DNA of 64,000 nucleotides. It comes from Belliella alkalica (GTDB taxonomy: Bacteria; Bacteroidota; Bacteroidia; Cytophagales; Cyclobacteriaceae). The stretch covers positions 62,001 through 126,000 of the forward strand of contig NZ_JAKZGO010000001.1 of assembly GCF_022549785.1 (NCBI RefSeq), given 5' to 3'. Shown here piece after piece: positions 1-64,000 of the stretch; positions within the stretch are counted from its first letter, which is position 1, and each line of letters opens with the position of its first letter. The translations under genes were made by a program, and so were the position numbers. The notes beneath the pieces were generated by a model. It was not told the DNA's origin and ran no database searches. It was given only the letters and a program-made list of their open reading frames with translations.

Positions 1-860
1 GATGAAGTCAATACATATACATCACTTTTCAATTTGCCTAAATTAAAATCGTAAAGTTGTGTAGGATTGATAGACAAACCTTGATATCTGACTTCATAGT
101 GAAGATGTGGTCCAGTACTCCTACCCGTACTACCTCCGAGACCTATAGGATCACCGGCTTTAACTTCCTGTCCAATTTCGACAAGGATTTTTGACATGTG
201 TCCATACAACGTCTCTAAACCATTCTTATGCCTTACGACAACATAATAGCCATACCCATTTCTATCATATGACTTGATTCGTATGATGCCATCAAAAGTG
301 CTGTAAATCGGGTCACCAGTGTTTAGTTTAAGATCTGTGCCGTGATGCCATCTATATCTTCTAAATCCAAATTCAGATGTTATTCTAGTTTCATCTAGTG
401 GTAAAGACCAATTTGTGCCAAAAAATTGATCGTACAATTTTATATAAACAGTATCTTTGAAGTCTTTGGGATTAAAATCATATATATTGATTTTTTGACT
501 ATCCCAAGATGAAAAATATTCAAACGCTGTAATCCAAATACTATCAATCTGAATTTGTTCTGATACACGTACAAGTTGATTGGTCGGTGCCCAAATCAAT
601 GAAAGGGTGTCTTCCGAAACTATACTTAGTCTATTTCTAAGGTCAACTATATCCTTGTAGAGAAGAGAATCAGTTTGTCTTGAAATATTCTGTAAATACT
701 TCTGTGAATCAAAAAGTCTAACATCCCGCAAAAGAGGATTATTTGGAGCATTCACTTGCTCCTTTGGTTTTTTAATTATTTTGGGAAAAACTTGGGCATG
801 AGTTTCTATAAAACTCATACCCAAGACTAATATCAATAATACTAAAATTCTATAATTCAT
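1..860 (-). CDS. M23 family metallopeptidase (partial, runs off window start)
   Basis: Only the first 286 codons are inside the window; no stop is reached, so the C-terminus is missing. The protein begins with a signal peptide (about residues 1-23, ending near ETHAQ). A linker follows, then a LytM-type peptidase domain from about residue 155. The zinc-site motifs are intact: H172xxxD176 and the HLH pair at H252/H254, with H221 (YGHM) as the usual extra histidine. Family members are periplasmic endopeptidases that cut peptidoglycan cross-links. The gene lies 15 bp upstream of the trxB stop on the same strand, so the two could be co-transcribed. Substrate specificity is not readable from sequence. 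Confidence 0.9.
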   Translation of the reverse strand, partial: MNYRILVLLILVLGMSFIETHAQVFPKIIKKPKEQVNAPNNPLLRDVRLFDSQKYLQNISRQTDSLLYKDIVDLRNRLSIVSEDTLSLIWAPTNQLVRVSEQIQIDSIWITAFEYFSSWDSQKINIYDFNPKDFKDTVYIKLYDQFFGTNWSLPLDETRITSEFGFRRYRWHHGTDLKLNTGDPIYSTFDGIIRIKSYDRNGYGYYVVVRHKNGLETLYGHMSKILVEIGQEVKAGDPIGLGGSTGRSTGPHLHYEVRYQGLSINPTQLYDFNLGKLKSDVYVLTS

Positions 861-875
861 TAGCTAATCTTAAGG

Positions 876-1814
876 CTATTCTATAGATGCCAAATATCTT
901 TCGGCATCTAATGCTGCCATACAACCTGTTCCTGCAGCCGTAACTGCCTGACGATAAATATGATCTTGCGCATCACCACAGGCAAATACTCCTTCTACAT
1001 TTGTCTTGGTGCTTCCGGCTATCGTTTTGATGTAGCCAGCTTCATCCATATTTATAAAGTCTTTGAATATTCCAGTGTTTGGCTGATGTCCAATAGCAAC
1101 AAAGAAGCCAGAAATTTTCAATTCTGAAATTTCTTTTGTTACGTTATTGACTACCCTTGCGCCTGTTACTTCATCATCTCCCAGAATCTCCTCAGTTTCA
1201 GTGTTCCAAAGGATTTCTATCTTAGGATTATTCATTACTCTTTTTTGCATGATTTGAGAAGCTCTCATTTCTTCTCTTCTCACGATCATGTATACTTTAT
1301 TACAAATATTGGCTAAATATGAAGCTTCTTCACAAGCTGTATCTCCTGCCCCTACTATTGCTACGTCCTGTCCTCTAAAGAAAAAACCATCACATACAGC
1401 GCAAGCTGAAACTCCTTTTCCGTTCAACCTTTCTTCACTCTCCAATCCTAGCCATTTTGCAGATGCTCCAGTAGATATCAAAACAGTCTCTGCATGGATT
1501 TCTTTTTGCTCGTCCACTATAACTTTATGTGGTGTTGAACTGAAATCTACTTTAGTAACCAAACCATATCTGACTTGGGTTCCAAATCTCTCAGCTTGCT
1601 TTCTAAAGTCTTCCATCATTTCTGGACCCATTATACCATTTGGATATCCAGGATAATTTTCTACGTCTGTAGTAATTGTTAGTTGTCCACCAGGCTGACC
1701 ACCTGTATACAAAACTGGGTTTAATCCTGCTCTTGCTGCATATATTGCCGCAGTGTAACCTGCGGGTCCAGAGCCAATAATCAATACTTTTACTTTTTCA
1801 ATACCAGTTGACAT
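876..1814 (-). CDS. trxB: thioredoxin-disulfide reductase
   Basis: Flavoprotein that passes electrons from NADPH to thioredoxin in the cytoplasm. The 312-residue chain has the FAD-binding GSGPAG at 14-19, the redox pair C138-A-V-C141, the NADPH-binding GAGDTA at 155-160, and the C-terminal FAD motif CGDAQD. Length fits the low-molecular-weight TrxB family. The reading frame extends upstream to a TTG at 1838, but the ATG at 1812-1814 places the Rossmann fold at the usual distance from the N-terminus and is preferred. It precedes the M23 peptidase on the same strand. No thioredoxin gene is in the window. Confidence 0.96.
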   Translation of the reverse strand: MSTGIEKVKVLIIGSGPAGYTAAIYAARAGLNPVLYTGGQPGGQLTITTDVENYPGYPNGIMGPEMMEDFRKQAERFGTQVRYGLVTKVDFSSTPHKVIVDEQKEIHAETVLISTGASAKWLGLESEERLNGKGVSACAVCDGFFFRGQDVAIVGAGDTACEEASYLANICNKVYMIVRREEMRASQIMQKRVMNNPKIEILWNTETEEILGDDEVTGARVVNNVTKEISELKISGFFVAIGHQPNTGIFKDFINMDEAGYIKTIAGSTKTNVEGVFACGDAQDHIYRQAVTAAGTGCMAALDAERYLASIE

Positions 1815-1948
1815 TGCTGTTGCTTTTAAGGTTGGCAAATTTTGTTAATTTATATTATACAACAAAGTTTAAAGTTGTTAAAATTCCATAAATCATCAAG
1901 TCATAATTTCTATTTTATTTCAAATAAAATTATAACATGTATAAAAAA

Positions 1949-1970
1949 AAAAGGGGATAAATCCCCTTTT
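1949..1970 (-). terminator. intrinsic terminator after rpoD
   Basis: Perfect 10-bp stem (AAAAGGGGAT / ATCCCCTTTT) with a 2-nt loop. On the minus strand it is followed by an uninterrupted run of T. It lies about 25 bp beyond the sigma factor stop. Confidence 0.85.
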
Positions 1971-1993
1971 AAATATTTCATAAATTAGGATAT

Positions 1994-2857
1994 TTAACCT
2001 AAGTATGGTTTTAAAGTTTTACTTCTAGAAGTATGTCTTAATCTCCTGATAGCCTTTTCTTTAATTTGTCTAACTCTTTCTCTAGTGAGGTTGAATTTTT
2101 CACCAATTTCTTCGAGAGTCATAGCATGTTCGCCATTCAATCCGAAGTATAGTGTGATCACATCAGCTTCTCTTTGGGTCAAAGTAGAAAGGGCTCTTTG
2201 AACTTCTTTTCTCAAAGAATCATTCATCAATCCATCATCAGGCTTTTCTTCCCCATCGTTTTCTAACACATCTAGTAGACTGTTTTCTTCTCCTTGAACA
2301 AAAGGAGCATCCATAGATACATGTCTTCCGGAGATTTTCATGGTGTCTACAACTTCGCTTGCAGTCACTTCAAGTACTTCCGCCAATTCTTCCGGCGAAG
2401 GCTCTCTCTCGAATTTTTGTTCTAGTTCACTGAAAGTTTTGCTGATTTTATTTAAGGAACCAACCCTATTCAAAGGAAGCCTTACTATCCTAGATTGTTC
2501 AGCTAGAGCTTGTAAAATAGATTGTCTAATCCACCATACGGCATATGAGATAAACTTAAAACCTCTAGTCTCGTCAAATCTTTGAGCTGCTTTGATCAAA
2601 CCAAGATTACCCTCGTTGATCAAATCCCCCAATGAAAGGCCTTGATTTTGATATTGTTTGGCTACAGACACTACGAATCTAAGGTTAGCTTTTGTCAACT
2701 TTTCTAACGCAAGTTGGTCACCTTCCCTAATTCTTTTTGCCAATACTACTTCCTCGTCTGCGGTAAGTAGATCAACTTTACCAATTTCTTGCAGATATTT
2801 GTCTAAAGATTGACTTTCTCTATTGGTTATCTGTTTGCTAATTTTTAGCTGCCTCAT
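1994..2857 (-). CDS. rpoD: primary RNA polymerase sigma factor (RpoD/SigA type)
   Basis: Housekeeping sigma-70 factor that directs RNA polymerase to promoters. At 287 residues it is short, as is typical for the Bacteroidota primary sigma, which lacks most of region 1.1. Visible parts are region 1.2 (DKYLQEIG), region 2 with the core-binding and -10 segments ([23 protein letters not shown]), region 3 ([11 protein letters not shown]) and region 4.2 with the helix-turn-helix ([18 protein letters not shown]). These sigma factors are known to recognise TAnnTTTG-type -7 elements, and exact matches occur upstream of several genes here. It is bracketed by a terminator downstream and a strong hairpin upstream, so it is probably its own transcription unit. 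Confidence 0.95.
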
Positions 2858-2912
2858 TCAAGAATATATTTAATTACAATTTAGGATTCTGTTAATAACA
2901 GAAAAATGTGGT

Positions 2913-2956
2913 GATAAGGTTCAATTTATTCAAAGAGAATAAATTGAACCTTTATC
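2913..2956. terminator. long hairpin between pnp and rpoD
   Basis: A nearly perfect stem of about 16-19 bp runs from 2913-2931 to 2937-2956 around a 5-nt loop, directly abutting the pnp stop. There is no T-tract on the minus strand, so it may be a transcript-stabilising or processing hairpin rather than a classic intrinsic terminator. Confidence 0.6.
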
Positions 2957-5092
2957 TTAATTATCTGACTTCTCTGGCTTTGGTATCAATACTTTTCTAG
3001 AAAGCTTAAACTTACCAGTTTTCTTATCTACATCGATAAGTTTCACCTGAATTTCTTCTCCAGGTTCTAACACACCATCCATAGTTTCTAATCTTTCCCA
3101 TTTGATTTCAGAGATATGAAGTAAACCGTCTTTACCTGGCATGAACTCTACAAACGCACCAAAAGGCATAATGTTTTTGACTTTCCCTGTATAAGTCTCC
3201 CCTATTTCTGGTTGAGCCACAATTCCTTTAATTCTTGAAATAGCAGCATTCATTGAAACTTCATCATTTGAGAAAATATTGATCTTTCCAAGATTGTCTT
3301 TTTCTTCAATAACGATTGTTGCTCCTGTATCTTTTTGAATTTCCTGAATCACTTTTCCACCTGGGCCAATCACTGCACCAATCAATTCTTTTGGAATAGA
3401 CATGATGAATGATCTTGGTGTGTGCGGTTTCAATTCTGGTTTTGGTGCAGCTAGTGTTTTACTTATTTCTTTCAAAATATGAAGTCTACCTTCTTTTGCT
3501 TGATACAATGCTTCTTTCAATACGTTGTAATCAAGACCTTCTACTTTAAGATCCATTTGACAGGCAGTGATTCCTTTTTCAGTACCAGTCACCTTGAAAT
3601 CCATATCACCCAAATGATCCTCGTCACCTAGAATATCTGATAGGATAGAATAATTTCCTGTTTTTGAATCTGAAATCATCCCCATTGCAATACCAGTTAC
3701 AGGTGCTTTGATTGGGATACCTGCATCCATCAATGCCAATGACCCCGCACAAACTGTCGCCATTGAAGATGAACCGTTTGATTCCAAGATATCAGAAACA
3801 ATCCTGATTGTATATGGATTTTGGTCATCTGTAGGCAATACTTTTTTCAAAGCTCTCATTGCCAAGTTACCATGTCCTACTTCTCTTCTACCTGGTCCTC
3901 TGTTGATTTTCACTTCTCCTGTAGAAAACCCTGGGAAATTATAGTGTAAGAAAAACTTGTTATACCCAGAGATAACGGCTCCGTCTATCATCTGTTCATC
4001 CATCTTTGTACCAAGAGTACAAGTTGTGATTGATTGAGTTTCTCCTCTGGTAAATACCGCTGAACCATGTGCTGATGGTAAATAATCTACAACTGACCAT
4101 ATTGGTCTTACTTCGTCGAGCTTTCTGCCATCCAATCTTTTCTTTTCATTCAAAGTAAGATTTCTTGCTGCTTCCTTGTGGATTTTTGAAAAATAGGGTC
4201 CTATCAAACTAGCCTCGAACTCGTGTTCTTCACCTAGACTTTCGATAAATCCTTCTTTGATGGCTTTAATCAATTCTGATCTCTCAGATTTGTTGGCGAT
4301 CAATTTTCCTACAACATCATAACATTTCTGATAAAGCTCAGCATGCATTTTTTCAAACAATGCTGGGTCAGACTTTTCGTGGCTATATTCACGCTTCACT
4401 TCTTTTCCTACAGCTATTGTCAATTCTTTTTGTACTTGACAATGCCTTTTGATTTCTTCATGTGCAAGTTGCATAGCTTCTACCATCTCATCTTCTGAGA
4501 TTTCGTTTGCTTCACCTTCCACCATTAGTATGTATTCCTCAGAACCTGCCACAATAAACTCCATAGAAGCTTTCTCAAGTTGTGAAGGTGTAGGATTGAT
4601 GACTAATTTACCGTCAATTTTAGCTACTCGTACTTCAGAAATGGGTCCATTGAAAGGAATATCTGATACTGCAAGGGCAGCAGAAGCTGCCAGTCCTGCT
4701 AAGCAATCAGGTAAAACTTCAGCGTCAGATGACATTAGGGTGATTGAAATCTGGGTGTCAGCATGGTAATCATCTGGAAAAATAGGTCTAATTGCTCTAT
4801 CAACAATTCGACTGATCAAAATTTCGTAATCAGAAAGTCTTCCTTCTCTTTTAAGGAATCCTCCTGGGATTTTGCCTGATGCAGCAAATTTTTCTTGGTA
4901 ATCTACAGACATGGGCAAGAAATCTACTCCTTCACCAGCCTCTTTTTTAGACATTGCAGTTGCTAAAAGCATAGCATTGCCCATTCTAACTACTACAGAA
5001 CCATCGGCTTGTTTTGCCAATGCCCCTGTTTCAATGATGATTTCTCTACCGTCCTCAAGGGTGATAGTTTTAGAAATAACGTTTGGTAACAT
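2957..5092 (-). CDS. pnp: polyribonucleotide nucleotidyltransferase (PNPase)
   Basis: 3'-5' phosphorolytic exoribonuclease and component of RNA-decay complexes. The 711-residue chain matches the normal length. It has two RNase PH-like domains (about 1-220 and 320-545) with the signature [11 protein letters not shown] in the second, a KH domain (about 555-610, [12 protein letters not shown]), and a C-terminal S1 domain (about 620-690, [15 protein letters not shown]). It follows rpsO on the same strand, the conserved rpsO-pnp order, with a terminator-like hairpin between them. The start ATG at 5090-5092 gives the standard N-terminus. Confidence 0.98.
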
Positions 5093-5154
5093 ACAAATTT
5101 TTTAAGAATAAATCTTTAATAGTTTTAAAAGTAAGGTTTAATATCTGGGGGAAA

Positions 5155-5189
5155 GCAAAAAAGTAAGGTTCTCTAATTGAGAACCTTAC
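5155..5189 (-). terminator. rpsO terminator/attenuator before pnp
   Basis: Perfect 11-bp stem GTAAGGTTCTC / GAGAACCTTAC around a 5-nt loop, followed on the minus strand by six T. It lies 9 bp after the rpsO stop and about 60 bp before pnp, the same position as the partial terminator of the E. coli rpsO-pnp operon. Read-through would feed pnp. Confidence 0.8.
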
Positions 5190-5197
5190 AGAAATAA

Positions 5198-5473
5198 TTA
5201 TTTACGTATTCCTAGGTCAGTAAGAACAGCTCTATATCTTTCAATATCATTTTTGTATAGATAGTTCAACAAACTTCTTCTCTTACCTACTAGTTTCAAA
5301 AGACCTAATCTTGATGAATGGTCTTTTTTGTTAGTTTTCAAATGGTCAGTTAAATGCTTGATTCTAAATGTGAACAAAGCGATCTGAGACTCTGGAGAAC
5401 CAGTATCAGTTTCAGACTTTAACCTACCATGATTTTTAAACAACTCCGATTTTTTCTCTGTAGTTAAATACAT
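5198..5473 (-). CDS. rpsO: 30S ribosomal protein S15
   Basis: Primary 16S rRNA-binding protein of the small-subunit platform. The 91-residue chain has the S15 signature around [22 protein letters not shown] and the [19 protein letters not shown] segment that contacts rRNA. Length is normal. It precedes pnp on the same strand with a terminator between. The start ATG is close to the family consensus N-terminus. Confidence 0.98.
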
Positions 5474-5517
5474 GCTTAGTTAAATTTTAATTATAAACAG
5501 TTACAAATGTACGAGTA

Positions 5518-7386
5518 TTATTTTGAATTTAAAAGAACCTTATTTTTTTTGATAAACTTAGTTTGCATCCATTTCTTTGACTTTTTAAATATTTCAACAT
5601 AAGTATCCGGTTCGAAAAGTCTCGCATCTTTTCGAGCTTGTTTTAGAAAAAACAAACCGATGGGAATTAATACCATTATTGAGAACCATGTCCCAAAAAG
5701 TGGATTAGCCATACCTTCTTTGGCCCATTTTTCTCCAGTGATTGTTAGCATGTAATAAACTATAAAAAATATAATTGAGATTAGTACAGGCATTCCCAAG
5801 CCACCTTTTTTGATAATTGCGCCTAATGGGGCTCCAATCATAAACATAACGATACATGCGAAAGCAGTTGTGTATTTTTGATACCATGCTATTTGATATC
5901 TTCTATATTCTCTTTCTATATCATCTATCTCCAAGACTTTCCTGCTAAATGCATTTTTTAAAGTACGGGAGTTATTTAATGCAACTGTTGCAGCTCGAGA
6001 TCGGTAATTCCCTTTTTCTATAATCGAATCGATTCTTATTCTTTGAGCTTCGGTAAATTCTGTCGGTTTTATTGGGGCTAGCAAATTTGGTTTTGTTAGT
6101 GAAGAATCTGAATAATCCAAATTAGGGGTTACTGCGGATATGTTGGGTTTGGTCTTGTACTTCTTTTGTGAAACATCCGATTTTTTTTGTAATGTGCTTA
6201 CAGTATCATTTATCATGTTTTCAACCAAAGGTTTGGCAAGCGTATTCCCACTTTCTTCAAAAGAACTATCCAATTCCATATTTGCATAAAATTGTGTAGT
6301 AGTGAGGCTCTTTAAATCCTGTGAATCTTTTTCAGTAAATAGAGAGTCTTTTGAACTTGATTCTACAAGTAATCTAGCGTTTTGAATCGAATCAAGTTTA
6401 TCTTTTTCTATTTTCCTTTGAAGTCGTATGGAATCATCAATAGCTTTTTTCTGTGCTATTTCATCAGGTACTCTAAACTTTCTATTTCTTATATAAAATG
6501 GATAGGAAGACTCATTAGAAACATAATTCGTGAAGAGCATTCTGTTTATTTCGCTATTCATGGAATCGAGACCTACTTTTAGCTCTGAAATGTTTTTTAT
6601 GGAGCGATTATTAGACCATTGGTCTTCGGAGGTCCTATTCATTTGGAATGATTCAAGATTAAAAATAATTTGATTCTCTGAAAATTTTGTACGAGTGAAG
6701 TCTTGCGGTTTGTTGTAAGATGCTCGTTTATCCCTAGACTCTTTATAGCTAATACCATTATAAAGAGTCATACTCATGTAAGATTCATTGAAAAAAGGCT
6801 CCATTCTTCCCGAGTCAGCCAAAATGATATTTGTATTGCCTTGACCTTCAGAATGATCATAAATAATCAAATCAACTAGACGAATATCATCTATTTTTTT
6901 GTTGACTTTAATACTATAATTTGGGATCCCACTATAAAAGACTCCTTCTTTGATGTCTAAGGCTGGCGACTTCATTCTTATATCATAAAGTAGACTGAAT
7001 GTCTTCAAATTGACTTTAGGAACAAGATAATTATTTGATAAATATGCTAAAAATGATAGAATGACAACAAATACTCCAATTGGACGCAATGCTCTCAATA
7101 AAGAGATCCCACTACTTTTGATTGCAGTGAGTTCGAAATGCTCACCCAAATTACCAAAAGTCATCAAAGAAGAAAGCAAAACAGCCAAAGGCAATGCCAT
7201 AGGTGAGATACTGATCAAAAAATAACTTATCAACTCCATGTAAACCATGAATTCTAATCCCTTCCCAAATATTTCATCGAAATACTTGAGCATATTCACT
7301 GTAAGTAGAATAAAGTCTACTACAATAAAGGTTAATAAAAATGGGCCAATGAAAGACCCTAAAATCAATTTATCAAGTTTTTTCAT
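5518..7386 (-). CDS. LptF/LptG family permease with long soluble insert
   Basis: Inner-membrane component of the LptB2FG lipopolysaccharide extractor. Three membrane helices occur at the N-terminus (roughly residues 10-130) and three at the C-terminus (about 480-595, e.g. FACIVMFMIGAPLGAIIKKG), the LptF/G arrangement. At 622 residues it is far longer than the 350-400 usual in Proteobacteria. The extra length is a hydrophilic Ser/Lys/Asp-rich stretch at about 270-450 between the periplasmic fold and the second membrane block. Long forms are known in Bacteroidota. LptF and LptG cannot be told apart here, and the partner permease is not in the window. It ends 44 bp before rpsO starts. Confidence 0.88.
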   Translation of the reverse strand: MKKLDKLILGSFIGPFLLTFIVVDFILLTVNMLKYFDEIFGKGLEFMVYMELISYFLISISPMALPLAVLLSSLMTFGNLGEHFELTAIKSSGISLLRALRPIGVFVVILSFLAYLSNNYLVPKVNLKTFSLLYDIRMKSPALDIKEGVFYSGIPNYSIKVNKKIDDIRLVDLIIYDHSEGQGNTNIILADSGRMEPFFNESYMSMTLYNGISYKESRDKRASYNKPQDFTRTKFSENQIIFNLESFQMNRTSEDQWSNNRSIKNISELKVGLDSMNSEINRMLFTNYVSNESSYPFYIRNRKFRVPDEIAQKKAIDDSIRLQRKIEKDKLDSIQNARLLVESSSKDSLFTEKDSQDLKSLTTTQFYANMELDSSFEESGNTLAKPLVENMINDTVSTLQKKSDVSQKKYKTKPNISAVTPNLDYSDSSLTKPNLLAPIKPTEFTEAQRIRIDSIIEKGNYRSRAATVALNNSRTLKNAFSRKVLEIDDIEREYRRYQIAWYQKYTTAFACIVMFMIGAPLGAIIKKGGLGMPVLISIIFFIVYYMLTITGEKWAKEGMANPLFGTWFSIMVLIPIGLFFLKQARKDARLFEPDTYVEIFKKSKKWMQTKFIKKNKVLLNSK

Positions 7387-7467
7387 GAAGTAATAATCCC
7401 CAATGTCCTAGGTGTTTTACGACATTGGTTATGATTAAGATTTCAAAAATAGGAAATCATAATCAAT

Positions 7468-7863
7468 TTACCCTCCTATTATTTCTTTTAAAGATGAAAT
7501 CAAACTATCCCATATAGATTCTTGCTCTTCATCATCATAAGAATCGCTATAATCAATCACTCTAAGAAACATTGTCTGTGTAAGTTCATTTTCTTCTAGC
7601 TTAAACTCGATATATGAATGATCGGATTCTTCTTCTTCATCAGGATTGTAAAAATCAAATTTCACATGGAGATTACTTCTCATAGCAACGATCTTTGCAT
7701 GATGGTCTTCACCATCATAGGTGAAGATATAATTCTTGTCTTCTGTGATTTTCACATCATCAGCAAACCACTCGGTCAAACCACTTGCTGTACTCAAATA
7801 TGGGAATAATATTTTTCTCGAAGTATTTATTTGATAGTCAGCAACAAACTTGTTCTTTACCAT
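7468..7863 (-). CDS. START-like (SRPBCC) domain protein
   Basis: A 131-residue acidic protein with the START/AHSA1-like fold. It has an early helix (FPYLSTASGLTEWFADDV), strands with the IEFKLEENELTQTMFLRVIDY pattern, and a C-terminal helix (WDSLISSLKEII). Related Bacteroidota proteins are annotated as START-like domain proteins of unknown ligand. No catalytic residues or transmembrane segments are visible. It lies 81 bp upstream of the LptF/G-type permease on the same strand and may share its transcript. Function unknown. Confidence 0.75.
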   Translation of the reverse strand: MVKNKFVADYQINTSRKILFPYLSTASGLTEWFADDVKITEDKNYIFTYDGEDHHAKIVAMRSNLHVKFDFYNPDEEEESDHSYIEFKLEENELTQTMFLRVIDYSDSYDDEEQESIWDSLISSLKEIIGG

Positions 7864-7912
7864 AATTATGACATTTTGATTTATAAAAAATATAATTTTT
7901 TACTCTTTTTCA

Positions 7913-7944
7913 TTTGTTTTTAACGATACAACCTAGCATATTTG
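7913..7944 (+). promoter_or_regulatory. putative Bacteroidota-type promoter of the tRNA-Met locus
   Basis: TTTG at 7913-7916 and CATATTTG at 7937-7944, one mismatch from TAnnTTTG, with a 20-nt spacer. The predicted start would fall a few bases before the first tRNA copy. No separate promoter-like sequence is seen before the intact tRNA, so it probably depends on this one. Confidence 0.45.
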
Positions 7945-7955
7945 CATTCCGATTT

Positions 7956-8024
7956 GGCGAGGTAGCTCAGTTGGTTAGAGCGCAGGATTCATATCCGCCG
8001 CGGCGGACAAGGGTTCTACTCCCG
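7956..8024 (+). pseudogene. degenerate tRNA-Met copy interrupted in the anticodon arm
   Basis: Bases 7956-7993 are identical to the first 38 nt of the intact tRNA-Met, through the CAT anticodon and following A. The 3' strand of the anticodon stem is then replaced by the palindrome TCCGCCGCGGCGGA (7994-8007). A recognisable T-arm (GGGTTCTACTCCC) follows, but the 3' acceptor strand is lost. It cannot fold into a functional tRNA. Confidence 0.85.
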
Positions 8025-8052
8025 AATATATTGAAATCGTTACATTAAACCT

Positions 8053-8126
8053 GGCGAGGTAGCTCAGTTGGTTAGAGCGCAGGATTCATAACCCTGAGGT
8101 CACGGGTTCAACTCCCGTCCTCGCTA
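8053..8126 (+). tRNA. tRNA-Met (anticodon CAT)
   Basis: A 74-nt cloverleaf: acceptor GGCGAGG / CCTCGCT, D-arm GCTC...GAGC, anticodon loop TTCATAA, T-arm ACGGG / CCCGT with TTCAACT loop, discriminator A. CCA is not encoded. It lacks the G-C triplets and C1:A72 mismatch of the initiator tRNA, so it is an elongator Met tRNA. A lysidine-modified tRNA-Ile2 cannot be excluded by eye. Confidence 0.93.
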
Positions 8127-8194
8127 CAAGCCCCTCTTTTGGGGCTTTTTTTTGTTCAAATCTTTTTAATTAATTTAAGCATGTTTTGTATTTA
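8127..8194 (+). repeat. direct repeat, copy 1 (terminator plus 5' end of GIY-YIG gene)
   Basis: About 68 nt, near-identical to 8521-8590. It contains the tRNA terminator, an AT-rich leader and the start codon plus first codons of the GIY-YIG gene. The two copies bracket that gene. Confidence 0.85.
8129..8153 (+). terminator. intrinsic terminator of the tRNA
   Basis: Stem AGCCCC / GGGGCT with a 6-nt loop followed by seven T. It begins 2 nt after the tRNA discriminator base. Confidence 0.9.
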
Positions 8195-8438
8195 CGTTTT
8201 ATACTCCTTTAAGTATCAAAAGTCATATACAGGAATGACTTCCGACCTCATTACTAGATTTCAATTCCATAATCACAAATCAACGAAAGGGTTTACGATA
8301 AGGTACAGACCCTGGTATTGTATTCATGTTGAATTCTTTGATGACAAAACCTCAGCTCTCAAAAGAGAGAAGATGCTCAAGTCAGGAAAAGGAAGGGAAT
8401 GGATCAATAAACACATTCTCCCCGTCTATACTACCTGA
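8181..8438 (+). CDS. small GIY-YIG nuclease-like protein
   Basis: An 85-residue stand-alone GIY-YIG domain. The first motif is CIYVLYS (3-9), the YIG-like motif is SYTGMT (15-20), followed by R26 and a conserved-type glutamate at E63 (LKREKMLKSG). Size and order match the YhbQ/UPF0213-like group, whose biological role is poorly known. The frame is open upstream to a TTG inside the tRNA terminator. The ATG at 8181 is preferred because it puts the GIY motif at the extreme N-terminus. The start codon lies inside a direct repeat shared with 8521-8590. The gene sits between an intact tRNA-Met and a wrecked tRNA copy, which suggests co-mobility or co-duplication with the tRNA. Confidence 0.85.
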   Translation: MFCIYVLYSFKYQKSYTGMTSDLITRFQFHNHKSTKGFTIRYRPWYCIHVEFFDDKTSALKREKMLKSGKGREWINKHILPVYTT

Positions 8439-8520
8439 GCGAAGGATTCATATCCGCCGCGCCTGTGCGCCTTGGCGTAGCGGACACCAGTTCAACTCCT
8501 CCCGAAAGCTTTCGGGACTT
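8438..8520 (+). pseudogene. second tRNA-Met remnant with nested palindromes
   Basis: GAGCGAAGGATTCATA matches the D-arm/anticodon part of tRNA-Met with one change and loses the first ~20 nt. Directly after CATA a palindromic insert runs 8453-8484 (TCCGCC ... GCGGA with an inner GCGCC/GGCGC repeat). A T-arm fragment (GTTCAACTCC) follows, then a perfect 18-bp palindrome TCCCGAAAGCTTTCGGGA at 8500-8517. It abuts the second copy of the tRNA terminator. Beyond it, 8591-8710 shows no gene. Confidence 0.8.
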
Positions 8521-8590
8521 CAAGCCCCTCTTTTGGGGCTTTTTTTTTTGTTCAAGCCTTTTTAATTGATTTAAGCATGCATTGTGTTTA
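8521..8590 (+). repeat. direct repeat, copy 2 (terminator plus decayed GIY-YIG start)
   Basis: Copy of 8127-8194: terminator hairpin with ten T, the same leader, and an ATG at the position of the GIY-YIG start. It runs into a stop after four codons (M-H-C-V-stop), so this is the head of a lost second GIY-YIG gene. Confidence 0.8.
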
Positions 8591-8710
8591 AAGAAAAAAC
8601 CAATTCTAAAAGCATTGCATTTGAAGCTTTTAAATATTGGTTTCTTTTGATCTTCTGTAAGATACTAAAATTTGAGCACTTCACGCATATTTCAAAAAAA
8701 AATGGCATAA

Positions 8711-8734
8711 AAAAAACCCCGAGATATCGGGGTT
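8711..8734 (-). terminator. intrinsic terminator of the thrS-infC-rpmI-rplT operon
   Basis: Stem AACCCC / GGGGTT around an 8-nt loop, followed on the minus strand by a T run. It lies 26 bp after the rplT stop. Confidence 0.85.
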
Positions 8735-8759
8735 CTTAAATAAATAAGTTAGTGCGAAC

Positions 8760-9104
8760 TTATTTAACTTTTTCAACTACAGCTTTGAATGCCTCAGGGT
8801 GATTCATGGCTAAATCAGCAAGAACTTTTCTGTTCAAATCGATTTCACCCTTCTTCAATAATCCCATTAATTGTGAATATGACATGCCGTGTAATCTGGC
8901 ACCGGCATTGATACGCTGGATCCATAAAGCTCTGAATTCTCTTTTCTTAGCTTTTCTGTCCCTGTAAGCGTACTGTAAACCTTTTTCATATTTGTTTTTA
9001 GCTACTGTCCAAACGTTTTTACCTCTTCCGAAGTAACCTTTGGTTGCTTTTAAAACTTTTTTCCTTCTTGCTCTTGACGCTACCGCGTTTACTGATCTAG
9101 GCAT
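8760..9104 (-). CDS. rplT: 50S ribosomal protein L20
   Basis: rRNA-binding large-subunit assembly protein of 114 residues, the normal length. The basic N-terminus ([21 protein letters not shown]) and the [10 protein letters not shown] and [10 protein letters not shown] segments are diagnostic. It is last in the conserved thrS-infC-rpmI-rplT order and is followed by a clear terminator. L20 autoregulates this operon in other bacteria; no leader structure is obvious here. Confidence 0.98.
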
Positions 9105-9208
9105 AGTAATAAATTTTTTGACTCTTGGTGCCTTTGCTTTCGCAAGAACTTTTGTACCTAAGCGTCTGGTGAATAATTAACCTTTAATTGATTTTGTTGA
9201 TCTCTGAA

Positions 9209-9406
9209 TTAACCGATTCTCAACATTGCTTTTACTCTTCCTTCATCTGACTCATGAACCATTCCCATTTTAGTCAGATTTCTCTTCCTTTTGGTCTCTT
9301 TCTTTGTCAAAATGTGGCTTTTGAAAGCATGCTTTCTTCTGATCTTACCGGTTCCAGAAAGCTTGAACCTCTTTTTTGCACTTGATTTGGTTTTTACTTT
9401 TGGCAT
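9209..9406 (-). CDS. rpmI: 50S ribosomal protein L35
   Basis: Small basic ribosomal protein of 65 residues starting [15 protein letters not shown], the canonical L35 N-terminus. The frame is open upstream into infC, but the ATG at 9404-9406 fits the family and leaves a 22-bp gap after infC. It lies between infC and rplT as usual. Confidence 0.97.
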
Positions 9407-9428
9407 AACTGTATTTGTTTGTTGAAAA

Positions 9429-9980
9429 TTATTTCTTTGTTGCTTTTGGAGCCAAAAAGAGAAACATTCTCTTTCCTTCCATCTTTGGCATTTGCTCAAC
9501 AGCTCCATACTCTTCGAGTGCTTGCGCAAATTTCAAAAGAAGCATCTCCCCTCTTTCTTTAAATACGATCGTCCTACCTACGAAATGAACGTAAGCTTTT
9601 ACTTTCGATCCTTCTTTAAGGAAATTGATTGCATGCTTTAATTTGAAATTGAAATCGTGATCATCCGTATTAGGCCCAAATCTAATTTCTTTCAGAACAG
9701 TCTTGGCAGCATTGGCTTTGATTTCCTTTTGCTTCTTCTTCTGCTCATATTTGAATTTAGCATAGTCTATGATCTTACAAACAGGCGGACTAGCAGTCGG
9801 GGAAATCTCTACAAGATCAAGTTCATTCGCCTCAGCAAGTTTGATAGCCTCTGATAATGATAAAACAGCATTCCCTCCTTCTACATAGTCTCCTACAATC
9901 CTTACTTCACGTGCCCTGATTTTATCATTTATTTTATAAGGCTCTTCTTGTCTCTGTCTAAACGGTGTTCTTCCTCTCAA
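9429..9980 (-). CDS. infC: translation initiation factor IF-3 (non-ATG start)
   Basis: Binds the 30S subunit, prevents premature 50S joining and proofreads start codons. The 183-residue chain has the IF-3 N-domain ([16 protein letters not shown]), lysine-rich linker ([17 protein letters not shown]) and C-domain ([20 protein letters not shown]). No ATG exists in frame between the upstream stop and the conserved N-domain; the only candidate starts are consecutive ATA, AAT, ATT and TTG codons at 9978-9989. TTG gives a typical N-terminus ([17 protein letters not shown]); ATT immediately before it is the codon used by E. coli infC. IF-3 discriminates against such starts, so autoregulation is plausible. 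Confidence 0.96.
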
Positions 9981-10072
9981 AATATTTATTTATGGTTTTG
10001 TTAATGAAATTGCCTGCAAATATCGTAATATTTTTGGGATTTAAAAAATCCCATTCTTTTTTAAAGTAAAAT

Positions 10073-12022
10073 TTAATGTTGAATTGATGTAGAAATTATG
10101 TTTTTGAAAAAAGCAGCAAACTCCTCTGGTGTAAAACTACCAAGATCTCCTTCGCCGTGCTTTCTCACAGACAGCTTTCCTTCCGCCATTTCCTTTTCTC
10201 CAACAATCAGCATAAATGGAATCTTTTTCATCTCTGCATCTCTAATCTTTCTACCGATCTTCTCATCTCTATTATCTATCGCTCCAGTGATATCTTGCTC
10301 ATCAAGTAAGTTTTTCACTTCTTCAGCATAAGCAGTGAATTTCTCTGAAATAGGTAAAATAGTCATTTGCTCTGGAGCTAACCACAATGGGAAATTGCCA
10401 GCGCAATGCTCAATCAGTACAGCTACAAATCTCTCTAATGAGCCAAATGGTGCACGGTGGATCATTACAGGTCTGTGTTTCTGATTGTCAGAACCAATAT
10501 ACTCCAATTCAAATCTATCTGGTAGTTGATAATCGACCTGAATCGTTCCCAATTGCCATTTTCTTCCCAAAGCATCCTTCACCATGAAGTCAAGCTTAGG
10601 ACCATAGAAAGCGGCTTCTCCCAACTCAGTGACAGTCACCAAACCTTTTTCGGCTGCTGCCTCGATGATCGCAGACTCAGCTTTGTCCCAAGCTTCGTCT
10701 GAACCAATATATTTTTCCGCTTTTGCAGGATCTCTCAAAGAAATCTGAGCTGTATAATCTTCAAAACCCAATGCCTTGAAAACATACAATACCAAATCAA
10801 TTACTTTAATAAATTCTTCTTTAACCTGCTCAGGTCGGCAGAAAATATGTGCATCATCTTGGGTAAAACCTCGAACTCTGGTCAATCCGTGCAATTCACC
10901 GCTTTGCTCATAGCGATAAACAGTACCAAACTCAGCATATCTGATTGGAAGATCCTTATATGACCTTGGTTTGTGCTTATAAATCTCACAATGGTGAGGA
11001 CAGTTCATTGGCTTCAACAGGAATTCCTCTCCTTCATTCGGAGTGGCTATTGGCTGAAATGAATCCTTTCCGTATTTTTCATAATGACCAGAAGTCTCGT
11101 ACAAAGCCTTATGTCCAATATGTGGTGTAATTACTTGTTGGTACCCTGATTTGTCTTGTGCTCGCTTCAAGAAGTTTACCAAACGCTCCCTCAATAATGT
11201 CCCTTTAGGTAACCACAGTGGTAAGCCCATGCCTACTTTTTCCGAGAAAGTAAAGAGTTCCAATTCACGACCCAGTTTCCTGTGATCACGTTTCTTGGCT
11301 TCCTCCAGCATGTGAAGGTATTCTGTCAATTCCTTTGCTTTCGGGAATGTCACACCATATATACGGGTAAGCATTTTCCTATTTTCATCTCCTCTCCAAT
11401 ATGCACCTGCTATATTGAGTAGCTTCACTGCCTTGATGAAACCTGTATTTGGGATATGCGGCCCTCTACATAGATCTACAAAATTACCTTGCTCATAGAA
11501 GGTAATCGATCCATCTTCCAAACCTTCCAAAAGGTCTAATTTATATTCATCCCCTTTTTCCGTAAAATAAGCTACGGCTTCAGGTTTTGATATTTCTTTT
11601 CTGATATACTCATTTTTCTCTTTGGCCAACTCAACCATTTTGGCTTCAATCTTCTCCAATTCAGAACCTTCGAAAACCTTGTCGCCAAAATCCACATCGT
11701 AATAGAAGCCTGTTTCAATTGAAGGACCGATTCCCAATTTTACCCCAGGATAAAGCGCTTCCAAAGCTTCCGCCATCAAGTGTGCGGAAGAATGCCAAAA
11801 TGTTGACTTGCCGTCTTTGTCATTCCAAGTGAGCAATTGGACACTTGAATCTTGTTCAATTGGTCTTGTGGCATCCCAAACTTCACCGTTTACTTTTGCT
11901 GCCAATACGTTTCTGGCTAAACCCTCGCTGATACTAAGTGCAATTTGTAATCCAGAAACTCCTTTGTCATAAGCCCTTACAGAACCATCTGGAAGGGTAA
12001 TGTTGATTTTTTGATCAGACAT
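10073..12022 (-). CDS. thrS: threonine--tRNA ligase
   Basis: Class II aminoacyl-tRNA synthetase charging tRNA-Thr, with an editing domain for mischarged Ser. The 649-residue chain shows an N-terminal TGS domain (about 1-65) and the second additional (editing) domain with [11 protein letters not shown]. Class II motif 2 is visible as [19 protein letters not shown], with zinc-ligand region MNCPHH. The anticodon-binding domain follows from about 540. Length and order match the family. It heads the thrS-infC-rpmI-rplT cluster. Confidence 0.98.
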
Positions 12023-12134
12023 TTATCTTTTAATCATTTGATGAAACAACGCATCTTTACAAACAGATGCTTTACAGCCTGCAAATATGCAAATTCGTAG
12101 GCGGTTTTTAAAGGTTGATTCCAATTTGATTCTT

Positions 12135-13334
12135 TTATTTTTTTGTTTTGAGAATCATCAAGACATAGTTTTCAGTTTCTTTGGCATAAAAAGCAGCTTC
12201 AATGAAATCCTTTCCCTTCCCTTCTTGGTAAGCTTTCCAGTCATCATCCGACATGGTTTGTTTTTTAGCTACTGCTTTATTGTATAGAGTTGGCCCTCGA
12301 TAAGCTACCGCTACTCTATCATTCTCTAATTGGTAAATAGGAGGATAAAAATTGAAGGATTCATCAATGTCATTGATTATGTCAAAATTTACCAAATCAT
12401 GTGTTTTGTTAACTTTATCATAAATAGATACAATTCCAATATCAGAAAAGCTAAGCCTGCTAAAAATGTATTTTGAATTGGAAAAACCAAAAGGAGAATA
12501 TGAAATACCAGCATTTTCATCAAAATATGATTTAAATGATCTAGGGTCAAGCTCTCTTTGTTTCTCTAATAATTCATCGTGTTTTAATCCAAAAGAACCA
12601 AAATCATAAATAAACAGTGGTATAAATTTGTTATTTGAAAATTGATAAAGCGTATCTGAATATGATCTGGTAAAATAGAAGGTATTGTCAATTGGGTAAA
12701 AATTTACCCTATCACCCATATTTCCATAAAAGACATCTGAATGGGTAGAAAAGTATTCATCTACTATACTTCCATTGTGATCAACTGATGTTACTAATTT
12801 TTCTGCATTAGAACCCGAGTAAATAAAGAATTGCTCATGTTTTGGGTCAAACCGAAATCTTCTTGCCAAAACAGGTATTTTGACTTCATTTATATATTCT
12901 CCATTAATACTATATTTCATTATTTTACTAGGGTGTGCCAATACATAAATTGTATCTCTTTGTATTTGAAAATCTGCAAGTTCAGTGTACATCCCAACAC
13001 CATCCCCATAATTTCTGATCTTTCTTTTGAAGTTTCCTTCTTTGTCAAAGACTTGAATACACTTACCTATCCACCAGTCAAGTATGTAAATTTCGTCCTT
13101 GTACTCAATGATTGTATCAATCTCACCAATTTGGGAATCCTTTTCATCATTTTCTTTTAGCAAGAGGTAAGTAATCTCATCCTCAAAAAATTCAGTTAAC
13201 TTAGAGTCTCTCGAGGTTTTAGGGTCAATCCGAATCGTAGTAACTCCATTCTTTTCACTAACTGTAGCAGTTTCATGCTGACTATTGCAAGCTATTACAA
13301 ATAGCAAAAAAATTCCAATGATCTTGTTTCCCAT
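12135..13334 (-). CDS. 6-bladed beta-propeller lipoprotein
   Basis: A 399-residue secreted lipoprotein. A short signal peptide ends in a lipobox with C16 (LLFVIACNS). The rest is strand-rich with repeated blade-like segments (IYILDWWIGKCIQVFDKEGNF, IYVLAHPSKIMKYSINGEYI), as in the Bacteroidota 6-bladed beta-propeller family (DUF5128-like). The upstream TTG at 13340 is dismissed in favour of the ATG at 13332-13334. It stands alone, between thrS and the divergent lhgO. The family is common and its substrate is unknown. Confidence 0.8.
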   Translation of the reverse strand: MGNKIIGIFLLFVIACNSQHETATVSEKNGVTTIRIDPKTSRDSKLTEFFEDEITYLLLKENDEKDSQIGEIDTIIEYKDEIYILDWWIGKCIQVFDKEGNFKRKIRNYGDGVGMYTELADFQIQRDTIYVLAHPSKIMKYSINGEYINEVKIPVLARRFRFDPKHEQFFIYSGSNAEKLVTSVDHNGSIVDEYFSTHSDVFYGNMGDRVNFYPIDNTFYFTRSYSDTLYQFSNNKFIPLFIYDFGSFGLKHDELLEKQRELDPRSFKSYFDENAGISYSPFGFSNSKYIFSRLSFSDIGIVSIYDKVNKTHDLVNFDIINDIDESFNFYPPIYQLENDRVAVAYRGPTLYNKAVAKKQTMSDDDWKAYQEGKGKDFIEAAFYAKETENYVLMILKTKK

Positions 13335-13398
13335 ATTCAAAACTAATGATTTAAACGAAATCTAAAAGTTCTTTCTTAAATTATTTAGCAAACAGCAG

Positions 13399-13406
13399 TA
13401 TATTTG
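13399..13406 (+). promoter_or_regulatory. putative -7 element of lhgO
   Basis: TATATTTG, an exact TAnnTTTG match, 18 bp before the lhgO ATG. The expected TTTG upstream element is only weakly matched. Confidence 0.45.
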
Positions 13407-13424
13407 TACAAAGCTTTTGACTAC

Positions 13425-14624
13425 ATGCTATACGACATCATCATCATCGGAGGGGGAATTGTTGGCCTTGCCACTGGATTAAAAATAAAGGAACAGAAAC
13501 CTGAGCTTAAAGTAGCCATTCTTGAAAAAGAAAATGAATTAGCCAAACATCAAACAGGGAATAACAGCGGTGTAATCCACTCTGGACTATATTACAAACC
13601 AGGTTCCCTGAAAGCAACAAACTGTATTGAGGGGTACCATCAGCTTATCAAGTTTTGTGAAGAGGAGAATATACCTTTTGAAATTACAGGAAAAGTCGTG
13701 GTCGCTACCCGAAAAGAACAGATACCTATTTTAAATGGGCTTTTTCAAAGAGGTTTGGAAAATGGCCTAGAAGGCACAAGGCATATAACCTTGGATGAAT
13801 TGAAAACATACGAACCATATTGTGCAGGTGTAGCTGCTATTCATGTTCCCCAAACTGGAATCGTTGATTACAAAAAAGTAGCTATTGCAATAGGTGAAAA
13901 ATTCAAAAAGCTGGGCGGTGAAATTTTTCTAGGTTACAAAGTCATTCGCACAAATTCACTGAAAGGGTCTTCAGTAGTAGAAACCAAAAAGCAACATTTT
14001 GACACCAAATTAATCATCAATTGTGGTGGGCTCTATTCTGATAAAGTAGCGCAAATGAACCAAGAGCAGGAATTGGATGTGAAAATCATTCCATTCCGTG
14101 GAGAGTATTACAAACTCAAGAAAGAGCGTGAATATCTAGTCAAAAACCTGATTTATCCAGTTCCAGATCCAAATTTCCCATTTTTGGGTGTTCACTTTAC
14201 ACGAATGATGAAAGGCGGTGTAGAAGCTGGGCCTAATGCAGTTTTAGCATTTAAAAGAGAAGGATACAAACGTTCTGATGTTAATTTGAGAGAATTGTCA
14301 GAAACACTCGCTTGGCCAGGTTTTCAAAAAGTCGCTTCCAAATACTGGAAAACAGGTTTTGGGGAAATGTATAGGTCATTTTCAAAAGCAGCATTTACAA
14401 AAGCTTTGCAAGAATTGATTCCTGATATTCAAGAGACAGATTTGGTGGACGGCGGTGCTGGAGTTCGTGCACAAGCATGTGACAGAAACGGTGGTCTTTT
14501 GGATGATTTCAGTATCAAAGAAAATCAATATGCCATCAATGTCCTCAATGCCCCCTCTCCTGCTGCTACAAGTTCTTTGTCTATCGGTGAAGCGGTAAGT
14601 GAGTTAGCTTTGAAGAGGTTTTAG
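13425..14624 (+). CDS. lhgO: L-2-hydroxyglutarate oxidase
   Basis: FAD-dependent oxidation of L-2-hydroxyglutarate to 2-oxoglutarate. The 399-residue protein opens with the FAD-binding motif GGGIVG and continues with the family-typical NNSGVIHSGLYYKPGSLKA. The C-terminal part (VDGGAGVRAQA, NAPSPAATSSLSIGE) also matches LhgO. The reading frame reaches a TTG at 13404, but the ATG at 13425 places the Rossmann motif correctly and is preceded by a promoter-like TATATTTG. It ends 15 bp before repeat cluster 1. Specificity is by family only. Confidence 0.9.
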   Translation: MLYDIIIIGGGIVGLATGLKIKEQKPELKVAILEKENELAKHQTGNNSGVIHSGLYYKPGSLKATNCIEGYHQLIKFCEEENIPFEITGKVVVATRKEQIPILNGLFQRGLENGLEGTRHITLDELKTYEPYCAGVAAIHVPQTGIVDYKKVAIAIGEKFKKLGGEIFLGYKVIRTNSLKGSSVVETKKQHFDTKLIINCGGLYSDKVAQMNQEQELDVKIIPFRGEYYKLKKEREYLVKNLIYPVPDPNFPFLGVHFTRMMKGGVEAGPNAVLAFKREGYKRSDVNLRELSETLAWPGFQKVASKYWKTGFGEMYRSFSKAAFTKALQELIPDIQETDLVDGGAGVRAQACDRNGGLLDDFSIKENQYAINVLNAPSPAATSSLSIGEAVSELALKRF

Positions 14625-14639
14625 AAGTTATAAAAGTAA

Positions 14640-14879
14640 GTTCGACCCCTATCGGGGTCGTGGAATCGTGTTGTTGTTTCGCAATCCACGGGTTTTACCT
14701 GCGGGTATTGAGAAGTTTGATCCCTTCAGGATCAGTAAATTTAATGATGGCGACTTTTTTGAGAGCGATCATGAAATGGTCGAACCTTTTATTAACCCCA
14801 GATAAAATCTGTGGCCAAGGTGACTAAAGACGGAGGCATCAACTCTGAAATGCATGTCCTGATAATCGGGAGGTTAAAC
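14640..14879. repeat. composite inverted repeat cluster 1
   Basis: Left unit 14640-14735 and diverged right unit 14767-14879 in opposite orientation. Left unit: hairpin CGACCCC/GGGGTCG, hairpin around CCACGGGT/ACCTGCGG, linker TATTGAGAAGTT, then hairpin GATCC/GGATC. In the right unit the middle hairpin has become CCCCAGAT AAA ATCTGTGG, with both arms changed together. The cluster fills the gap between two convergent genes and ends 1 base before the next stop codon. Confidence 0.85.
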
Positions 14880-15893
14880 TTATCTATCCTCATTGATCTC
14901 CATCATAATTTCTGCAAATAATTTTGTGGATTTTATTCGGTCTTCTAGGGCATACATGGTGGATACGGCTATCAGCTCGTTCACTCTAGTATTTACAACA
15001 AATTCCAATATTTGTTTTTTCACGGTTTGTTTACTTCCAACAAAGGAATATTTCAGGAATTGATACATGGAAGGATGATTCTTGATTTCCCTTAATTCCT
15101 GGGTCATTTCTGTTGGGGGTTGTACTGGCTCCTTCGCACCTGTTAAAACACCATAAAACATCCTAATCAAAGTAGTAAATAGCTTTTCAGCTTCTTCATC
15201 CGTATCTGCAACAAAAACATTGATCCCTGCAAGGGTGTATGGGTGTTTTAGAAATTCAGAAGGCTGAAATTCTTCGTGGTAAATTTTAAAAGCATTGAAT
15301 AAATGGGTAGCGGCAAAATGACTTGCAAAAGCATAAGGCAATCCTTTTTTGGCTGCCAGATGCGCACTATCTGTACTGGAACCTAATATGTAAAGTGGTA
15401 CACCTGTGCCTTCGGCCAGGGTAGCCCTTACTTTTGAATGCTTATTTTCAACGGAAAAGTAATTTTGGATCTTATCTATTTCCTGTGGAAAAGAGTGAGC
15501 GGCCTTCATAAAATCAGATCTTATGGCCTGCGCTGTTTGCTGATCTGTACCTGGAGCTCTACCTACACCTAAATCTATCCTGTTGGGATATAAATGTGCT
15601 AAAGTACCAAACTGTTCGGCTATAATTAAAGGTGAGTGATTAGGAAGCATCACACCACCCGAACCTACTTTTATGGTATTGGTGTTTTCTGCCACAAAGC
15701 CTATCAAAATGGAAGTAGCACTACTTCCTATATGTTCGGCATTATGATGCTCAGCAAACCAAAACCGCTTGTAGTTTAAAGCTTCAGCTTCTTTTGCTAA
15801 TGCCAGGGAATTATTCAGTGTCTGCTTAATCGTAGCACTTTGTGGAACAAGTGCCAGCTCTAAAATGGAATATGCTATATTTTGATTTTTCAT
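14880..15893 (-). CDS. LLM class flavin-dependent oxidoreductase (luciferase-like)
   Basis: A 337-residue TIM-barrel flavin monooxygenase of the bacterial-luciferase superfamily, MsnO8/YhbW-like group. Evidence: FWFAEHHNAEHIGSS near the N-terminus, IKVGSGGVMLPNHSPL, and RIDLGVGRAPGTD, which are standard for this group. The C-terminal VGSKQTVKKQILEFV is also typical. FMNH2 and O2 are the usual co-substrates; the organic substrate cannot be inferred. It is a single gene whose stop codon abuts repeat cluster 1. The ATG at 15893 gives the usual N-terminus. Confidence 0.85.
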   Translation of the reverse strand: MKNQNIAYSILELALVPQSATIKQTLNNSLALAKEAEALNYKRFWFAEHHNAEHIGSSATSILIGFVAENTNTIKVGSGGVMLPNHSPLIIAEQFGTLAHLYPNRIDLGVGRAPGTDQQTAQAIRSDFMKAAHSFPQEIDKIQNYFSVENKHSKVRATLAEGTGVPLYILGSSTDSAHLAAKKGLPYAFASHFAATHLFNAFKIYHEEFQPSEFLKHPYTLAGINVFVADTDEEAEKLFTTLIRMFYGVLTGAKEPVQPPTEMTQELREIKNHPSMYQFLKYSFVGSKQTVKKQILEFVVNTRVNELIAVSTMYALEDRIKSTKLFAEIMMEINEDR

Positions 15894-16063
15894 TCCTATG
15901 ATAAAGGAAATATCATCTAAATTAATTCCATCTGACTTTATAATTTACCCTAGAGCTGCCTTTTCCGAGAATTGGGAGGTTGATCTTTTTAAATACCGCA
16001 AGTAAACATCAATGTGAATATAGTGGCTTTATTTTTGACTACTCAGCATTAAGAATTCGAAAA

Positions 16064-17008
16064 ATGGCCAAAAGAAACAAATTCAAAATTAAACACCTTC
16101 CGAGACTTTTATGGGAGGCCGCAAAACTTTGGAACCTTCACAATCCTTGGCGACTGGGTGCTGTGGTTGCCTATTATGCCGTTTTGTCTTTACCTGGACT
16201 ATTGATTGTTTTAATCAGTTTGGTGGGTACTTTTTGGGGTGCAGAAATTGTACAGGGTGAAATCGCCGAGGAAATTTCAGAAGCAATTGGTCCAGAAGCT
16301 GCCCTTTCAGTAGTAGAAATGATAGAAAATTCCAGAAATAGTGATAAATCATTTTTTGCTACCATCATGGGGGTTGGTATCTTGATTTTTGGAGCTACAG
16401 GGGTTTTCTACCAGTTACAGATCTCTATGAATGAAATCTGGAGTGTCAAGCTAGACCCAGATGCGAGTATCTGGAAAGTAGTGAAAGACCGTGCTTTGAG
16501 TTTAGGATTTGTGATGGTCATTGCATTTTTGTTGATTGTCAGTTTTGTGGTTTCTGCTGCCTTGACCTTGCTGAGTAGTTTTCTAGCACGACTTTGGGAG
16601 CCGGGTTTGGTGTTTATGGCAAAGTTTTTTGAGTTTGGACTGTCCACCTTTGTGTTGGGAATTTTGTTTGTGTTGATCTTCAGATTTATGCCTGATATGA
16701 AGATCAAATGGAGATCCGTCTGGCTTGGAGGCTTTATGACCTCGATCCTATTCAATCTGGGTAAAATTCTAATAACCTTCTATTTTGGCGCAGCTAACCC
16801 CGATTCTGCCTATGGTGCAGCCGGTTCTGTCATCTTGATTTTGCTTTGGGTTTCCTATTCTTGCCTTATTTTATTCTATGGAGCAGCATTTACTAGAGTC
16901 TATGCAGAGAAATATGAAGAAGACACCCACCCCTCTGATTTTGCCATGAAAGTCGTGGAAAAAGAAATCATCATCGAAAAGGGAAGTGAGGAATTGGGAG
17001 ATGATTAA
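16064..17008 (+). CDS. YihY/virulence factor BrkB family membrane protein (copy 1)
   Basis: An inner-membrane protein of 314 residues with about six transmembrane helices. Family motifs include GAVVAYYAVLSLPGLLI in the first helix region and FGATGVFYQLQISMNEIW. PDMKIKWRSVWLGGFMTSILF and SAYGAAGSVILILLWVSYSCLILFYGA are also typical. Function of the family is not settled. The frame extends to a TTG at 15980, but the ATG at 16064 fits the homologue. A paralogue of the same length is at 24586-25530, and the two share most signature segments. Confidence 0.9.
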   Translation: MAKRNKFKIKHLPRLLWEAAKLWNLHNPWRLGAVVAYYAVLSLPGLLIVLISLVGTFWGAEIVQGEIAEEISEAIGPEAALSVVEMIENSRNSDKSFFATIMGVGILIFGATGVFYQLQISMNEIWSVKLDPDASIWKVVKDRALSLGFVMVIAFLLIVSFVVSAALTLLSSFLARLWEPGLVFMAKFFEFGLSTFVLGILFVLIFRFMPDMKIKWRSVWLGGFMTSILFNLGKILITFYFGAANPDSAYGAAGSVILILLWVSYSCLILFYGAAFTRVYAEKYEEDTHPSDFAMKVVEKEIIIEKGSEELGDD

Positions 17009-17166
17009 TTTTTGATATTAGATTGTAGATTTTAGAATTGAATTCCAGTTTAATTGCCTGCTGCTTCAGCTGGAGGCTAGAAATAATACAGAAGCGATCC
17101 AGGCTTTAGCCCAAAATTTTCATTAGTATTTGGGAAAGGGAAATACAAATACATTATAGGAAATAT

Positions 17167-17410
17167 GTTCGACATCCTTCGGGCCTGCCTGTAGCAGACA
17201 GGGTCGGTGGTGGGTGGGATTTGGGTCATTGTTTTCCACGGGTTTCACCCGCGGTTATTGAGAGGTTTGATCCTTTCAGGATCGGGAATTGAGTGATTGA
17301 ATATTGGGTATAATGACCACGAAGAGGTCGAACTTTTCAATAGCCCTAGGTGAAACCTAGGGAAAAGGATGAATAATGATGCGTGGCAAAAATCCCGTGA
17401 GGGGTTGAAC
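17167..17410. repeat. composite inverted repeat cluster 2
   Basis: Left unit 17167-17285 and right unit 17315-17410. The left unit's first hairpin is split by the imperfect palindrome CCTGCCTGTAGCAGACAGG (17184-17202). The right unit carries GACCAC GAA GAGGTC, then CCCTAGGT GAA ACCTAGGG. The 158 bp before it (17009-17166) hold no gene, only a weak GCCTGCTGC/GCTGGAGGC hairpin with a TTCA loop near 17050. Confidence 0.9.
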
Positions 17411-17465
17411 TTGTGAGAAATGGAATTACTTAATCTTGAATATATTAAATCTGATGACGCTTAAA

Positions 17466-17494
17466 AAAATGATCCACCTCAGACCGATCATTTT
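17466..17494. terminator. hairpin with A/T flanks
   Basis: Arms AAAATGATC / GATCATTTT around an 11-nt loop, with extra T on the minus-strand side. It could terminate the gene ending at 17577, about 80 bp away. Confidence 0.5.
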
Positions 17495-17576
17495 AGCTTT
17501 AGGCCAGATTGCATACTATTATAACTAAACTCAGTCAAATTTTTGTATTTCGATCACAGGAGAGAATAAAGAATAA

Positions 17577-17993
17577 CTACTTATCATATTTAATCATTTT
17601 TCCATCTTTAATATAACCCACTACATTAATCTTATATGTTCCATCATACTTCAAATTTTCTTGGTTCTTTTTTATCACATCGTTATCTATTTCCCATTGT
17701 TGCAAATAAGATTTAAACTCTTCAATATGTTTTGTATAAGAAGAGAATCTTTTCATATTATCTTTTTGCAAAATCATAACTTTAAATTTGGAAACCCAAA
17801 TTGTTGGGTTTATAACTCCATTTTTTAATATTAAATCCAAATCATCAATACAAAAATGAGCCTTCTCTCTAATTAACCATTCCAAGTATTCAGGATCATA
17901 TAGAAATATAATTCCAATTTGAATCCCCTTATATTGACCAAAATTAATGGGTTCATTAGATCTATATTTAAATGGGTGTATAAATTTTTTCAT
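17577..17993 (-). CDS. hypothetical protein with ExoX-C-like segment
   Basis: A 138-residue protein I cannot assign firmly. Residues about 16-48 (INFGQYKGIQIG ... DPEYLEWLIREK) match the pattern of the small module found at the C-terminus of ExoX-like exonucleases and in stand-alone Bacteroidota proteins. No exonuclease active-site residues are present. The remainder is Lys/Ile-rich and unrecognised. The gene is AT-rich like its neighbour and sits alone between repeat cluster 2 and another orphan gene, a setting consistent with accessory DNA. Confidence 0.55.
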   Translation of the reverse strand: MKKFIHPFKYRSNEPINFGQYKGIQIGIIFLYDPEYLEWLIREKAHFCIDDLDLILKNGVINPTIWVSKFKVMILQKDNMKRFSSYTKHIEEFKSYLQQWEIDNDVIKKNQENLKYDGTYKINVVGYIKDGKMIKYDK

Positions 17994-18147
17994 TGTTAAA
18001 TGGTTAAAATATTCTGGTAATAATTGGACAATATTTGTTTAACTGACTTTTTTAATCTTAAAAGGGTAAATATTTACAAATACCAAAAGATATAAAAGTT
18101 TAGACAAATCGGCCTTTAAATTAACACTATACATCAAGTGAATCAAT

Positions 18148-18762
18148 TTAAAAGTAGTTACTTAAATCATCAACTTTCTTTTTTTCCTTTTCAATCATTT
18201 TCTCTATTTCTTCTAATGTTTTCTTACTAAATCCAAAATTTGAATAAATAAAAGAATCATATTCTTCATTATTATTAAATTTAACAGACTCAATTGAAAA
18301 ACCCGCTTTCAAATTCTGTCCATGAGTAGAATAATAGCGATTAAACTCTTCTATATTTCTTGTATAAAAAGAAAATTCATAACTCTTATTTGGATGAATT
18401 AAATCATTTTGTTCTACTGATTCATATTGGTAAAAACCAGAACCACTTTTATTGAATCCAATTGATTCTCCAAATGAATTTCTCAAGCTAACATTAAACT
18501 TAAAATGACGAACTGTTTGTTTTGTATTGTTTTTAATTTTGATAGAAAAATACTCTTCGTTTATTTCAATAAGAGTGAAGCTTAAAACTGATCCTAGCTT
18601 TTTTACTCTAGACTCCTGTACTTCTCGATACCTTTCTTCATATTGATTTCTTTTCTTATACGATTCTTTAATTTCCTTTTCTTCATTCTGAATTTTTGTA
18701 TTGTAAGAATACCATCCAAACACTAAAATAAGGCCAATTACCAATGTAATTTTAAACTTCAT
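18148..18762 (-). CDS. hypothetical membrane-anchored protein
   Basis: A 204-residue protein of unknown function. One hydrophobic segment at residues 4-20 (KITLVIGLILVFGWYSY) looks like an uncleaved anchor or signal. A charged coiled-coil-like stretch follows (about 25-55, Glu/Lys/Arg-rich). A strand-rich domain comes next (about 58-170) with the pattern of extracytoplasmic immunoglobulin-like folds (FSIKIKNNTKQTVRHFKFNVSL). A charged helix closes the chain (KKTLEEIEKMIEKEKKK). It is AT-rich and has no clear operon partner. Confidence 0.55.
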   Translation of the reverse strand: MKFKITLVIGLILVFGWYSYNTKIQNEEKEIKESYKKRNQYEERYREVQESRVKKLGSVLSFTLIEINEEYFSIKIKNNTKQTVRHFKFNVSLRNSFGESIGFNKSGSGFYQYESVEQNDLIHPNKSYEFSFYTRNIEEFNRYYSTHGQNLKAGFSIESVKFNNNEEYDSFIYSNFGFSKKTLEEIEKMIEKEKKKVDDLSNYF

Positions 18763-18795
18763 GTTTATTTATTTAGATAATTAATTGCATTAAAT

Positions 18796-18939
18796 TTATT
18801 TACCCCCTTCCACTATCCTAATCTCCTCCACTGTCAAACCATACAATTCATAAACCAGATTATCAATCTCTCGATCGAGGCGGGTGATGTCGGATTGGAG
18901 GGCTTGGGCTTTGGATTTTTGTTCGTTGAAATAGGCCAT
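18796..18939 (-). pseudogene. C-terminal fragment of a type IIG/Eco57I-like restriction-modification enzyme
   Basis: A 47-codon frame encodes a short helix-rich peptide ending LVYELYGLTVEEIRIVEGG. That ending (I-D-x-L-V-Y-x-L-Y-G-L-T-x-E-E-I) is the usual extreme C-terminus of single-chain adenine methyltransferase/restriction enzymes. No upstream methyltransferase motif (NPPY) is present in the flanking 400 bp. I read it as a relic left after deletion, although it retains an ATG and stop. Confidence 0.6.
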
Positions 18940-19053
18940 AAAATGAAGTGATTAAAAATTACTAATCCTTAAAGATATTTGAATCTGTTGAAACTAAAAA
19001 TTCAAATTCTGAAATTTTGGTTTGGTTGATGAAAAAGCTTTAGCTGAAAATAA

Positions 19054-19375
19054 GTTCGACACCCTTCGGGGTCGTGGGGGGATGGTGGTTTTTCGTTTTA
19101 CACGGGTTTCACCCGCGGCTATTGAGAAGTTTGACCCTTTCAAGGTCGGAGGGAAATGATGTTGACTTGTTATCCGCTGGTTTCACCTGCGGATACACCA
19201 CGGCCAAGTATTGAAAAGTTAGACCACTTCGTGGTCGAGAAATGCCCCTAAGGAATCTGCAAAATTCAATATAAAATCCGACGGTGAAGCCGTCGAACCT
19301 CTCAATAGCCCTAGGTGAAACCTAGGGAAAAGGATGAATGATGATGCGTGGCAACAACCCCGTGAGGGGTTGAAC
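19054..19375. repeat. composite inverted repeat cluster 3 (three units)
   Basis: Left unit 19054-19148. A second, truncated left-type unit at about 19158-19237 has an extended middle hairpin (TATCCGC...GCGGATA) and a decayed insert before TATTGAAAAG. Right unit 19280-19375 has a third hairpin changed to GACGGT GAA GCCGTC with the arms co-varying. It ends 20 bp beyond the stop of the RAYT-like gene. The upstream stretch 18940-19053 shows no gene. Confidence 0.9.
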
Positions 19376-19395
19376 TTTCTCTCTGTAACATCAAA

Positions 19396-19842
19396 CTAAA
19401 GCAAAAACCTCGGATCAAATTTGATTTCATATTCTTCAAGGAGGTTTTTATATTCCTCCAAAAATCTAACTTTTTTGTGATGCTCCTCCTGGTTTTTGAT
19501 GTATTTGATCAGCCTCTCCTTAGCCTTAATTGATTCGGTAAAAGCGCCATAACCATCCTGCCAACCTTTGAAATCAGGAAAGATTCCCTCTCTTACAATA
19601 AAATCACTTGAGGCAAGCTTAATGTCTTTAATTAAATTTGAAACTGCAATTGTTGGATGCACATGCGTCAAAATATGGATATGGTCTTCCACACCATTGA
19701 TCCGGTATAAATGGCAATTCTTCTTTGTCAATAAATGATGGATGTAGGCATAAAGCCTCTTTTTTTCTTGGTGTATAAGTGTATGTTCTCTATTTTTTGT
19801 TGAAAATACAATGTGGTAAATAATCTGTGTGTAAGTGGCCAT
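19396..19842 (-). CDS. REP-associated/IS200-like Y1 tyrosine transposase (RAYT-like)
   Basis: A 148-residue HUH single-strand nuclease of the Y1 transposase family (TnpA_IS200/RAYT). The HUH pair is H54-I-H56 (VEDHIHILTHV). The catalytic tyrosine is Y114 in the helix LIKYIKNQEEHHKK. The N-terminus (YTQIIYHIVFSTKNRE) is typical. Such enzymes cut and join single-stranded DNA at hairpins. There is no TnpB partner and no simple IS200 end pair. Instead, composite hairpin repeats lie 20 bp downstream (cluster 3) and about 90 bp upstream (cluster 4). That is the arrangement expected for a RAYT acting on dispersed REP-like repeats, and I infer these repeats are its substrates. The frame is complete. 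Confidence 0.85.
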   Translation of the reverse strand: MATYTQIIYHIVFSTKNREHTLIHQEKKRLYAYIHHLLTKKNCHLYRINGVEDHIHILTHVHPTIAVSNLIKDIKLASSDFIVREGIFPDFKGWQDGYGAFTESIKAKERLIKYIKNQEEHHKKVRFLEEYKNLLEEYEIKFDPRFLL

Positions 19843-19932
19843 AAAAATGAAAGTTAAAAGTAAAAATGTAATTTCGGGAAAAAAGAACTTAATGTCAAAT
19901 TGGTTCGATATTTTAATTGTGCAGGCATGAAA

Positions 19933-20202
19933 GTTCGACCCTTTAAGGTCTACCTGGCGCAGACAGGGTCGGTGATGGTTGGGATTTTGTTCATCGTTTT
20001 TCCATGGGTTTCACCCGCGGTTCCACCACGGCGGACAAGATATTGAGAGGTTTGATCCTTTCAGGATCGGGAATTGAATATTGTGAATAATGACCACGAA
20101 GTGGTCGAACTTTTCAATACTGTGTCCGCCGTGGCGGAGCCCTAAGTGAAACCTAGGGAAAAAGATGAATGTTGATGGCAAAAATCCCATTAAGGGTTGA
20201 AC
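19933..20202. repeat. composite inverted repeat cluster 4, with three nested palindromes
   Basis: Left unit 19933-20070, right unit 20092-20202. Both carry the GC-rich palindrome TCCRCCnnGGCGGA (20022-20035 and 20125-20138) at the same structural point, between the middle hairpin and the TATTGAG linker, in mirror orientation. The first hairpin is also split by a TCTACCTGGCGCAGACAGG insert near 19949-19967, as in cluster 2. Third hairpins are GATCCT TTC AGGATC and GACCAC GAA GTGGTC. Confidence 0.9.
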
Positions 20203-20203
20203 A

Positions 20204-20668
20204 TTAATCTTCAAATGGATTATTCATCCAATCCAAATGCTTGTATTTTTCTTTTATTCTATGCCAAAAACCATCACTCCAATCATTAAAAACTAAGGGT
20301 TTCCATCCTTTTGGAAATTCTTTTAAGATAGCATCAGCCATTTTCCCACCATGTCCTTTGATAGGCGAATTGATGTCAAAGAAATCAATTGTTTTATACT
20401 TCAAATCATACAAAACTTCTATACCAATTGCAGTTGGGTGACTCATTTTAGTCAATGGCACTTTGGGTCTTTTAGGGTAGTTTTCACTTGAAGCGGCAAT
20501 TGCACTCCCATCAATTCGAATAAATTTAATGAAATCCAATTCAGCAAGGCTGAGGGCAAACCGAATAATTTCAATTGGCAATTCTTTGATTTGGGTGATT
20601 ACCCAGATTTGTGTTCCCATTTGATTGAAGGGTTGAAACATCGGCTCAAATTCTTTTCTTTTAAGCAT
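20204..20668 (-). CDS. hypothetical protein, possibly GNAT-like
   Basis: A 154-residue protein I do not recognise with confidence. The C-terminal part (GGKMADAILKEFPKG, then WSDGFWHRIKEKY) resembles the end of GNAT acetyltransferases, where an acyl-CoA loop and a GFW/Y-type strand occur. The N-terminal half (IKELPIEIIRFALSLAELDFIKFIRIDG) has no clear acceptor-binding motif. No signal peptide or membrane segment is visible. Its stop codon begins 2 bp after repeat cluster 4. It is probably part of the accessory islet. Confidence 0.5.
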   Translation of the reverse strand: MLKRKEFEPMFQPFNQMGTQIWVITQIKELPIEIIRFALSLAELDFIKFIRIDGSAIAASSENYPKRPKVPLTKMSHPTAIGIEVLYDLKYKTIDFFDINSPIKGHGGKMADAILKEFPKGWKPLVFNDWSDGFWHRIKEKYKHLDWMNNPFED

Positions 20669-20782
20669 TTTTTTTTAATCTACTTATCTCCTTTATTGTC
20701 TATCCTTAAAGATATTTGAATCTAACGACACTTAAAATTCAGATTATGAAATATATTTTCCACGTGTTTTTCACACAGAGAA

Positions 20783-21005
20783 GTTCGACCCCCTTGGGGT
20801 CGGTGGTGGATGGGATTTGTCATCATTTACCACGGGTTTCACCCGCGGCTATTGAGAAGTTAGACCACTTCGTGGTCGGTAATTTGATAAAATGTTGATT
20901 TGCATTTCCGATCCTGAAAGGATCTAACTTCTCAATAGCCCTAGGTGAAACCTAGGGAAAAGGATGAATAATGATGCGTGGCAAAAATCCCGTGAGGGGT
21001 TGAAT
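20783..21005. repeat. composite inverted repeat cluster 5 (cleanest copy)
   Basis: Left unit 20783-20879 (97 nt) and right unit 20910-21005, with no nested inserts, so this pair best represents the basic element. Order in the left unit: CGACCCC/GGGGTCG hairpin, 26-nt spacer, CCACGGGT TTC ACCCGCGG hairpin, linker, then GACCAC TTC GTGGTC. The right unit repeats this in reverse with CCCTAGGT GAA ACCTAGGG and GATCCT GAA AGGATC. The 21006-21203 stretch after it shows no gene. Confidence 0.9.
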
Positions 21006-21203
21006 TTTTAAATAGATGTAGAAAAATATCATCGAAAAATTATGAAAATTGGTGGTTTGTCAATTTGTGGTCAGAAGATTGGTAAATTTATGGTTATCAA
21101 TTTTTCACTAATTAACAATCCTAAAGTGCCTGCCATTGATTTTAATATTTCTCCACAATTTTAACCTTGTACTCCATTTTCCGCCGCAGTAAGTATATTT
21201 TTG

Positions 21204-21211
21204 TATCTTTG
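21204..21211 (+). promoter_or_regulatory. putative -7 element of hppD
   Basis: TATCTTTG, an exact TAnnTTTG match, 33 bp before the hppD ATG. No good TTTG was found at the usual upstream spacing. Confidence 0.45.
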
Positions 21212-21244
21212 CTTTACAAGTTATAAACCCAAATTCTTAGAAAA

Positions 21245-22339
21245 ATGGAACAAGATTTTCTCCCACTTTTAGGGACAGACTACATAGAGTTGTATGTAGG
21301 AAATGCAAAACAATCAGCTCTTTATTATCAATATGCTTTTGGTTATGAATTAATAGCCTATGCAGGCCCTGAAACAGGCATCAAAGACAGGGCTTCCTAT
21401 GTGCTCAAGCAAGACAAAATTCGCTTAGTATTGACAACACAGCTACATGAAAACCATCCCATTGCTGACCATATCAAAAAACATGGTGATGGTGTAAAGG
21501 TTTTGGCTCTATGGGTCGATGATGCAGAGCAATCATGGAAAGAAACTACCTCTAGGGGTGCAGTCTCTTATGAAGAGCCAAAAACGATTTCAGATGAACA
21601 TGGTGAAGTGAAAGTTGCGTCCATAAGAACATATGGCGAGACTATTCATACTTTTGTAGAGAGAAAAAATTATAAAGGAATATTCCTGCCAGGATACAAA
21701 CCAAGAAAAAGTCAGTACACCCCAACTCCTATTGGATTAAAATACATTGATCATTGTGTAGGAAATGTAGGTTGGGGAGAAATGAATAAATGGGTTGAGT
21801 TCTATGAAAATGTGATGGGATTCAAACTTTTGATCACATTTGATGACAAAGATATCTCAACAGAGTACTCCGCATTGATGTCAAAGGTGGTTTCGAACGG
21901 AAATGGCTATATCAAATTCCCTATAAACGAACCTGCTGAAGGAAAGAAAAAGTCGCAGATCGAAGAATACTTGGATTTTTATAATGGATCAGGTGTACAA
22001 CACATGGCGATAGCAACTGATGACATCGTCCATACGGTATCTGAATTAAGAAAAAGAGGTGTAGAATTTTTGGAAGTCCCTTCCTCCTACTATGACGATT
22101 TATTGGACCGAGTTGGAGAAATTGATGAGGATCTACAGCCGTTGAAAGATCTTAATATTCTTGTGGATAGAGATGATGAAGGCTATTTACTTCAAATATT
22201 CACCAAACCAATTCAAGATAGGCCAACCTTATTTTTTGAAATAATTCAGAGAAAAGGTGCTAAATCATTTGGCAAAGGCAATTTCAAAGCGTTATTCGAA
22301 GCAATCGAAAGAGAACAGGAATTGAGAGGAAATTTATAA
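21245..22339 (+). CDS. hppD: 4-hydroxyphenylpyruvate dioxygenase
   Basis: Fe(II) enzyme converting 4-hydroxyphenylpyruvate to homogentisate in tyrosine catabolism. The 364-residue chain has two vicinal-oxygen-chelate halves. The metal triad is visible in the C-terminal half: H170 (YIDHCVGNV), H253 (VQHMAIATDD) and E332 (LFFEIIQRKG). The C-terminal helix FGKGNFKALFEAIEREQ is diagnostic. Length is normal. Homogentisate dioxygenase is not in the window. It has its own promoter-like TATCTTTG and is followed by a terminator. Confidence 0.97.
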   Translation: MEQDFLPLLGTDYIELYVGNAKQSALYYQYAFGYELIAYAGPETGIKDRASYVLKQDKIRLVLTTQLHENHPIADHIKKHGDGVKVLALWVDDAEQSWKETTSRGAVSYEEPKTISDEHGEVKVASIRTYGETIHTFVERKNYKGIFLPGYKPRKSQYTPTPIGLKYIDHCVGNVGWGEMNKWVEFYENVMGFKLLITFDDKDISTEYSALMSKVVSNGNGYIKFPINEPAEGKKKSQIEEYLDFYNGSGVQHMAIATDDIVHTVSELRKRGVEFLEVPSSYYDDLLDRVGEIDEDLQPLKDLNILVDRDDEGYLLQIFTKPIQDRPTLFFEIIQRKGAKSFGKGNFKALFEAIEREQELRGNL

Positions 22340-22345
22340 TGTTAG

Positions 22346-22380
22346 AAACTCTGGGGATGGTAAATTCTCGGAGTTTTTTT
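22346..22380 (+). terminator. intrinsic terminator after hppD
   Basis: About 12-bp stem including G-T pairs (outer arms AAACTC / GAGTTT) with a 7-nt loop, followed by seven T. It begins 7 bp after the stop. Confidence 0.7.
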
Positions 22381-22748
22381 GTTTTTCGCTGGGGTTACCG
22401 AGGTGCCGATAGCATAAGGATTCTTTACATATAAAGCCGGCAGAGGTAAATAATACTACTTTGAACAAGGATATTGTAAATTTGACCATATTAAGAAATG
22501 GACAGGTACTTTATAGTATAAGGCTTGTTTTTAAATATAAGAATCGCGGTTTATGTCACGTCTTGAAAATAGTTGATACTTTTTATTGATTTTCATAAGC
22601 TATTCAATTGTCTTATCAGGAAAAAAGTACTCTTAATATATATCATCTTCAAATTGACAGAACCTCTTTTTCTAAGTTAATTTCTTTTAATTCTTTTACA
22701 TTCCTGCTTTAATTTCTAAATTTAAAATTCATTCAAACTTTTTCCAAA
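22381..22748. other. intergenic region, no gene seen
   Basis: AT-rich DNA between the hppD terminator and the phosphomutase gene. I found no ORF above about 30 codons, no tRNA and no composite repeat unit. It should contain the phosphomutase promoter, but no exact TAnnTTTG sits at a convincing distance. Confidence 0.5.
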
Positions 22749-24482
22749 ATGACAAACACAGATCCAATGATCATTGCCAAAGCTGAAGCTTGGCTACAAA
22801 GTAATATTGATGAAAAAAGCAAGTCCGAAATACAGGCATTGCTAGCATCTCCTGACAAAACAGAATTAGTTGATTCCTTTTATCGTGACTTGGAGTTTGG
22901 TACCGGTGGATTGCGAGGTGTCATGGGTGTTGGATCCAATAGGATGAATGTCTATACCATAGCAATGGCTACTCAGGGATTGGCAAATTACCTATTAAAA
23001 TGTTTTCCGGGAGAGGAAATTTCAGTAGCAATTACACATGACTGTCGAATCAATAATACGCTTTTTGCTGATACCACTGCGAATGTATTCACTGCGAACG
23101 GTATCAAAGTGAAATATTACAGGGAGATGAGGCCCACGCCTATGCTTTCTTTTGCAATTAGACATTTTGGTTGCAAAAGTGGAGTAATGGTGACAGCTTC
23201 GCATAATCCTAAAGAATACAATGGTTATAAAGCTTACTGGTCAGATGGTGGTCAAGTAGTAGCACCTCACGATGTAAATATCATCACAGAAGTTCAAAAA
23301 ATAACGTCTGTAGATGATGTGAATTGGAATAAAAATGATGCTTTGATTGAATATATTGAAGCTGATTTTGATTTCATTTACCTAAATGAGGTAAAGAAAA
23401 TGAGTCTTTCTCCTAATGAAATCATGTTGCAGAAAGATATGCCAATAGTATTCTCTCCTATTCATGGAGCATCAGGGAAAACTGTTCCAGCTACTTTGAA
23501 AATCTATGGATTTGAAAATATTCATATAGTCAAAGAACAAGCTGAACCAGATGGGAATTTCCCAACAGTGATTTATCCAAACCCTGAGGAAAAAGAGGCT
23601 CTAAATATGGCTATTGAACTTGGAAAGAAAGTAAATGCTGAATTGGTGTTGGCATGTGATCCTGATGGAGACCGCTATGCAGCATGTGTTCCTGATGGAG
23701 AAGGCGGTTTTGAGCTACTGAATGGAAATCAAGGTGGATCTTTAATCACATATTACCTATTGAGTAAGTGGCGAGAACACGGTCAACTCACAGGTGAACA
23801 GTTTATGGTAAATACCATCGTAACGACAGAACTAATCAATGAGATCTGTGCAGGATTTAATGTAACATGTTACAATGTACTGACGGGATTCAAAAATATA
23901 GCAGCCATCATTAAAGAACTTGAAGGAAAGAAGCAATTTATTGCCGGAGGTGAAGAAAGTTATGGTTATATGGTTGGAGATTTTGTGAGAGATAAGGATG
24001 CAAACTCAGCAGCAGCAATCTTTGCAGAATTGGTAGCTTACTACAAAACCAAAGGGCAAACAATACAAGATGTTTTGGCTGAAATATATATACAGTATGG
24101 CTTCTACAAAGAACATTTGATTTCAGTTACCAAGAAAGGAAAAGATGGAGCAGAGCAAATTCAAGCTTTGATGTCCGGTTATCGCAATGATAAACCAAGT
24201 GAAATCAATGGTGTAAAAGTAGTCAAGATCGTAGATGTAAAAGAAAGTAAGGTATATGACCTTGTGAATAATACGGAAACTGCGCTTGAGATGGACAAGT
24301 CCAATGTTATTCAATTTTATTTAGAAGATGGAAGTAAAATATCTGCGAGACCTTCGGGAACAGAACCAAAAATAAAGTATTATTTTTCGGTGAATGAAAA
24401 ACTTCCAAACCGTGACGCTTATCGTACCGTAGAGGAATCTTTGGATAAAAAGATTCAAGGATTGATGACTTATTTTGGATAA
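22749..24482 (+). CDS. phosphoglucomutase/phosphomannomutase (phospho-sugar mutase)
   Basis: Alpha-D-phosphohexomutase, interconverting hexose 1- and 6-phosphates in the cytoplasm. The 577-residue length matches the PgcA-type long subgroup. Four catalytic segments are present. They are the phosphoserine loop TASHNPKEYNGYK, the metal loop DPDGDR, the sugar loop GGEESYGY and the phosphate-binding RPSGTEPKIKYY near the C-terminus. The N-terminal FGTGGLRGVMGVGSNRMN is typical. Glucose versus mannose preference cannot be read reliably. It is convergent with the YihY gene across a bidirectional terminator. Confidence 0.95.
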   Translation: MTNTDPMIIAKAEAWLQSNIDEKSKSEIQALLASPDKTELVDSFYRDLEFGTGGLRGVMGVGSNRMNVYTIAMATQGLANYLLKCFPGEEISVAITHDCRINNTLFADTTANVFTANGIKVKYYREMRPTPMLSFAIRHFGCKSGVMVTASHNPKEYNGYKAYWSDGGQVVAPHDVNIITEVQKITSVDDVNWNKNDALIEYIEADFDFIYLNEVKKMSLSPNEIMLQKDMPIVFSPIHGASGKTVPATLKIYGFENIHIVKEQAEPDGNFPTVIYPNPEEKEALNMAIELGKKVNAELVLACDPDGDRYAACVPDGEGGFELLNGNQGGSLITYYLLSKWREHGQLTGEQFMVNTIVTTELINEICAGFNVTCYNVLTGFKNIAAIIKELEGKKQFIAGGEESYGYMVGDFVRDKDANSAAAIFAELVAYYKTKGQTIQDVLAEIYIQYGFYKEHLISVTKKGKDGAEQIQALMSGYRNDKPSEINGVKVVKIVDVKESKVYDLVNNTETALEMDKSNVIQFYLEDGSKISARPSGTEPKIKYYFSVNEKLPNRDAYRTVEESLDKKIQGLMTYFG

Positions 24483-24518
24483 AATTTCATATTGATAATT
24501 CTAGCGCAAAAATCATAA

Positions 24519-24559
24519 ATGCGCCTTAGTCTGAAATAAACTAAGGCGCATTTTTTTTA
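24519..24559. terminator. bidirectional intrinsic terminator
   Basis: Perfect 11-bp stem ATGCGCCTTAG / CTAAGGCGCAT with an 11-nt loop and T8 on the plus side. It separates the convergent phosphomutase and YihY genes. Confidence 0.9.
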
Positions 24560-24585
24560 GTTACAAAATTCAACTCCTATTAATT

Positions 24586-25530
24586 TTATTCTTCGTCAGA
24601 TTTGTCATCTTCGGTAATTTCTCTCAATTCAACTCGAACAGCTTGTGGATATGGAACAACACCTTTACCTACTTTTTCAGCAATGTAGTAGGTTATTTGA
24701 GCACCAAATAGGAAAATCACAACTGAGTAGTATACCCAAATCAAAAGAACTACAAGTGAACCTGCAGTGCCGTAAGCTGACCCAAGGTTTGAATTCCCCA
24801 TATAAATTCCGATCAAATACTTACCAAGTGCAAAAAGTAGCATGGTGACAAATGCACCGGTCCATGTGTCCTTCCAGCGTACTTTTGCATCAGGAAGGAT
24901 TTTGTACATCAATGCAAACACAGCAACCAAAATACCTTGCCCTATCAAAATATGGCCTATTGATGCAAGAACAACTGCTATGGACTCTAGAAATTCACTA
25001 AAATAGCTGAATATGACGATGATCACTGCATCCAAAACCAAAGAAACTAAAAGTATAAAACCTATTGACGCAACCATCGAAAAACTTAAAAGCCTATTGA
25101 TAACAAATTTCAAAAGACCTTTCTCTGGCTTAGCCTTAATATGCCAAATATGATTAATTGCATTTTGCAAACTCACAAAAACTGTTGTTGCACTAAATGC
25201 TAATATGCCAAATGCTATAAAATTTGATAGTACACCTTCACTTTGCATCGTGAAATTTGACATAATATCTGCTAATGTCGCAGCACTTTCTTTTCCAGCT
25301 AGATTTTCTACTTGTAAGATTATTTCTTCCTGAATTTCTGATTCTTGATAAAATGCTGTTCCTATATTGAGTATAATTATCAACAATGCAGGCATACTAA
25401 ATATAGTATAAAATGCAGTACTAGCTGCAAAACTCATAGAGTCGCTATTTCCAAAATCTTTTACGCTATCAACAATAATTTGAAAAAAAGTCAACTTTTT
25501 TAATTTCTTAATCATTCTTTTTCTACTCAT
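24586..25530 (-). CDS. YihY/virulence factor BrkB family membrane protein (copy 2)
   Basis: A 314-residue polytopic membrane protein paralogous to 16064-17008, with identical length. Shared segments include SAYGTAGSLVVLLIWVYYSVVIFLFGAQ near the end, WKDTWTGAFVTMLLFALGKYLIGIY, and AINHIWHIKAKPEKGLLKFV in the middle. About six helices are predicted by hydrophobicity. The tail is acidic (ITEDDKSDEE), unlike the other copy. The family role remains unresolved. It shares a bidirectional terminator with the convergent phosphomutase gene. Confidence 0.9.
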   Translation of the reverse strand: MSRKRMIKKLKKLTFFQIIVDSVKDFGNSDSMSFAASTAFYTIFSMPALLIIILNIGTAFYQESEIQEEIILQVENLAGKESAATLADIMSNFTMQSEGVLSNFIAFGILAFSATTVFVSLQNAINHIWHIKAKPEKGLLKFVINRLLSFSMVASIGFILLVSLVLDAVIIVIFSYFSEFLESIAVVLASIGHILIGQGILVAVFALMYKILPDAKVRWKDTWTGAFVTMLLFALGKYLIGIYMGNSNLGSAYGTAGSLVVLLIWVYYSVVIFLFGAQITYYIAEKVGKGVVPYPQAVRVELREITEDDKSDEE

Positions 25531-25639
25531 AAGTTAAAAACAATATGTTTATCTGCTTTCTTATCAGTAGCTCATTGAAATGATATTTTTTTAATCAATT
25601 TGTGTACTGATAACTAATCAACTATTAAACTGTATAAGC

Positions 25640-25653
25640 TACGCCTAGGCGTA
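25640..25653. promoter_or_regulatory. perfect 14-bp palindrome, possible operator
   Basis: TACGCCTAGGCGTA stands out as GC-rich in an AT-rich gap of about 400 bp. It lies 29 bp before the ATG of a 59-codon ORF. It could be an operator or another small palindromic insert. Confidence 0.3.
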
Positions 25654-25682
25654 CAGGCATTGGGTATTTAACGATTACTGGC

Positions 25683-25862
25683 ATGATTTCATATGAAATT
25701 TCACCTTCTGATTTCATTAATAATAATCATAAAAAACCAATTAAATATCTGAATAATATAATTGATTCAGAAATATGTAAAAAAAAGAATTTACTTCAAT
25801 TTTTAAATAAATATCACAAACTAAGATCATTTATTAAACCCCGACTTAGAGTCATATTATAA
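25683..25862 (+). CDS. possible micro-protein, 59 aa
   Basis: An uninterrupted 59-codon ATG frame in a 399-bp gap with no other gene. The peptide is rich in Asn, Ile and Lys with a basic C-terminus (HKLRSFIKPRLRVIL). There is no signal peptide or recognisable domain. In DNA this AT-rich a 59-codon frame is mildly unexpected, but coding is unproven. A perfect palindrome precedes it. Confidence 0.3.
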   Translation: MISYEISPSDFINNNHKKPIKYLNNIIDSEICKKKNLLQFLNKYHKLRSFIKPRLRVIL

Positions 25863-25929
25863 ATTAATTGAAAAGAAGAATTTCCTGTTTTTACATTTTA
25901 GGCTTATTTAATGATGAAACTTCTCAAAA

Positions 25930-26886
25930 TTATTCAGGTTCCCACAAATCACTTAATGAATATGGACTTTTGGAGCCTGTGAAAAAAGTACCGTCAATAA
26001 ATCTATACTGGCTTTGAATCTGCAATAATTGATCCAAATCTCCTTTTTCTAATACTAATTCACTCGCTAACAGATTTTGTCTAATTCTATCCTGATTTAC
26101 TGATTTGGGAATTACTGCAATTCCTCTGTTGATAGAAAAGGCCAGTAAAACAGCCGCAGCGTTTACTCTATACTTTGAGGCTATTGAAAGGACAACATCA
26201 TCCTCAAACATATTTGGCTCATCTGTTTTTTTGATTGATTTTGATCTATCACCAGAACCTAGAGGAGAATATGCGGTCATCAGGATATCATTAGCTTTGC
26301 AAAATTCTACAAGCTTATCTTGTCTAAGATATGGATGCATCTCTACCTGATTCATTTCAGGAGCAGCGCCACCTATAGCCAATACCTCTTTCAACTTAGC
26401 AATATTGAAATTTGACATCCCAATATGCTTAACAAGTCCCTCCGCCTTCAAACTTTGCATCCCCTGCCAAGTTTGACTCAAAGGGACGTCTGAGTAAGTA
26501 AAATACTGTTCTCTGTTTTCTGCAAAACCCACTCCCTTCTTAAAACTAACAGGCCAATGAATTAGATATAGATCAAGATATTCTAAATTCAGATCTGATA
26601 GACTTTTGAGTAAACCTTTCTTGACATCCTCCTTTCGGTGACAATCATTCCAAAGTTTTGAAGTAATAAATAGCTCTTCTCTTTTGACAAGACCATCTGC
26701 AAATGCTTTGGTTAGAGCTTCTCCTACTTCCTTTTCATTATTATAGATTGCTGCACAGTCGATATGTCTATAACCTGATTCTATTGCCCACAATACCGCT
26801 TGGTAAACTTCTCCAGGTTTTGATTTCCATGTCCCTAAACCTAAGACTGGTATCTCGTCACCATTTTCAAAAATCAATGTTTTCAT
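25930..26886 (-). CDS. aldo/keto reductase
   Basis: NADPH-dependent carbonyl reductase with the (beta/alpha)8 fold, 318 residues. The catalytic tetrad is in place: Asp and Tyr in HIDCAAIYNNEKEVGEA, Lys in ITSKLWN, His in LYLIHWP. The cofactor phosphate-binding region AVIPKSVNQDRIRQN is also present. The C-terminus (FTGSKSPYSLSDLWEPE) is like eukaryote-type alcohol dehydrogenase (NADP+)/aldose reductase relatives. Substrate is unknown. It is followed by the NAD(P)-binding protein gene upstream in the chromosome on the same strand, with a gap of 71 bp. Confidence 0.93.
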   Translation of the reverse strand: MKTLIFENGDEIPVLGLGTWKSKPGEVYQAVLWAIESGYRHIDCAAIYNNEKEVGEALTKAFADGLVKREELFITSKLWNDCHRKEDVKKGLLKSLSDLNLEYLDLYLIHWPVSFKKGVGFAENREQYFTYSDVPLSQTWQGMQSLKAEGLVKHIGMSNFNIAKLKEVLAIGGAAPEMNQVEMHPYLRQDKLVEFCKANDILMTAYSPLGSGDRSKSIKKTDEPNMFEDDVVLSIASKYRVNAAAVLLAFSINRGIAVIPKSVNQDRIRQNLLASELVLEKGDLDQLLQIQSQYRFIDGTFFTGSKSPYSLSDLWEPE

Positions 26887-26957
26887 AATTTTAACAAATC
26901 AAATTAGCTTAAATCAATTGTAATTTACACAAAATAAAGATGCCAAAGGCCAAAGTA

Positions 26958-28340
26958 TTAACCTTTAAATTTTTCCAAATATTTTTTAAAATTATTCATC
27001 ACAAATAAATGAGCCTTTGCTTGAGTGTTTATGTAAAGTATCCAAGGAAGTCTAGGCACAAATTCATGTATAGCAGAAATCATATATTTACCGCCCAGCA
27101 CTTCTCTAAATTCCAACCAACCGTAGTCAAAACGCTTCACTAACCATCCGCCTGTAATGTAGAAGAGCTGACGTTTGATATCGCTTCGATCTGGTATCCA
27201 TGTCAATTGCAACATAGGTTTTTCGAAGTTCAACAAATGAAAACCTATATCCCCCCTTTCATTTGCTTTGGCCTTTATCAAAAACCTGAAGAAAAAAGGA
27301 AGCCAGATTTTATACCTATTTGCAACCCAAAGTGCACTATGATGACGCGTATTTGGTAGACGCTGAATGCTTCTTACTGTGTTTTTTACTTCTTGTTTAT
27401 ATTTGAATTTTGGGAGGGGTGGAAGTGTGATTGTTTTATCTATTGCTATTGCAACACTTTCTTTGTAACTCAAATAGTTAATCTTTTTGATGTTAAACTC
27501 TAAATCTTTTCCTACTGTCAATGTATGCTTAAGGCTTTCAACCAGTGGATAGACAAGGGTTTTTGGACTTTTACCGAAATAACTAACCCAAAGTTTTGAA
27601 AAACCAACAGAGAATACTGGGACTGAAAAAACAAGACGTTTTAAATTCATAATCTCTGCAGTCTGTTCCATCATGGTCTTGTAGGTCAGCATCTCTGGAT
27701 TTCCTATCTCATAAGATTTACCGTATACTTCTTGATTTCCAATGCAAATGTCGATAATTGTCAAGGTATCTCTCAAAGAAATCGCTTGGGTATTAGAGAG
27801 AGTCCATTTTGGGCACACCAAGACGGGTAATCTTTTTACAAGATTGTAGATCATCTGAAATGATGAACCTCCAGGACCCACTACAATACCTGCACGTAAA
27901 GCAGTCACTGGTATACCTCGTTGCCCAAGAGTCTGCTCAACCTCTAAACGGCTTCGCAAATGTTTTGACATTTCTATTTCCTCTACTTCCTTAGGTAAAA
28001 TCCCTCCTAAATAGATTATTTGCTTTATACCATTAGCTTCTGCTGCTCTTGAAAAGTTATCTGCAAGGAGTAAATCAGTGTCTTCAAAACTCCCTTGATT
28101 CAGTCTCGTGGACGCACTCATGGAATGGATTAGGTAAATTGCATAATCAACATCTTTTAAAGCCTCGATAGTTGAGGTTATCGAATATAATTCCACACTT
28201 CTCCACTCGACTTCAGGGTCAGGATTTGAGACAGCTTCCCTCCTGCTCAAAGCGATGATATTGTATTTATCCTTATACTTGTTGATAAACCATCTACCAA
28301 TATATCCTCCTGCTCCAGCTATTGCTATTGTCTTTTTCAA
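26958..28340 (-). CDS. NAD(P)-binding SDR-like protein with C-terminal DUF2867
   Basis: A 460-residue two-domain protein. The N-terminal Rossmann domain (1-~290) has GAGGYIGR and an atypical-SDR pattern (YLIHSMS, IIYLGGILP, VTALRAGIVVGPGGSS), like the YbjT family. The C-terminal part (~300-460) matches DUF2867 (ALWVANRYKIWLPFFFRFLI, FVPRLPWILYINTQAKAH). Its ATG directly follows the stop of the FAD oxidoreductase gene (28341), so translation is probably coupled. Reaction unknown; pairing with a flavin amine-oxidase-like enzyme suggests a small redox pathway. Confidence 0.82.
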   Translation of the reverse strand: MKKTIAIAGAGGYIGRWFINKYKDKYNIIALSRREAVSNPDPEVEWRSVELYSITSTIEALKDVDYAIYLIHSMSASTRLNQGSFEDTDLLLADNFSRAAEANGIKQIIYLGGILPKEVEEIEMSKHLRSRLEVEQTLGQRGIPVTALRAGIVVGPGGSSFQMIYNLVKRLPVLVCPKWTLSNTQAISLRDTLTIIDICIGNQEVYGKSYEIGNPEMLTYKTMMEQTAEIMNLKRLVFSVPVFSVGFSKLWVSYFGKSPKTLVYPLVESLKHTLTVGKDLEFNIKKINYLSYKESVAIAIDKTITLPPLPKFKYKQEVKNTVRSIQRLPNTRHHSALWVANRYKIWLPFFFRFLIKAKANERGDIGFHLLNFEKPMLQLTWIPDRSDIKRQLFYITGGWLVKRFDYGWLEFREVLGGKYMISAIHEFVPRLPWILYINTQAKAHLFVMNNFKKYLEKFKG

Positions 28341-29582
28341 TTAATGGGGGTCTTGAATGGTGAGTAACATCGCTTCTACTGCTTTCCGTCCTGAAGTCAT
28401 AGCGGCATTGATTGAACCATTTAATAAATAATCTCCAGCCAAAAATATATGATCATATACTTTTGAATTGGTAAATGGCAAATTAGACTTCATATCATCT
28501 ACATCGGGAAGAGCTTCTTTGATCTCGTATGTTTTTATATGCTTAAAATATTCTGAACTTATTCCCGAAAGTGCTTCCAATTCAATGCTTACCAATTTCT
28601 CTAAACTGCTCGGGTTTTCTACTTTTTTCACAACCGAAACAGACAGTAAAGCTTTTTTATTTGAACTGTAAGTTTTACTTACATCAGTCATAAATACTAT
28701 GTTGTTTATCAGGAATTTATCATCAGGTATCAAGCCAATTATAGGCCTTGCCAAAAAAGATTTCTCTAAAGAAAAATACAAATTATATACAAATCTATAT
28801 GGCTTCAACTGTCCCTCCATCTGTGTTAGGATTCTATCAGGTCTACTTGCTATGATTATTTTATCGGCCTGAATTATTTCTCCATTTTTCAACCATACTT
28901 GATTTCCTTCAATTTTTTCTACGACAGTATTTAGTCTCAAATCAGTCTGATTTAATTTGGATCTTAAATGCTCAGATATCATCCTCATTCCACCTTCAGG
29001 GACTGCTGCAAAACCTTCTCCAAACATTTTGAATACAAACTGAAACATCCGGGCTGACGTACTAAGCTCATTTTCCAAAAATATTCCTTTGAAAAATGGC
29101 TTGAAAAAGTTGTCAATGATTTTATCTGAAAAACCAAAACCCTTCAAATATGCCAATGTACTTATATCATTAGACTCGAAAATTTCATCTATAGACTTTT
29201 TTGAAAGCTGTTTGGTTAATTTGTAAATTTTCAATTTATCTCGAAGAGTCCCAACTGGTGAAAAAGCCATTCCCAACATGGCAGATGGTTGTCTTAGAGG
29301 ATCTTGAATGGTAAATGAACTTCCCGGATTCAGTATAATAGCTCCAGAATCAAATTTTTTCAGTTTTAACTCCTCAAAGTCTAAATATCTTTTTGCCTCT
29401 GGATACGCTGTGAGAAGTACCTGAAATCCTCTATCCAATAAAAAACCATCAACTTCGTCTGTAGTAACCCTTCCTCCAACTCTATCAGTACCTTCTAGCA
29501 ATATTGGACTAATACCAGATCGTTCGAGTTCATAAGCAGCAATAAGACCGGATATGCCGGCTCCAATAACAATAACTTTCAT
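28341..29582 (-). CDS. FAD-dependent amine-oxidase/phytoene-desaturase-like oxidoreductase
   Basis: A 413-residue flavoprotein. It has the N-terminal FAD motif GAGISGLIAAYELERSG, the second motif RVGGRVTTDEVDGFLLDRGFQV and the C-terminal FAD-closing motif FLAGDYLLNGSINAAMTSGRKA. It belongs to the amine oxidase/protoporphyrinogen oxidase-like superfamily; the substrate cannot be named. The stop codon touches the ATG of the SDR/DUF2867 gene, indicating an operon. It is divergent from the serine hydrolase gene, with 169 bp between the two starts. Confidence 0.85.
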   Translation of the reverse strand: MKVIVIGAGISGLIAAYELERSGISPILLEGTDRVGGRVTTDEVDGFLLDRGFQVLLTAYPEAKRYLDFEELKLKKFDSGAIILNPGSSFTIQDPLRQPSAMLGMAFSPVGTLRDKLKIYKLTKQLSKKSIDEIFESNDISTLAYLKGFGFSDKIIDNFFKPFFKGIFLENELSTSARMFQFVFKMFGEGFAAVPEGGMRMISEHLRSKLNQTDLRLNTVVEKIEGNQVWLKNGEIIQADKIIIASRPDRILTQMEGQLKPYRFVYNLYFSLEKSFLARPIIGLIPDDKFLINNIVFMTDVSKTYSSNKKALLSVSVVKKVENPSSLEKLVSIELEALSGISSEYFKHIKTYEIKEALPDVDDMKSNLPFTNSKVYDHIFLAGDYLLNGSINAAMTSGRKAVEAMLLTIQDPH

Positions 29583-29751
29583 ACGTTTTTAAGTGCTGTT
29601 GTTTAACAAATAGACCAATTTCAACTCAAATTGTTTCGTATTTCTAAATTAACTTTTAATTCCTACCAATTAAACACTTGTCAGGATTATCCTGTAAAAA
29701 TCTTTTGTAAATCTTACTATTCATCCTACATTTCATAATAAACGCCATATT

Positions 29752-30972
29752 ATGAAATCAAAACTTAGTTTTATTATCTTTTTTTGCCTTGTATCTCTAT
29801 GCACATTTGCACAAGAAAGGTACTTCCCTACTGCTGATACATGGTTGAGAAAAGATCCGTCTGAGTTGCTTGTAGATAACGTTAAACTGAAAAATGCAAT
29901 TGATTTTGCAATTAGTAGCGAAAGTCAAGCTAATAAGAATCTAAAACTGGCACATTATCAAAGTGCATTTGGTCGTGAACCTTTTGGGTTTCCAATTGGT
30001 CCAATGAAAGACAGAGGAAGTGCCAATGGCTTAGTGATTTATAAGGGTTATATTATAGCAGAATGGGGAGATCCAAGCAGGGTTGACTTAACCTTTAGTG
30101 TAGCAAAAAGTATTCTTTCTACAACTGTTGGGCTTGCTGTTGACAAAGGTTTAATTAAATCAGAAAAAGACTTGGTATTTCCTTATATGGCACCAATCAT
30201 TCCATATGAGCCTTACAAAGTTTTGATGAATAAATCTGATCACCTCACTTCTGAAGATGTATTTGAGCTTTTTGATACTGAGCATAATAGAAAAATCACT
30301 TGGGAACATCTCCTGCGTCAAACTTCGGATTGGGAAGGGACACTTTGGGGTAAGCCTGATTGGGCAGATCGACCACTAGGAAACTCCTCTTCATGGCTAG
30401 ATAGAGAAAGAAATGAACCTGGAACAGTTTACAAATACAATGACACGAGGGTAAATGTACTTGCACTTGCAGCGATGAATGTTTGGAGAAAACCTCTACC
30501 TATTGTATTAAAAGAACATGTAATGGATAGAATAGGTGCCTCACCAACATGGAGATGGACTGGTTATGAAAATTCTTTTGTTATTATCGATGGACAAATT
30601 ATGCAGTCTGTGAGTGGTGGTTCCCATTGGGGTGGCGGTATGTTTATATCTGCCTTCGATCAAGCAAGATTTGGATATTTGACTCTGAATAAGGGAAAAT
30701 GGAATGGAGAACAAATAATTTCTGAATCATGGATAGAGAAATCACTAAGCCCGACCTCAGTTCAAACAAATTATGGTTTTATGAATTATTTTTTAAATAC
30801 TGACAAAAAAGAGATTCCTGAAGCACCTGAATCAGCATTTTTCCATCTTGGAGCAGGTGTTAATATGATCTATGTTGATGCAGAAAATGATCTTGTAATC
30901 GTTACAAGATGGATAGATAACAATAAAAAAGCTGAATTGGTGGAAAAAGTACTAAATGCAATTATGAAATGA
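29752..30972 (+). CDS. serine hydrolase, beta-lactamase/class C family, exported
   Basis: A 406-residue secreted enzyme with a signal peptide (about 1-20, LVSLCTFAQ). The class C-like active-site elements are present. They are S116-V-A-K119 (FSVAKSILSTT), the tyrosine motif Y-N-D (VYKYNDTRVN), and an H-L-G-A-G segment in the position of the KTG-like box. Members are esterases, D-aminopeptidases or beta-lactamase-like hydrolases, so antibiotic resistance should not be inferred. It is a single gene. Confidence 0.88.
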   Translation: MKSKLSFIIFFCLVSLCTFAQERYFPTADTWLRKDPSELLVDNVKLKNAIDFAISSESQANKNLKLAHYQSAFGREPFGFPIGPMKDRGSANGLVIYKGYIIAEWGDPSRVDLTFSVAKSILSTTVGLAVDKGLIKSEKDLVFPYMAPIIPYEPYKVLMNKSDHLTSEDVFELFDTEHNRKITWEHLLRQTSDWEGTLWGKPDWADRPLGNSSSWLDRERNEPGTVYKYNDTRVNVLALAAMNVWRKPLPIVLKEHVMDRIGASPTWRWTGYENSFVIIDGQIMQSVSGGSHWGGGMFISAFDQARFGYLTLNKGKWNGEQIISESWIEKSLSPTSVQTNYGFMNYFLNTDKKEIPEAPESAFFHLGAGVNMIYVDAENDLVIVTRWIDNNKKAELVEKVLNAIMK

Positions 30973-31084
30973 ATGTAAATATGAAATATGAAAAGTCTGT
31001 AATTTGAAATAAAAAATCAGAAAGCTTCTGTGTAAAACTGAAAGTTCATGAAAAAACTTTATTTGTACTTTTATTCAATATTGG

Positions 31085-32224
31085 TCATCGCAATCTTGAC
31101 AATACTTCTTTGACTACAGAAATGGCTTTTTCAATATCAAGCTCAGTAGTCATTTTACCCAAACTGAATCTTACAGAGGCTCTTGCCAGATCAGAATCAA
31201 CGCCCATGGCTGCCAATACATGTGATGGTTTTGGGGAAATACTTGTACATGCTGATCCAGAACTTACTGCGATTTCTTTATTGAGCTCTCGCAGTAGATC
31301 TTCTCCCTCTATTCCCCCAAAAGAGATATTGGTAACATGTGACAATCTCCGTGATTGACCTATGTTCAAGGATGTTTCTGGAAGCTCCAAAATGGCTTTT
31401 TCTAACTTATTTCTTAAATTTTCTAATCTGTCTGATTTGTTAAAACCATCTATTGAGGCTAGTTCAGCAGCCTTTCCCATACCTACTATTCCCGGTACAT
31501 TGAGTGTGCCACTTCTAAAACCTTTTTCGTGACCACCTCCATCTATCAATGGTACTGGTTTTGGTAGTAAATTGTTGTGTCTAATAAACAATGCACCAAC
31601 TCCTTTTGGTCCATAGAACTTATGTGCTGAAATAGCCATCATGTGTACACCATGTACATGAACGGGTATCTTTCCAACTGCCTGAACTGCATCTGTAAAA
31701 AAAATGATTTTATGCCTTTCTGCTATTTCTGCTATTGATTCAATTGGAAAAATAACGCCTGTTTCATTATTAGCCCACATTAAAACTATCATTCTTGTCT
31801 CAGGCTTAATGCTTGACTCCAGTTCAATTAAACTGATCTGACCATTTTTGTCAACTGGTAAAAGGGTTATTTCAGCACCTTTTTTCTCAACTGACTTCAA
31901 TGTATCCAATACTGCTTTGTGCTCAGTTTGACATGAAATAATGTGCGGCCTATCATTTGAATAAAGCTCACAAATCCCTTTAATTGCAAGATTTATAGCC
32001 TCCGTGGCGCCTGAGGTAAAAATAATTTCCTTAGCTTTTGCTCCAATCAGCCTAGCAACATTTTCTCTAGCCTGCTCTACGGCATTTTCCACCATCCATC
32101 CGTAAGGGTGGCTTTTACTTGCAGCATTTCCAAAATGTTCCAAATAATAAGGCAGCATCTTATCCAGCACTTCTTTCAACACTGGAGTAGTGGAATTATA
32201 ATCTAAGTAAATTGGGTAGTTCAT
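31085..32224 (-). CDS. cysteine desulfurase, NifS/IscS-like
   Basis: PLP enzyme that removes sulfur from cysteine, 379 residues. PLP lysine K202 (ISAHKFYGPKG) and active-site C326 (SSGSACTS) are present, along with TSGATEAINLAIKG. The chain lacks the long IscS C-terminal tail, closer to the NifS/IscS-like group used for thiolation or Fe-S supply. It is last in a run of same-strand genes that starts with the arsenosugar operon, 33 bp after the VOC gene. No iscU or suf gene adjoins it. Confidence 0.92.
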   Translation of the reverse strand: MNYPIYLDYNSTTPVLKEVLDKMLPYYLEHFGNAASKSHPYGWMVENAVEQARENVARLIGAKAKEIIFTSGATEAINLAIKGICELYSNDRPHIISCQTEHKAVLDTLKSVEKKGAEITLLPVDKNGQISLIELESSIKPETRMIVLMWANNETGVIFPIESIAEIAERHKIIFFTDAVQAVGKIPVHVHGVHMMAISAHKFYGPKGVGALFIRHNNLLPKPVPLIDGGGHEKGFRSGTLNVPGIVGMGKAAELASIDGFNKSDRLENLRNKLEKAILELPETSLNIGQSRRLSHVTNISFGGIEGEDLLRELNKEIAVSSGSACTSISPKPSHVLAAMGVDSDLARASVRFSLGKMTTELDIEKAISVVKEVLSRLR

Positions 32225-32257
32225 CTAAACATTGCTTGAGCTTCTAAATCAAGTTTT

Positions 32258-33331
32258 TCACTTTTTTCTGTTCAGTGACATGAAACTAAACATCCAATTA
32301 GGCAGTGGTTTTTCAGCTTTCCGTTTTTTCAAATTTAGATACCAACCCCATTTTTCCATAATTGGGATTTTGTGTGTTTCTACAAACTCTATCAGGGTTC
32401 CATCCGGATCCTCACAGTAAGAAAAATGACCTGCTGCTTTTCCCATATCAAAGCTATTGCTGCTATCCACAGTAAATGGAAAACCAGCTTCTTTGCATTT
32501 TTTCTCCAATTGCTTCATTCCTGTGATATCGAAGCAAACATGGATAAAACCTAAATCTCCCCAATCCCTATCTGCGAAAATTTTCTTTGGTTCTTTATCT
32601 TTAAGTTCAAACAATTCTATTTCTGTTTTACAAAGTAGTTTACTGAAAGCTCCAACTCTATTTTCCAGTCTATTGATCAATACTCGTCTAAATTTCTCTT
32701 TTCCTCCTGACAGATGATCCAAATCTTCAAAAGTCCCTGTTTCGTCTGATCTGATAGATGTATAACCCAAAATTCCCTGATACAGTTTTAAAGCTTTGTC
32801 AATATCTCGAACACCGATAGCAACTCCGGCTACTCCCCCTGTATTATCCTGATTTAACTTGAACCAAGAATTACTTTCTATCATTTCAAAGATATTTCCA
32901 TAAGGATCTTTGACATAGAAATGGGATCTACCACATGGTGATTTCACAGGTTTTGACAATACCTCTACACCTTCTTTAGCAAAGAAATCATAAGTCTTTT
33001 GAATATCCTTAGTTCTTATTTTTACTGCAAAAATACCCAAATCACCTAAGCTCAATTTAAAATCTGAGGCAACCGGCGTCTTTTTGGTGTATTGCCAGAT
33101 TTCAAAGCCACCACCGCCTTGCATATTCAAAGCCAAAATGGCATAACGCTCTTGGGCTTTTCCTGAAGTGTATTTGGTCATCAAATTGGCTGTAGCTGCA
33201 TCTTCAAAAACCGGCACATCCATTTTGAAAAATTTCCTGTACCAAGCCCAAGCCTCTTTTGCATTGGCTACACCAATACCCACTTGCTGTATTCCTGTGA
33301 CTATAGGTAAATTCCTGTTGTTTTGACTCAT
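32258..33331 (-). CDS. two-domain VOC (glyoxalase/dioxygenase-like) protein
   Basis: A 357-residue protein with two vicinal-oxygen-chelate modules. The first is about 12-140 (GIQQVGIGVANAKEAWAWYRKFF ... FYVKDPYGNIFEMIE). The second is about 155-320 (GVAGVAIGVRDIDKALKLYQGILGY ... CEDPDGTLIEFVETHKI). Metal-ligand candidates are the His/Glu at the start and end of each module. The reaction is unknown. The ATG at 33329-33331 is preferred to an upstream TTG. It starts 18 bp after the end of the TIGR04283 glycosyltransferase gene, so it belongs to the arsenosugar transcription unit. Confidence 0.82.
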   Translation of the reverse strand: MSQNNRNLPIVTGIQQVGIGVANAKEAWAWYRKFFKMDVPVFEDAATANLMTKYTSGKAQERYAILALNMQGGGGFEIWQYTKKTPVASDFKLSLGDLGIFAVKIRTKDIQKTYDFFAKEGVEVLSKPVKSPCGRSHFYVKDPYGNIFEMIESNSWFKLNQDNTGGVAGVAIGVRDIDKALKLYQGILGYTSIRSDETGTFEDLDHLSGGKEKFRRVLINRLENRVGAFSKLLCKTEIELFELKDKEPKKIFADRDWGDLGFIHVCFDITGMKQLEKKCKEAGFPFTVDSSNSFDMGKAAGHFSYCEDPDGTLIEFVETHKIPIMEKWGWYLNLKKRKAEKPLPNWMFSFMSLNRKK

Positions 33332-33349
33332 ATTCAAACTATCGATTAC

Positions 33350-34039
33350 TCAACGATATTTTAACAGTTTTGTATAAATAGATTTGAGCGAATCAGGTGA
33401 TTTTCTGAAAAAAAACAGAGTAAAAACCGTAAGATTAGCTATTTGAACTCTCAACCAAGAATTGGTATCGTATTTTCTAGCTGATACTATAATTCTCTTT
33501 GGTAATACTTGAAAATTATATTTTTTCTTTATTCTGCCGACAAATTCAAAATCTTCCATGATGGTAAAGTATTCGTCAAAACCACCTAAAGATTCAAAAA
33601 TTTCCCTTTCAATAAATAACGTCTGATCGCCTCCTCCTGCCAATATACCATTAAATCTTGTAAACCATGCATTCATTTTTAGCAAGATTTTTTTGGAATC
33701 AAACTGATATCTGTAGCAACCTGCATTTATTCCTTTGCTAACTGCTTGAATAATATCTGTTTCAAAATCATCATGTAGACTTGTATCTGCATGGACAAAA
33801 TAAAAAATTCCACCAGTGGCAAACTTTGCGCCCAAATTCATTTGAGCAGCCCTGCTTTTTTTTGGAGATTCAATGACCTTTGCCCCTAAGGTTTTTGAAA
33901 TCAAAACGGATTTGTCAGTACTGCCAGCATCTACAACGATTATTTCCAGATCTCCTTTTGACTTTTTAAAAATTGATGGGACCAGCTTTCTTAAATTTTC
34001 TTCCTCATTATAAATAGGAATGATAATACTGATTTTCAC
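33350..34039 (-). CDS. arsenosugar-cluster glycosyltransferase, GT2 type (TIGR04283-like)
   Basis: A 229-residue family 2 glycosyltransferase. Nucleotide-sugar motifs are IIPIYNEEENLRKL, VVDAGSTDKS and YFVHADTSLHDDF (DxD-like). The compact length and the GGGDQTLFIEREIFESLGGFDE segment match the TIGR04283 group, which co-occurs with arsenosugar genes. It starts with GTG at 34037-34039. It follows the DUF6134 gene after 153 bp. Its exact place in arsenosugar assembly is not established. Confidence 0.83.
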   Translation of the reverse strand: MKISIIIPIYNEEENLRKLVPSIFKKSKGDLEIIVVDAGSTDKSVLISKTLGAKVIESPKKSRAAQMNLGAKFATGGIFYFVHADTSLHDDFETDIIQAVSKGINAGCYRYQFDSKKILLKMNAWFTRFNGILAGGGDQTLFIEREIFESLGGFDEYFTIMEDFEFVGRIKKKYNFQVLPKRIIVSARKYDTNSWLRVQIANLTVFTLFFFRKSPDSLKSIYTKLLKYR

Positions 34040-34192
34040 TTTCTCTTAATTTGTTTAGCAATTATCATAACTTTTCTCGGTACCCAAATTCATGAAACTC
34101 ATTTAATTCTTAAAAACGGATTTGTAATATCATATCAATGCTTTCAAATTTCTAATTTGATAAGCATACTGAAAGATCCGAATAACTAAAGT

Positions 34193-34783
34193 TTACTTTC
34201 TTTTGATCACATAATTCTTTATTGGGCTTTCCATTACCGCCTTTTCGAATTTTCCATTGACGTAATAAAACTTATTTTTATTGCCATTCACATTGACCTC
34301 ATAATGATCCTTCATTTTAGTGATGGTAGATGGTAGACCATAATTTTCAGCCATAAAAAGCTTATGTTTTGTAGGTTCTTCGAAATACAACATGGCTGAA
34401 CTATAATGAAGTGGATGATTGACAACGGTATCCTTTTCATATTTATAACTATTCGCTTCTATGACATACTTATCGTCAATCCATTGAATGTCTGAGGCAA
34501 AATCACCTTTGTTAGATTTGGTTTTAGCCTTTGCTTTCATTAATTGGGTTCCTTTGAAATGGGAATTGATAGAATAATCAACATTAACCTTTCCGAAAAA
34601 CCAAAATCCTACTTCGCTGCTAATGTCATAAAAGGTTTCTTCTCCTTTTACTGTCTTTATAGCTTCCATTTCTCCAATAGAAAATCCTGCTACCGTAACA
34701 TCAAATTTTATTTTTTCTTGGGCAATCGCTAAATGTGAAGTTACAAATAGCAGGACGATCAGAATAAGTTTATTTTTCTTCAT
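34193..34783 (-). CDS. DUF6134-like exported protein
   Basis: A 196-residue secreted or periplasmic protein with a signal peptide (about 1-21, LLFVTSHLAIAQ). Strand-rich core with FDVTVAGFSIGEMEAIKTVKG, a pattern seen in DUF6134 proteins of Bacteroidota. No catalytic motif is evident. It is inserted between arsM and the TIGR04283 glycosyltransferase, 47 bp after arsM. That placement within an otherwise metabolic cluster is unexplained. Confidence 0.65.
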   Translation of the reverse strand: MKKNKLILIVLLFVTSHLAIAQEKIKFDVTVAGFSIGEMEAIKTVKGEETFYDISSEVGFWFFGKVNVDYSINSHFKGTQLMKAKAKTKSNKGDFASDIQWIDDKYVIEANSYKYEKDTVVNHPLHYSSAMLYFEEPTKHKLFMAENYGLPSTITKMKDHYEVNVNGNKNKFYYVNGKFEKAVMESPIKNYVIKRK

Positions 34784-34830
34784 AGGAATAAATAAGCAAA
34801 AGTTAAGCCTACAATTTCCTAATTTTTAGT

Positions 34831-35802
34831 TCAACAACAACCCCCTCCATCATAAAAATATGTTGAATCAGAAATATAAATATCTGATCTCCCAAGATTT
34901 TTGATAGCTTGAGCTGTTTTGTCACACACAGAGAGTGGTTGGTTTTGCATCAGTACATGACCTTTTTTATCATCGAAATACTCTTCAGAACCATAGTAAA
35001 TTGCTGCTTTACCAGTAAATATACAAGGGCCATCAGCTGGCATTGGATCTTTGATTGCACATACTTCTACACTTTCGAGGAAAATCATCTCTGCTGTATC
35101 ATAATGCCCAGGATCCAAAACTCTATATGGTCTTTTGGCTCTGATCTCAACAGTTCCAAAACCTGCATTTGTGATCATTTCTAAGTACTCCTTCAATGAA
35201 AGTGATCCGCTGAGGCACAATGCTCTCAATCTATCATCATTTCTCAATGATTCTGGCATAGGCTGCTCTGTCACAGGATCACTTAAGACTAATCTTCCGT
35301 GAGGTTTCAAAACTCTATACATTTCCTTTAGAGCGAGTGCTAAATCTTCTTTGGTAAAAATATTGAAAAGACAATTTTGAGCGGCTACATCTATGCTTGC
35401 ATCTTCAATAGGTAATGCTAAAGCTGATCCTTTTCTTATCGAAACAAAAGATTTGTCAAACCAATCATTCTCTTTTTCTGCTACTTCCAAATTGTCTTTG
35501 CAAGCTTGGATCATTTCATCAACTACATCGACTCCAATAACCCCATCTTTTTTTCTGGAAAAATAAGAGAATTGAAGAACCTCCATACCGCCTCCTACAC
35601 CTACATACAAGATATTGGGATCATTGACTAAATCCCTGAAATGAACAGTGCTTCCACAACCATAATTCATTTCTTGCATGATCTTTGGAATCTTCAATCC
35701 TGGAAATTGCCAGATTGGTGTAGTGGTACAACATAAACCTACATCGGGTTTGAGTGCTGCATCTCTATAAACGTCAACAGTTGCATCTAAATAGTTACTC
35801 AT
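34831..35802 (-). CDS. arsM: arsenosugar-type arsenite methyltransferase
   Basis: SAM-dependent methylation of As(III), the entry step to arsenosugars. The 323-residue protein has the SAM motif VGVGGGMEVLQ (67-77). Candidate arsenic-binding cysteines are C24-C25 (GLCCTTTPIW), C49 (NYGCGST) and a C-terminal GGGCC pair (C322/C323). The N-terminal C-C pair and C-terminal domain match the arsenosugar-cluster form, distinct from short ArsM. The start ATG at 35800-35802 overlaps the stop of the preceding gene (ATGA). The open frame upstream (TTG) is ignored. Confidence 0.92.
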   Translation of the reverse strand: MSNYLDATVDVYRDAALKPDVGLCCTTTPIWQFPGLKIPKIMQEMNYGCGSTVHFRDLVNDPNILYVGVGGGMEVLQFSYFSRKKDGVIGVDVVDEMIQACKDNLEVAEKENDWFDKSFVSIRKGSALALPIEDASIDVAAQNCLFNIFTKEDLALALKEMYRVLKPHGRLVLSDPVTEQPMPESLRNDDRLRALCLSGSLSLKEYLEMITNAGFGTVEIRAKRPYRVLDPGHYDTAEMIFLESVEVCAIKDPMPADGPCIFTGKAAIYYGSEEYFDDKKGHVLMQNQPLSVCDKTAQAIKNLGRSDIYISDSTYFYDGGGCC

Positions 35803-36419
35803 AAAGTTTGTGAAGTTAAATTTTTGAATCTTTCCCAATCTCTCTCATTATCGATGTCAGATAACTCATCAAGAAGTGAGAAACTTAGGTTTTTTTGCTG
35901 CAATCTTTCTATAGAATCATCCATCACTTTGGAATGACTCCAAGTCATATTGTCAAACAAAATTGGAGTAGGTTGATTCATCCCTAAAAGATAGTAGCCT
36001 CCATCCAATGCCGGACCAAATACAACATTTGCTGCACCTAGTTCAATGTATGCTTTATTAATTAATGCCGAGGAAATCTCTGGACAATCAGTTCCGATTA
36101 TCAATGCCTTATCATAACCTTTGACAAACATTTCCTCGAATGCGTTTTTCATCTTTGAACCTAAGTCAAGACCATTTTGAACCCGAAAATGCACATCATC
36201 TACAAATATTTCATCTAACTTATTTTCAAGGTAATCGCTGAAATAAATATAGGTATCAATACCATTCAATTCATTGATCATTTTGTACGTATGCTGAAGC
36301 AATTGCAGATATACATCTAAAGCTTGATGATCACCAATGGTTGCTGCAAGTCTCGTTTTCACTTTACCCAAAACAGGATTTTTCTGAAAAACAATAAGCG
36401 CTAATTTATTCTCAGCCAT
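35799..36419 (-). CDS. arsenosugar-cluster glycosyltransferase (TIGR04282-like)
   Basis: A 206-residue GT-A-like nucleotidyl/glycosyltransferase. It has the signature start LIVFQKNPVLGKVKTRLA and the motifs LIIGTDCPEIS and VFGPALDGGYYLLGM, diagnostic of the TIGR04282 group that accompanies arsenosugar genes. It overlaps arsM by 4 nt (ATGA) and begins 2 bp after arsS, so translation of the three is probably coupled. The precise sugar transfer is not established. Confidence 0.9.
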   Translation of the reverse strand: MAENKLALIVFQKNPVLGKVKTRLAATIGDHQALDVYLQLLQHTYKMINELNGIDTYIYFSDYLENKLDEIFVDDVHFRVQNGLDLGSKMKNAFEEMFVKGYDKALIIGTDCPEISSALINKAYIELGAANVVFGPALDGGYYLLGMNQPTPILFDNMTWSHSKVMDDSIERLQQKNLSFSLLDELSDIDNERDWERFKNLTSQTL

Positions 36420-36421
36420 CT

Positions 36422-37465
36422 TTAAGCAGTAGCTCCTCCGCAGCTAGATCCAGCTCCTGCCGTACAGCCAAAGCAATGTTGTTTCAAAATGATTTCTCTT
36501 TCAACCAAGGCTTTTTGACTCCATTCAGATATATGTTGGCTTGCAGGTGCATCTACTTTCAATTCTAGCATTTGATTGAAATCACAATCGTATAGGAATC
36601 CATCCCAACCTACCGAAATGGTATTTCTGCACATTACATTCGCTGCTGCTACAGGATTGTATGCTTCCAATAACTTCTCCATGTAGTTATCAAAATTCTC
36701 AGATCTTAGTAAATACTCCAAGAATCGACTAATTGGAAGGTTTGTAATGGTAAAAAGTGAATTGAATTCAATATCATAACCATTTTTCAAGCGTTTTTTA
36801 AATTCATTTTCCAAACCACTTTGCTCAGCAGGTAGAAAGGCACCAGAGGGATTATAAACCAAATTCAATTTCAATTCAGAGTCTTCTTTTCCGTAACCGA
36901 CATCATTGAGCATTTTTAATGCTTTGATAGATTTTTCAAATACCCCATCCCCTCTTTGGGAATCAGTTTTTGTTGCTGTGAAATAGGGTAAAGAAGAAAC
37001 AACTTCTAGTCTGTGTTTCTTATAAAAATCAGGCAAATCATGATACTTTGGATTAGCAAGAATGATCGTGAGGTTGCATCTAACTATGATATCGATACTT
37101 TCACTGATTTTCCTGATTTCTTCTATAAACCACCTAAAATCCGGATTCATCTCTGGAGCTCCCCCTGTTAAGTCTACAGTTTTGATAGTACCGTTTTTTA
37201 TCACATTCAGACACTGATTCATTGTTTCTTTTGTCATGATTTCTTTACGATCAGGACCAGCGTCTACATGGCAATGTTTGCAAACTTGATTGCACATTTT
37301 GCCCATGTTTATCTGTAAGATATCAATTTGGGTAGGTTTTAGGGGGAAAAGATCAGATTCAGCTAATTTATCTTCAAATTTTACACCCTTTACAGGTGCG
37401 TCTAAAACTTCTAATTCGTAAGCAATTTTTGAAAGTGGGTGTTGTTGTGCTTTGAGTGACTTCAT
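36422..37465 (-). CDS. arsS: arsenosugar biosynthesis radical SAM enzyme
   Basis: Radical SAM enzyme proposed to join a 5'-deoxyadenosyl group to dimethylarsenite. The 347-residue protein has the [4Fe-4S] motif C58xxxC62xxC65 (MCNQVCKHCHVDAG) and a second, C-terminal cysteine cluster (CRNTISVGW, CDFNQML, CFGCTAGAGSSCGG) for auxiliary iron-sulfur clusters. Both features define ArsS. It lies between the AhpD-like gene and the TIGR04282 glycosyltransferase in a tight operon. Confidence 0.94.
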   Translation of the reverse strand: MKSLKAQQHPLSKIAYELEVLDAPVKGVKFEDKLAESDLFPLKPTQIDILQINMGKMCNQVCKHCHVDAGPDRKEIMTKETMNQCLNVIKNGTIKTVDLTGGAPEMNPDFRWFIEEIRKISESIDIIVRCNLTIILANPKYHDLPDFYKKHRLEVVSSLPYFTATKTDSQRGDGVFEKSIKALKMLNDVGYGKEDSELKLNLVYNPSGAFLPAEQSGLENEFKKRLKNGYDIEFNSLFTITNLPISRFLEYLLRSENFDNYMEKLLEAYNPVAAANVMCRNTISVGWDGFLYDCDFNQMLELKVDAPASQHISEWSQKALVEREIILKQHCFGCTAGAGSSCGGATA

Positions 37466-37488
37466 TGGTTTAGTTTATGGTGTTAAGA

Positions 37489-37821
37489 TTACATGGAGAT
37501 CTCTTTTACCTTGTTCATCATTTGTGTGCTGTGTACTAAGGATGCACCGCCTCTAATGGCAGCAGCCACATGAACAGCTTCCATCATTTGTTCTTCATCG
37601 CATCCTTTTTCCATAGTATCTACAGTGTATGCATCTATACAATATGGACATTGGATCGCATGTGCTACGGCGAGCGCAATTAATGATTTTTCCCTAGCGG
37701 TCAAAGCACCTTCTTTGAATACTTCTCCGTAATATTCAAAAAATTTGTCAGCCATTGGCTTTTGGAACTCTCCAATTTTTCCAAAATTCTTTAAGTCGTC
37801 GGGATTGTAGTAAGTTTTCAT
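37489..37821 (-). CDS. arsenosugar-associated AhpD-like carboxymuconolactone decarboxylase-fold protein
   Basis: A 110-residue AhpD-fold protein with the redox motif C58-P-Y-C61 (HAIQCPYCIDAYT) and the conserved REKSLIALAVA helix. Members of this subgroup consistently sit beside arsenosugar genes and may act in thiol redox or peroxide handling; their function is unproven. It is the first gene of the operon, 23 bp before arsS. No arsR, arsB or arsC occurs in the window, so control of this operon is unclear. Confidence 0.88.
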   Translation of the reverse strand: MKTYYNPDDLKNFGKIGEFQKPMADKFFEYYGEVFKEGALTAREKSLIALAVAHAIQCPYCIDAYTVDTMEKGCDEEQMMEAVHVAAAIRGGASLVHSTQMMNKVKEISM

Positions 37822-38063
37822 TTTTTTTAAGTTTATTGATATACGTATTAATAGTTTGAGGCAGATTTATGTTCAAACTTAATTTCTGAAATTAAAGATA
37901 ATTCTTTAAAAAATTAGAACATTTCAAGATTCAATTGGCAGTTTACCAAATAGTATGTTTAATTTTCGTTAATGTGATTTTGATTTTCTCTTTTATTGAT
38001 CAAATTGGGTTTTAATTCATAAATTTCGGTTATTCATAAATTTTAATAATCCTAAAGATTAAT

Positions 38064-39143
38064 ATGCAGATTTACTCAATTATTACAGGATCTGGTAAAT
38101 ATATTCCTGATATCGTAGTTAAAAATGAGGAATTTTTCAATCACCACTTCATCAATGAAAATGGCGTAACGCTCTCAAAACCTGTCCCTGATGTTGTTAA
38201 CAAATTCCAAGAAATAACAGATATAAAAGAAAGAAGATATCTCAGTCCAGAATACAACACTTCAGATATGGCTTTCTTTGCTGCAGAAAAAGCAATAGAA
38301 TCTGCACGAATAGATCCTGAAACATTGGACTATATAATTGTAGCCCATAATTTTGGGGATATCCTACATAATAATATCAAATCGGATATGGTTCCTACTT
38401 TGGCATCAAGGGTAAAACACTTGCTGAAGATAGCTAACCCTAATTGTGTAGCTTATGATTTACCTTTTGGATGTCCTGGTTGGGTTCAAGGTGTCATTCA
38501 AGCTAATTATTATATCAAATCGGGTGATGCCAAAACAATATTGGTGATTGGCTCAGAAAACCTTTCTAGAATAGCAGATCCTCACGATGTCGATAGTATG
38601 ATCTATTCAGATGGTGCTGGAGCTGTAATCCTTCAAGCAAAAGAATCAAATTCTCCAGTTGGAGTATTGTGTCATAAGACTAGAACTGACACATTGAATG
38701 AAGCCCATTTCCTTAAAATGGATATTTCATACAATCCAGATTTTGGTAATGATTCCCTATTTATGAAAATGAATGGTAGAAAATTGTATGAATATGCATT
38801 GAATACTGTTCCCTCGTTGATTAAAGAAACTATCGAAAAGTCAGGTGTTCCATTGCTTGACATCAAAAAAGTACTTATTCATCAGGCCAATGCAAAAATG
38901 GATGAAGCAATCATTCAGAGAACTTTTAAATTGTTTGAAGTAGAACTTGCTGATTCTTCCCAAATTATGCCAATGACCATTTCTAAGTTGGGGAATAATT
39001 CAGTAGCAACTGTTCCTATTCTTTATGATAAAATAATGAAGGGTGAATTGGATGGGCATGAAATCAAGTCCGGTGATCATCTTGTTTTTGCTTCCGTTGG
39101 GGCGGGGATGAATGTTAATGCTTTTGTTTATTTGGTTCCTTAA
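38064..39143 (+). CDS. 3-oxoacyl-ACP synthase III family protein
   Basis: A 359-residue FabH/KAS III-like thiolase-fold enzyme. The Cys-His-Asn catalytic triad is visible: C137 (YDLPFGCPGWVQG), His in VLIHQANAKMDEA, Asn in LGNNSVATVPI. The N-terminal half ends with SDGAGAVIL. It is longer than housekeeping FabH (about 320). It stands alone, divergent from the arsenosugar operon (242 bp apart), so a role in a condensation step outside core fatty-acid synthesis is possible. Confidence 0.85.
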   Translation: MQIYSIITGSGKYIPDIVVKNEEFFNHHFINENGVTLSKPVPDVVNKFQEITDIKERRYLSPEYNTSDMAFFAAEKAIESARIDPETLDYIIVAHNFGDILHNNIKSDMVPTLASRVKHLLKIANPNCVAYDLPFGCPGWVQGVIQANYYIKSGDAKTILVIGSENLSRIADPHDVDSMIYSDGAGAVILQAKESNSPVGVLCHKTRTDTLNEAHFLKMDISYNPDFGNDSLFMKMNGRKLYEYALNTVPSLIKETIEKSGVPLLDIKKVLIHQANAKMDEAIIQRTFKLFEVELADSSQIMPMTISKLGNNSVATVPILYDKIMKGELDGHEIKSGDHLVFASVGAGMNVNAFVYLVP

Positions 39144-39409
39144 GAAAAAATACCAATTGGATTTTCTGAAAAATTTGAATTCAAATGTAATTTTCCAATT
39201 TGTTTACCATTTCTTTCAAGATTGCAACATTAAATGTTTAAAAAAGCCTTTTAATTATAATTCAAGAAGATTTCAGAGTTAAAACTACTTCGCCACTAAA
39301 AGTTGCTTGAACAACGGTTTTATTTAACCGATGAATGAAGTCTGTTTACGTTTCTTCACAAGATGGTTGATTACTTTATTAGTGACAAAAAAGCTGATTT
39401 TGACCTAAT

Positions 39410-40198
39410 TCATACAAAAATCTCCCCGACCAAATATGTAATTGCTTTTCCACCAATCTTTACTCTATCTCCTATAAGTTCGCAGGTCAATTTTCCCAAT
39501 CTTTTCGATAGTTGAACCGCATTCAATTGGTTTTTTTTTAGCTTACCTGCCCACAGAGGAGTTAAGCTTGTATGGGCTGAACCTGTAACGGGGTCTTCAT
39601 CCACTCCTACCCTCGGGCCGAACCATCGTGAAACAAAATCAACTTTTACTCCTGGCGCTGTAATGATGAAACCACGTGTATCTACTTTTGCCAATTCAAA
39701 CAAATCAAATTCCATTTCTAAGATGTGCTCTTCCTTCTCGTACACCAAAATATAATCACTTCCACCTTTCCACATTTCAATTGGTGCAATACTAAAACCA
39801 GCCGAAATCTTTTTTGAAACTTCTATTTGGTGAATTGTATCTTTTGGAAAATCTAAAGTCAAAAGCCCATCAGAACCTCTTTCAACTTCAAGAACTCCAG
39901 ATCTTGGTGAATAGAAACTTATCACATCATCTTCAAAACCTTCGTGGCTAAAAATCACATGTGCAGCTGCAAGTGTGGCATGCCCACAAAGATCTACTTC
40001 TACTGCAGGAGTAAACCATCGGATTAGGTATTTATCCTTTTCCTTAATGATATATGCAGTCTCAGAAAGATTATTCTCAGCAGCAATTTTTTGCATCAAA
40101 TCATCAGGTAGCCATCTCTCCACAGGAATTATAGCAGCAGGATTTCCTCCAAAAACATAATTGGCGAAAGCATCAACTTGGTAAATTTTTAATTTCAT
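39410..40198 (-). CDS. PhzF family isomerase/epimerase
   Basis: A 262-residue protein with the two-domain diaminopimelate-epimerase-like fold. Motifs are FANYVFGGNPAAIIP near the start, ENNLSETAYII with the conserved Glu, DLCGHATLAAAHVIF, and GEDPVTGSAHTSL-like VDEDPVTGSAHTSL. The family includes the phenazine enzyme PhzF, but most members are isomerases of unknown substrate; no other phenazine gene is nearby, so phenazine synthesis is not implied. Confidence 0.9.
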   Translation of the reverse strand: MKLKIYQVDAFANYVFGGNPAAIIPVERWLPDDLMQKIAAENNLSETAYIIKEKDKYLIRWFTPAVEVDLCGHATLAAAHVIFSHEGFEDDVISFYSPRSGVLEVERGSDGLLTLDFPKDTIHQIEVSKKISAGFSIAPIEMWKGGSDYILVYEKEEHILEMEFDLFELAKVDTRGFIITAPGVKVDFVSRWFGPRVGVDEDPVTGSAHTSLTPLWAGKLKKNQLNAVQLSKRLGKLTCELIGDRVKIGGKAITYLVGEIFV

Positions 40199-40220
40199 AA
40201 CATTCTAGATTTTCTATTAC

Positions 40221-40435
40221 TTATTCTATTAACCTAGCGTCAAGATCCATATTCTGATGAAGTATCCTAATCACTTTGATCAAATTTTTACTCGGAACAA
40301 TCTCATTGAAAATAAAGTGTGATTTTACACGAGTTCGTAAAATCGCCTTTCCATATATAGCCGAAATCTTTTCCAGATTTTGGATTTTCAGAGATAAATT
40401 CTATTTCCTCTAATAGCAAGTTATAATTTCGATTA
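40221..40435 (-). pseudogene. decayed RelE/ParE-family toxin
   Basis: A relic between phzF-like and BASS genes. In one minus-strand frame, upstream bases read LLLEEIEFISENPKSGKDFG. After a frameshift near 40330-40345 the next frame reads VKSHFIFNEIVPSKNLIKV and ends RILHQNMDLDARLIE before TAA. Together these match the second half of ParE-like toxins. The N-terminal half is missing, apparently replaced by the end of the transporter gene. No antitoxin gene is present. Confidence 0.7.
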
Positions 40436-41431
40436 TTAAGCAAGCTTTTTCATTTTCTCTCCTATCGCTTGTGCGATTGCAGAACCTACCATCAGCTGCA
40501 AAGCATGATAAATCATCAATGGCAACAATATCACCCCAAAAATAATGGGATCGGGAAACATCACTCGGCCCATCACAGCGCCTTGAACCAATGATTTTTT
40601 GCTTCCACAAAAAAGCACTGTAATTCTGTCTGGATCACTGAATTTCAATGCTTTTGAAATGAGATGCATCAGAACCATCATCCCCAAAAAGAAAAGAAGC
40701 ATCAAGAAACCAAGATAAACCAATTCACTCGCTGTCTTTCCTTCAAACATTCTTTCTTCAAACGATTCTGCAAATGCTGAGAAAACAATCAATAAAATAA
40801 TGAACTGATCGAAATTCTTCAAAGCTTTAGAATATTTCACAACATATACATTCAAATACTTATGAAGTAATAGCCCAAGTATCAATGGCAAGAGAACCTG
40901 AATTCCCAATTTGATAAATGTATCAAGTAATTCAAAATCAACAGGTGATTCGGGCAACATCAATTCCATCCAAACTGGAGTAATGAATATTCCTACAATA
41001 CTCGATATACTTGCATTGAAGATGGCTGCAGGCAAGTTTCCACCAGCCAAAGAGACCATCACTACAGATGAAGAAACTGTGGAAGGCAATGCTGCTAAAT
41101 AAAAAGTACCTAACCACAAATAGGAATTTTCTTCACCCCAAATGGCATATAAAATCAAAATCACCAATGGAAAAATCAAAAATGTGGTACTTTGAACTAC
41201 CAAATGAAGTTTCCAGTTCGAAAGTTCGGCTATTAGCTTTTTTGGATTTAGTTTGACTCCATAAAAAAAGAAAATCAATGTAATACCAATTCCTGTGATC
41301 ATATCCAGAGGAATAGGACTCGCATCGGTACCCCATTCAGGAAATGCTTTCGCTAAGAAAATCACACCTATTAATAAAAAAAAGAAAGTATTGAGGCCAA
41401 CCTTTTTCAAGGTGCTGAATATTTTTGACAT
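40436..41431 (-). CDS. bile acid:sodium symporter family protein
   Basis: A 331-residue inner-membrane transporter of the BASS superfamily with about nine to ten hydrophobic helices. The central LAALPSTVSSSVVMVSLAGGNLPAAIFNASISSIVGIF carries the conserved crossover-helix motif of sodium/anion transporters. SAFAESFEERMFEG separates helix blocks. Substrate in bacteria is usually not bile acids. It lies 15 bp after the start side of the TrmH-like gene in the same orientation, so it is probably transcribed with it. Confidence 0.87.
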   Translation of the reverse strand: MSKIFSTLKKVGLNTFFFLLIGVIFLAKAFPEWGTDASPIPLDMITGIGITLIFFFYGVKLNPKKLIAELSNWKLHLVVQSTTFLIFPLVILILYAIWGEENSYLWLGTFYLAALPSTVSSSVVMVSLAGGNLPAAIFNASISSIVGIFITPVWMELMLPESPVDFELLDTFIKLGIQVLLPLILGLLLHKYLNVYVVKYSKALKNFDQFIILLIVFSAFAESFEERMFEGKTASELVYLGFLMLLFFLGMMVLMHLISKALKFSDPDRITVLFCGSKKSLVQGAVMGRVMFPDPIIFGVILLPLMIYHALQLMVGSAIAQAIGEKMKKLA

Positions 41432-41446
41432 CTCTGAATTATGATT

Positions 41447-42187
41447 TTAGAATCTTTTGAAATTATCGCAAATAATGGCAGTAGCAATTGCCACATTAAG
41501 GGATTCTGCTAATCCAAATCTAGGAATAGTGATTTTATGGTTTACAAGTGAACCTATTCTTTCTGAAATTCCATTCGATTCATTTCCCATCAAAATCACT
41601 GCTGCAGTTGGTAATTTTGCTTTATAAATATTCTCACCTTCCAAAAAAGCTCCAAAAACAGGAAGTTTTGACTTTTCTAAAAATCCGTAAAGATCTGTGT
41701 ACAAAATATTTACTCTAGAAAAGCTTCCCATACTTGAATTCAATACTTTTGGATTGTAACAATCGGCAGATTCTTCTGAGCAAATGATATTCTTAATACC
41801 GTACCAGTCTGCAATCCGAATAATTGTACCCAAATTACCCGGATCCCTCACATCATCGAGTGCCAAAACCAAACTCTGTTCCAAATCACTTGGTATAGCA
41901 TTTTGCTTGATTTTCGCTACAGCCAAGGCACTGTCATTGGTCTGAAAAGATCCAGCTGATTCCAACACCTTTTGGGTTACCAAATATGCTTCTCCTTTGA
42001 ATCCTAAAACTAGTTGCGGATTTTCCTCTTCAAATTTTTCGGTATATAATAAATGGGTGACATGAAAATCTGAGTCCAATAACTCCGTTACATTTTTGCT
42101 ACCTTCCACAAAAAAAGCATTTTCTTGTTTACGGAATTTTTTCTGTTGCAAGGATTTAATAAACTTAAGCGTATTTTTGCTCAACAT
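41447..42187 (-). CDS. TrmH/SpoU family RNA methyltransferase
   Basis: A 246-residue SPOUT methyltransferase that 2'-O-methylates ribose in tRNA or rRNA. The three SpoU motifs are present: LALDDVRDPGNLGTIIRIADW, VILMGNESNGIS, and IPRFGLAESLNVAIATAI. An N-terminal substrate-binding domain (FIKSLQQKKFRKQENAFFVEG) precedes them, as in RlmB/TsnR-like enzymes. The long open frame starts upstream at 42259, but the ATG at 42185-42187 gives the canonical N-terminus. It lies only 17 bp from the divergent tamL start. Confidence 0.92.
   Translation of the reverse strand: MLSKNTLKFIKSLQQKKFRKQENAFFVEGSKNVTELLDSDFHVTHLLYTEKFEEENPQLVLGFKGEAYLVTQKVLESAGSFQTNDSALAVAKIKQNAIPSDLEQSLVLALDDVRDPGNLGTIIRIADWYGIKNIICSEESADCYNPKVLNSSMGSFSRVNILYTDLYGFLEKSKLPVFGAFLEGENIYKAKLPTAAVILMGNESNGISERIGSLVNHKITIPRFGLAESLNVAIATAIICDNFKRF
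42172..42179 (+). promoter_or_regulatory. putative -7 element of tamL inside trmH
   Basis: TATTTTTG, an exact TAnnTTTG match, 25 bp before the tamL GTG. It falls within the first codons of the divergent TrmH gene because only 17 bp separate the two starts. The upstream TTTG is weak. Confidence 0.45.
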
Positions 42188-42204
42188 TCGGTGATAATAA
42201 AATA

Positions 42205-44622
42205 GTGAATAAGGCCAAATATATAAACTTTCTGTTTCTACTTGTTTTGATTTCCTCATGTTCTTTGACTAAAGGGTTAAAAGAAAATGAATACGTTCTC
42301 TATAGAGTAAAATTAGAAGGTGTAGAGAAAAGCGATAAAAATGCACTTTCAGGTTTAGTAAGGCAAAATCCGAATACAAGAATTCCAGTTTTTAATACCT
42401 CGATTGGAGTAGCCATTTATAGATTTGGTGAATGGACTTTTGATAGTACAAAGCATATCAATAGACGAGAAAAATTACTGCAGGAAAGACAGGTTCTAAT
42501 AGATAGACAAAAAGCTGAAGAAGAACTTTCTAGAAGAGAGGTAAAGCGATATACAAAGATCAACAATCAATTGGCTTCTTTGGAGAAAAAGCTTGAATTC
42601 GGAAATTTCTTTATGAGAACGGGTAATCCTCTTGTGGTCTATGACAGTATTCAAACGGCAGATTCCCAAAGGCAAATGAATTTTTATTTGGCCAACAATG
42701 GTTTTTTTGATGCTTATGTAGAATTTGATGTTAAGAAAAGAGGAAAAAAAGCTGAGGTAACTTATCAAATCACAGAGAAAGAGCCATATATCATTGATTC
42801 TGTTTATTCCAGATCAGATGACGAAAACATTTACTTGTTGTTGGATAAAAACAAAAACCTCACAGAAATTAAATCTAAATCCCGTTATGAGCAATCTCAA
42901 ATTTCTAGAGAACGACAAAGGGTTGAGGATTTCTTGAAATCAAATGGTTATTATACATTTTCTAAATCTTATATAGAATACAATGTCTATAAGGACACAT
43001 TGGAAAAAACGGTAGTAGTCGAACAAATCATTAGGAAACCTGAGTATGATGATTTCCATAGAGTATATACCTTGGATTCCATTTTCTTTTCAATTGATGC
43101 ACCGTCCGATTTGGTTTTTGATGAGGAAAGTAAGGTGACATACAATGATATTAATTTTACGATATACAGAGATAGATATTCTGAAAAGATTATTTCTTCT
43201 AGGATTTTCTTGGAGAAGGGAGCATTGTACAATAAAACTGACGTACTGGAAACACAACGGCAGCTCGCAAACTTGGATCTATTTAGATTTGTAAATATTT
43301 CTTTTGATACTTTAGGGACTGTGCTAAGACCGAGGATATTTACACAACCAAACCAAAAATATCTAATCACCAATCAACTTGGAGCAAGTATTACAGAGCA
43401 AGTTCCTGGACCATTTTTAAGTCATTCTTTAAGAAATAGGAATCTGTTTAGGGGAGCTGAGATCTTTGAGTTCAACTTTCGTGCTGGCTTGGAAGGCGTG
43501 GTATCCGCAACTGGTGAAGGTGGGGTATTTAGGTCTCGAGAACTCAATACTTCTGCATCAATTATTTTCCCTCAATTTCTAGTCCCATTCAATAAATATT
43601 CTTTGGAAAGATTTGGTCGCTACAATCCTAGAACAAGGACTTTGATTGGGTACAATTATGTAGATCGACCAGAATACACTAGAGAGAGTGTTAACGGAAT
43701 TTTGGCTTACAATTGGAATACTAGAAACCTGAGACAGCAATTCTCTTTTAGTTTACTAGATGCTAATTTCATCAGATCAAATTTAAGTAATGATTTTAGG
43801 GAAATACTTGAAGGGCTTCAAAATCAAGGAAATAACCTGATCAATTCCTTTCTACCATCCTATGTAAGTAGTATTTCCGGTCAAGTGATTGTGAACTTTA
43901 ACCAATATGGAGCATTCCAAAAAAATAGGGCTTCTTTGTGGCGAATTTTTGTAGAAAGTGGTGGGACAACCTTGAATTTTGTCAACAGAGATTTTGTGGA
44001 AAATAGAAGCTTAGCCTATTTTCAGTTTCTGAAATTTCAATCTGATTTCAGAAGGTACATTCCGATTTCTGCAAAACAAACAATTGCATATAGATTAAAT
44101 TTAGGACTAGCTAAGCCCTACGGGATAAGCAATGGAATATTACCTTATGAAAAGTATTTTTTCGCTGGTGGAAGCACAGGGATTAGAGCTTGGCAACCTA
44201 GAAGGTTGGGGCCTGGATCATACACCCCTCCTACTAACGAAGATGGTTCTTTTGATTATAGGTTTGAGCAGCCTGGAGATATTCTTTTTGAAGGGATGTT
44301 TGAGTGGAGAAGTAAAATCTACGGGTATTTTGATGGAGCGTTTTTTGTTGACTTTGGAAATAGCTGGACTTTCCAAGACGATCCCACTCGCCCTGGTGCT
44401 GATTTTAAATTTGATAGATTTTATAAAGAATTGGCTGTTGGTACAGGCCTTGGATTGAGAATGGACTTTGACTTTCTTGTATTGAGATTAGATATGGGGG
44501 TCAAAGCAGTAGATCCTGCGCGTCCTGAAGGGCAAAGATTTATATTGGGCAATTTCTTCAACAGCTTTCTTGGAGAGCGCGGTCAGACAGTGTTCAATAT
44601 TGGTATTGGATATCCTTTCTAA
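42205..44622 (+). CDS. tamL: TamL: lipidated BamA/TamA-like outer-membrane assembly protein
   Basis: An 805-residue outer-membrane beta-barrel of the Omp85 superfamily. It starts with GTG; no ATG is in frame above it. The signal peptide ends in a lipobox with C19 (LVLISSCS), the lipoprotein form typical of Bacteroidota TamL. POTRA-like repeats occupy about 25-390, including a coiled Glu/Lys-rich stretch (100-140). The barrel follows (LLSHSLRNRNLFRGAE to the final strand ending IGIGYPF). TamL and TamB are thought to act in envelope assembly; tamB is not in this window. Its 3' end overlaps the next gene tail-to-tail by 4 bp. Confidence 0.9.
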   Translation: MNKAKYINFLFLLVLISSCSLTKGLKENEYVLYRVKLEGVEKSDKNALSGLVRQNPNTRIPVFNTSIGVAIYRFGEWTFDSTKHINRREKLLQERQVLIDRQKAEEELSRREVKRYTKINNQLASLEKKLEFGNFFMRTGNPLVVYDSIQTADSQRQMNFYLANNGFFDAYVEFDVKKRGKKAEVTYQITEKEPYIIDSVYSRSDDENIYLLLDKNKNLTEIKSKSRYEQSQISRERQRVEDFLKSNGYYTFSKSYIEYNVYKDTLEKTVVVEQIIRKPEYDDFHRVYTLDSIFFSIDAPSDLVFDEESKVTYNDINFTIYRDRYSEKIISSRIFLEKGALYNKTDVLETQRQLANLDLFRFVNISFDTLGTVLRPRIFTQPNQKYLITNQLGASITEQVPGPFLSHSLRNRNLFRGAEIFEFNFRAGLEGVVSATGEGGVFRSRELNTSASIIFPQFLVPFNKYSLERFGRYNPRTRTLIGYNYVDRPEYTRESVNGILAYNWNTRNLRQQFSFSLLDANFIRSNLSNDFREILEGLQNQGNNLINSFLPSYVSSISGQVIVNFNQYGAFQKNRASLWRIFVESGGTTLNFVNRDFVENRSLAYFQFLKFQSDFRRYIPISAKQTIAYRLNLGLAKPYGISNGILPYEKYFFAGGSTGIRAWQPRRLGPGSYTPPTNEDGSFDYRFEQPGDILFEGMFEWRSKIYGYFDGAFFVDFGNSWTFQDDPTRPGADFKFDRFYKELAVGTGLGLRMDFDFLVLRLDMGVKAVDPARPEGQRFILGNFFNSFLGERGQTVFNIGIGYPF

Positions 44623-45566
44623 TGGTTCTCTACTTTACCTACATGTACGAGTGCATCACCTGCATTTACTACAGGGTTGTTGTTCAATCCTACTACAAAT
44701 CCATTAGTGGTACACTTGACAGGAACTTTGGTTTTTCCATAAGGATCGGAGATTTTAGCCAAAATCTGTCCTTTTTTGACTGCATCGCCCAATTTTACAG
44801 TAGATGTGAAAATCCCAGAGATTTTTGCCCTCATCCATGAGCTTTCTGAAATCATAATTGTCTCTTTTGGCTTTACATCAGCATCTATCATACCAAGGTA
44901 AACCAATAGCCTTTTTGTTCCTGCTACAGCTTCTTCTACAGCATAGTCATCTAAGCGCATAGATTCACCTCCTTCATATACCATAATATGTTTACGCTTT
45001 TTATAAGCTTCCTTTCTAAATGACTTATCGATATGTGGAGAATTCAAAATAAAATGCGTTCCAAAAGCTTTTGCTAGTTCCAATACTTTCTTATCCCTAT
45101 AGTCAACCCTTACTTGAGGGAAATTAGACAGCATACGTCCACCTGTATGGAAATCAATTCCATAATCGATAATTGGAATAATGTCATTAGTCAAAATAAA
45201 AGCGATTTGGGAAGCCAAAGACCCTTTTTTACTTCCTGGAAAACTTCTGTTGAGATCTCTTCCATCAGGAAAGGTCCTTGAATTACTCAAAAACCCATAA
45301 ACATTCACCAAAGGAATAAAAATAATAGTGCCTTTGGTCGGTGCTATCAAATCTTCCTCTAGCATTCTTTTTACTGCCACTATGCCATTGATTTCATCTC
45401 CATGAACCCCTCCAGAAATCAAGACTACTGGTCCATCTTCCTTGGCTCTTTTGATGAAAATAGGCAAATCAATCAAAGTATGAGTAGGAAGTCTTGCGAT
45501 TGCTATTTCTATGTTCAAAGTCTGTCCTGGCCTTATCCTTACTCCATTGATTACCATTTCTTTCAT
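44619..45566 (-). CDS. succinylglutamate desuccinylase/aspartoacylase family protein
   Basis: A 315-residue zinc hydrolase of the AstE/AspA family (M14-like). The zinc motif is SGGVHGDEINGI with the third His in DFHTGGRML; NSRTFPDGRDLNRSFPG contacts the carboxylate. The C-terminal ~80 residues (IISSSWMRAK ... VKKGQILAKISDPYGK) form a biotinyl/lipoyl-like barrel seen in this Bacteroidota subgroup. Substrate is unknown. Convergent with tamL, overlapping by 4 bp. Confidence 0.88.
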   Translation of the reverse strand: MKEMVINGVRIRPGQTLNIEIAIARLPTHTLIDLPIFIKRAKEDGPVVLISGGVHGDEINGIVAVKRMLEEDLIAPTKGTIIFIPLVNVYGFLSNSRTFPDGRDLNRSFPGSKKGSLASQIAFILTNDIIPIIDYGIDFHTGGRMLSNFPQVRVDYRDKKVLELAKAFGTHFILNSPHIDKSFRKEAYKKRKHIMVYEGGESMRLDDYAVEEAVAGTKRLLVYLGMIDADVKPKETIMISESSWMRAKISGIFTSTVKLGDAVKKGQILAKISDPYGKTKVPVKCTTNGFVVGLNNNPVVNAGDALVHVGKVENH

Positions 45567-45655
45567 AAAAACTATCTATTTAGAATCGTGAATTATAATT
45601 TTGAATTTCCTATTTACTCAAAATCTTGCTTACTTCGCAAGTAGAATTTCAAAAC

Positions 45656-46669
45656 ATGAAGATACAAGAAAACATTTCTTTAAAACCATATAATACCTTT
45701 GGCATTGACAAAAAAGCCAAATTTTTTACTCAAATATCTTCAGAAAATGAAGTTATTGAAGCTTTGAAGTATGCTAATAGCCAAAATACACCTTTGATTA
45801 TCTTAGGTGGAGGAAGTAATATTCTATTGACAGATGATATACATGCATTGGTCTTAAAAATAGAAATCAAAGGGATAAAGTTGATCCAAGAATCTGATGA
45901 AGAGGTATATATAGAAGTTGGAGCAGGTGAAAATTGGCACGAGTTCGTCTTGCATTGTATCCAAAAAAATTGGGCTGGAGTAGAAAATTTATCATTGATA
46001 CCTGGAACTGTAGGTGCTTCACCAATGCAGAATATTGGTGCTTATGGAATAGAAATCAAAGAGGTTTTTGAAGGCTTGTATGCCATAAATAGAGAAACGC
46101 TTGATCGTGAATACTTTAGCTGGAAGGATTGTAAATTTGGCTATAGAGAGAGTGTTTTTAAAAATACGCTAAAAGGAAAGTATGTTATTACCAACGTTGT
46201 GTTCAAATTAAAAAAGCAACCTACATTTCACACGGAATATGGTGCGATTTCGCAAACTTTGGAGGAAATGAACATCAAAGACCTGAGTATTCAGGCAATT
46301 TCAGATGCTGTTATCAAAATTAGACAAAGCAAACTTCCAGATCCCAAAGTGATTGGAAATGCGGGAAGTTTTTTCAAAAACCCTACTATTTCAATTCCTC
46401 AATTCGAACGACTGAAAATTGAAAACCCTGCTATTCCTGGATATCCAAATGAAGAAGGAATCAAAGTTCCTGCTGCTTGGCTAATAGAACAAGCGGGTTG
46501 GAAAGGCTATACTCAGGGGAATATCGGTGTTCATAAACTTCAACCATTGGTTCTTGTGAACTATGGCGGAGGCGATGGAAGAGAAATAGCTGAGCTTAGC
46601 AAAAAAATCCAAGATTCTGTGAAACAGAAATTCAATGTGGATCTACATGCAGAAGTGAATTTTCTTTAG
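45656..46669 (+). CDS. murB: UDP-N-acetylmuramate dehydrogenase
   Basis: Flavoenzyme reducing UDP-GlcNAc-enolpyruvate to UDP-MurNAc in peptidoglycan synthesis. The 337-residue chain has GGGSNILLTDD for FAD binding, SLIPGTVGASPMQNIGAYG, the catalytic serine segment GNAGSFFKNP, and HAEVNFL at the C-terminus with the catalytic Glu. Length fits the type I (E. coli-like) enzyme. The upstream TTG at 45626 is set aside for the ATG at 45656. It overlaps the convergent deaminase gene by 4 bp. Confidence 0.97.
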   Translation: MKIQENISLKPYNTFGIDKKAKFFTQISSENEVIEALKYANSQNTPLIILGGGSNILLTDDIHALVLKIEIKGIKLIQESDEEVYIEVGAGENWHEFVLHCIQKNWAGVENLSLIPGTVGASPMQNIGAYGIEIKEVFEGLYAINRETLDREYFSWKDCKFGYRESVFKNTLKGKYVITNVVFKLKKQPTFHTEYGAISQTLEEMNIKDLSIQAISDAVIKIRQSKLPDPKVIGNAGSFFKNPTISIPQFERLKIENPAIPGYPNEEGIKVPAAWLIEQAGWKGYTQGNIGVHKLQPLVLVNYGGGDGREIAELSKKIQDSVKQKFNVDLHAEVNFL

Positions 46670-47148
46670 ATTAAGGGATCATCTACAATAAATACCTTCT
46701 GGTATTTTTCCACTTGAACCCCAAATTTTCTCAGGAACTCCACTCCTTCATCAAAAGGCAAACCTTTGTATTCTGCATAAGAATACATATAAATCACCCT
46801 TTCTATCCCCATTGAGAAGATAATTCTCGCACATGCCAAACATGGCGCTAAAGTCACGTATAATGTAGAACCTTCTACAGAAGTATTGTTTTTGACTGCA
46901 TACAAAATAGCATTTTGCTCTGCATGAAGTGCTAATGTGCAACTTCCTTTACTATCTCTTGCGCAACCTTCTATAGGGAACTCCTCGTCACAATTGTGAG
47001 TACCTGATGGTGGGCCATTATAACCAATTGAAATGATCCTTGTGTCTTTTGCCAATACAGCTCCAACGTGTTTTTTGATACAGTGAGATCTTTTGGCAAG
47101 ATTCACTGCCAATTCCATAAAAATATCATCAAAGTTCGGTCGTATCAT
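46666..47148 (-). CDS. deoxycytidylate (dCMP) deaminase
   Basis: Zinc deaminase converting dCMP to dUMP for dTTP synthesis, 160 residues. The zinc-binding motifs are LHAEQNAI (His and catalytic Glu) and APCLACARI (two Cys). The N-terminal AKRSHCIKKHVGAVLAKDTRIISIGYNG and the insert NCDEEFPIEGCARDSKG are family-typical, so ComEB/dCMP deaminase is favoured over tRNA adenosine deaminase. Convergent with murB, overlapping by 4 bp; divergent from the DUF202 gene. Confidence 0.94.
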   Translation of the reverse strand: MIRPNFDDIFMELAVNLAKRSHCIKKHVGAVLAKDTRIISIGYNGPPSGTHNCDEEFPIEGCARDSKGSCTLALHAEQNAILYAVKNNTSVEGSTLYVTLAPCLACARIIFSMGIERVIYMYSYAEYKGLPFDEGVEFLRKFGVQVEKYQKVFIVDDPLI

Positions 47149-47334
47149 AATTCTTTGTTCCTATATCGCTGCAGCAGGATTATCGCTTCTTTCAAAGGAC
47201 AAAGAAAATAAAACAAAACCGCATTGCTGTATGCATTTTGAAGATATTTTTTCAAAATTAAGGTTTAAGCATTTTTTCTTCTTCTTTTCATTCGAAAGTA
47301 ATATTTGTACTTTTGCCTGAAATCAAAATCAAAA

Positions 47335-47616
47335 ATGGAAAAAGAAAATCTTACGGACGACCAAATGATTGTGAGAGATTATTTAGCCAGGCAAAGAACT
47401 ACCCTAGCAAATGACAGAACCCTCCTTTCATATATTCGAACATCTTTGTACTTTTTGGTCAGTGGTACTGCATTGATGGAAGTGAAGGTTTTGAGTCATG
47501 TAAGTGACCTAGGCTATCTAGCTTTTGCTTTGAGCGTTTTGCTAGTTGTAATTGGTTTTATCAATTATTTCAAAGTAAAAAGAAGGCTGAAGAAAGGAAA
47601 TTACATCAGAATGTAA
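47335..47616 (+). CDS. DUF202 (YidH-like) membrane protein
   Basis: A 93-residue protein with two transmembrane helices and the family signature RDYLARQRTTLANDRTLLSYIRTSL before the first helix. YidH family proteins have no settled function. The ATG at 47335 is used rather than an upstream TTG. It is followed by terC after 56 bp, and the two may be co-expressed. Confidence 0.88.
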   Translation: MEKENLTDDQMIVRDYLARQRTTLANDRTLLSYIRTSLYFLVSGTALMEVKVLSHVSDLGYLAFALSVLLVVIGFINYFKVKRRLKKGNYIRM

Positions 47617-47672
47617 ATTGATAGTCAATTTATCTAAAATCAATTTTAAATTACTCTTTAAAGCTTTTCACA

Positions 47673-48653
47673 TTGGAATTTGTACAGGAAGAAGGTTATG
47701 CTTTAATTGCTTTCGCAGTAATTATTTTTGGGTTGTTGGCAATTGATCTTTATGTTTTCAATCGTGAAGCACATAAAGTAAGTACCAAAGAAGCCCTCAA
47801 TTGGTCTATCGTCTGGATAGGTTTAGGTTTATTATTTGGAGGTTATATTTATTGGGAATTTGGCCTGGAAAAATCCTCACAATATTACTCTGCTTTTCTA
47901 ATAGAAAAAGCATTGAGTGTTGACAATCTTTTTGTTTTTATCTTGGTTTTTAAGTTTTTCAAAGTTCCGGAAAAGTATCAGCACAAAGTACTTTTTTATG
48001 GAATATTGGGTGCAATAATCATGAGAGGAATCTTCATTTTCTTTGGAGTTACTTTAATAGAAATGACTTTCATTCCAAGATTTCAAATATCTGATATTGA
48101 GTTAAATATAAATGTAATAATGACTGCATTTGGAATATTCCTAATCTATGCGGGCATCAAATCTTGGAAGCAAGATGAGGAGGATGAAGAATCTAAGGAT
48201 TTTTCAAAATCATTGGGTACAAAATTAATTCATAAGCTCTTTAGGGTGGATCCTCAATATCATGGTTCCAATTTCTTTGTGAGAATAAATGGGAAGCGGT
48301 TTGCCACCCAATTATTGGTAGTAGTCGCAGTAATTGAATTTACAGATTTGTTGTTTGCTGTCGATTCTATTCCTGCAATTTTCGCAATTTCCAATGACCC
48401 CATAATTCTCTATACTTCAAACATTTTTGCAATATTAGGTTTAAGGGCACTTTACTTTTTACTTGCTAATAGTTTTGAGCTTTTCCATTACTTACAACAT
48501 GGCCTAGCATTTATTTTGACTTTTATTGGATTCAAAATGTTACTTTCTGCAGCGTACCATATTCCATCTTATATATCACTTTCTGTGGTTTTTGGAATCT
48601 TGTTGATTAGTATTCTCGCATCATTGAAAAGGTATAGAGAACAAAAAGCGTAA
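47673..48653 (+). CDS. TerC/Alx family integral membrane protein
   Basis: A 326-residue polytopic protein of the TerC superfamily, often linked to manganese export and metallation of exported proteins. The conserved acidic membrane motifs are EKALSVDNLFVFILVF and IEFTDLLFAVDSIPAIFAI, and the order matches Alx. The only plausible start is TTG at 47673 (MEFVQEEGYALIAF). No yybP-ykoY riboswitch was recognisable upstream, where only 56 bp separate it from the DUF202 gene. Confidence 0.9.
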   Translation: MEFVQEEGYALIAFAVIIFGLLAIDLYVFNREAHKVSTKEALNWSIVWIGLGLLFGGYIYWEFGLEKSSQYYSAFLIEKALSVDNLFVFILVFKFFKVPEKYQHKVLFYGILGAIIMRGIFIFFGVTLIEMTFIPRFQISDIELNINVIMTAFGIFLIYAGIKSWKQDEEDEESKDFSKSLGTKLIHKLFRVDPQYHGSNFFVRINGKRFATQLLVVVAVIEFTDLLFAVDSIPAIFAISNDPIILYTSNIFAILGLRALYFLLANSFELFHYLQHGLAFILTFIGFKMLLSAAYHIPSYISLSVVFGILLISILASLKRYREQKA

Positions 48654-48709
48654 AACCTTTTTTGGTAAGCTTATTGTTTATTTTTCACCAAACAAACTAA
48701 GTAAATTAT

Positions 48710-48919
48710 ATGAAAGCATTAGGAATAATTTTGATTGTAGCCGGTATAGCCATGTTTGTATTTTCAGGATTTAGCTTCAACACAGAAGAAAATATCATCG
48801 ATGCAGGCCCTATTCAGGTAAATAAAGAGAAAGAGAACAATGTTAGCTGGCCAAATTATGCCGGTGGAATAAGTGTAGCTGCAGGCATTATCGTTTTGCT
48901 TGCTGGACGAAAAAAGTAA
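48710..48919 (+). CDS. small two-helix membrane protein
   Basis: A 69-residue protein with hydrophobic segments at about 4-20 (GIILIVAGIAMFVFSGF) and 51-65 (AGGISVAAGIIVLLAG) separated by a polar loop. It resembles DUF3185-type small proteins. No catalytic residues. It follows terC by 56 bp on the same strand. Function unknown. Confidence 0.65.
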   Translation: MKALGIILIVAGIAMFVFSGFSFNTEENIIDAGPIQVNKEKENNVSWPNYAGGISVAAGIIVLLAGRKK

Positions 48920-49033
48920 AATTTTAAGCTCAATTGTTAATGTTTTTGGTTAATTTAGTTGAGATTATAGTTGAAGTTAATCTTATAATGGGGACATTTG
49001 TCCCCATCTTTTAACCTACCTAAATATTAAGCC

Positions 49034-49921
49034 TTGAAATTAGCAGCTGTAGATATTGGCTCAAACGCCATAAGACTACAAATCACCAACGTCACCCACT
49101 ACGAAGGAAAAGTCACCTTCAAAAAGTTAGAATATCTACGTTTTCCCTTAAGATTGGGGATGGATGTATTTCACGTTCAGAAGATTAGTGATAAGAATAG
49201 ACGGAAATTTGTAAAATTGATGAAAGCTTTTAAGCTTTTGATAGATCTATATGAAGTAGATGATTATATGGTCTGCGCTACATCTGCCATGCGGGAATCA
49301 TCCAACGGAAAAGAGATCGTGGAAGAAGTAAGGCAGGATATTGGATTGAAAATTCAGGTTATCGATGGCAACAGAGAGGCTGAATTAATTAACCTTGCTC
49401 TATGGTCATACATTGATGAAAAATCATATCTGCATATAGATGTAGGTGGGGGAAGTACAGAATTGAATATTTATATCAATAAAGTAAAAGTTGCATCAAA
49501 ATCCTTTAAAATTGGTTCTGTAAGGGCTTTAGATGACAATATCCCTACAGCTGTTTGGAATAGCATGAATAAATTTATTCATGAAAACATTTCAAAAAAA
49601 GACAGAATAACATGTATTGGGACGGGAGGAAATATCAATAAGATATTTGAGATGTCAAAACCAAGTAAAAACAAAAGATATCTTGATGCTGACAAAATAA
49701 AAGAGATTCAAGAATATCTAGCTTCCTTTTCCTATGAAGATAGAATCAACAAGCTTAATTTAAACCCAGATAGAGCAGATGTCATTATTCCAGCAAGCAA
49801 AATATATCTTGCAGCCATGACAGCAGCAGCCTCCAAAAAAATGATCGTACCAGATGTGGGATTAAAAGATGGGTTAATGAATGTGCTATATGAAAGAAAC
49901 AAAATCAAAAAACCTCAATGA
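49034..49921 (+). CDS. Ppx/GppA family exopolyphosphatase
   Basis: A 295-residue ASKHA-fold phosphatase that hydrolyses polyphosphate or pppGpp. P-loop-like motifs are AAVDIGSNAIRLQI at the start and HIDVGGGSTELNI in the middle; the chain covers the catalytic domain but not the C-terminal HD domain of longer Ppx. The start is TTG at 49034. Convergent with ppk1, 416 bp away, so synthesis and breakdown of polyphosphate are neighbours here. Ppx versus GppA cannot be decided. Confidence 0.88.
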   Translation: MKLAAVDIGSNAIRLQITNVTHYEGKVTFKKLEYLRFPLRLGMDVFHVQKISDKNRRKFVKLMKAFKLLIDLYEVDDYMVCATSAMRESSNGKEIVEEVRQDIGLKIQVIDGNREAELINLALWSYIDEKSYLHIDVGGGSTELNIYINKVKVASKSFKIGSVRALDDNIPTAVWNSMNKFIHENISKKDRITCIGTGGNINKIFEMSKPSKNKRYLDADKIKEIQEYLASFSYEDRINKLNLNPDRADVIIPASKIYLAAMTAAASKKMIVPDVGLKDGLMNVLYERNKIKKPQ

Positions 49922-50127
49922 TGAATGGTGAAGATGGTCTAAAGTGATCAGAGTTGCAGGAATTGGAAAATCAACCAAAAAAGCTCCACTTAGAAAAGGA
50001 GAGTTTTATTAAGATTAAGTTGCCACAAAATTCAGCGATCTTATTGTTGAGAATTTTGACTTTAAGTACAATGATCACAAAGAATAAAATCTTCTAAAAC
50101 TTTTATTGTATATATTTTTTAATACAG

Positions 50128-50170
50128 AAAGGCAGAGAAAATACAAAAATGTATGTTCTCTGCCTTTTTT
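50128..50170. terminator. strong hairpin terminator between ppx and ppk1
   Basis: Arms AAAGGCAGAGAA / TTCTCTGCCTTT (12 bp) with an inner ATAC/GTAT pair, followed by TTTTTT on the plus strand. The flanking 49922-50127 shows no gene. In 50171-50337 there is only a 48-codon frame of doubtful meaning that overlaps the ppk1 stop. Confidence 0.8.
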
Positions 50171-50337
50171 GATTTTTCAAATTACTATAATTCACAATAA
50201 TGCCAGAAGCTAAATTAAAAGACCGGCCCAAGCGGACAATTCTTATTTACGTCACCTCACACACGAGTTATGAGCAGATAAATTATCAGCGCGCTTCAAT
50301 TGATTTAAAATCACTTTGTTTAGCTACAGCTCAAACC

Positions 50338-52458
50338 TTAAATTAATTTGACATTCATCACTTCATCAACATTTAAGTTGAAAAATTCTTTGTGTATGTT
50401 AAACTCATCTTCATTATCATTAGGGATTTTTGGAGCATATGATCCATCTTCTTGCATTCTATATGAATTGACATTATCCCTTAGGTTGAATGAAATTATG
50501 TTCATCAATTGCTTTTCTAGCAGTGGTGAATCTACTTTGAATAGTGATTCAAGTCTTTTATCGAAACTTCTCACCATCATATCTGCACTTCCTGCATAAG
50601 TTCTAGTTTTGCCATTGTTATGAAAATGGTAAATTCTAGAATGCTCAAGGAAATCCCCTACTATCGATAACACTTCAATGTTTTCACTTAAACCTTCCCT
50701 TCCCGGTCGCAAGCAGCAAATTCCTCTAATGATCAATTTTACAGGAACACCTGATTGGGATGCTCTGTAAAGTGCATAGATTATCTCTGAATCTTCCAAG
50801 GAATTAACTTTAATGAAAATTCCGGAAGGTAGTCCATTTCTAGCATTTTCTGACTCTTGTTCAATAAAATCTATCAGCTGATTACGCATGTCTCTAGGCG
50901 CAGTGATCAAGCTTTCATAAGACTCAGGCATGGAATGTCCTGTGATGACATTAAAGAATTCTGAAACATCATTTGCCAATATTTCATTGGTTGTCAACAA
51001 TCCTATATCAGTATAGAGTCTTGCTGTGTCCTCATTGTAATTTCCAGTACCTAAATGCACATATCGGGTGATTTTGTTTTCATCCTTCTTTACAATGAGC
51101 ATTAGTTTGGTGTGGGTTTTCACATTTGAGATCCCATAAATAACAAAACAGCCAGCTTTCTGAAGTTTTTTGGCCTCTCTGATGTTATTTTCTTCATCAA
51201 ATCTCGCTTTTACTTCAAATAAAACTGAAACATGCTTGCCATTTTCAGCTGCTCTCAACAATGCCTTAGTGATTCTAGAATCACTTGCCAACCTGTAGAT
51301 TGTCATCTTGATTGCCATGACATTATTGTCTTCAGCAGCCTTTTCTACAAGGTCTAAAATCGGGTCAATGTTATTGTACGGATGATGGAGCAAGATATCC
51401 CTATTCTTCAAAACTTGGAAGATATCTTCAGTACCTTCTTCAGGATAAGAAAGTGGGTGTACTGGAGAAGGCATCTGAGGAAGTCGGTCTTTGAATCTTC
51501 TATTTCCAATCACTTGCCAAAGTCCAGTAAAATCAAGCATGCTTCTTTTATCTACTTTGAAAATACTATCATCCTGAATATTCCAGCGCTCTTTTAGCAA
51601 GTTAATCATCCATTTGCTATAGCCTTCTTCGATTTCTATTCGCACTACCCTACCAGTCTTCCTTTCGTTGAGCTTACGCTTCACCTCTTCCAGAAAGTTG
51701 GCATCCATATCTTCACTTTCCTCAAGTGTAAAATCACCATTTCTGGTAATTCTAAATAGATTCACCGATTCAATATTCACATTTCGGAACAAAGAGATTA
51801 AGTTTTCCCTAATCACTTCTTCAATTGGAATATAAATTACAACATCTTCTCTCTCAACCTCGAAAAACCTTGGGATGTTGGCAGGAATCTGTACAAATGA
51901 CAATTTTCTATTTTCTTTTTTCTCTCCCGGTGCAAGTGTCACAACTCCAAATACCAATAGTTTATTCATCAGAATTGGAAAAGTTCGATACCCGTCATAC
52001 ACCATTGGCGTAAGCATAGGATAAATAGCCTTTGTGAAATATGATCGGATATACTCTTGCTCGTCTGCTGTCAAGTTTTTCACATTACTCAGGATAAAGC
52101 CTGAATCAGACATGTTTGGTAAGAGATTCTTTTGAAAATGCTCCTGCTGCTTTTTGTGAAATTCCTGGCATTCGAGCATCAGTTTCATTTTGAAGGGCTC
52201 TTCTCTAAGACCTGAGTAATCAACTCGCTCTTTGTCATAATCAAGGTAGTTGTATAATGACCCTACTCTGATCATAAAAAACTCATCCAAATTAGAGGCT
52301 GTTATTGCCAAAAATTTTAATTTCTCAAAAATTGATCTGTTTTCTTTTTTAGACTGATCAAAAACTCTTTCGTTGAATTTCAACCAACTCAGATCTCTAC
52401 TTACCAAGTCACTGGAGTTGATAACTCCATCAAATTTATCTTTAGCTGCTATATTCAT
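50338..52458 (-). CDS. ppk1: polyphosphate kinase 1
   Basis: Reversibly transfers the ATP gamma-phosphate to polyphosphate, 706 residues, normal length for PPK1. Phospholipase-D-like histidines are in NVKTHTKLMLIVKK (autophosphorylated His) and IYHFHNNGKTRTYAGSADMM. The ATP-site loop LHHPYNNIDPILDL and the N-terminal SRDLSWLKFNERVF and ASNLDEFFMIRVGSL segments match. It is convergent with ppx. The gene is complete. Confidence 0.97.
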   Translation of the reverse strand: MNIAAKDKFDGVINSSDLVSRDLSWLKFNERVFDQSKKENRSIFEKLKFLAITASNLDEFFMIRVGSLYNYLDYDKERVDYSGLREEPFKMKLMLECQEFHKKQQEHFQKNLLPNMSDSGFILSNVKNLTADEQEYIRSYFTKAIYPMLTPMVYDGYRTFPILMNKLLVFGVVTLAPGEKKENRKLSFVQIPANIPRFFEVEREDVVIYIPIEEVIRENLISLFRNVNIESVNLFRITRNGDFTLEESEDMDANFLEEVKRKLNERKTGRVVRIEIEEGYSKWMINLLKERWNIQDDSIFKVDKRSMLDFTGLWQVIGNRRFKDRLPQMPSPVHPLSYPEEGTEDIFQVLKNRDILLHHPYNNIDPILDLVEKAAEDNNVMAIKMTIYRLASDSRITKALLRAAENGKHVSVLFEVKARFDEENNIREAKKLQKAGCFVIYGISNVKTHTKLMLIVKKDENKITRYVHLGTGNYNEDTARLYTDIGLLTTNEILANDVSEFFNVITGHSMPESYESLITAPRDMRNQLIDFIEQESENARNGLPSGIFIKVNSLEDSEIIYALYRASQSGVPVKLIIRGICCLRPGREGLSENIEVLSIVGDFLEHSRIYHFHNNGKTRTYAGSADMMVRSFDKRLESLFKVDSPLLEKQLMNIISFNLRDNVNSYRMQEDGSYAPKIPNDNEDEFNIHKEFFNLNVDEVMNVKLI

Positions 52459-52624
52459 TTTATATAAACGTATTGACCAAATCTAATTATTTTTTTTATG
52501 TTCCTTCCAAGAGTTCTCAAACTATCTTAAAGTATAATGAAAAAATAACATTAGATTCTTTACAAATAGTTTTGGAACAAAAAAAGGGAGCTTTTGGCCC
52601 CCTTCTGATTTTTTCAAGAAAAGA

Positions 52625-54604
<1,980 letters not shown>

Positions 54605-54899
54605 TCACTTAAGATGAGAAAGAGATTTTTTTACCTCTCTAACAAAGCGTAATAATACACAAAAAATCTGAGATTACATATCCCATCAAAGGGTGTATTT
54701 CCTATTACAAGTCAATTTTAATTCTTTAAAAGACTGAATCTCAAAAGGCTTTATTGGCATTTTTTACCAGTTTCATTACCAAAGAAGACTAAAACCTGGT
54801 GTACCATATTACTTCATCTTGACAAGGTTTAATGACTGTTCATTTACTTTTGTTTATTTTTTTAAAAAACATCTTAAACAAAAAATCATTTTTATCTCT

Positions 54900-54932
54900 T
54901 TTGATTCCAAAAATTACCCAAAATTATATTTC
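54900..54932 (+). promoter_or_regulatory. putative promoter of the rhodopsin gene
   Basis: TTTG at 54900-54903 and TATATTTC at 54925-54932, one mismatch from TAnnTTTG, spacer 21. It predicts a leader of about 25 nt before the ATG at 54965. The rest of the 378-bp divergent gap (54587-54899) shows no gene or hairpin beyond that in the gyrB leader. Confidence 0.35.
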
Positions 54933-54964
54933 CTAACTTCAATCACAACTAAATTAAATTAACA

Positions 54965-55711
54965 ATGAACACAATTATTGCAGCAGAATTAATCGGTTTG
55001 GATCGAATTGTCAATAGTGATCCTGTAGCAATTACCTTCTTCATAGGGTACATGGCTATGTTTGCTTCGTCAGTTTTCTTCTTTGTAGAAAGAAGTTCAG
55101 TTAATGATAAGTGGAAAACATCCCTCCTAGTTTCAGGTCTTATCACAGGTATAGCAGCTGTACATTATTATTACATGAGAGATTTCTATTTACAGACTGG
55201 TAGTTCGCCAACGGCGTTTAGGTATGTCGATTGGACACTAACGGTTCCATTGATGTGTGTTGAATTTTATCTATTGACTAAGCCATTTGGAGCTAAAGGA
55301 TCTACACTTACAAAGTTGATCTTAGCTTCATTATTGATGTTGGTAGCTGGTTACATCGGAGAAACGTCTGGGATTGATAGCAATATCTTTTGGGGTGTCT
55401 TGTCTACTGTAGGTTACTTATATATCGTGTATGAAGTTTTTGCTGGTGATGTCGCAAAATTGGCAAAATCTTCTGACAGCCCTGCTTTGGCAAAAGCTAT
55501 GTTCCTATTGAAAATTTTCATTACACTGGGATGGTCAATTTATCCAATTGGATACATGGTTCTTCCAGGAAATTTGCTTTCAGGTGCATTTGAAGTAAGT
55601 AGTATTGATTTGTTCTACAACCTTGCAGATGCAATCAATAAAATTGGTTTTGGACTTGTAATTTATTCAGTGGCTATCGCTGAATCAAACAAGAAAAAAG
55701 CTATTGCATAA
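54965..55711 (+). CDS. proteorhodopsin-type light-driven proton pump
   Basis: A 248-residue seven-helix retinal protein of the inner membrane. The Schiff-base lysine is K226 (NLADAINK) with counter-ion partner D222. Helix C carries R86, D89, T93 and E100, the DTE motif of outward proton pumps (not the NDQ of sodium pumps). M97 occupies the spectral-tuning site (Leu green, Gln blue in reference proteins), which predicts green absorption. H67 matches the conserved His near D97 in proteorhodopsin. In helix E, G144 aligns with BR W138, the xanthorhodopsin antenna site. It is followed by a hairpin, then crtY and blh, giving retinal from lycopene. Confidence 0.95.
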   Translation: MNTIIAAELIGLDRIVNSDPVAITFFIGYMAMFASSVFFFVERSSVNDKWKTSLLVSGLITGIAAVHYYYMRDFYLQTGSSPTAFRYVDWTLTVPLMCVEFYLLTKPFGAKGSTLTKLILASLLMLVAGYIGETSGIDSNIFWGVLSTVGYLYIVYEVFAGDVAKLAKSSDSPALAKAMFLLKIFITLGWSIYPIGYMVLPGNLLSGAFEVSSIDLFYNLADAINKIGFGLVIYSVAIAESNKKKAIA

Positions 55712-55724
55712 ACTTAATACCAGT

Positions 55725-55757
55725 CACCTCACTTAATAGTGGGGTGGCTTTTAATTT
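55725..55757 (+). terminator. hairpin attenuator between rhodopsin and crtY
   Basis: Eight-bp stem CACCTCAC / GTGGGGTG (one G-T pair), 6-nt loop TTAATA, followed by GCTTTTAATTTTT. It lies 14 bp after the rhodopsin stop and 16 bp before crtY. Partial termination would give more rhodopsin than pigment enzymes. Confidence 0.6.
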
Positions 55758-55772
55758 TTAAAACCCAAAGCA

Positions 55773-56918
55773 ATGACCTACGATATCATCGTGTCTGGAC
55801 TTGGTTGTGCAGGTTTTAGCTTTATGTATTACTTGCTCAGCAGTCCATTGAAAGATCAAAAAATACTATGTATAGACTCTTCAAAAAAAGATCAAAACGA
55901 TAGAACATGGTGCTATTGGTCTGAAGATAAACTCGACATACATCCTAATCAAAGTGATTTGGTTTCGTGGAAGTCTTTGAAATTAGAAGGTAATATTCAA
56001 TCAAATATATCATTAAATAAATTCAGCTATTTCCACATTAAGTCTTCTGATTTTTACAAAGAAATGAGGGCAAGAATTGCATTCAATTCAAACATTACTT
56101 TTGTAAATGAAGTCATTCAAAGTGTCGAAAAATCTAATTCAGGCTCTTATATTTTTACTACAAAAAGTAATGCGACTTTTGAGGGAACAACTGTCATAAA
56201 CTCTATACCTCAAATTTTAAGTCCTTTTCCGGAAAAAGTTATGAAACAAGAATTTGTGGGTTGGAAAATTAAAACAAAATCAGAATATTTTGATCCAAAG
56301 CAGATGGTGCTGATGGATTTTGAAGAGAACACTCAAAATATCCCCTTTAGCTTCTTTTATATCTTACCTTACTCTAAAAGTGAGGCTTTGGTAGAATATA
56401 CAACGTATACAAAGACCGGAGTGAATATAGAAGAGATGAAAAACACACTAAAAAGATACATTGAAAAGAAATTTTCAGGCGATTTCGTTATAACTTTTGA
56501 AGAAAGTGGTGCAATTCCAATGTCTACAAAGGATTTTACAAATTCAGATGATCCAAATTGGATAAATGTTGGAACTATCGGAGGTTGCACAAAGCCCTCA
56601 ACAGGCTATACATTCCATACCATACAAAAACATTCTAAGATGATTGTTGATGGTTTATCTTTCGGAAGAAATAAGACCAAGCTCAGTTGGAATAGAGCAA
56701 ATAGATTTAGATTCTATGATAATATTCTATTAAATATTGCTGCCAAATGGCCTGATAAATTACCTGCAATCTTTCAAGAAATGTTTTCTAAAAACTCAGG
56801 AGATCAAGTTTTAAAGTTTTTAAATGAAGAGACAAGATTCTTGGAAGAGTTCAATATTTTGCGCAAGCTTTCCTTTGGGATATTTATCAAATCACTTTGG
56901 AACTATGAAAAACATTAA
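55773..56918 (+). CDS. crtY: lycopene beta-cyclase
   Basis: Flavin-dependent cyclisation of lycopene to beta-carotene, 381 residues. The FAD motif IIVSGLGCAGFSF is at the N-terminus, followed by DRTWCYW and the C-terminal-half segments TIGGCTKPSTGYTF and FILPYSKSEALVEYT (here FYILPYSKSEALVEYT), all CrtY signatures. The blh start lies 14 bp inside its 3' end, so translation is probably coupled. crtE, crtB and crtI are not in this window, so lycopene must be supplied from elsewhere. Confidence 0.93.
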   Translation: MTYDIIVSGLGCAGFSFMYYLLSSPLKDQKILCIDSSKKDQNDRTWCYWSEDKLDIHPNQSDLVSWKSLKLEGNIQSNISLNKFSYFHIKSSDFYKEMRARIAFNSNITFVNEVIQSVEKSNSGSYIFTTKSNATFEGTTVINSIPQILSPFPEKVMKQEFVGWKIKTKSEYFDPKQMVLMDFEENTQNIPFSFFYILPYSKSEALVEYTTYTKTGVNIEEMKNTLKRYIEKKFSGDFVITFEESGAIPMSTKDFTNSDDPNWINVGTIGGCTKPSTGYTFHTIQKHSKMIVDGLSFGRNKTKLSWNRANRFRFYDNILLNIAAKWPDKLPAIFQEMFSKNSGDQVLKFLNEETRFLEEFNILRKLSFGIFIKSLWNYEKH

Positions 56919-57783
56919 TCTTATCGGGAAGGTAATAGCAATAATTATTGCCATTTCGTATTATTTATTTTTTGAGAATATAGAAGCTTTTCAATTGGTA
57001 ATTTTTTCTGGTGTAATTATAATTATCGGTATACCTCATGGTGCAATAGACCATCTGCTGCCTCAAGGCAAAGAAGCTACTAGCTCCTTAATGGTCTTTT
57101 TGGCAAGGTACCTTGGTATAATGTTAATATACTTGTGCACTTGGTATTTTTTTCCAAAGTTATCTCTGATTGTTTTTTTGGCAATTTCAGCCTATCATTT
57201 TGGCCAAACCCATTTTGTCAATCATTCTGTGATTAAATTTCGGTCTCTATGTTATTTTATTTTAGGTTCAAATTTTCTAGGTATCATCCTTTTAAGTGAT
57301 TTTCAAACTACTGAAGAGATTCTTTCTTCCATTGCTGATGTTAGCTTTATCGAACCTTACAGATATCCTTTTATGTTAAGTTTATTTTTTGTCAGTTTTA
57401 TATTGACTTTAATTCAAACAATAGAGAGGAAAAGTATTTTGTTAATTGAAATTACTTTGCTTAGTGTGTTTTTATATTTCACGCCTCTTCTTTTGAGTTT
57501 TGGGTTGTATTTTGGTTTTTGGCATTCATTGCCAAGTTTGTTGATTGAGTTTGAGGAAGTATCTAGAGATTATTCAAAAGAGAAACTGAAAAAATTCGTC
57601 CTACATTTGATGCCTTTTAGTATAATCAGCATATTCGGAATCATATTTATTTTAATCCTTTCAAATAATTACCTCCAAAAAGATCAGATGATATTGTTGT
57701 TTTTTATATTGGTTTCTTTGATCTCAGCACCACATATTTTTGTGATGAATAAGTTTATTGAGAGTAGAAAAATTCAAAATTGA
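56905..57783 (+). CDS. blh: beta-carotene 15,15'-dioxygenase (Brp/Blh family)
   Basis: Membrane enzyme cleaving beta-carotene into two retinal molecules. The 292-residue chain has eight or more hydrophobic helices. Iron-ligand histidines are visible at H45 (IPHGAIDH), H98 (AYHFGQTHF), H207 (FGFWHSLP) and in SAPHIF near the C-terminus. The frame is open far upstream inside crtY; the ATG at 56905 gives the proper N-terminus and overlaps crtY by 14 bp. It completes the retinal pathway for the adjacent rhodopsin. The 3' end overlaps the convergent CoA-binding gene by 10 bp. Confidence 0.92.
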   Translation: MKNINLIGKVIAIIIAISYYLFFENIEAFQLVIFSGVIIIIGIPHGAIDHLLPQGKEATSSLMVFLARYLGIMLIYLCTWYFFPKLSLIVFLAISAYHFGQTHFVNHSVIKFRSLCYFILGSNFLGIILLSDFQTTEEILSSIADVSFIEPYRYPFMLSLFFVSFILTLIQTIERKSILLIEITLLSVFLYFTPLLLSFGLYFGFWHSLPSLLIEFEEVSRDYSKEKLKKFVLHLMPFSIISIFGIIFILILSNNYLQKDQMILLFFILVSLISAPHIFVMNKFIESRKIQN

Positions 57784-58139
57784 CCTGTACTCAATAAAAC
57801 CAAATTGCAGGCAATTACAGGTTCTATACTTTTATCCCTTGCCAAATCAAAAAACTCTTTGTTTTCTGTTCCTGGGTTGAATATTATTCTTTTTGGTTTT
57901 AGGGATAAAATATAGTCATACCACTCTGGCTGATGCTGCGGACCAATGTAAAGTGTAATAGTATGAACTTCCTCAATAATCGGTTTGGTGCTAATATCCA
58001 AGATTGCTTCTCCAAAAACAGTTCCTTTTTTAATTCCAATTGGTACGAAAGGAACATTATATCTGGAAAGCATTTCTGCTACGACATAAGCATATCTTGA
58101 GGGGTTTGTGGTTGCTCCTACTATTACAGTTTTTTTCAT
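57774..58139 (-). CDS. CoA-binding domain protein
   Basis: A 121-residue Rossmann-like CoA-binding protein (YccU/DUF type). Markers are VIVGATTNPSRYAYVVAEMLSRY, VPFVPIGIKKGTVFGEAIL, and PKRIIFNPGTENKEFFDLA. Function unknown. It is 7 bp after the glsB-like gene on the same strand and thus probably in the glycine-lipid operon. It is convergent with blh. Confidence 0.85.
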   Translation of the reverse strand: MKKTVIVGATTNPSRYAYVVAEMLSRYNVPFVPIGIKKGTVFGEAILDISTKPIIEEVHTITLYIGPQHQPEWYDYILSLKPKRIIFNPGTENKEFFDLARDKSIEPVIACNLVLLSTGQF

Positions 58140-58145
58140 TTTACC

Positions 58146-59099
58146 TTATCTACTTCCGAAAACTCTATCTCTTTCAAAAGTTTCCATGTGACGATGTTTT
58201 TTACTTTCGTAAATGTCATCAATTGTAATTAAAATACCTGTTTCTTCCACTGCTCCAAACTCATCATTAAGGGCTGTCCCAAAAGTTTTCATGGTAGGTG
58301 AAAGATTCATGTACGTATTGATCAAAGGTGGGATATTTTCTTTTGCAGCCCTAATCCTTGAATTTAGAAGTTTGTACCCATCCTTGTAGCTTAGACCTTT
58401 GAAAGCATCTACTACCTCAGTCATATCAGTTTCATAAGTGAGCTTTAGGCTAGGCTGAGGCTTTACTAAATGGTCATTGTCGGGGAAATAATGGTTCATA
58501 AAATAAAGCAAGAGATCTCTTGCTCCTCTATTATAATGAGGGTACATCGTAACTTTTCCAAAGAGATATTTGACATCAGGATGTAACATTACAACAGCTC
58601 CCAAGCCATCCCAAAGATTATCCAATGAGAAAAGCCCTTTTCTATTGTCTATACTTGGTTGATATTTTGGTTGAACAAAAGACCTTCCCAATTCAATTGT
58701 GCTTGGGATATAGTCATCTATAAAGGTCTGTGAAAATTCAAAGAGATGTGCTGTTGAAAGGTTAATTTGCCCATGATGATCAAAATTTGCATTTTTACAA
58801 TATATCAGTCTGTATCCAGCAACAATCTCTTCTTCCTCAGGATTCCATGTAATCAATTGTTGGTAACAGTTCTCACAAGTATCGTTTTCATCAATATCCA
58901 ATGGTTGACCTGTGCCTCCTCCTGCTCCTCTGAAAGTAAGCTCCCTCAACCTCCCGATTTCCCTGATAACATTAGGCGCAATGTGGTAATCAATCAAATA
59001 AATCTGATTGTTCCCATTATTTGTATATCGTAAAAAACGATCTGGTGTCAATTCACTTTTAATGAGTTCTTTATCAACTGATGGTATTATTTCTTGCAT
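58146..59099 (-). CDS. glsB: GNAT-like N-acyltransferase (GlsB-type)
   Basis: A 317-residue protein of the acyltransferase group that includes OlsB/GlsB. In Bacteroides, GlsB N-acylates glycine with a 3-hydroxy fatty acid in glycine-lipid synthesis. The GNAT core is at about 45-200 (RELTFRGAGGGTGQPLDID, IVAGYRLIYC, ELGRSFVQPKYQP). It is co-oriented with and directly after the partner O-acyltransferase gene (12-bp gap), the gls order. The glycine assignment rests on gene pairing and family, not on a substrate-binding motif; ornithine is an alternative. Confidence 0.8.
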   Translation of the reverse strand: MQEIIPSVDKELIKSELTPDRFLRYTNNGNNQIYLIDYHIAPNVIREIGRLRELTFRGAGGGTGQPLDIDENDTCENCYQQLITWNPEEEEIVAGYRLIYCKNANFDHHGQINLSTAHLFEFSQTFIDDYIPSTIELGRSFVQPKYQPSIDNRKGLFSLDNLWDGLGAVVMLHPDVKYLFGKVTMYPHYNRGARDLLLYFMNHYFPDNDHLVKPQPSLKLTYETDMTEVVDAFKGLSYKDGYKLLNSRIRAAKENIPPLINTYMNLSPTMKTFGTALNDEFGAVEETGILITIDDIYESKKHRHMETFERDRVFGSR

Positions 59100-59111
59100 A
59101 TAAATACTTTT

Positions 59112-59927
59112 TTAGGCCATTTGGTAAACTAACTTCTTTACCTCTTCTGCCCAATCCTTTTCACTTTTCGATCTATCAAAATATTCGTAAGATATTGGTT
59201 TTCCTACATGAATCACTACACTTTTTCCTCTTTGTGAGAACATTTCGTCTGCAAGATAAAACATTTCAACATTAGACTGTATGCCGAGCATTTTTCTATA
59301 CTTGGCTAAGTTATAAAAGAATTTTGAATTCTTTCCTTCTATATATACTGGTACAATATCTTTTTTGTAACGCTTTGATTTGCTTATAAAGCTTTTTTTC
59401 CATTCGAGATCAATGATTCCCTTTTCTTGCTTTCGTGATACTAAGCCCGCCGGAAAAACCAAAATTGCATTGTCACTTGCATATGTGTCCTCAATCAACT
59501 TGGTAACTTCCCTGCTATTTGATCCATGCTTATTGACTGGAATAAACATTGGCTCAAAATTTTTGATATTCGTAAGAATATCATTCACCAAAAACCGAAT
59601 ATCTGTCCTATATTTTCCTAGCGCATACAAAAAAGCAATCCCGTCCATGCCTCCCAAAGGATGATTAGAAGCAAATATAACCGACCTATCTAAAGGTATG
59701 TTTTCTGCTCCAGTAAGTGTAACATCTACTCCAAACTCCTCAATCAGTCCATTTACAAAGTCCATTCCTTGCAAATGGCCGTGCTTTGACATGATCTGAT
59801 TGATATCATCTTCATGAACAATCCTTTTGATATAGCTTATTGCAAAATTAGGAAGCCATTTGTGAAGGTTTGCGTTTTTCTCCTTTAGAACTTTTTCTAC
59901 GTCAATAAAAGGTTCCTTTGTTTTCAC
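59112..59927 (-). CDS. glsA: 1-acyl-glycerol-3-phosphate acyltransferase-like O-acyltransferase (GlsA-type)
   Basis: A 271-residue PlsC-fold enzyme, the predicted second step: O-acylation of N-acyl-glycine. Instead of the canonical HX4D, the active-site motif reads N88-H89-P-L-G-G-M-D95, an HX5D spacing. The second motif is ILVFPAGLVSRKQ where FPEGTRS is usual. The protein is long for a PlsC and has an extra C-terminal tail. It precedes glsB on the same strand. If not GlsA, it would be another lysophospholipid acyltransferase of the hemolysin-like family. Confidence 0.8.
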   Translation of the reverse strand: MKTKEPFIDVEKVLKEKNANLHKWLPNFAISYIKRIVHEDDINQIMSKHGHLQGMDFVNGLIEEFGVDVTLTGAENIPLDRSVIFASNHPLGGMDGIAFLYALGKYRTDIRFLVNDILTNIKNFEPMFIPVNKHGSNSREVTKLIEDTYASDNAILVFPAGLVSRKQEKGIIDLEWKKSFISKSKRYKKDIVPVYIEGKNSKFFYNLAKYRKMLGIQSNVEMFYLADEMFSQRGKSVVIHVGKPISYEYFDRSKSEKDWAEEVKKLVYQMA

Positions 59928-60173
59928 TTTTTTGTATTGTAGTTTACTTGTAGTTTCCTCTTTAAGTTTCTCTTAAGAATTTGATTTTCAAAACACTCGA
60001 TTTTTTTATAAAATAGAAGTTTCTAATTTTTATAAATATCAAATTTTCAAAAGCCTAAAAATACAAAATTTTAGATAAAGATTATGTTTTATTTAAGTTT
60101 ACAAAATTTCATTTTAAAAAAATAAAAACAACATTCTTGGCTGTCCTGAGTTTAACTCACTAAAGACATAACC

Positions 60174-61007
60174 ATGAACTTAGCAATCACAGGAGCAACC
60201 TCAGGTATTGGAGAACAAGCATTAAAAGCTTTATTGAAAAATTTCGATCAAATTTTTGTCCTTGCAAGAAATGAATCAAAAAGCAATGCTCTCATCAGTA
60301 GCTTTTCAGAAATCGATCAGAAAAAATGCATCTTCATAGAGCTCAATCTTGCTGACATGGATTCTGTGGCGGAAGCTGCAAATGTCATCCAAACAAAAAC
60401 CGATCACTTGGATGTATTGATAAACAATGCAGGTGGAATTTTCAAAGAAAAAGAAATCACAAAGGATGGCTTCGAAATGAGCATTTCTGCAAATCACTTG
60501 GGGCACTTCCTTTTGACAAATAAATTGATGCCATTACTTCTAAGAAGCAAAATAGCAAAAGTGATCAATGTAAGCTCTGAAGCACACAGAATGGCCAAAG
60601 TTGATTTTAATGATTTGAATTACCAAAAAAGTACCTTTAGCTCCTTTGGATCATATGCCAATGTAAAACTTTTCAACATTCTATTTTCAAAATCCTTAGT
60701 AGAGAAGTTTGGTCCACAAGGATTGAAATCCTACGCGCTGCATCCAGGCGTGGTGAAGACAAATTTTGCGAAAGAATCAGCAGGTGTATTTTCTTTTCTG
60801 TGGAAATTGGCTGGTCCCTTTATGATTACTGCCGAGCAAGGAGCCCAAACAACAATCTACTTGGCCAAAACAGCTATTGATGCAAAACATAATGGTGCTT
60901 ATTTCAAAAAATCTAAACCTACAACTCCATCCAAATCTGCCAATTCAAAAAACATGCGCGAAAAACTTTGGTTGAAAAGTGAGGAATTACTCAAAAAATG
61001 GATGTAA
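60174..61007 (+). CDS. short-chain dehydrogenase/reductase
   Basis: A 277-residue classical SDR. Cofactor motif TGATSGIGEQAL, NNAGG, and catalytic S-x-YxxxK (NVSSEAHR ... SYANVKLFN). The sequence resembles retinol dehydrogenase/WWOX-like SDRs (LHPGVVKTNFAKES), where NADP is usual; the substrate is unknown. It is a single gene divergent from glsA. A role with the retinal genes is tempting but unproven, since they are 2.4 kb away and separately transcribed. Confidence 0.88.
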   Translation: MNLAITGATSGIGEQALKALLKNFDQIFVLARNESKSNALISSFSEIDQKKCIFIELNLADMDSVAEAANVIQTKTDHLDVLINNAGGIFKEKEITKDGFEMSISANHLGHFLLTNKLMPLLLRSKIAKVINVSSEAHRMAKVDFNDLNYQKSTFSSFGSYANVKLFNILFSKSLVEKFGPQGLKSYALHPGVVKTNFAKESAGVFSFLWKLAGPFMITAEQGAQTTIYLAKTAIDAKHNGAYFKKSKPTTPSKSANSKNMREKLWLKSEELLKKWM

Positions 61008-61155
61008 GTTGAATTTCTTCCATATGTAAAAATCTGTGTGCCAATTTACATTTGCTTGGTAAAAAAACCTATTTAAAATTAAATGAACGTTTCAGATTGA
61101 TTGCATTTTTAATTGAATTTCCCACCCATTAAAGTTATATGTTTACTTTTGTAAT

Positions 61156-62052
61156 ATGAAGGAAACAATTTTGTCTTTGACTCCTCAGAATTGGGAGGAT
61201 TATGAACTGATAGATACAGGCGGATTTGAAAAACTTGAACGCTTTGGTGAGTTTATTTTGAGTAGACCCGAACCTCAAGCTATTTGGGATAAAAGTCTGG
61301 AAGAACATGAATGGAAATCAATGGCACATGCTATTTTTTCCAAGGAGAAAAACAATCCAGAAAAAGGTCATTGGAACGAACTGAAAAAAATCCCACATAA
61401 CTGGCAGATAAGCTACAAAAACCAAGATAACCTAAAGCTAAGGTTGAATTTGGCGATGACTTCATTTAAGCATATAGGTTTGTTCCCAGAGCAGGCTGTC
61501 AACTGGGATTACATTACCGATACAGTCAAGAAGCTTCCAATCAAGCAGCCAAAAATATTGAATCTTTTTGCCTATACAGGTGCTGCTTCTGTAGCAGCCA
61601 GAGGTACTGGCGCTGAAGTCACACACCTTGATTCTGTAAAGCAAGTGGTCACTTGGTCCAAGCACAATATGGAATCTTCAGGCATGGAAGGAATCCGATG
61701 GATCGTAGATGATGCAATGAAATTCATCAAAAGAGAAGTAAGAAGAGGAAATAAATACCATGGAATCATTCTTGACCCTCCAGCATATGGAAGAGGACCT
61801 GATGGTGAAAAATGGATTTTGGAAGAGCAAATCAATGAAATGCTTAAGCTTTGTGCAGAGCTTTTGGAACCTGAACATCACTTCCTAATTCTAAATATGT
61901 ATTCGTTAAGCTTTAGCTCAATCATAGCAGCTAATTTGGTGAATTCAAACTTCAAAGAGGTCAACAATGCAGAGCATGGAGAATTATATTTAGTAGATAG
62001 ATTTGAGAAAAAATTACCTCTAGGAATTTTCTTCAGGTTCAGAAAGTTCTAA
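61156..62052 (+). CDS. class I SAM-dependent rRNA methyltransferase (RlmI/RlmK-like)
   Basis: A 298-residue methyltransferase. The SAM motif is LNLFAYTGAASVAARGTGAEVTHLD, with the catalytic-loop IILDPPAYGRGPDGEKW (PPxYG-type, where a cytosine-5 enzyme has Cys nearby). This ordering matches the 23S rRNA m5C1962 group lacking the N-terminal PUA domain. The N-terminal half is specific to this short form. It is 30 bp upstream of the aminotransferase, so the two may be co-transcribed. Confidence 0.85.
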   Translation: MKETILSLTPQNWEDYELIDTGGFEKLERFGEFILSRPEPQAIWDKSLEEHEWKSMAHAIFSKEKNNPEKGHWNELKKIPHNWQISYKNQDNLKLRLNLAMTSFKHIGLFPEQAVNWDYITDTVKKLPIKQPKILNLFAYTGAASVAARGTGAEVTHLDSVKQVVTWSKHNMESSGMEGIRWIVDDAMKFIKREVRRGNKYHGIILDPPAYGRGPDGEKWILEEQINEMLKLCAELLEPEHHFLILNMYSLSFSSIIAANLVNSNFKEVNNAEHGELYLVDRFEKKLPLGIFFRFRKF

Positions 62053-62081
62053 ATAAAAAGTAAGATTAATTACCATTCACA

Positions 62082-63260
62082 ATGAATAACAGACAATTAT
62101 TTCTCTCCCACCTTGCGCAAACTACAGACTTTCCTTTGATGATCGAGATCGAAAAAGCTGAGGGAATTTATATGTATGGCCCATCTGGAGAAAAATTTAT
62201 TGACTTGATATCAGGAATTGGTGTCAGCAATGTTGGTCATAGACATCCCAAAGTTTTGACTGCAATTCAAGAGCAATTGGATAAATATCTTCACTTGATG
62301 GTATACGGAGAATATGTCCAAAGTCCACAAGCATTGTTAGCCAAAGCGCTTTGCGATACCTTACCTGCTCATCTTGACAATGTGTACTTGGTAAATAGCG
62401 GAAGCGAAGCTGTAGAAGGGGCTCTAAAACTCGCGAAGCGCTTCACCAACAAAAGAGAAATCATTTCTTGTGTAGATGCTTACCACGGATCTTCCCAAGG
62501 AGCGCTTTCGGTGGGAGGAAATGAAATTTTCAAAAGGTCATACAGACCCCTCCTACCTGGTATTAGAAATGTTGTTTATGGATCTTTTCATCAACTTGCG
62601 GAAATCACAGAAAACACTGCTGCTGTAATCATCGAAACGATTCAGGGAGAAGCCGGGATCAAAGTAGCTTGTACGGAATATTTCAAAGCGTTGAGAAAGC
62701 GTTGCGATGAAACAGGAACTTTGTTGATTTTAGATGAGATCCAAGCTGGTTTTGGAAGAACAGGGAAATTTTGGGCTTTTGAGCATTTTGGTATAGTTCC
62801 GGACATCCTCGTGTGTGCAAAAGGAATGGGTGGTGGGATGCCAATAGGTGCATTCATTGCTAATAAAGAAGTAATGGGAGTTTTCAAAAACAACCCTTTA
62901 TTAGGTCATATTACTACTTTTGGTGGTCACCCTGTCAGTGCAGCAGCATCATTAGCAACGATCAAAATAATCCAAGAAGAAAGATTGATTGAAGATGTAG
63001 AAAATAAAGCTAATCTATTCAAAAAGCTCCTAGTACATCCAAAGATCAAAAGTATTAGAAACAAAGGCTTGATGATGGCTGTGGAGTTTGAATCCTTTGA
63101 GGTGTTGAAGCCAATTATTGACAGAGCGATAGAGTTAGGTGTTATAACCGACTGGTTCTTATTTTGCGATGATGCAATGCGTATAGCACCTCCTTTGGTA
63201 ATCACTGAATCTCAAATTCATGATGCTTGCCAAATTATTCTCAAGGCAATTGACGTGTAA
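62082..63260 (+). CDS. class III PLP-dependent aminotransferase
   Basis: A 392-residue transaminase of the ArgD/GabT fold. The PLP-lysine region is LLILDEIQAGFGRTGKFWAFEHFGI and VCAKGMGGGMPIGAF (Lys in CAKG). GVSNVGHRHPKVLTAIQEQL and NSGSEAVEGALKLAKRF are also class III signatures. Acetylornithine, ornithine and 4-aminobutyrate substrates cannot be told apart from sequence. No arginine genes adjoin it, which weakens an ArgD call. Confidence 0.9.
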   Translation: MNNRQLFLSHLAQTTDFPLMIEIEKAEGIYMYGPSGEKFIDLISGIGVSNVGHRHPKVLTAIQEQLDKYLHLMVYGEYVQSPQALLAKALCDTLPAHLDNVYLVNSGSEAVEGALKLAKRFTNKREIISCVDAYHGSSQGALSVGGNEIFKRSYRPLLPGIRNVVYGSFHQLAEITENTAAVIIETIQGEAGIKVACTEYFKALRKRCDETGTLLILDEIQAGFGRTGKFWAFEHFGIVPDILVCAKGMGGGMPIGAFIANKEVMGVFKNNPLLGHITTFGGHPVSAAASLATIKIIQEERLIEDVENKANLFKKLLVHPKIKSIRNKGLMMAVEFESFEVLKPIIDRAIELGVITDWFLFCDDAMRIAPPLVITESQIHDACQIILKAIDV

Positions 63261-63403
63261 GCTTACTACTCTTAAACTTCTGAAACTAAAATAATATTAT
63301 ATTTCAGTTTAATTTCATGTTCATTGTGTTTTTGATAAAAATTTCTCAGTATTTTTATCTGATAAAGCCAATATTTTACACAGTCATTTCTTAAATATAT
63401 TTT

Positions 63404-63955
63404 ATGGAGAAGTTAACCCCAATTAAATTAGTAACCTTTTTAAGAGGAATTAATGTTGGCGGACACCATAAAGTACCAATGAAAGATCTAGTAGAACTTT
63501 TAAATAAATCAGGTTTTTTAAATGTAGTCACGATCTTAAATTCTGGAAATGTTATTTTTGATAGTTACGATAATAATATTTTTCATATTGAGAATCAGTT
63601 AGAAAAGTCTTTTTTATCTACGTTTGGCTTTGCTATTCCAACAATAGTGATTTCCGCCGATGATTTAAAAAATGAATATAATACTAAACCCTTCGAAAAA
63701 ATTGAATATACTAAAGACACCAGATTTTATATCTCTTTTTGCAAGGAAAAACCTGTTGAGCCATTGACTACTCCATGGTCTACATCAGATGAATCATTTC
63801 ATATACTTAATTTTCGAAATCGAATAATTACCAGTATATTGGATTTAAGCAAGATCAATTCACCCAAGGGAATGGATATTTTAGAAAAACACTTTGGCAA
63901 AGACATTACTACCAGAAATTGGAATACCATCGAGAAGATTATTGCAAAACTTTAA
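63404..63955 (+). CDS. DUF1697 domain protein
   Basis: A 183-residue protein with the family start VTFLRGINVGGHHKVPMKDL and the following LNSGNVIFDSYDNNIFHIE. No enzyme function is established for the family; structures resemble small alpha/beta folds. The gene is complete, with stop at 63953-63955. The final 45 bp of the window hold nothing recognisable. Confidence 0.88.
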   Translation: MEKLTPIKLVTFLRGINVGGHHKVPMKDLVELLNKSGFLNVVTILNSGNVIFDSYDNNIFHIENQLEKSFLSTFGFAIPTIVISADDLKNEYNTKPFEKIEYTKDTRFYISFCKEKPVEPLTTPWSTSDESFHILNFRNRIITSILDLSKINSPKGMDILEKHFGKDITTRNWNTIEKIIAKL

Positions 63956-64000
63956 TTAACCCTAGAACCTACTCTCAGAATATGCGTGCTATTTATGATT

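What the first reader, a model, noticed from the sequence alone, without database searches (positions are those of the whole stretch)
19054..20202. RAYT-like transposase embedded between its own repeat clusters
The Y1 transposase gene has an inverted-pair cluster 20 bp past its stop and another about 90 bp before its start. In Proteobacteria RAYT genes are flanked by inverted REPs in the same way. Here the repeats are larger and have three hairpins, which may mark a distinct RAYT group with longer substrates.
Basis: partly seen in the sequence, partly recalled or inferred. Interest (0 to 1): 0.7.

Follow-up and report, generated by a model that had tools for sequence, protein, structure and literature searches.

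The report
Hairpin-repeat system of a Y1 transposase
A small DNA-cutting enzyme gene in this bacterium is bracketed by its own multi-hairpin repeats, and the same pairing recurs in many of its relatives, which suggests a previously unrecognised kind of enzyme-plus-repeat mobile DNA.

Summary
The window gene (19396-19842, minus strand, 148 aa) is an intact Y1 HUH transposase under purifying selection, bracketed by inverted three-hairpin arms 17 nt past its stop and 87 nt before its start. It is not a canonical RAYT: its Y-x3-Q-x2-HH signature fits "subclass 1.2" of Quentin et al. 2018, a sister group of IS200 TnpA whose table entry for REPs is "no". I find repeats. In a phylum-wide sample, 33 of 41 subclass 1.2 genes share at least 14 nt exactly between their flanks, against 3 of 29 distant controls. 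A covariance model of arms from Belliella and close relatives finds arms beside homologues in records assigned to other phyla; 63 of 66 matches lie within 1 kb of the gene, with mostly fixed polarity. The four paralogues here have different repeat families. Flank similarity rises with protein identity. Stems covary while loop and linker stay fixed. In three Flavobacterium genomes the repeats are dispersed as REPIN-like doublets. Best reading: a REPtron-like enzyme-substrate pair in another Y1 subclass. Binding and cleavage are inferred, not shown. In Belliella, doublets also separate neighbouring genes, an untested cassette-like pattern.

The parts
19396..19842 (-). Y1 (HUH) transposase gene of subclass 1.2 type, 148 aa; HxH at residues 54 and 56, Tyr114, Y-x3-Q-x2-HH signature
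   Evidence: AF2 model mean pLDDT 89.7, best PDB matches ISDra2 and IS608 TnpA; dN/dS 0.06 and 0.017 against G001 and G002
19274..19378 (+). doublet A, gene-proximal three-hairpin arm on the 3' side of the gene
   Evidence: CM hit 123 bits (in the training set); covariation
19051..19153 (-). doublet A, distal arm
   Evidence: CM hit 77.6 bits
19158..19242 (-). extra, shorter arm inside doublet A
   Evidence: CM hit 41.1 bits
19930..20074 (-). doublet B, gene-proximal arm on the 5' side of the gene
   Evidence: CM hit 57.2 bits
20086..20205 (+). doublet B, distal arm; overlaps the end of the neighbouring 154-aa ORF by 2 nt
   Evidence: CM hit 72.7 bits
20780..20883 (-). doublet C, arm
   Evidence: CM hit 88.9 bits
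20904..21008 (+). doublet C, arm
   Evidence: CM hit 115.4 bits (in the training set)
17164..17289 (-). doublet D, arm
   Evidence: CM hit 64.3 bits
17309..17413 (+). doublet D, arm
   Evidence: CM hit 114.1 bits (in the training set)
14637..14739 (-). doublet E, arm
   Evidence: CM hit 91.5 bits (in the training set)
14761..14882 (+). doublet E, weaker second arm
   Evidence: CM hit 46.6 bits
20204..20668 (-). 154-aa ORF enclosed between doublets B and C (possible passenger); a similar ORF lies beside Y1 in G001, none in the mapped G002 stretch
17577..18762 (-). two ORFs (138 aa, ExoX-like C-terminal; 204 aa) enclosed between doublets D and A; not seen in the mapped G001 and G002 stretches

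Best explanation
The gene and its repeats form a REPtron-like enzyme-substrate pair built on a subclass 1.2 Y1 transposase. Shown by sequence: the gene is bracketed by inverted arms of short hairpins. In the window's clade an arm is h1, a fixed linker ending in [A/G]TAG, h2, a second spacer and h3; two arms in opposite orientation make a doublet of about 230-330 bp in the window. Stems vary with compensation while the linker and the h2 loop are conserved, repeat type follows transposase type, and in three Flavobacterium genomes doublets are scattered over the genome. Inferred: the HUH enzyme binds the arms as folded single-stranded DNA, uses loop and linker for strand and site choice, cleaves with Tyr114 near the arm borders and joins ends. 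That would copy or move doublets without the gene, build local tandem arrays, and let gene plus repeats spread together. Strong purifying selection suggests the enzyme is kept for a function.
For: Flank repeats: 64 of 95 genes and 33 of 41 in a phylum-wide sample share at least 14 nt exactly between the 1-kb flanks; distant controls 1 of 46 and 3 of 29. The three other paralogues here are 33-37% identical to the window protein and have different flanking repeats. CM from 22 arms: 66 hits in 26 of 75 other loci, 63 within 1 kb of the Y1 gene, where 17% of the bases lie; nearest upstream arm + in 21 of 23 loci, nearest downstream arm - in 17 of 19. Covariation: 93.8% of cells paired, 9 of 21 pairs with two-sided changes, 0 of 500 shuffles as high. 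Flank similarity: 0.2% of pairs at 30-40% protein identity, 23% at 60-70%, 81% at 70-90%; distant flanks 0-0.4% below 90%. GNA/TNC loops in 207 of 321 triloop hairpins near, 12 of 69 far. Flavobacterium: 17, 51 and 49 matches in three genomes with the gene in the same context, 2 and 0 in two with divergent genes. dN/dS 0.06 and 0.017.
Against: No binding, cleavage or movement was tested. In Belliella the window's repeat has few dispersed copies (13 of 18 own-genome matches lie at C1:76-83 kb), unlike classical REPs; for the B3 family most own-genome matches (12 of 16) lie in a Y1-less array, not beside the gene. 8 of 41 subclass 1.2 genes had no shared flank repeat at the threshold. Perfect hairpins of at least 6 bp in both flanks were found in only 55 of 131 genes (7 of 61 controls), and the B2 flanks had none. 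Flavobacterium doublets sit mostly between convergent ORFs (12 of 15 with both neighbours known, some of them the same site in two species), which also fits terminators. Repeats persist in G007, without any subclass 1.2 gene.
Confidence: 0.72

Rival explanations
1. An ordinary IS200-like insertion sequence whose ends happen to carry several hairpins; the unit repeat-gene-repeat transposes as a whole.
For: Nearest solved folds are ISDra2 and IS608 TnpA. At the B2 locus G000 and G002 carry repeat-gene-repeat while in G003 the two neighbouring genes are contiguous, and G001 has a repeat match but no gene at that place. Arms bracket the gene in inverted orientation.
Against: The paralogues here are only 33-37% identical to the window protein. 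In G020 the class 1.1 gene occurs in many copies (four of four read carry the same core sequence), while its two subclass 1.2 genes differ from each other. Near-identical subclass 1.2 copies seen were a tandem pair (L024) and a pair with the same ORF layout on both sides (L044/L046). Doublets exist without the gene. 8 of 10 class 1.1 rows had no shared flank repeat of 14 nt.
Confidence: 0.15
2. The hairpins are bidirectional transcription terminators or RNA elements, unrelated to the enzyme, that accumulate in intergenic space.
For: In Flavobacterium 12 of 15 fetched sites with both neighbours known lie between convergent ORFs, against 11 of 87 adjacent ORF pairs in eight other Flavobacterium loci; three of these sites are counted in two species each.
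Against: CM hits concentrate beside Y1 genes with mostly fixed polarity, repeat families differ between paralogues and follow the protein, and the linker is conserved. A terminator needs none of these.
Confidence: 0.07
3. A canonical RAYT (class 2 TnpA-REP) with unusual REPs.
For: Gene bracketed by inverted palindromes; [A/G]TAG at the foot of h2 resembles the GTAG foot of REPs.
Against: No Y-x3-NP motif; REP_Tyr_transpos 21 bits against a cut-off of 80; groups with class 1; GTAG foot not clearly enriched (14 of 1350 near, 2 of 380 far).
Confidence: 0.02
4. A cassette system: doublets act as recombination sites and the enzyme shuffles passenger genes between them, in the manner of integron attC sites.
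For: In the window five doublets separate Y1 from neighbouring genes; G002 has four related 361-362-aa ORFs each bounded by repeats beside Y1, not present in the mapped G000 stretch; a repeat array with ORFs and no Y1 lies at G000:C95.
Against: Only 11 of 58 gene entries with at least 9 kb held had extra clusters further out, two of them the same B. calami locus. Homologous recombination between repeats and tandem duplication explain the same patterns.
Confidence: 0.04

Closest known systems
TnpA-Y1 subclass 1.2 (Quentin et al. 2018, PMC6006769)
   Same: Signature Y-x3-Q-x2-HH, about 148 aa, WQ motif, low copy number, Bacteroidetes; close to IS200 TnpA
   Different: Its table gives REP as 'no' and its text says these genes are generally without typical terminal IS200 structures; here most sampled genes share repeats between their flanks, and homologues also occur in records titled as other phyla
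REPtrons, RAYT plus REP/REPIN (class 2 TnpA-REP)
   Same: Y1 gene flanked by inverted palindromes of its own repeat family; doublets dispersed in some genomes; a stem with a 3-nt loop is a known REP substrate (S. maltophilia, PMC8266576)
   Different: Enzyme belongs to class 1, not class 2; ATAG rather than GTAG at the h2 foot in the window; arms hold two or three hairpins with a conserved linker; in Belliella repeats are mostly in a few places
TIRYT/TIRtron (De Nocera et al. 2013, PMC3733652)
   Same: Y1 genes bracketed by inverted repeats, some self-complementary, some in moderately abundant families
   Different: TIRYTs are RAYT homologues, 20 of 26 in subclass 2.1 according to Quentin et al.; their shared TIR motif GGGGWSAS is not the arm described here
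IS200/IS605 elements (IS608, ISDra2)
   Same: HUH-Y1 fold, hairpin-bearing ends
   Different: Paralogues here are divergent, not copies, and complete doublets lie on both sides rather than distinct LE and RE

Membership tests
TnpA-Y1 subclass 1.2 (Quentin 2018) | Y-x3-Q-x2-HH signature, DH[IV]H, WQ | tested here: met
   window protein has DHIH, GWQ and YIKNQEEHH
TnpA-Y1 subclass 1.2 (Quentin 2018) | length about 148 aa | tested here: met
   148 aa
TnpA-Y1 subclass 1.2 (Quentin 2018) | own clade beside IS200 TnpA | tested here: inconclusive
   85 rows (of 119 dereplicated) on one side of a branch against 10 others, but SH-aLRT only 80 and long branches flagged
TnpA-Y1 subclass 1.2 (Quentin 2018) | no associated REP-like repeats (as reported) | tested here: not met
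   33 of 41 and 64 of 95 genes with shared flank repeats; I read this as a correction of the description, not as exclusion
RAYT / class 2 TnpA-REP | Y-x3-NP motif and family model | tested here: not met
   YIKNQ; NF047646 21 bits against cut-off 80
RAYT / class 2 TnpA-REP | GT[AG]G tetranucleotide at the hairpin foot | tested here: not met
   h2 foot in the window's arms is ATAG; over all genes GTAG 14 of 1350 near and 2 of 380 far, ATAG 41 of 1350 and 0 of 380. GTGG was not tallied
REPtron | gene flanked by its own repeat family in inverted pairs | tested here: met
REPtron | many dispersed intergenic copies of the repeat | tested here: inconclusive
   few in Belliella for the window's family; about 8, 25 and 23 sites in three Flavobacterium genomes (my count)
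REPtron | enzyme cleaves single-stranded repeat DNA | not testable with these tools
   needs biochemistry
IS200/IS605 insertion sequence | near-identical copies dispersed in the genome | tested here: not met
   own genome: four subclass 1.2 genes, the other three 33-37% identical to the window's

The most novel reading that the evidence does not exclude
The doublets are folded single-strand recombination sites, and the subclass 1.2 enzyme captures and shuffles genes between them, so that Belliella carries an integron-like cassette array (with Y1-less arrays elsewhere) run by a Y1 HUH transposase instead of a tyrosine recombinase.
Probability: 0.08. Interest if true: 0.88.

Novelty: new variant of a known kind. 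Interest (0 to 1): 0.63.

Why it matters
Subclass 1.2 was described as IS200-like proteins without insertion-sequence features and without REPs, so their substrate was unknown. A gene-specific, covarying, multi-hairpin partner supplies a concrete substrate to test and extends the enzyme-plus-repeat association to a second branch of the Y1 family. Because the repeat follows the protein and the arm has a fixed linker and h2 loop, binding and cleavage rules can be predicted and tested directly, and cross-pairing of the four enzymes and repeat families inside one Belliella genome offers a built-in specificity test.

Tried and rejected
Canonical RAYT membership: rejected on signature and model score. 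CGTC-tagged REPs (De Nocera 2013) as the same repeats: rejected, since the passages seen describe 4-5 nt loops and CCA tails, unlike these triloop arms. GTAG foot as in REPs: not clearly enriched. An ATAG foot occurs in 20 loci; 14 of these have proteins at least 45% identical to the window's and 6 lie at 30-41%, so it is not confined to one clade. Cassette reading: kept only as the novel case (11 of 58). Clean empty-site boundaries at B2: the junction is visible in G003, but flanks there are only about 76-77% identical, so the insertion ends cannot be fixed to the base. B3 and B4 loci gave no simple empty site. G020 with 26 matches looked like a counter-example to low copy number; four of its 54-bit copies were read and are of class 1.1 type (YVKYQEKEDK), the two higher-scoring ones read are subclass 1.2. 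Bertels et al. 2017 is not held; what I say of its groups comes from Quentin et al. RepRanger (PMC12306157, one passage seen) lists many REPs in two Flavobacterium species; the words RAYT and transposase do not occur in its text.

Full report
What is there. The window lies in a draft genome of 4.95 Mb in 105 contigs. The closest named matches to its protein are in Belliella calami (99%), Pararhodonellum (84%) and Algoriphagus; I call the genus Belliella by inference. The gene at 19396-19842 (-) encodes a 148-aa Y1 transposase with DHIH, GWQ and YIKNQEEHH motifs. Its AlphaFold2 model (mean pLDDT 89.7) matches the ISDra2 and IS608 TnpA structures best (E about 1e-9 to 1e-7) and the REP-associated transposase 4er8 more weakly (E 1.4e-5). 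Against G001 and G002 dN/dS is 0.06 and 0.017, so the protein is under strong purifying selection.

The repeats. Clusters lie directly on both sides of the gene and at three further places in 14.6-21.0 kb. Each is an inverted pair of arms. An arm of this family holds three hairpins: h1 (for example GATCCTGAAAGGATC), a linker AACTTYTCAATAG, h2 (CCCTAGGTGAAACCTAGGG), a second spacer, and h3. I aligned 22 arms from Belliella, Pararhodonellum and Algoriphagus loci: 20 of the 27 matches (six further arms of L143 and a weak L037 match were left out) and two of L028 picked by eye. 93.8% of stem cells are paired, 9 of 21 pairs show changes on both sides, and no shuffle of 500 reaches the observed covariation score; the measure 'further pair types' does not exceed the shuffles. 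The strictly invariant columns lie in the linker and in h2. The structure was read from these sequences, so the slid controls favour it.

Which protein group. Quentin et al. 2018 (PMC6006769; passages and sections 12 and 18 seen) define subclass 1.2 by Y-x3-Q-x2-HH, a length near 148 aa, low copy number and presence mostly in Cyanobacteria and Bacteroidetes. Their table gives REP 'no', and they call it the first characterisation. The window protein fits. In a tree of 95 rows, the 85 subclass 1.2 proteins (of 119 after dereplication) form one side of a branch with SH-aLRT 80, so not strongly shown, against nine class 1.1 rows and one class 2 row; long branches were flagged.

Four paralogues. 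The genome has four subclass 1.2 genes; the other three are 33-37% identical to the window protein. Each is flanked on both sides by repeats that differ from those of the others. Those of B3 and B4 are hairpin arms; those of B2 are direct repeats with weaker palindromes, without any perfect hairpin of at least 6 bp in its 1-kb flanks. Matches of three families in eight Belliella genomes: in the own genome, 13 of 18 for the window's family lie at C1:76-83 kb around the gene, 12 of 13 for B4 beside its gene, but only 3 of 16 for B3, of which 12 lie in an array at C95:99-106 kb without a Y1 gene. For the window's family the counts are 18, 14, 28, 6 and 9 in G000-G004, 3 in G007 and 0 in G005 and G006; G005 and G007 have no subclass 1.2 match and G006 only a fragment.

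Is it general? A scan with the four-protein alignment gave 79 loci; this retrieval used WQD and YI[KQ][NK]Q patterns, so the signature is partly imposed. Together with the loci, without duplicates of the window locus and hits under 100 bits, I had 110 gene entries (two without the exact signature, some near copies). 95 had at least 600 nt on both sides, and 64 of 95 share an exact repeat of at least 14 nt between the 1-kb flanks, against 1 of 46 control pairs 3.5-4.5 kb away. For a sample not chosen by these patterns I searched 198 genomes drawn evenly from the phylum with the IS200 family model (the match list was cut at the better-scoring rows) and fetched 59 regions picked by hand from the listed rows over genera. 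Two had no central hit and four had short flanks. Of the rest, 33 of 41 subclass 1.2 genes share at least 14 nt (28 of 41 at least 20), against 3 of 29 control pairs (0 of 29 at least 20) and 4 of 12 other rows; those 12 are two subclass 1.2-like rows without the exact signature and ten of class 1.1 type, of which 2 reach 14 nt. A few long matches may be repeated coding sequence rather than hairpin arms.

Arms in other phyla. A covariance model from the 22 arms was run over the window and 75 other loci: 71 of the 79 and four Belliella regions. L025-L028, L030 and L036 were left out, four of them because they gave training arms, and L024 and L046 as near copies. It gave 66 hits at E up to 0.1 in 26 of the 75 loci, all but one full length. 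63 of 66 lie within 1 kb of the Y1 gene, zones that hold 132 of 766 kb searched. The nearest upstream arm points + in 21 of 23 loci and the nearest downstream arm - in 17 of 19. Loci with hits include records titled Verrucomicrobia, Limisphaerales, Acidobacteria, Phycisphaerae, Pontiellaceae and Rhodohalobacter; many are metagenome bins, so single assignments may be wrong. Weak hits also appear beside the B4 paralogue (L139). The other 49 loci gave none, so this arm type is a feature of part of the subclass.

The repeat follows the enzyme. Over pairs of 148 dereplicated genes with enough aligned columns, the share of pairs with flank similarity of at least 36 bits is 0.2% at 30-40% protein identity, 1.2% at 40-50%, 4.2% at 50-60%, 23% at 60-70% and 81% at 70-90%; the distant flanks stay at 0-0.4% in these bins. 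Above 90% identity whole neighbourhoods are shared, so that bin says nothing.

Loop signature. Near these genes, hairpins with stems of at least 6 bp and 3-nt loops occur at 1.41 per kb against 0.195 per kb at a distance, and 207 of 321 have GNA (or TNC on the other strand) loops against 12 of 69. At least one GNA/TNC triloop hairpin lies within 1 kb in 59 of 131 genes against 1 of 61 control pairs; a hairpin with a 3-4 nt loop in both flanks is found in 55 of 131 against 7 of 61. So this is common, not universal. That GNA triloops form unusually stable DNA mini-hairpins is recalled knowledge; one search was only a search listing. ATAG at a hairpin foot: 41 of 1350 near, 0 of 380 far, in 20 loci; GTAG: 14 and 2.

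Dispersal. In Flavobacterium the L072 family gives 17, 51 and 49 matches in three genomes whose gene lies in the same context, and 2 and 0 in two Flavobacterium genomes with divergent genes (40 of 53-138 candidates were scored per genome, so the larger counts are lower bounds). By my reading of the listing these are about 8, 25 and 23 sites. Twenty chosen sites were fetched: most are doublets of about 170-200 bp; 12 of 15 with both neighbours known lie between convergent ORFs, three of these sites being counted in two species each; and several sites are shared between species at 88-93% identity. That matches REPIN behaviour and also suits terminators. The L064 family gives 16 matches at about 8 places in its own genome and none in that of L065.

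Insertion history. At the B2 locus G000 and G002 carry repeat-gene-repeat between a TrkA-like gene (name by eye) and a 219-aa ORF, G003 has the two neighbours contiguous, and G001 holds a B2-type repeat match without the gene. Gain in one lineage or loss by recombination between repeats are both possible.

Cassette-like arrays. In the window doublets alternate with genes: E, luciferase-like and YihY-like genes (names by eye), D, two ORFs, A, Y1, B, a 154-aa ORF, C. The mapped G001 stretch holds Y1 and a similar 154-aa ORF, the G002 stretch two Y1 copies without it. At the B3 locus G002 has four related 361-362-aa ORFs, each bounded by repeats, that are not in the mapped G000 stretch; G000:C95 has repeat arrays with ORFs and no Y1. 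Elsewhere extra clusters are uncommon (11 of 58 gene entries with at least 9 kb held).

Copy number. In one search, 22 of the 23 genomes with a match have 1-7 matches; G020 has 26. Four of its many 54-bit matches were read and are class 1.1 proteins with the same core sequence, while its two higher-scoring genes are different subclass 1.2 proteins.

Mechanism. Shown: an intact, selected HUH-Y1 gene; gene-specific inverted multi-hairpin arms with covarying stems and a fixed linker and h2 loop; largely conserved polarity around the gene; dispersal of doublets in one genus. Inferred: the arms are the single-stranded substrate, the linker or the [A/G]TAG foot guides cleavage, and the enzyme spreads or reshapes doublets. 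TnpA-REP enzymes cleave and rejoin their REPs in vitro (PMC8266576, passages seen), including one REP with an 8-bp stem and a 3-nt loop.

Novelty. In the held open-access library, the listings of searches showed no paper describing REP-like repeats for subclass 1.2; most subscription papers are missing from it, and Bertels et al. 2017 was not available.

Noticed in passing
L136 (G002:C32:403000-419000), 4.6-12.9 kb: Four related 361-362-aa ORFs (lipoprotein-like by eye), each bounded by the repeats of the neighbouring Y1 gene, not present in the mapped G000 stretch.
   Followed up: partly
L137 (G000:C95:96000-109000): Tandem six-hairpin repeat units at about 254-bp spacing, in arrays separated by ORFs, with no Y1 gene matched in that stretch.
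   Followed up: partly
L255 (G007:C14:326000-329500): B2-type repeat array around two ORFs in a genome without any subclass 1.2 match.
   Followed up: partly
window 21010-21245 and L142, L143: In the G001 and G002 stretches the repeat array ends at a 320-aa ORF, while in the window doublet C is followed by a different gene (364 aa), which suggests a rearrangement at the repeats.
   Followed up: no
L005 (G000:C40:151591-151806): A fifth, class 2-like Y1 gene (YIHENP motif) in the same genome; its flanks were not examined.
   Followed up: no
L044 and L046 (Siphonobacter sp. contig NZ_NHPP01000011.1): Two copies of a Y1 locus in opposite orientation about 20 kb apart with the same ORF layout on both sides; not aligned.
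   Followed up: no
L259 and L268 (two Flavobacterium genomes): Matching doublet site at which a segment with a 170-aa ORF is present in one genome and missing from the other.
   Followed up: no
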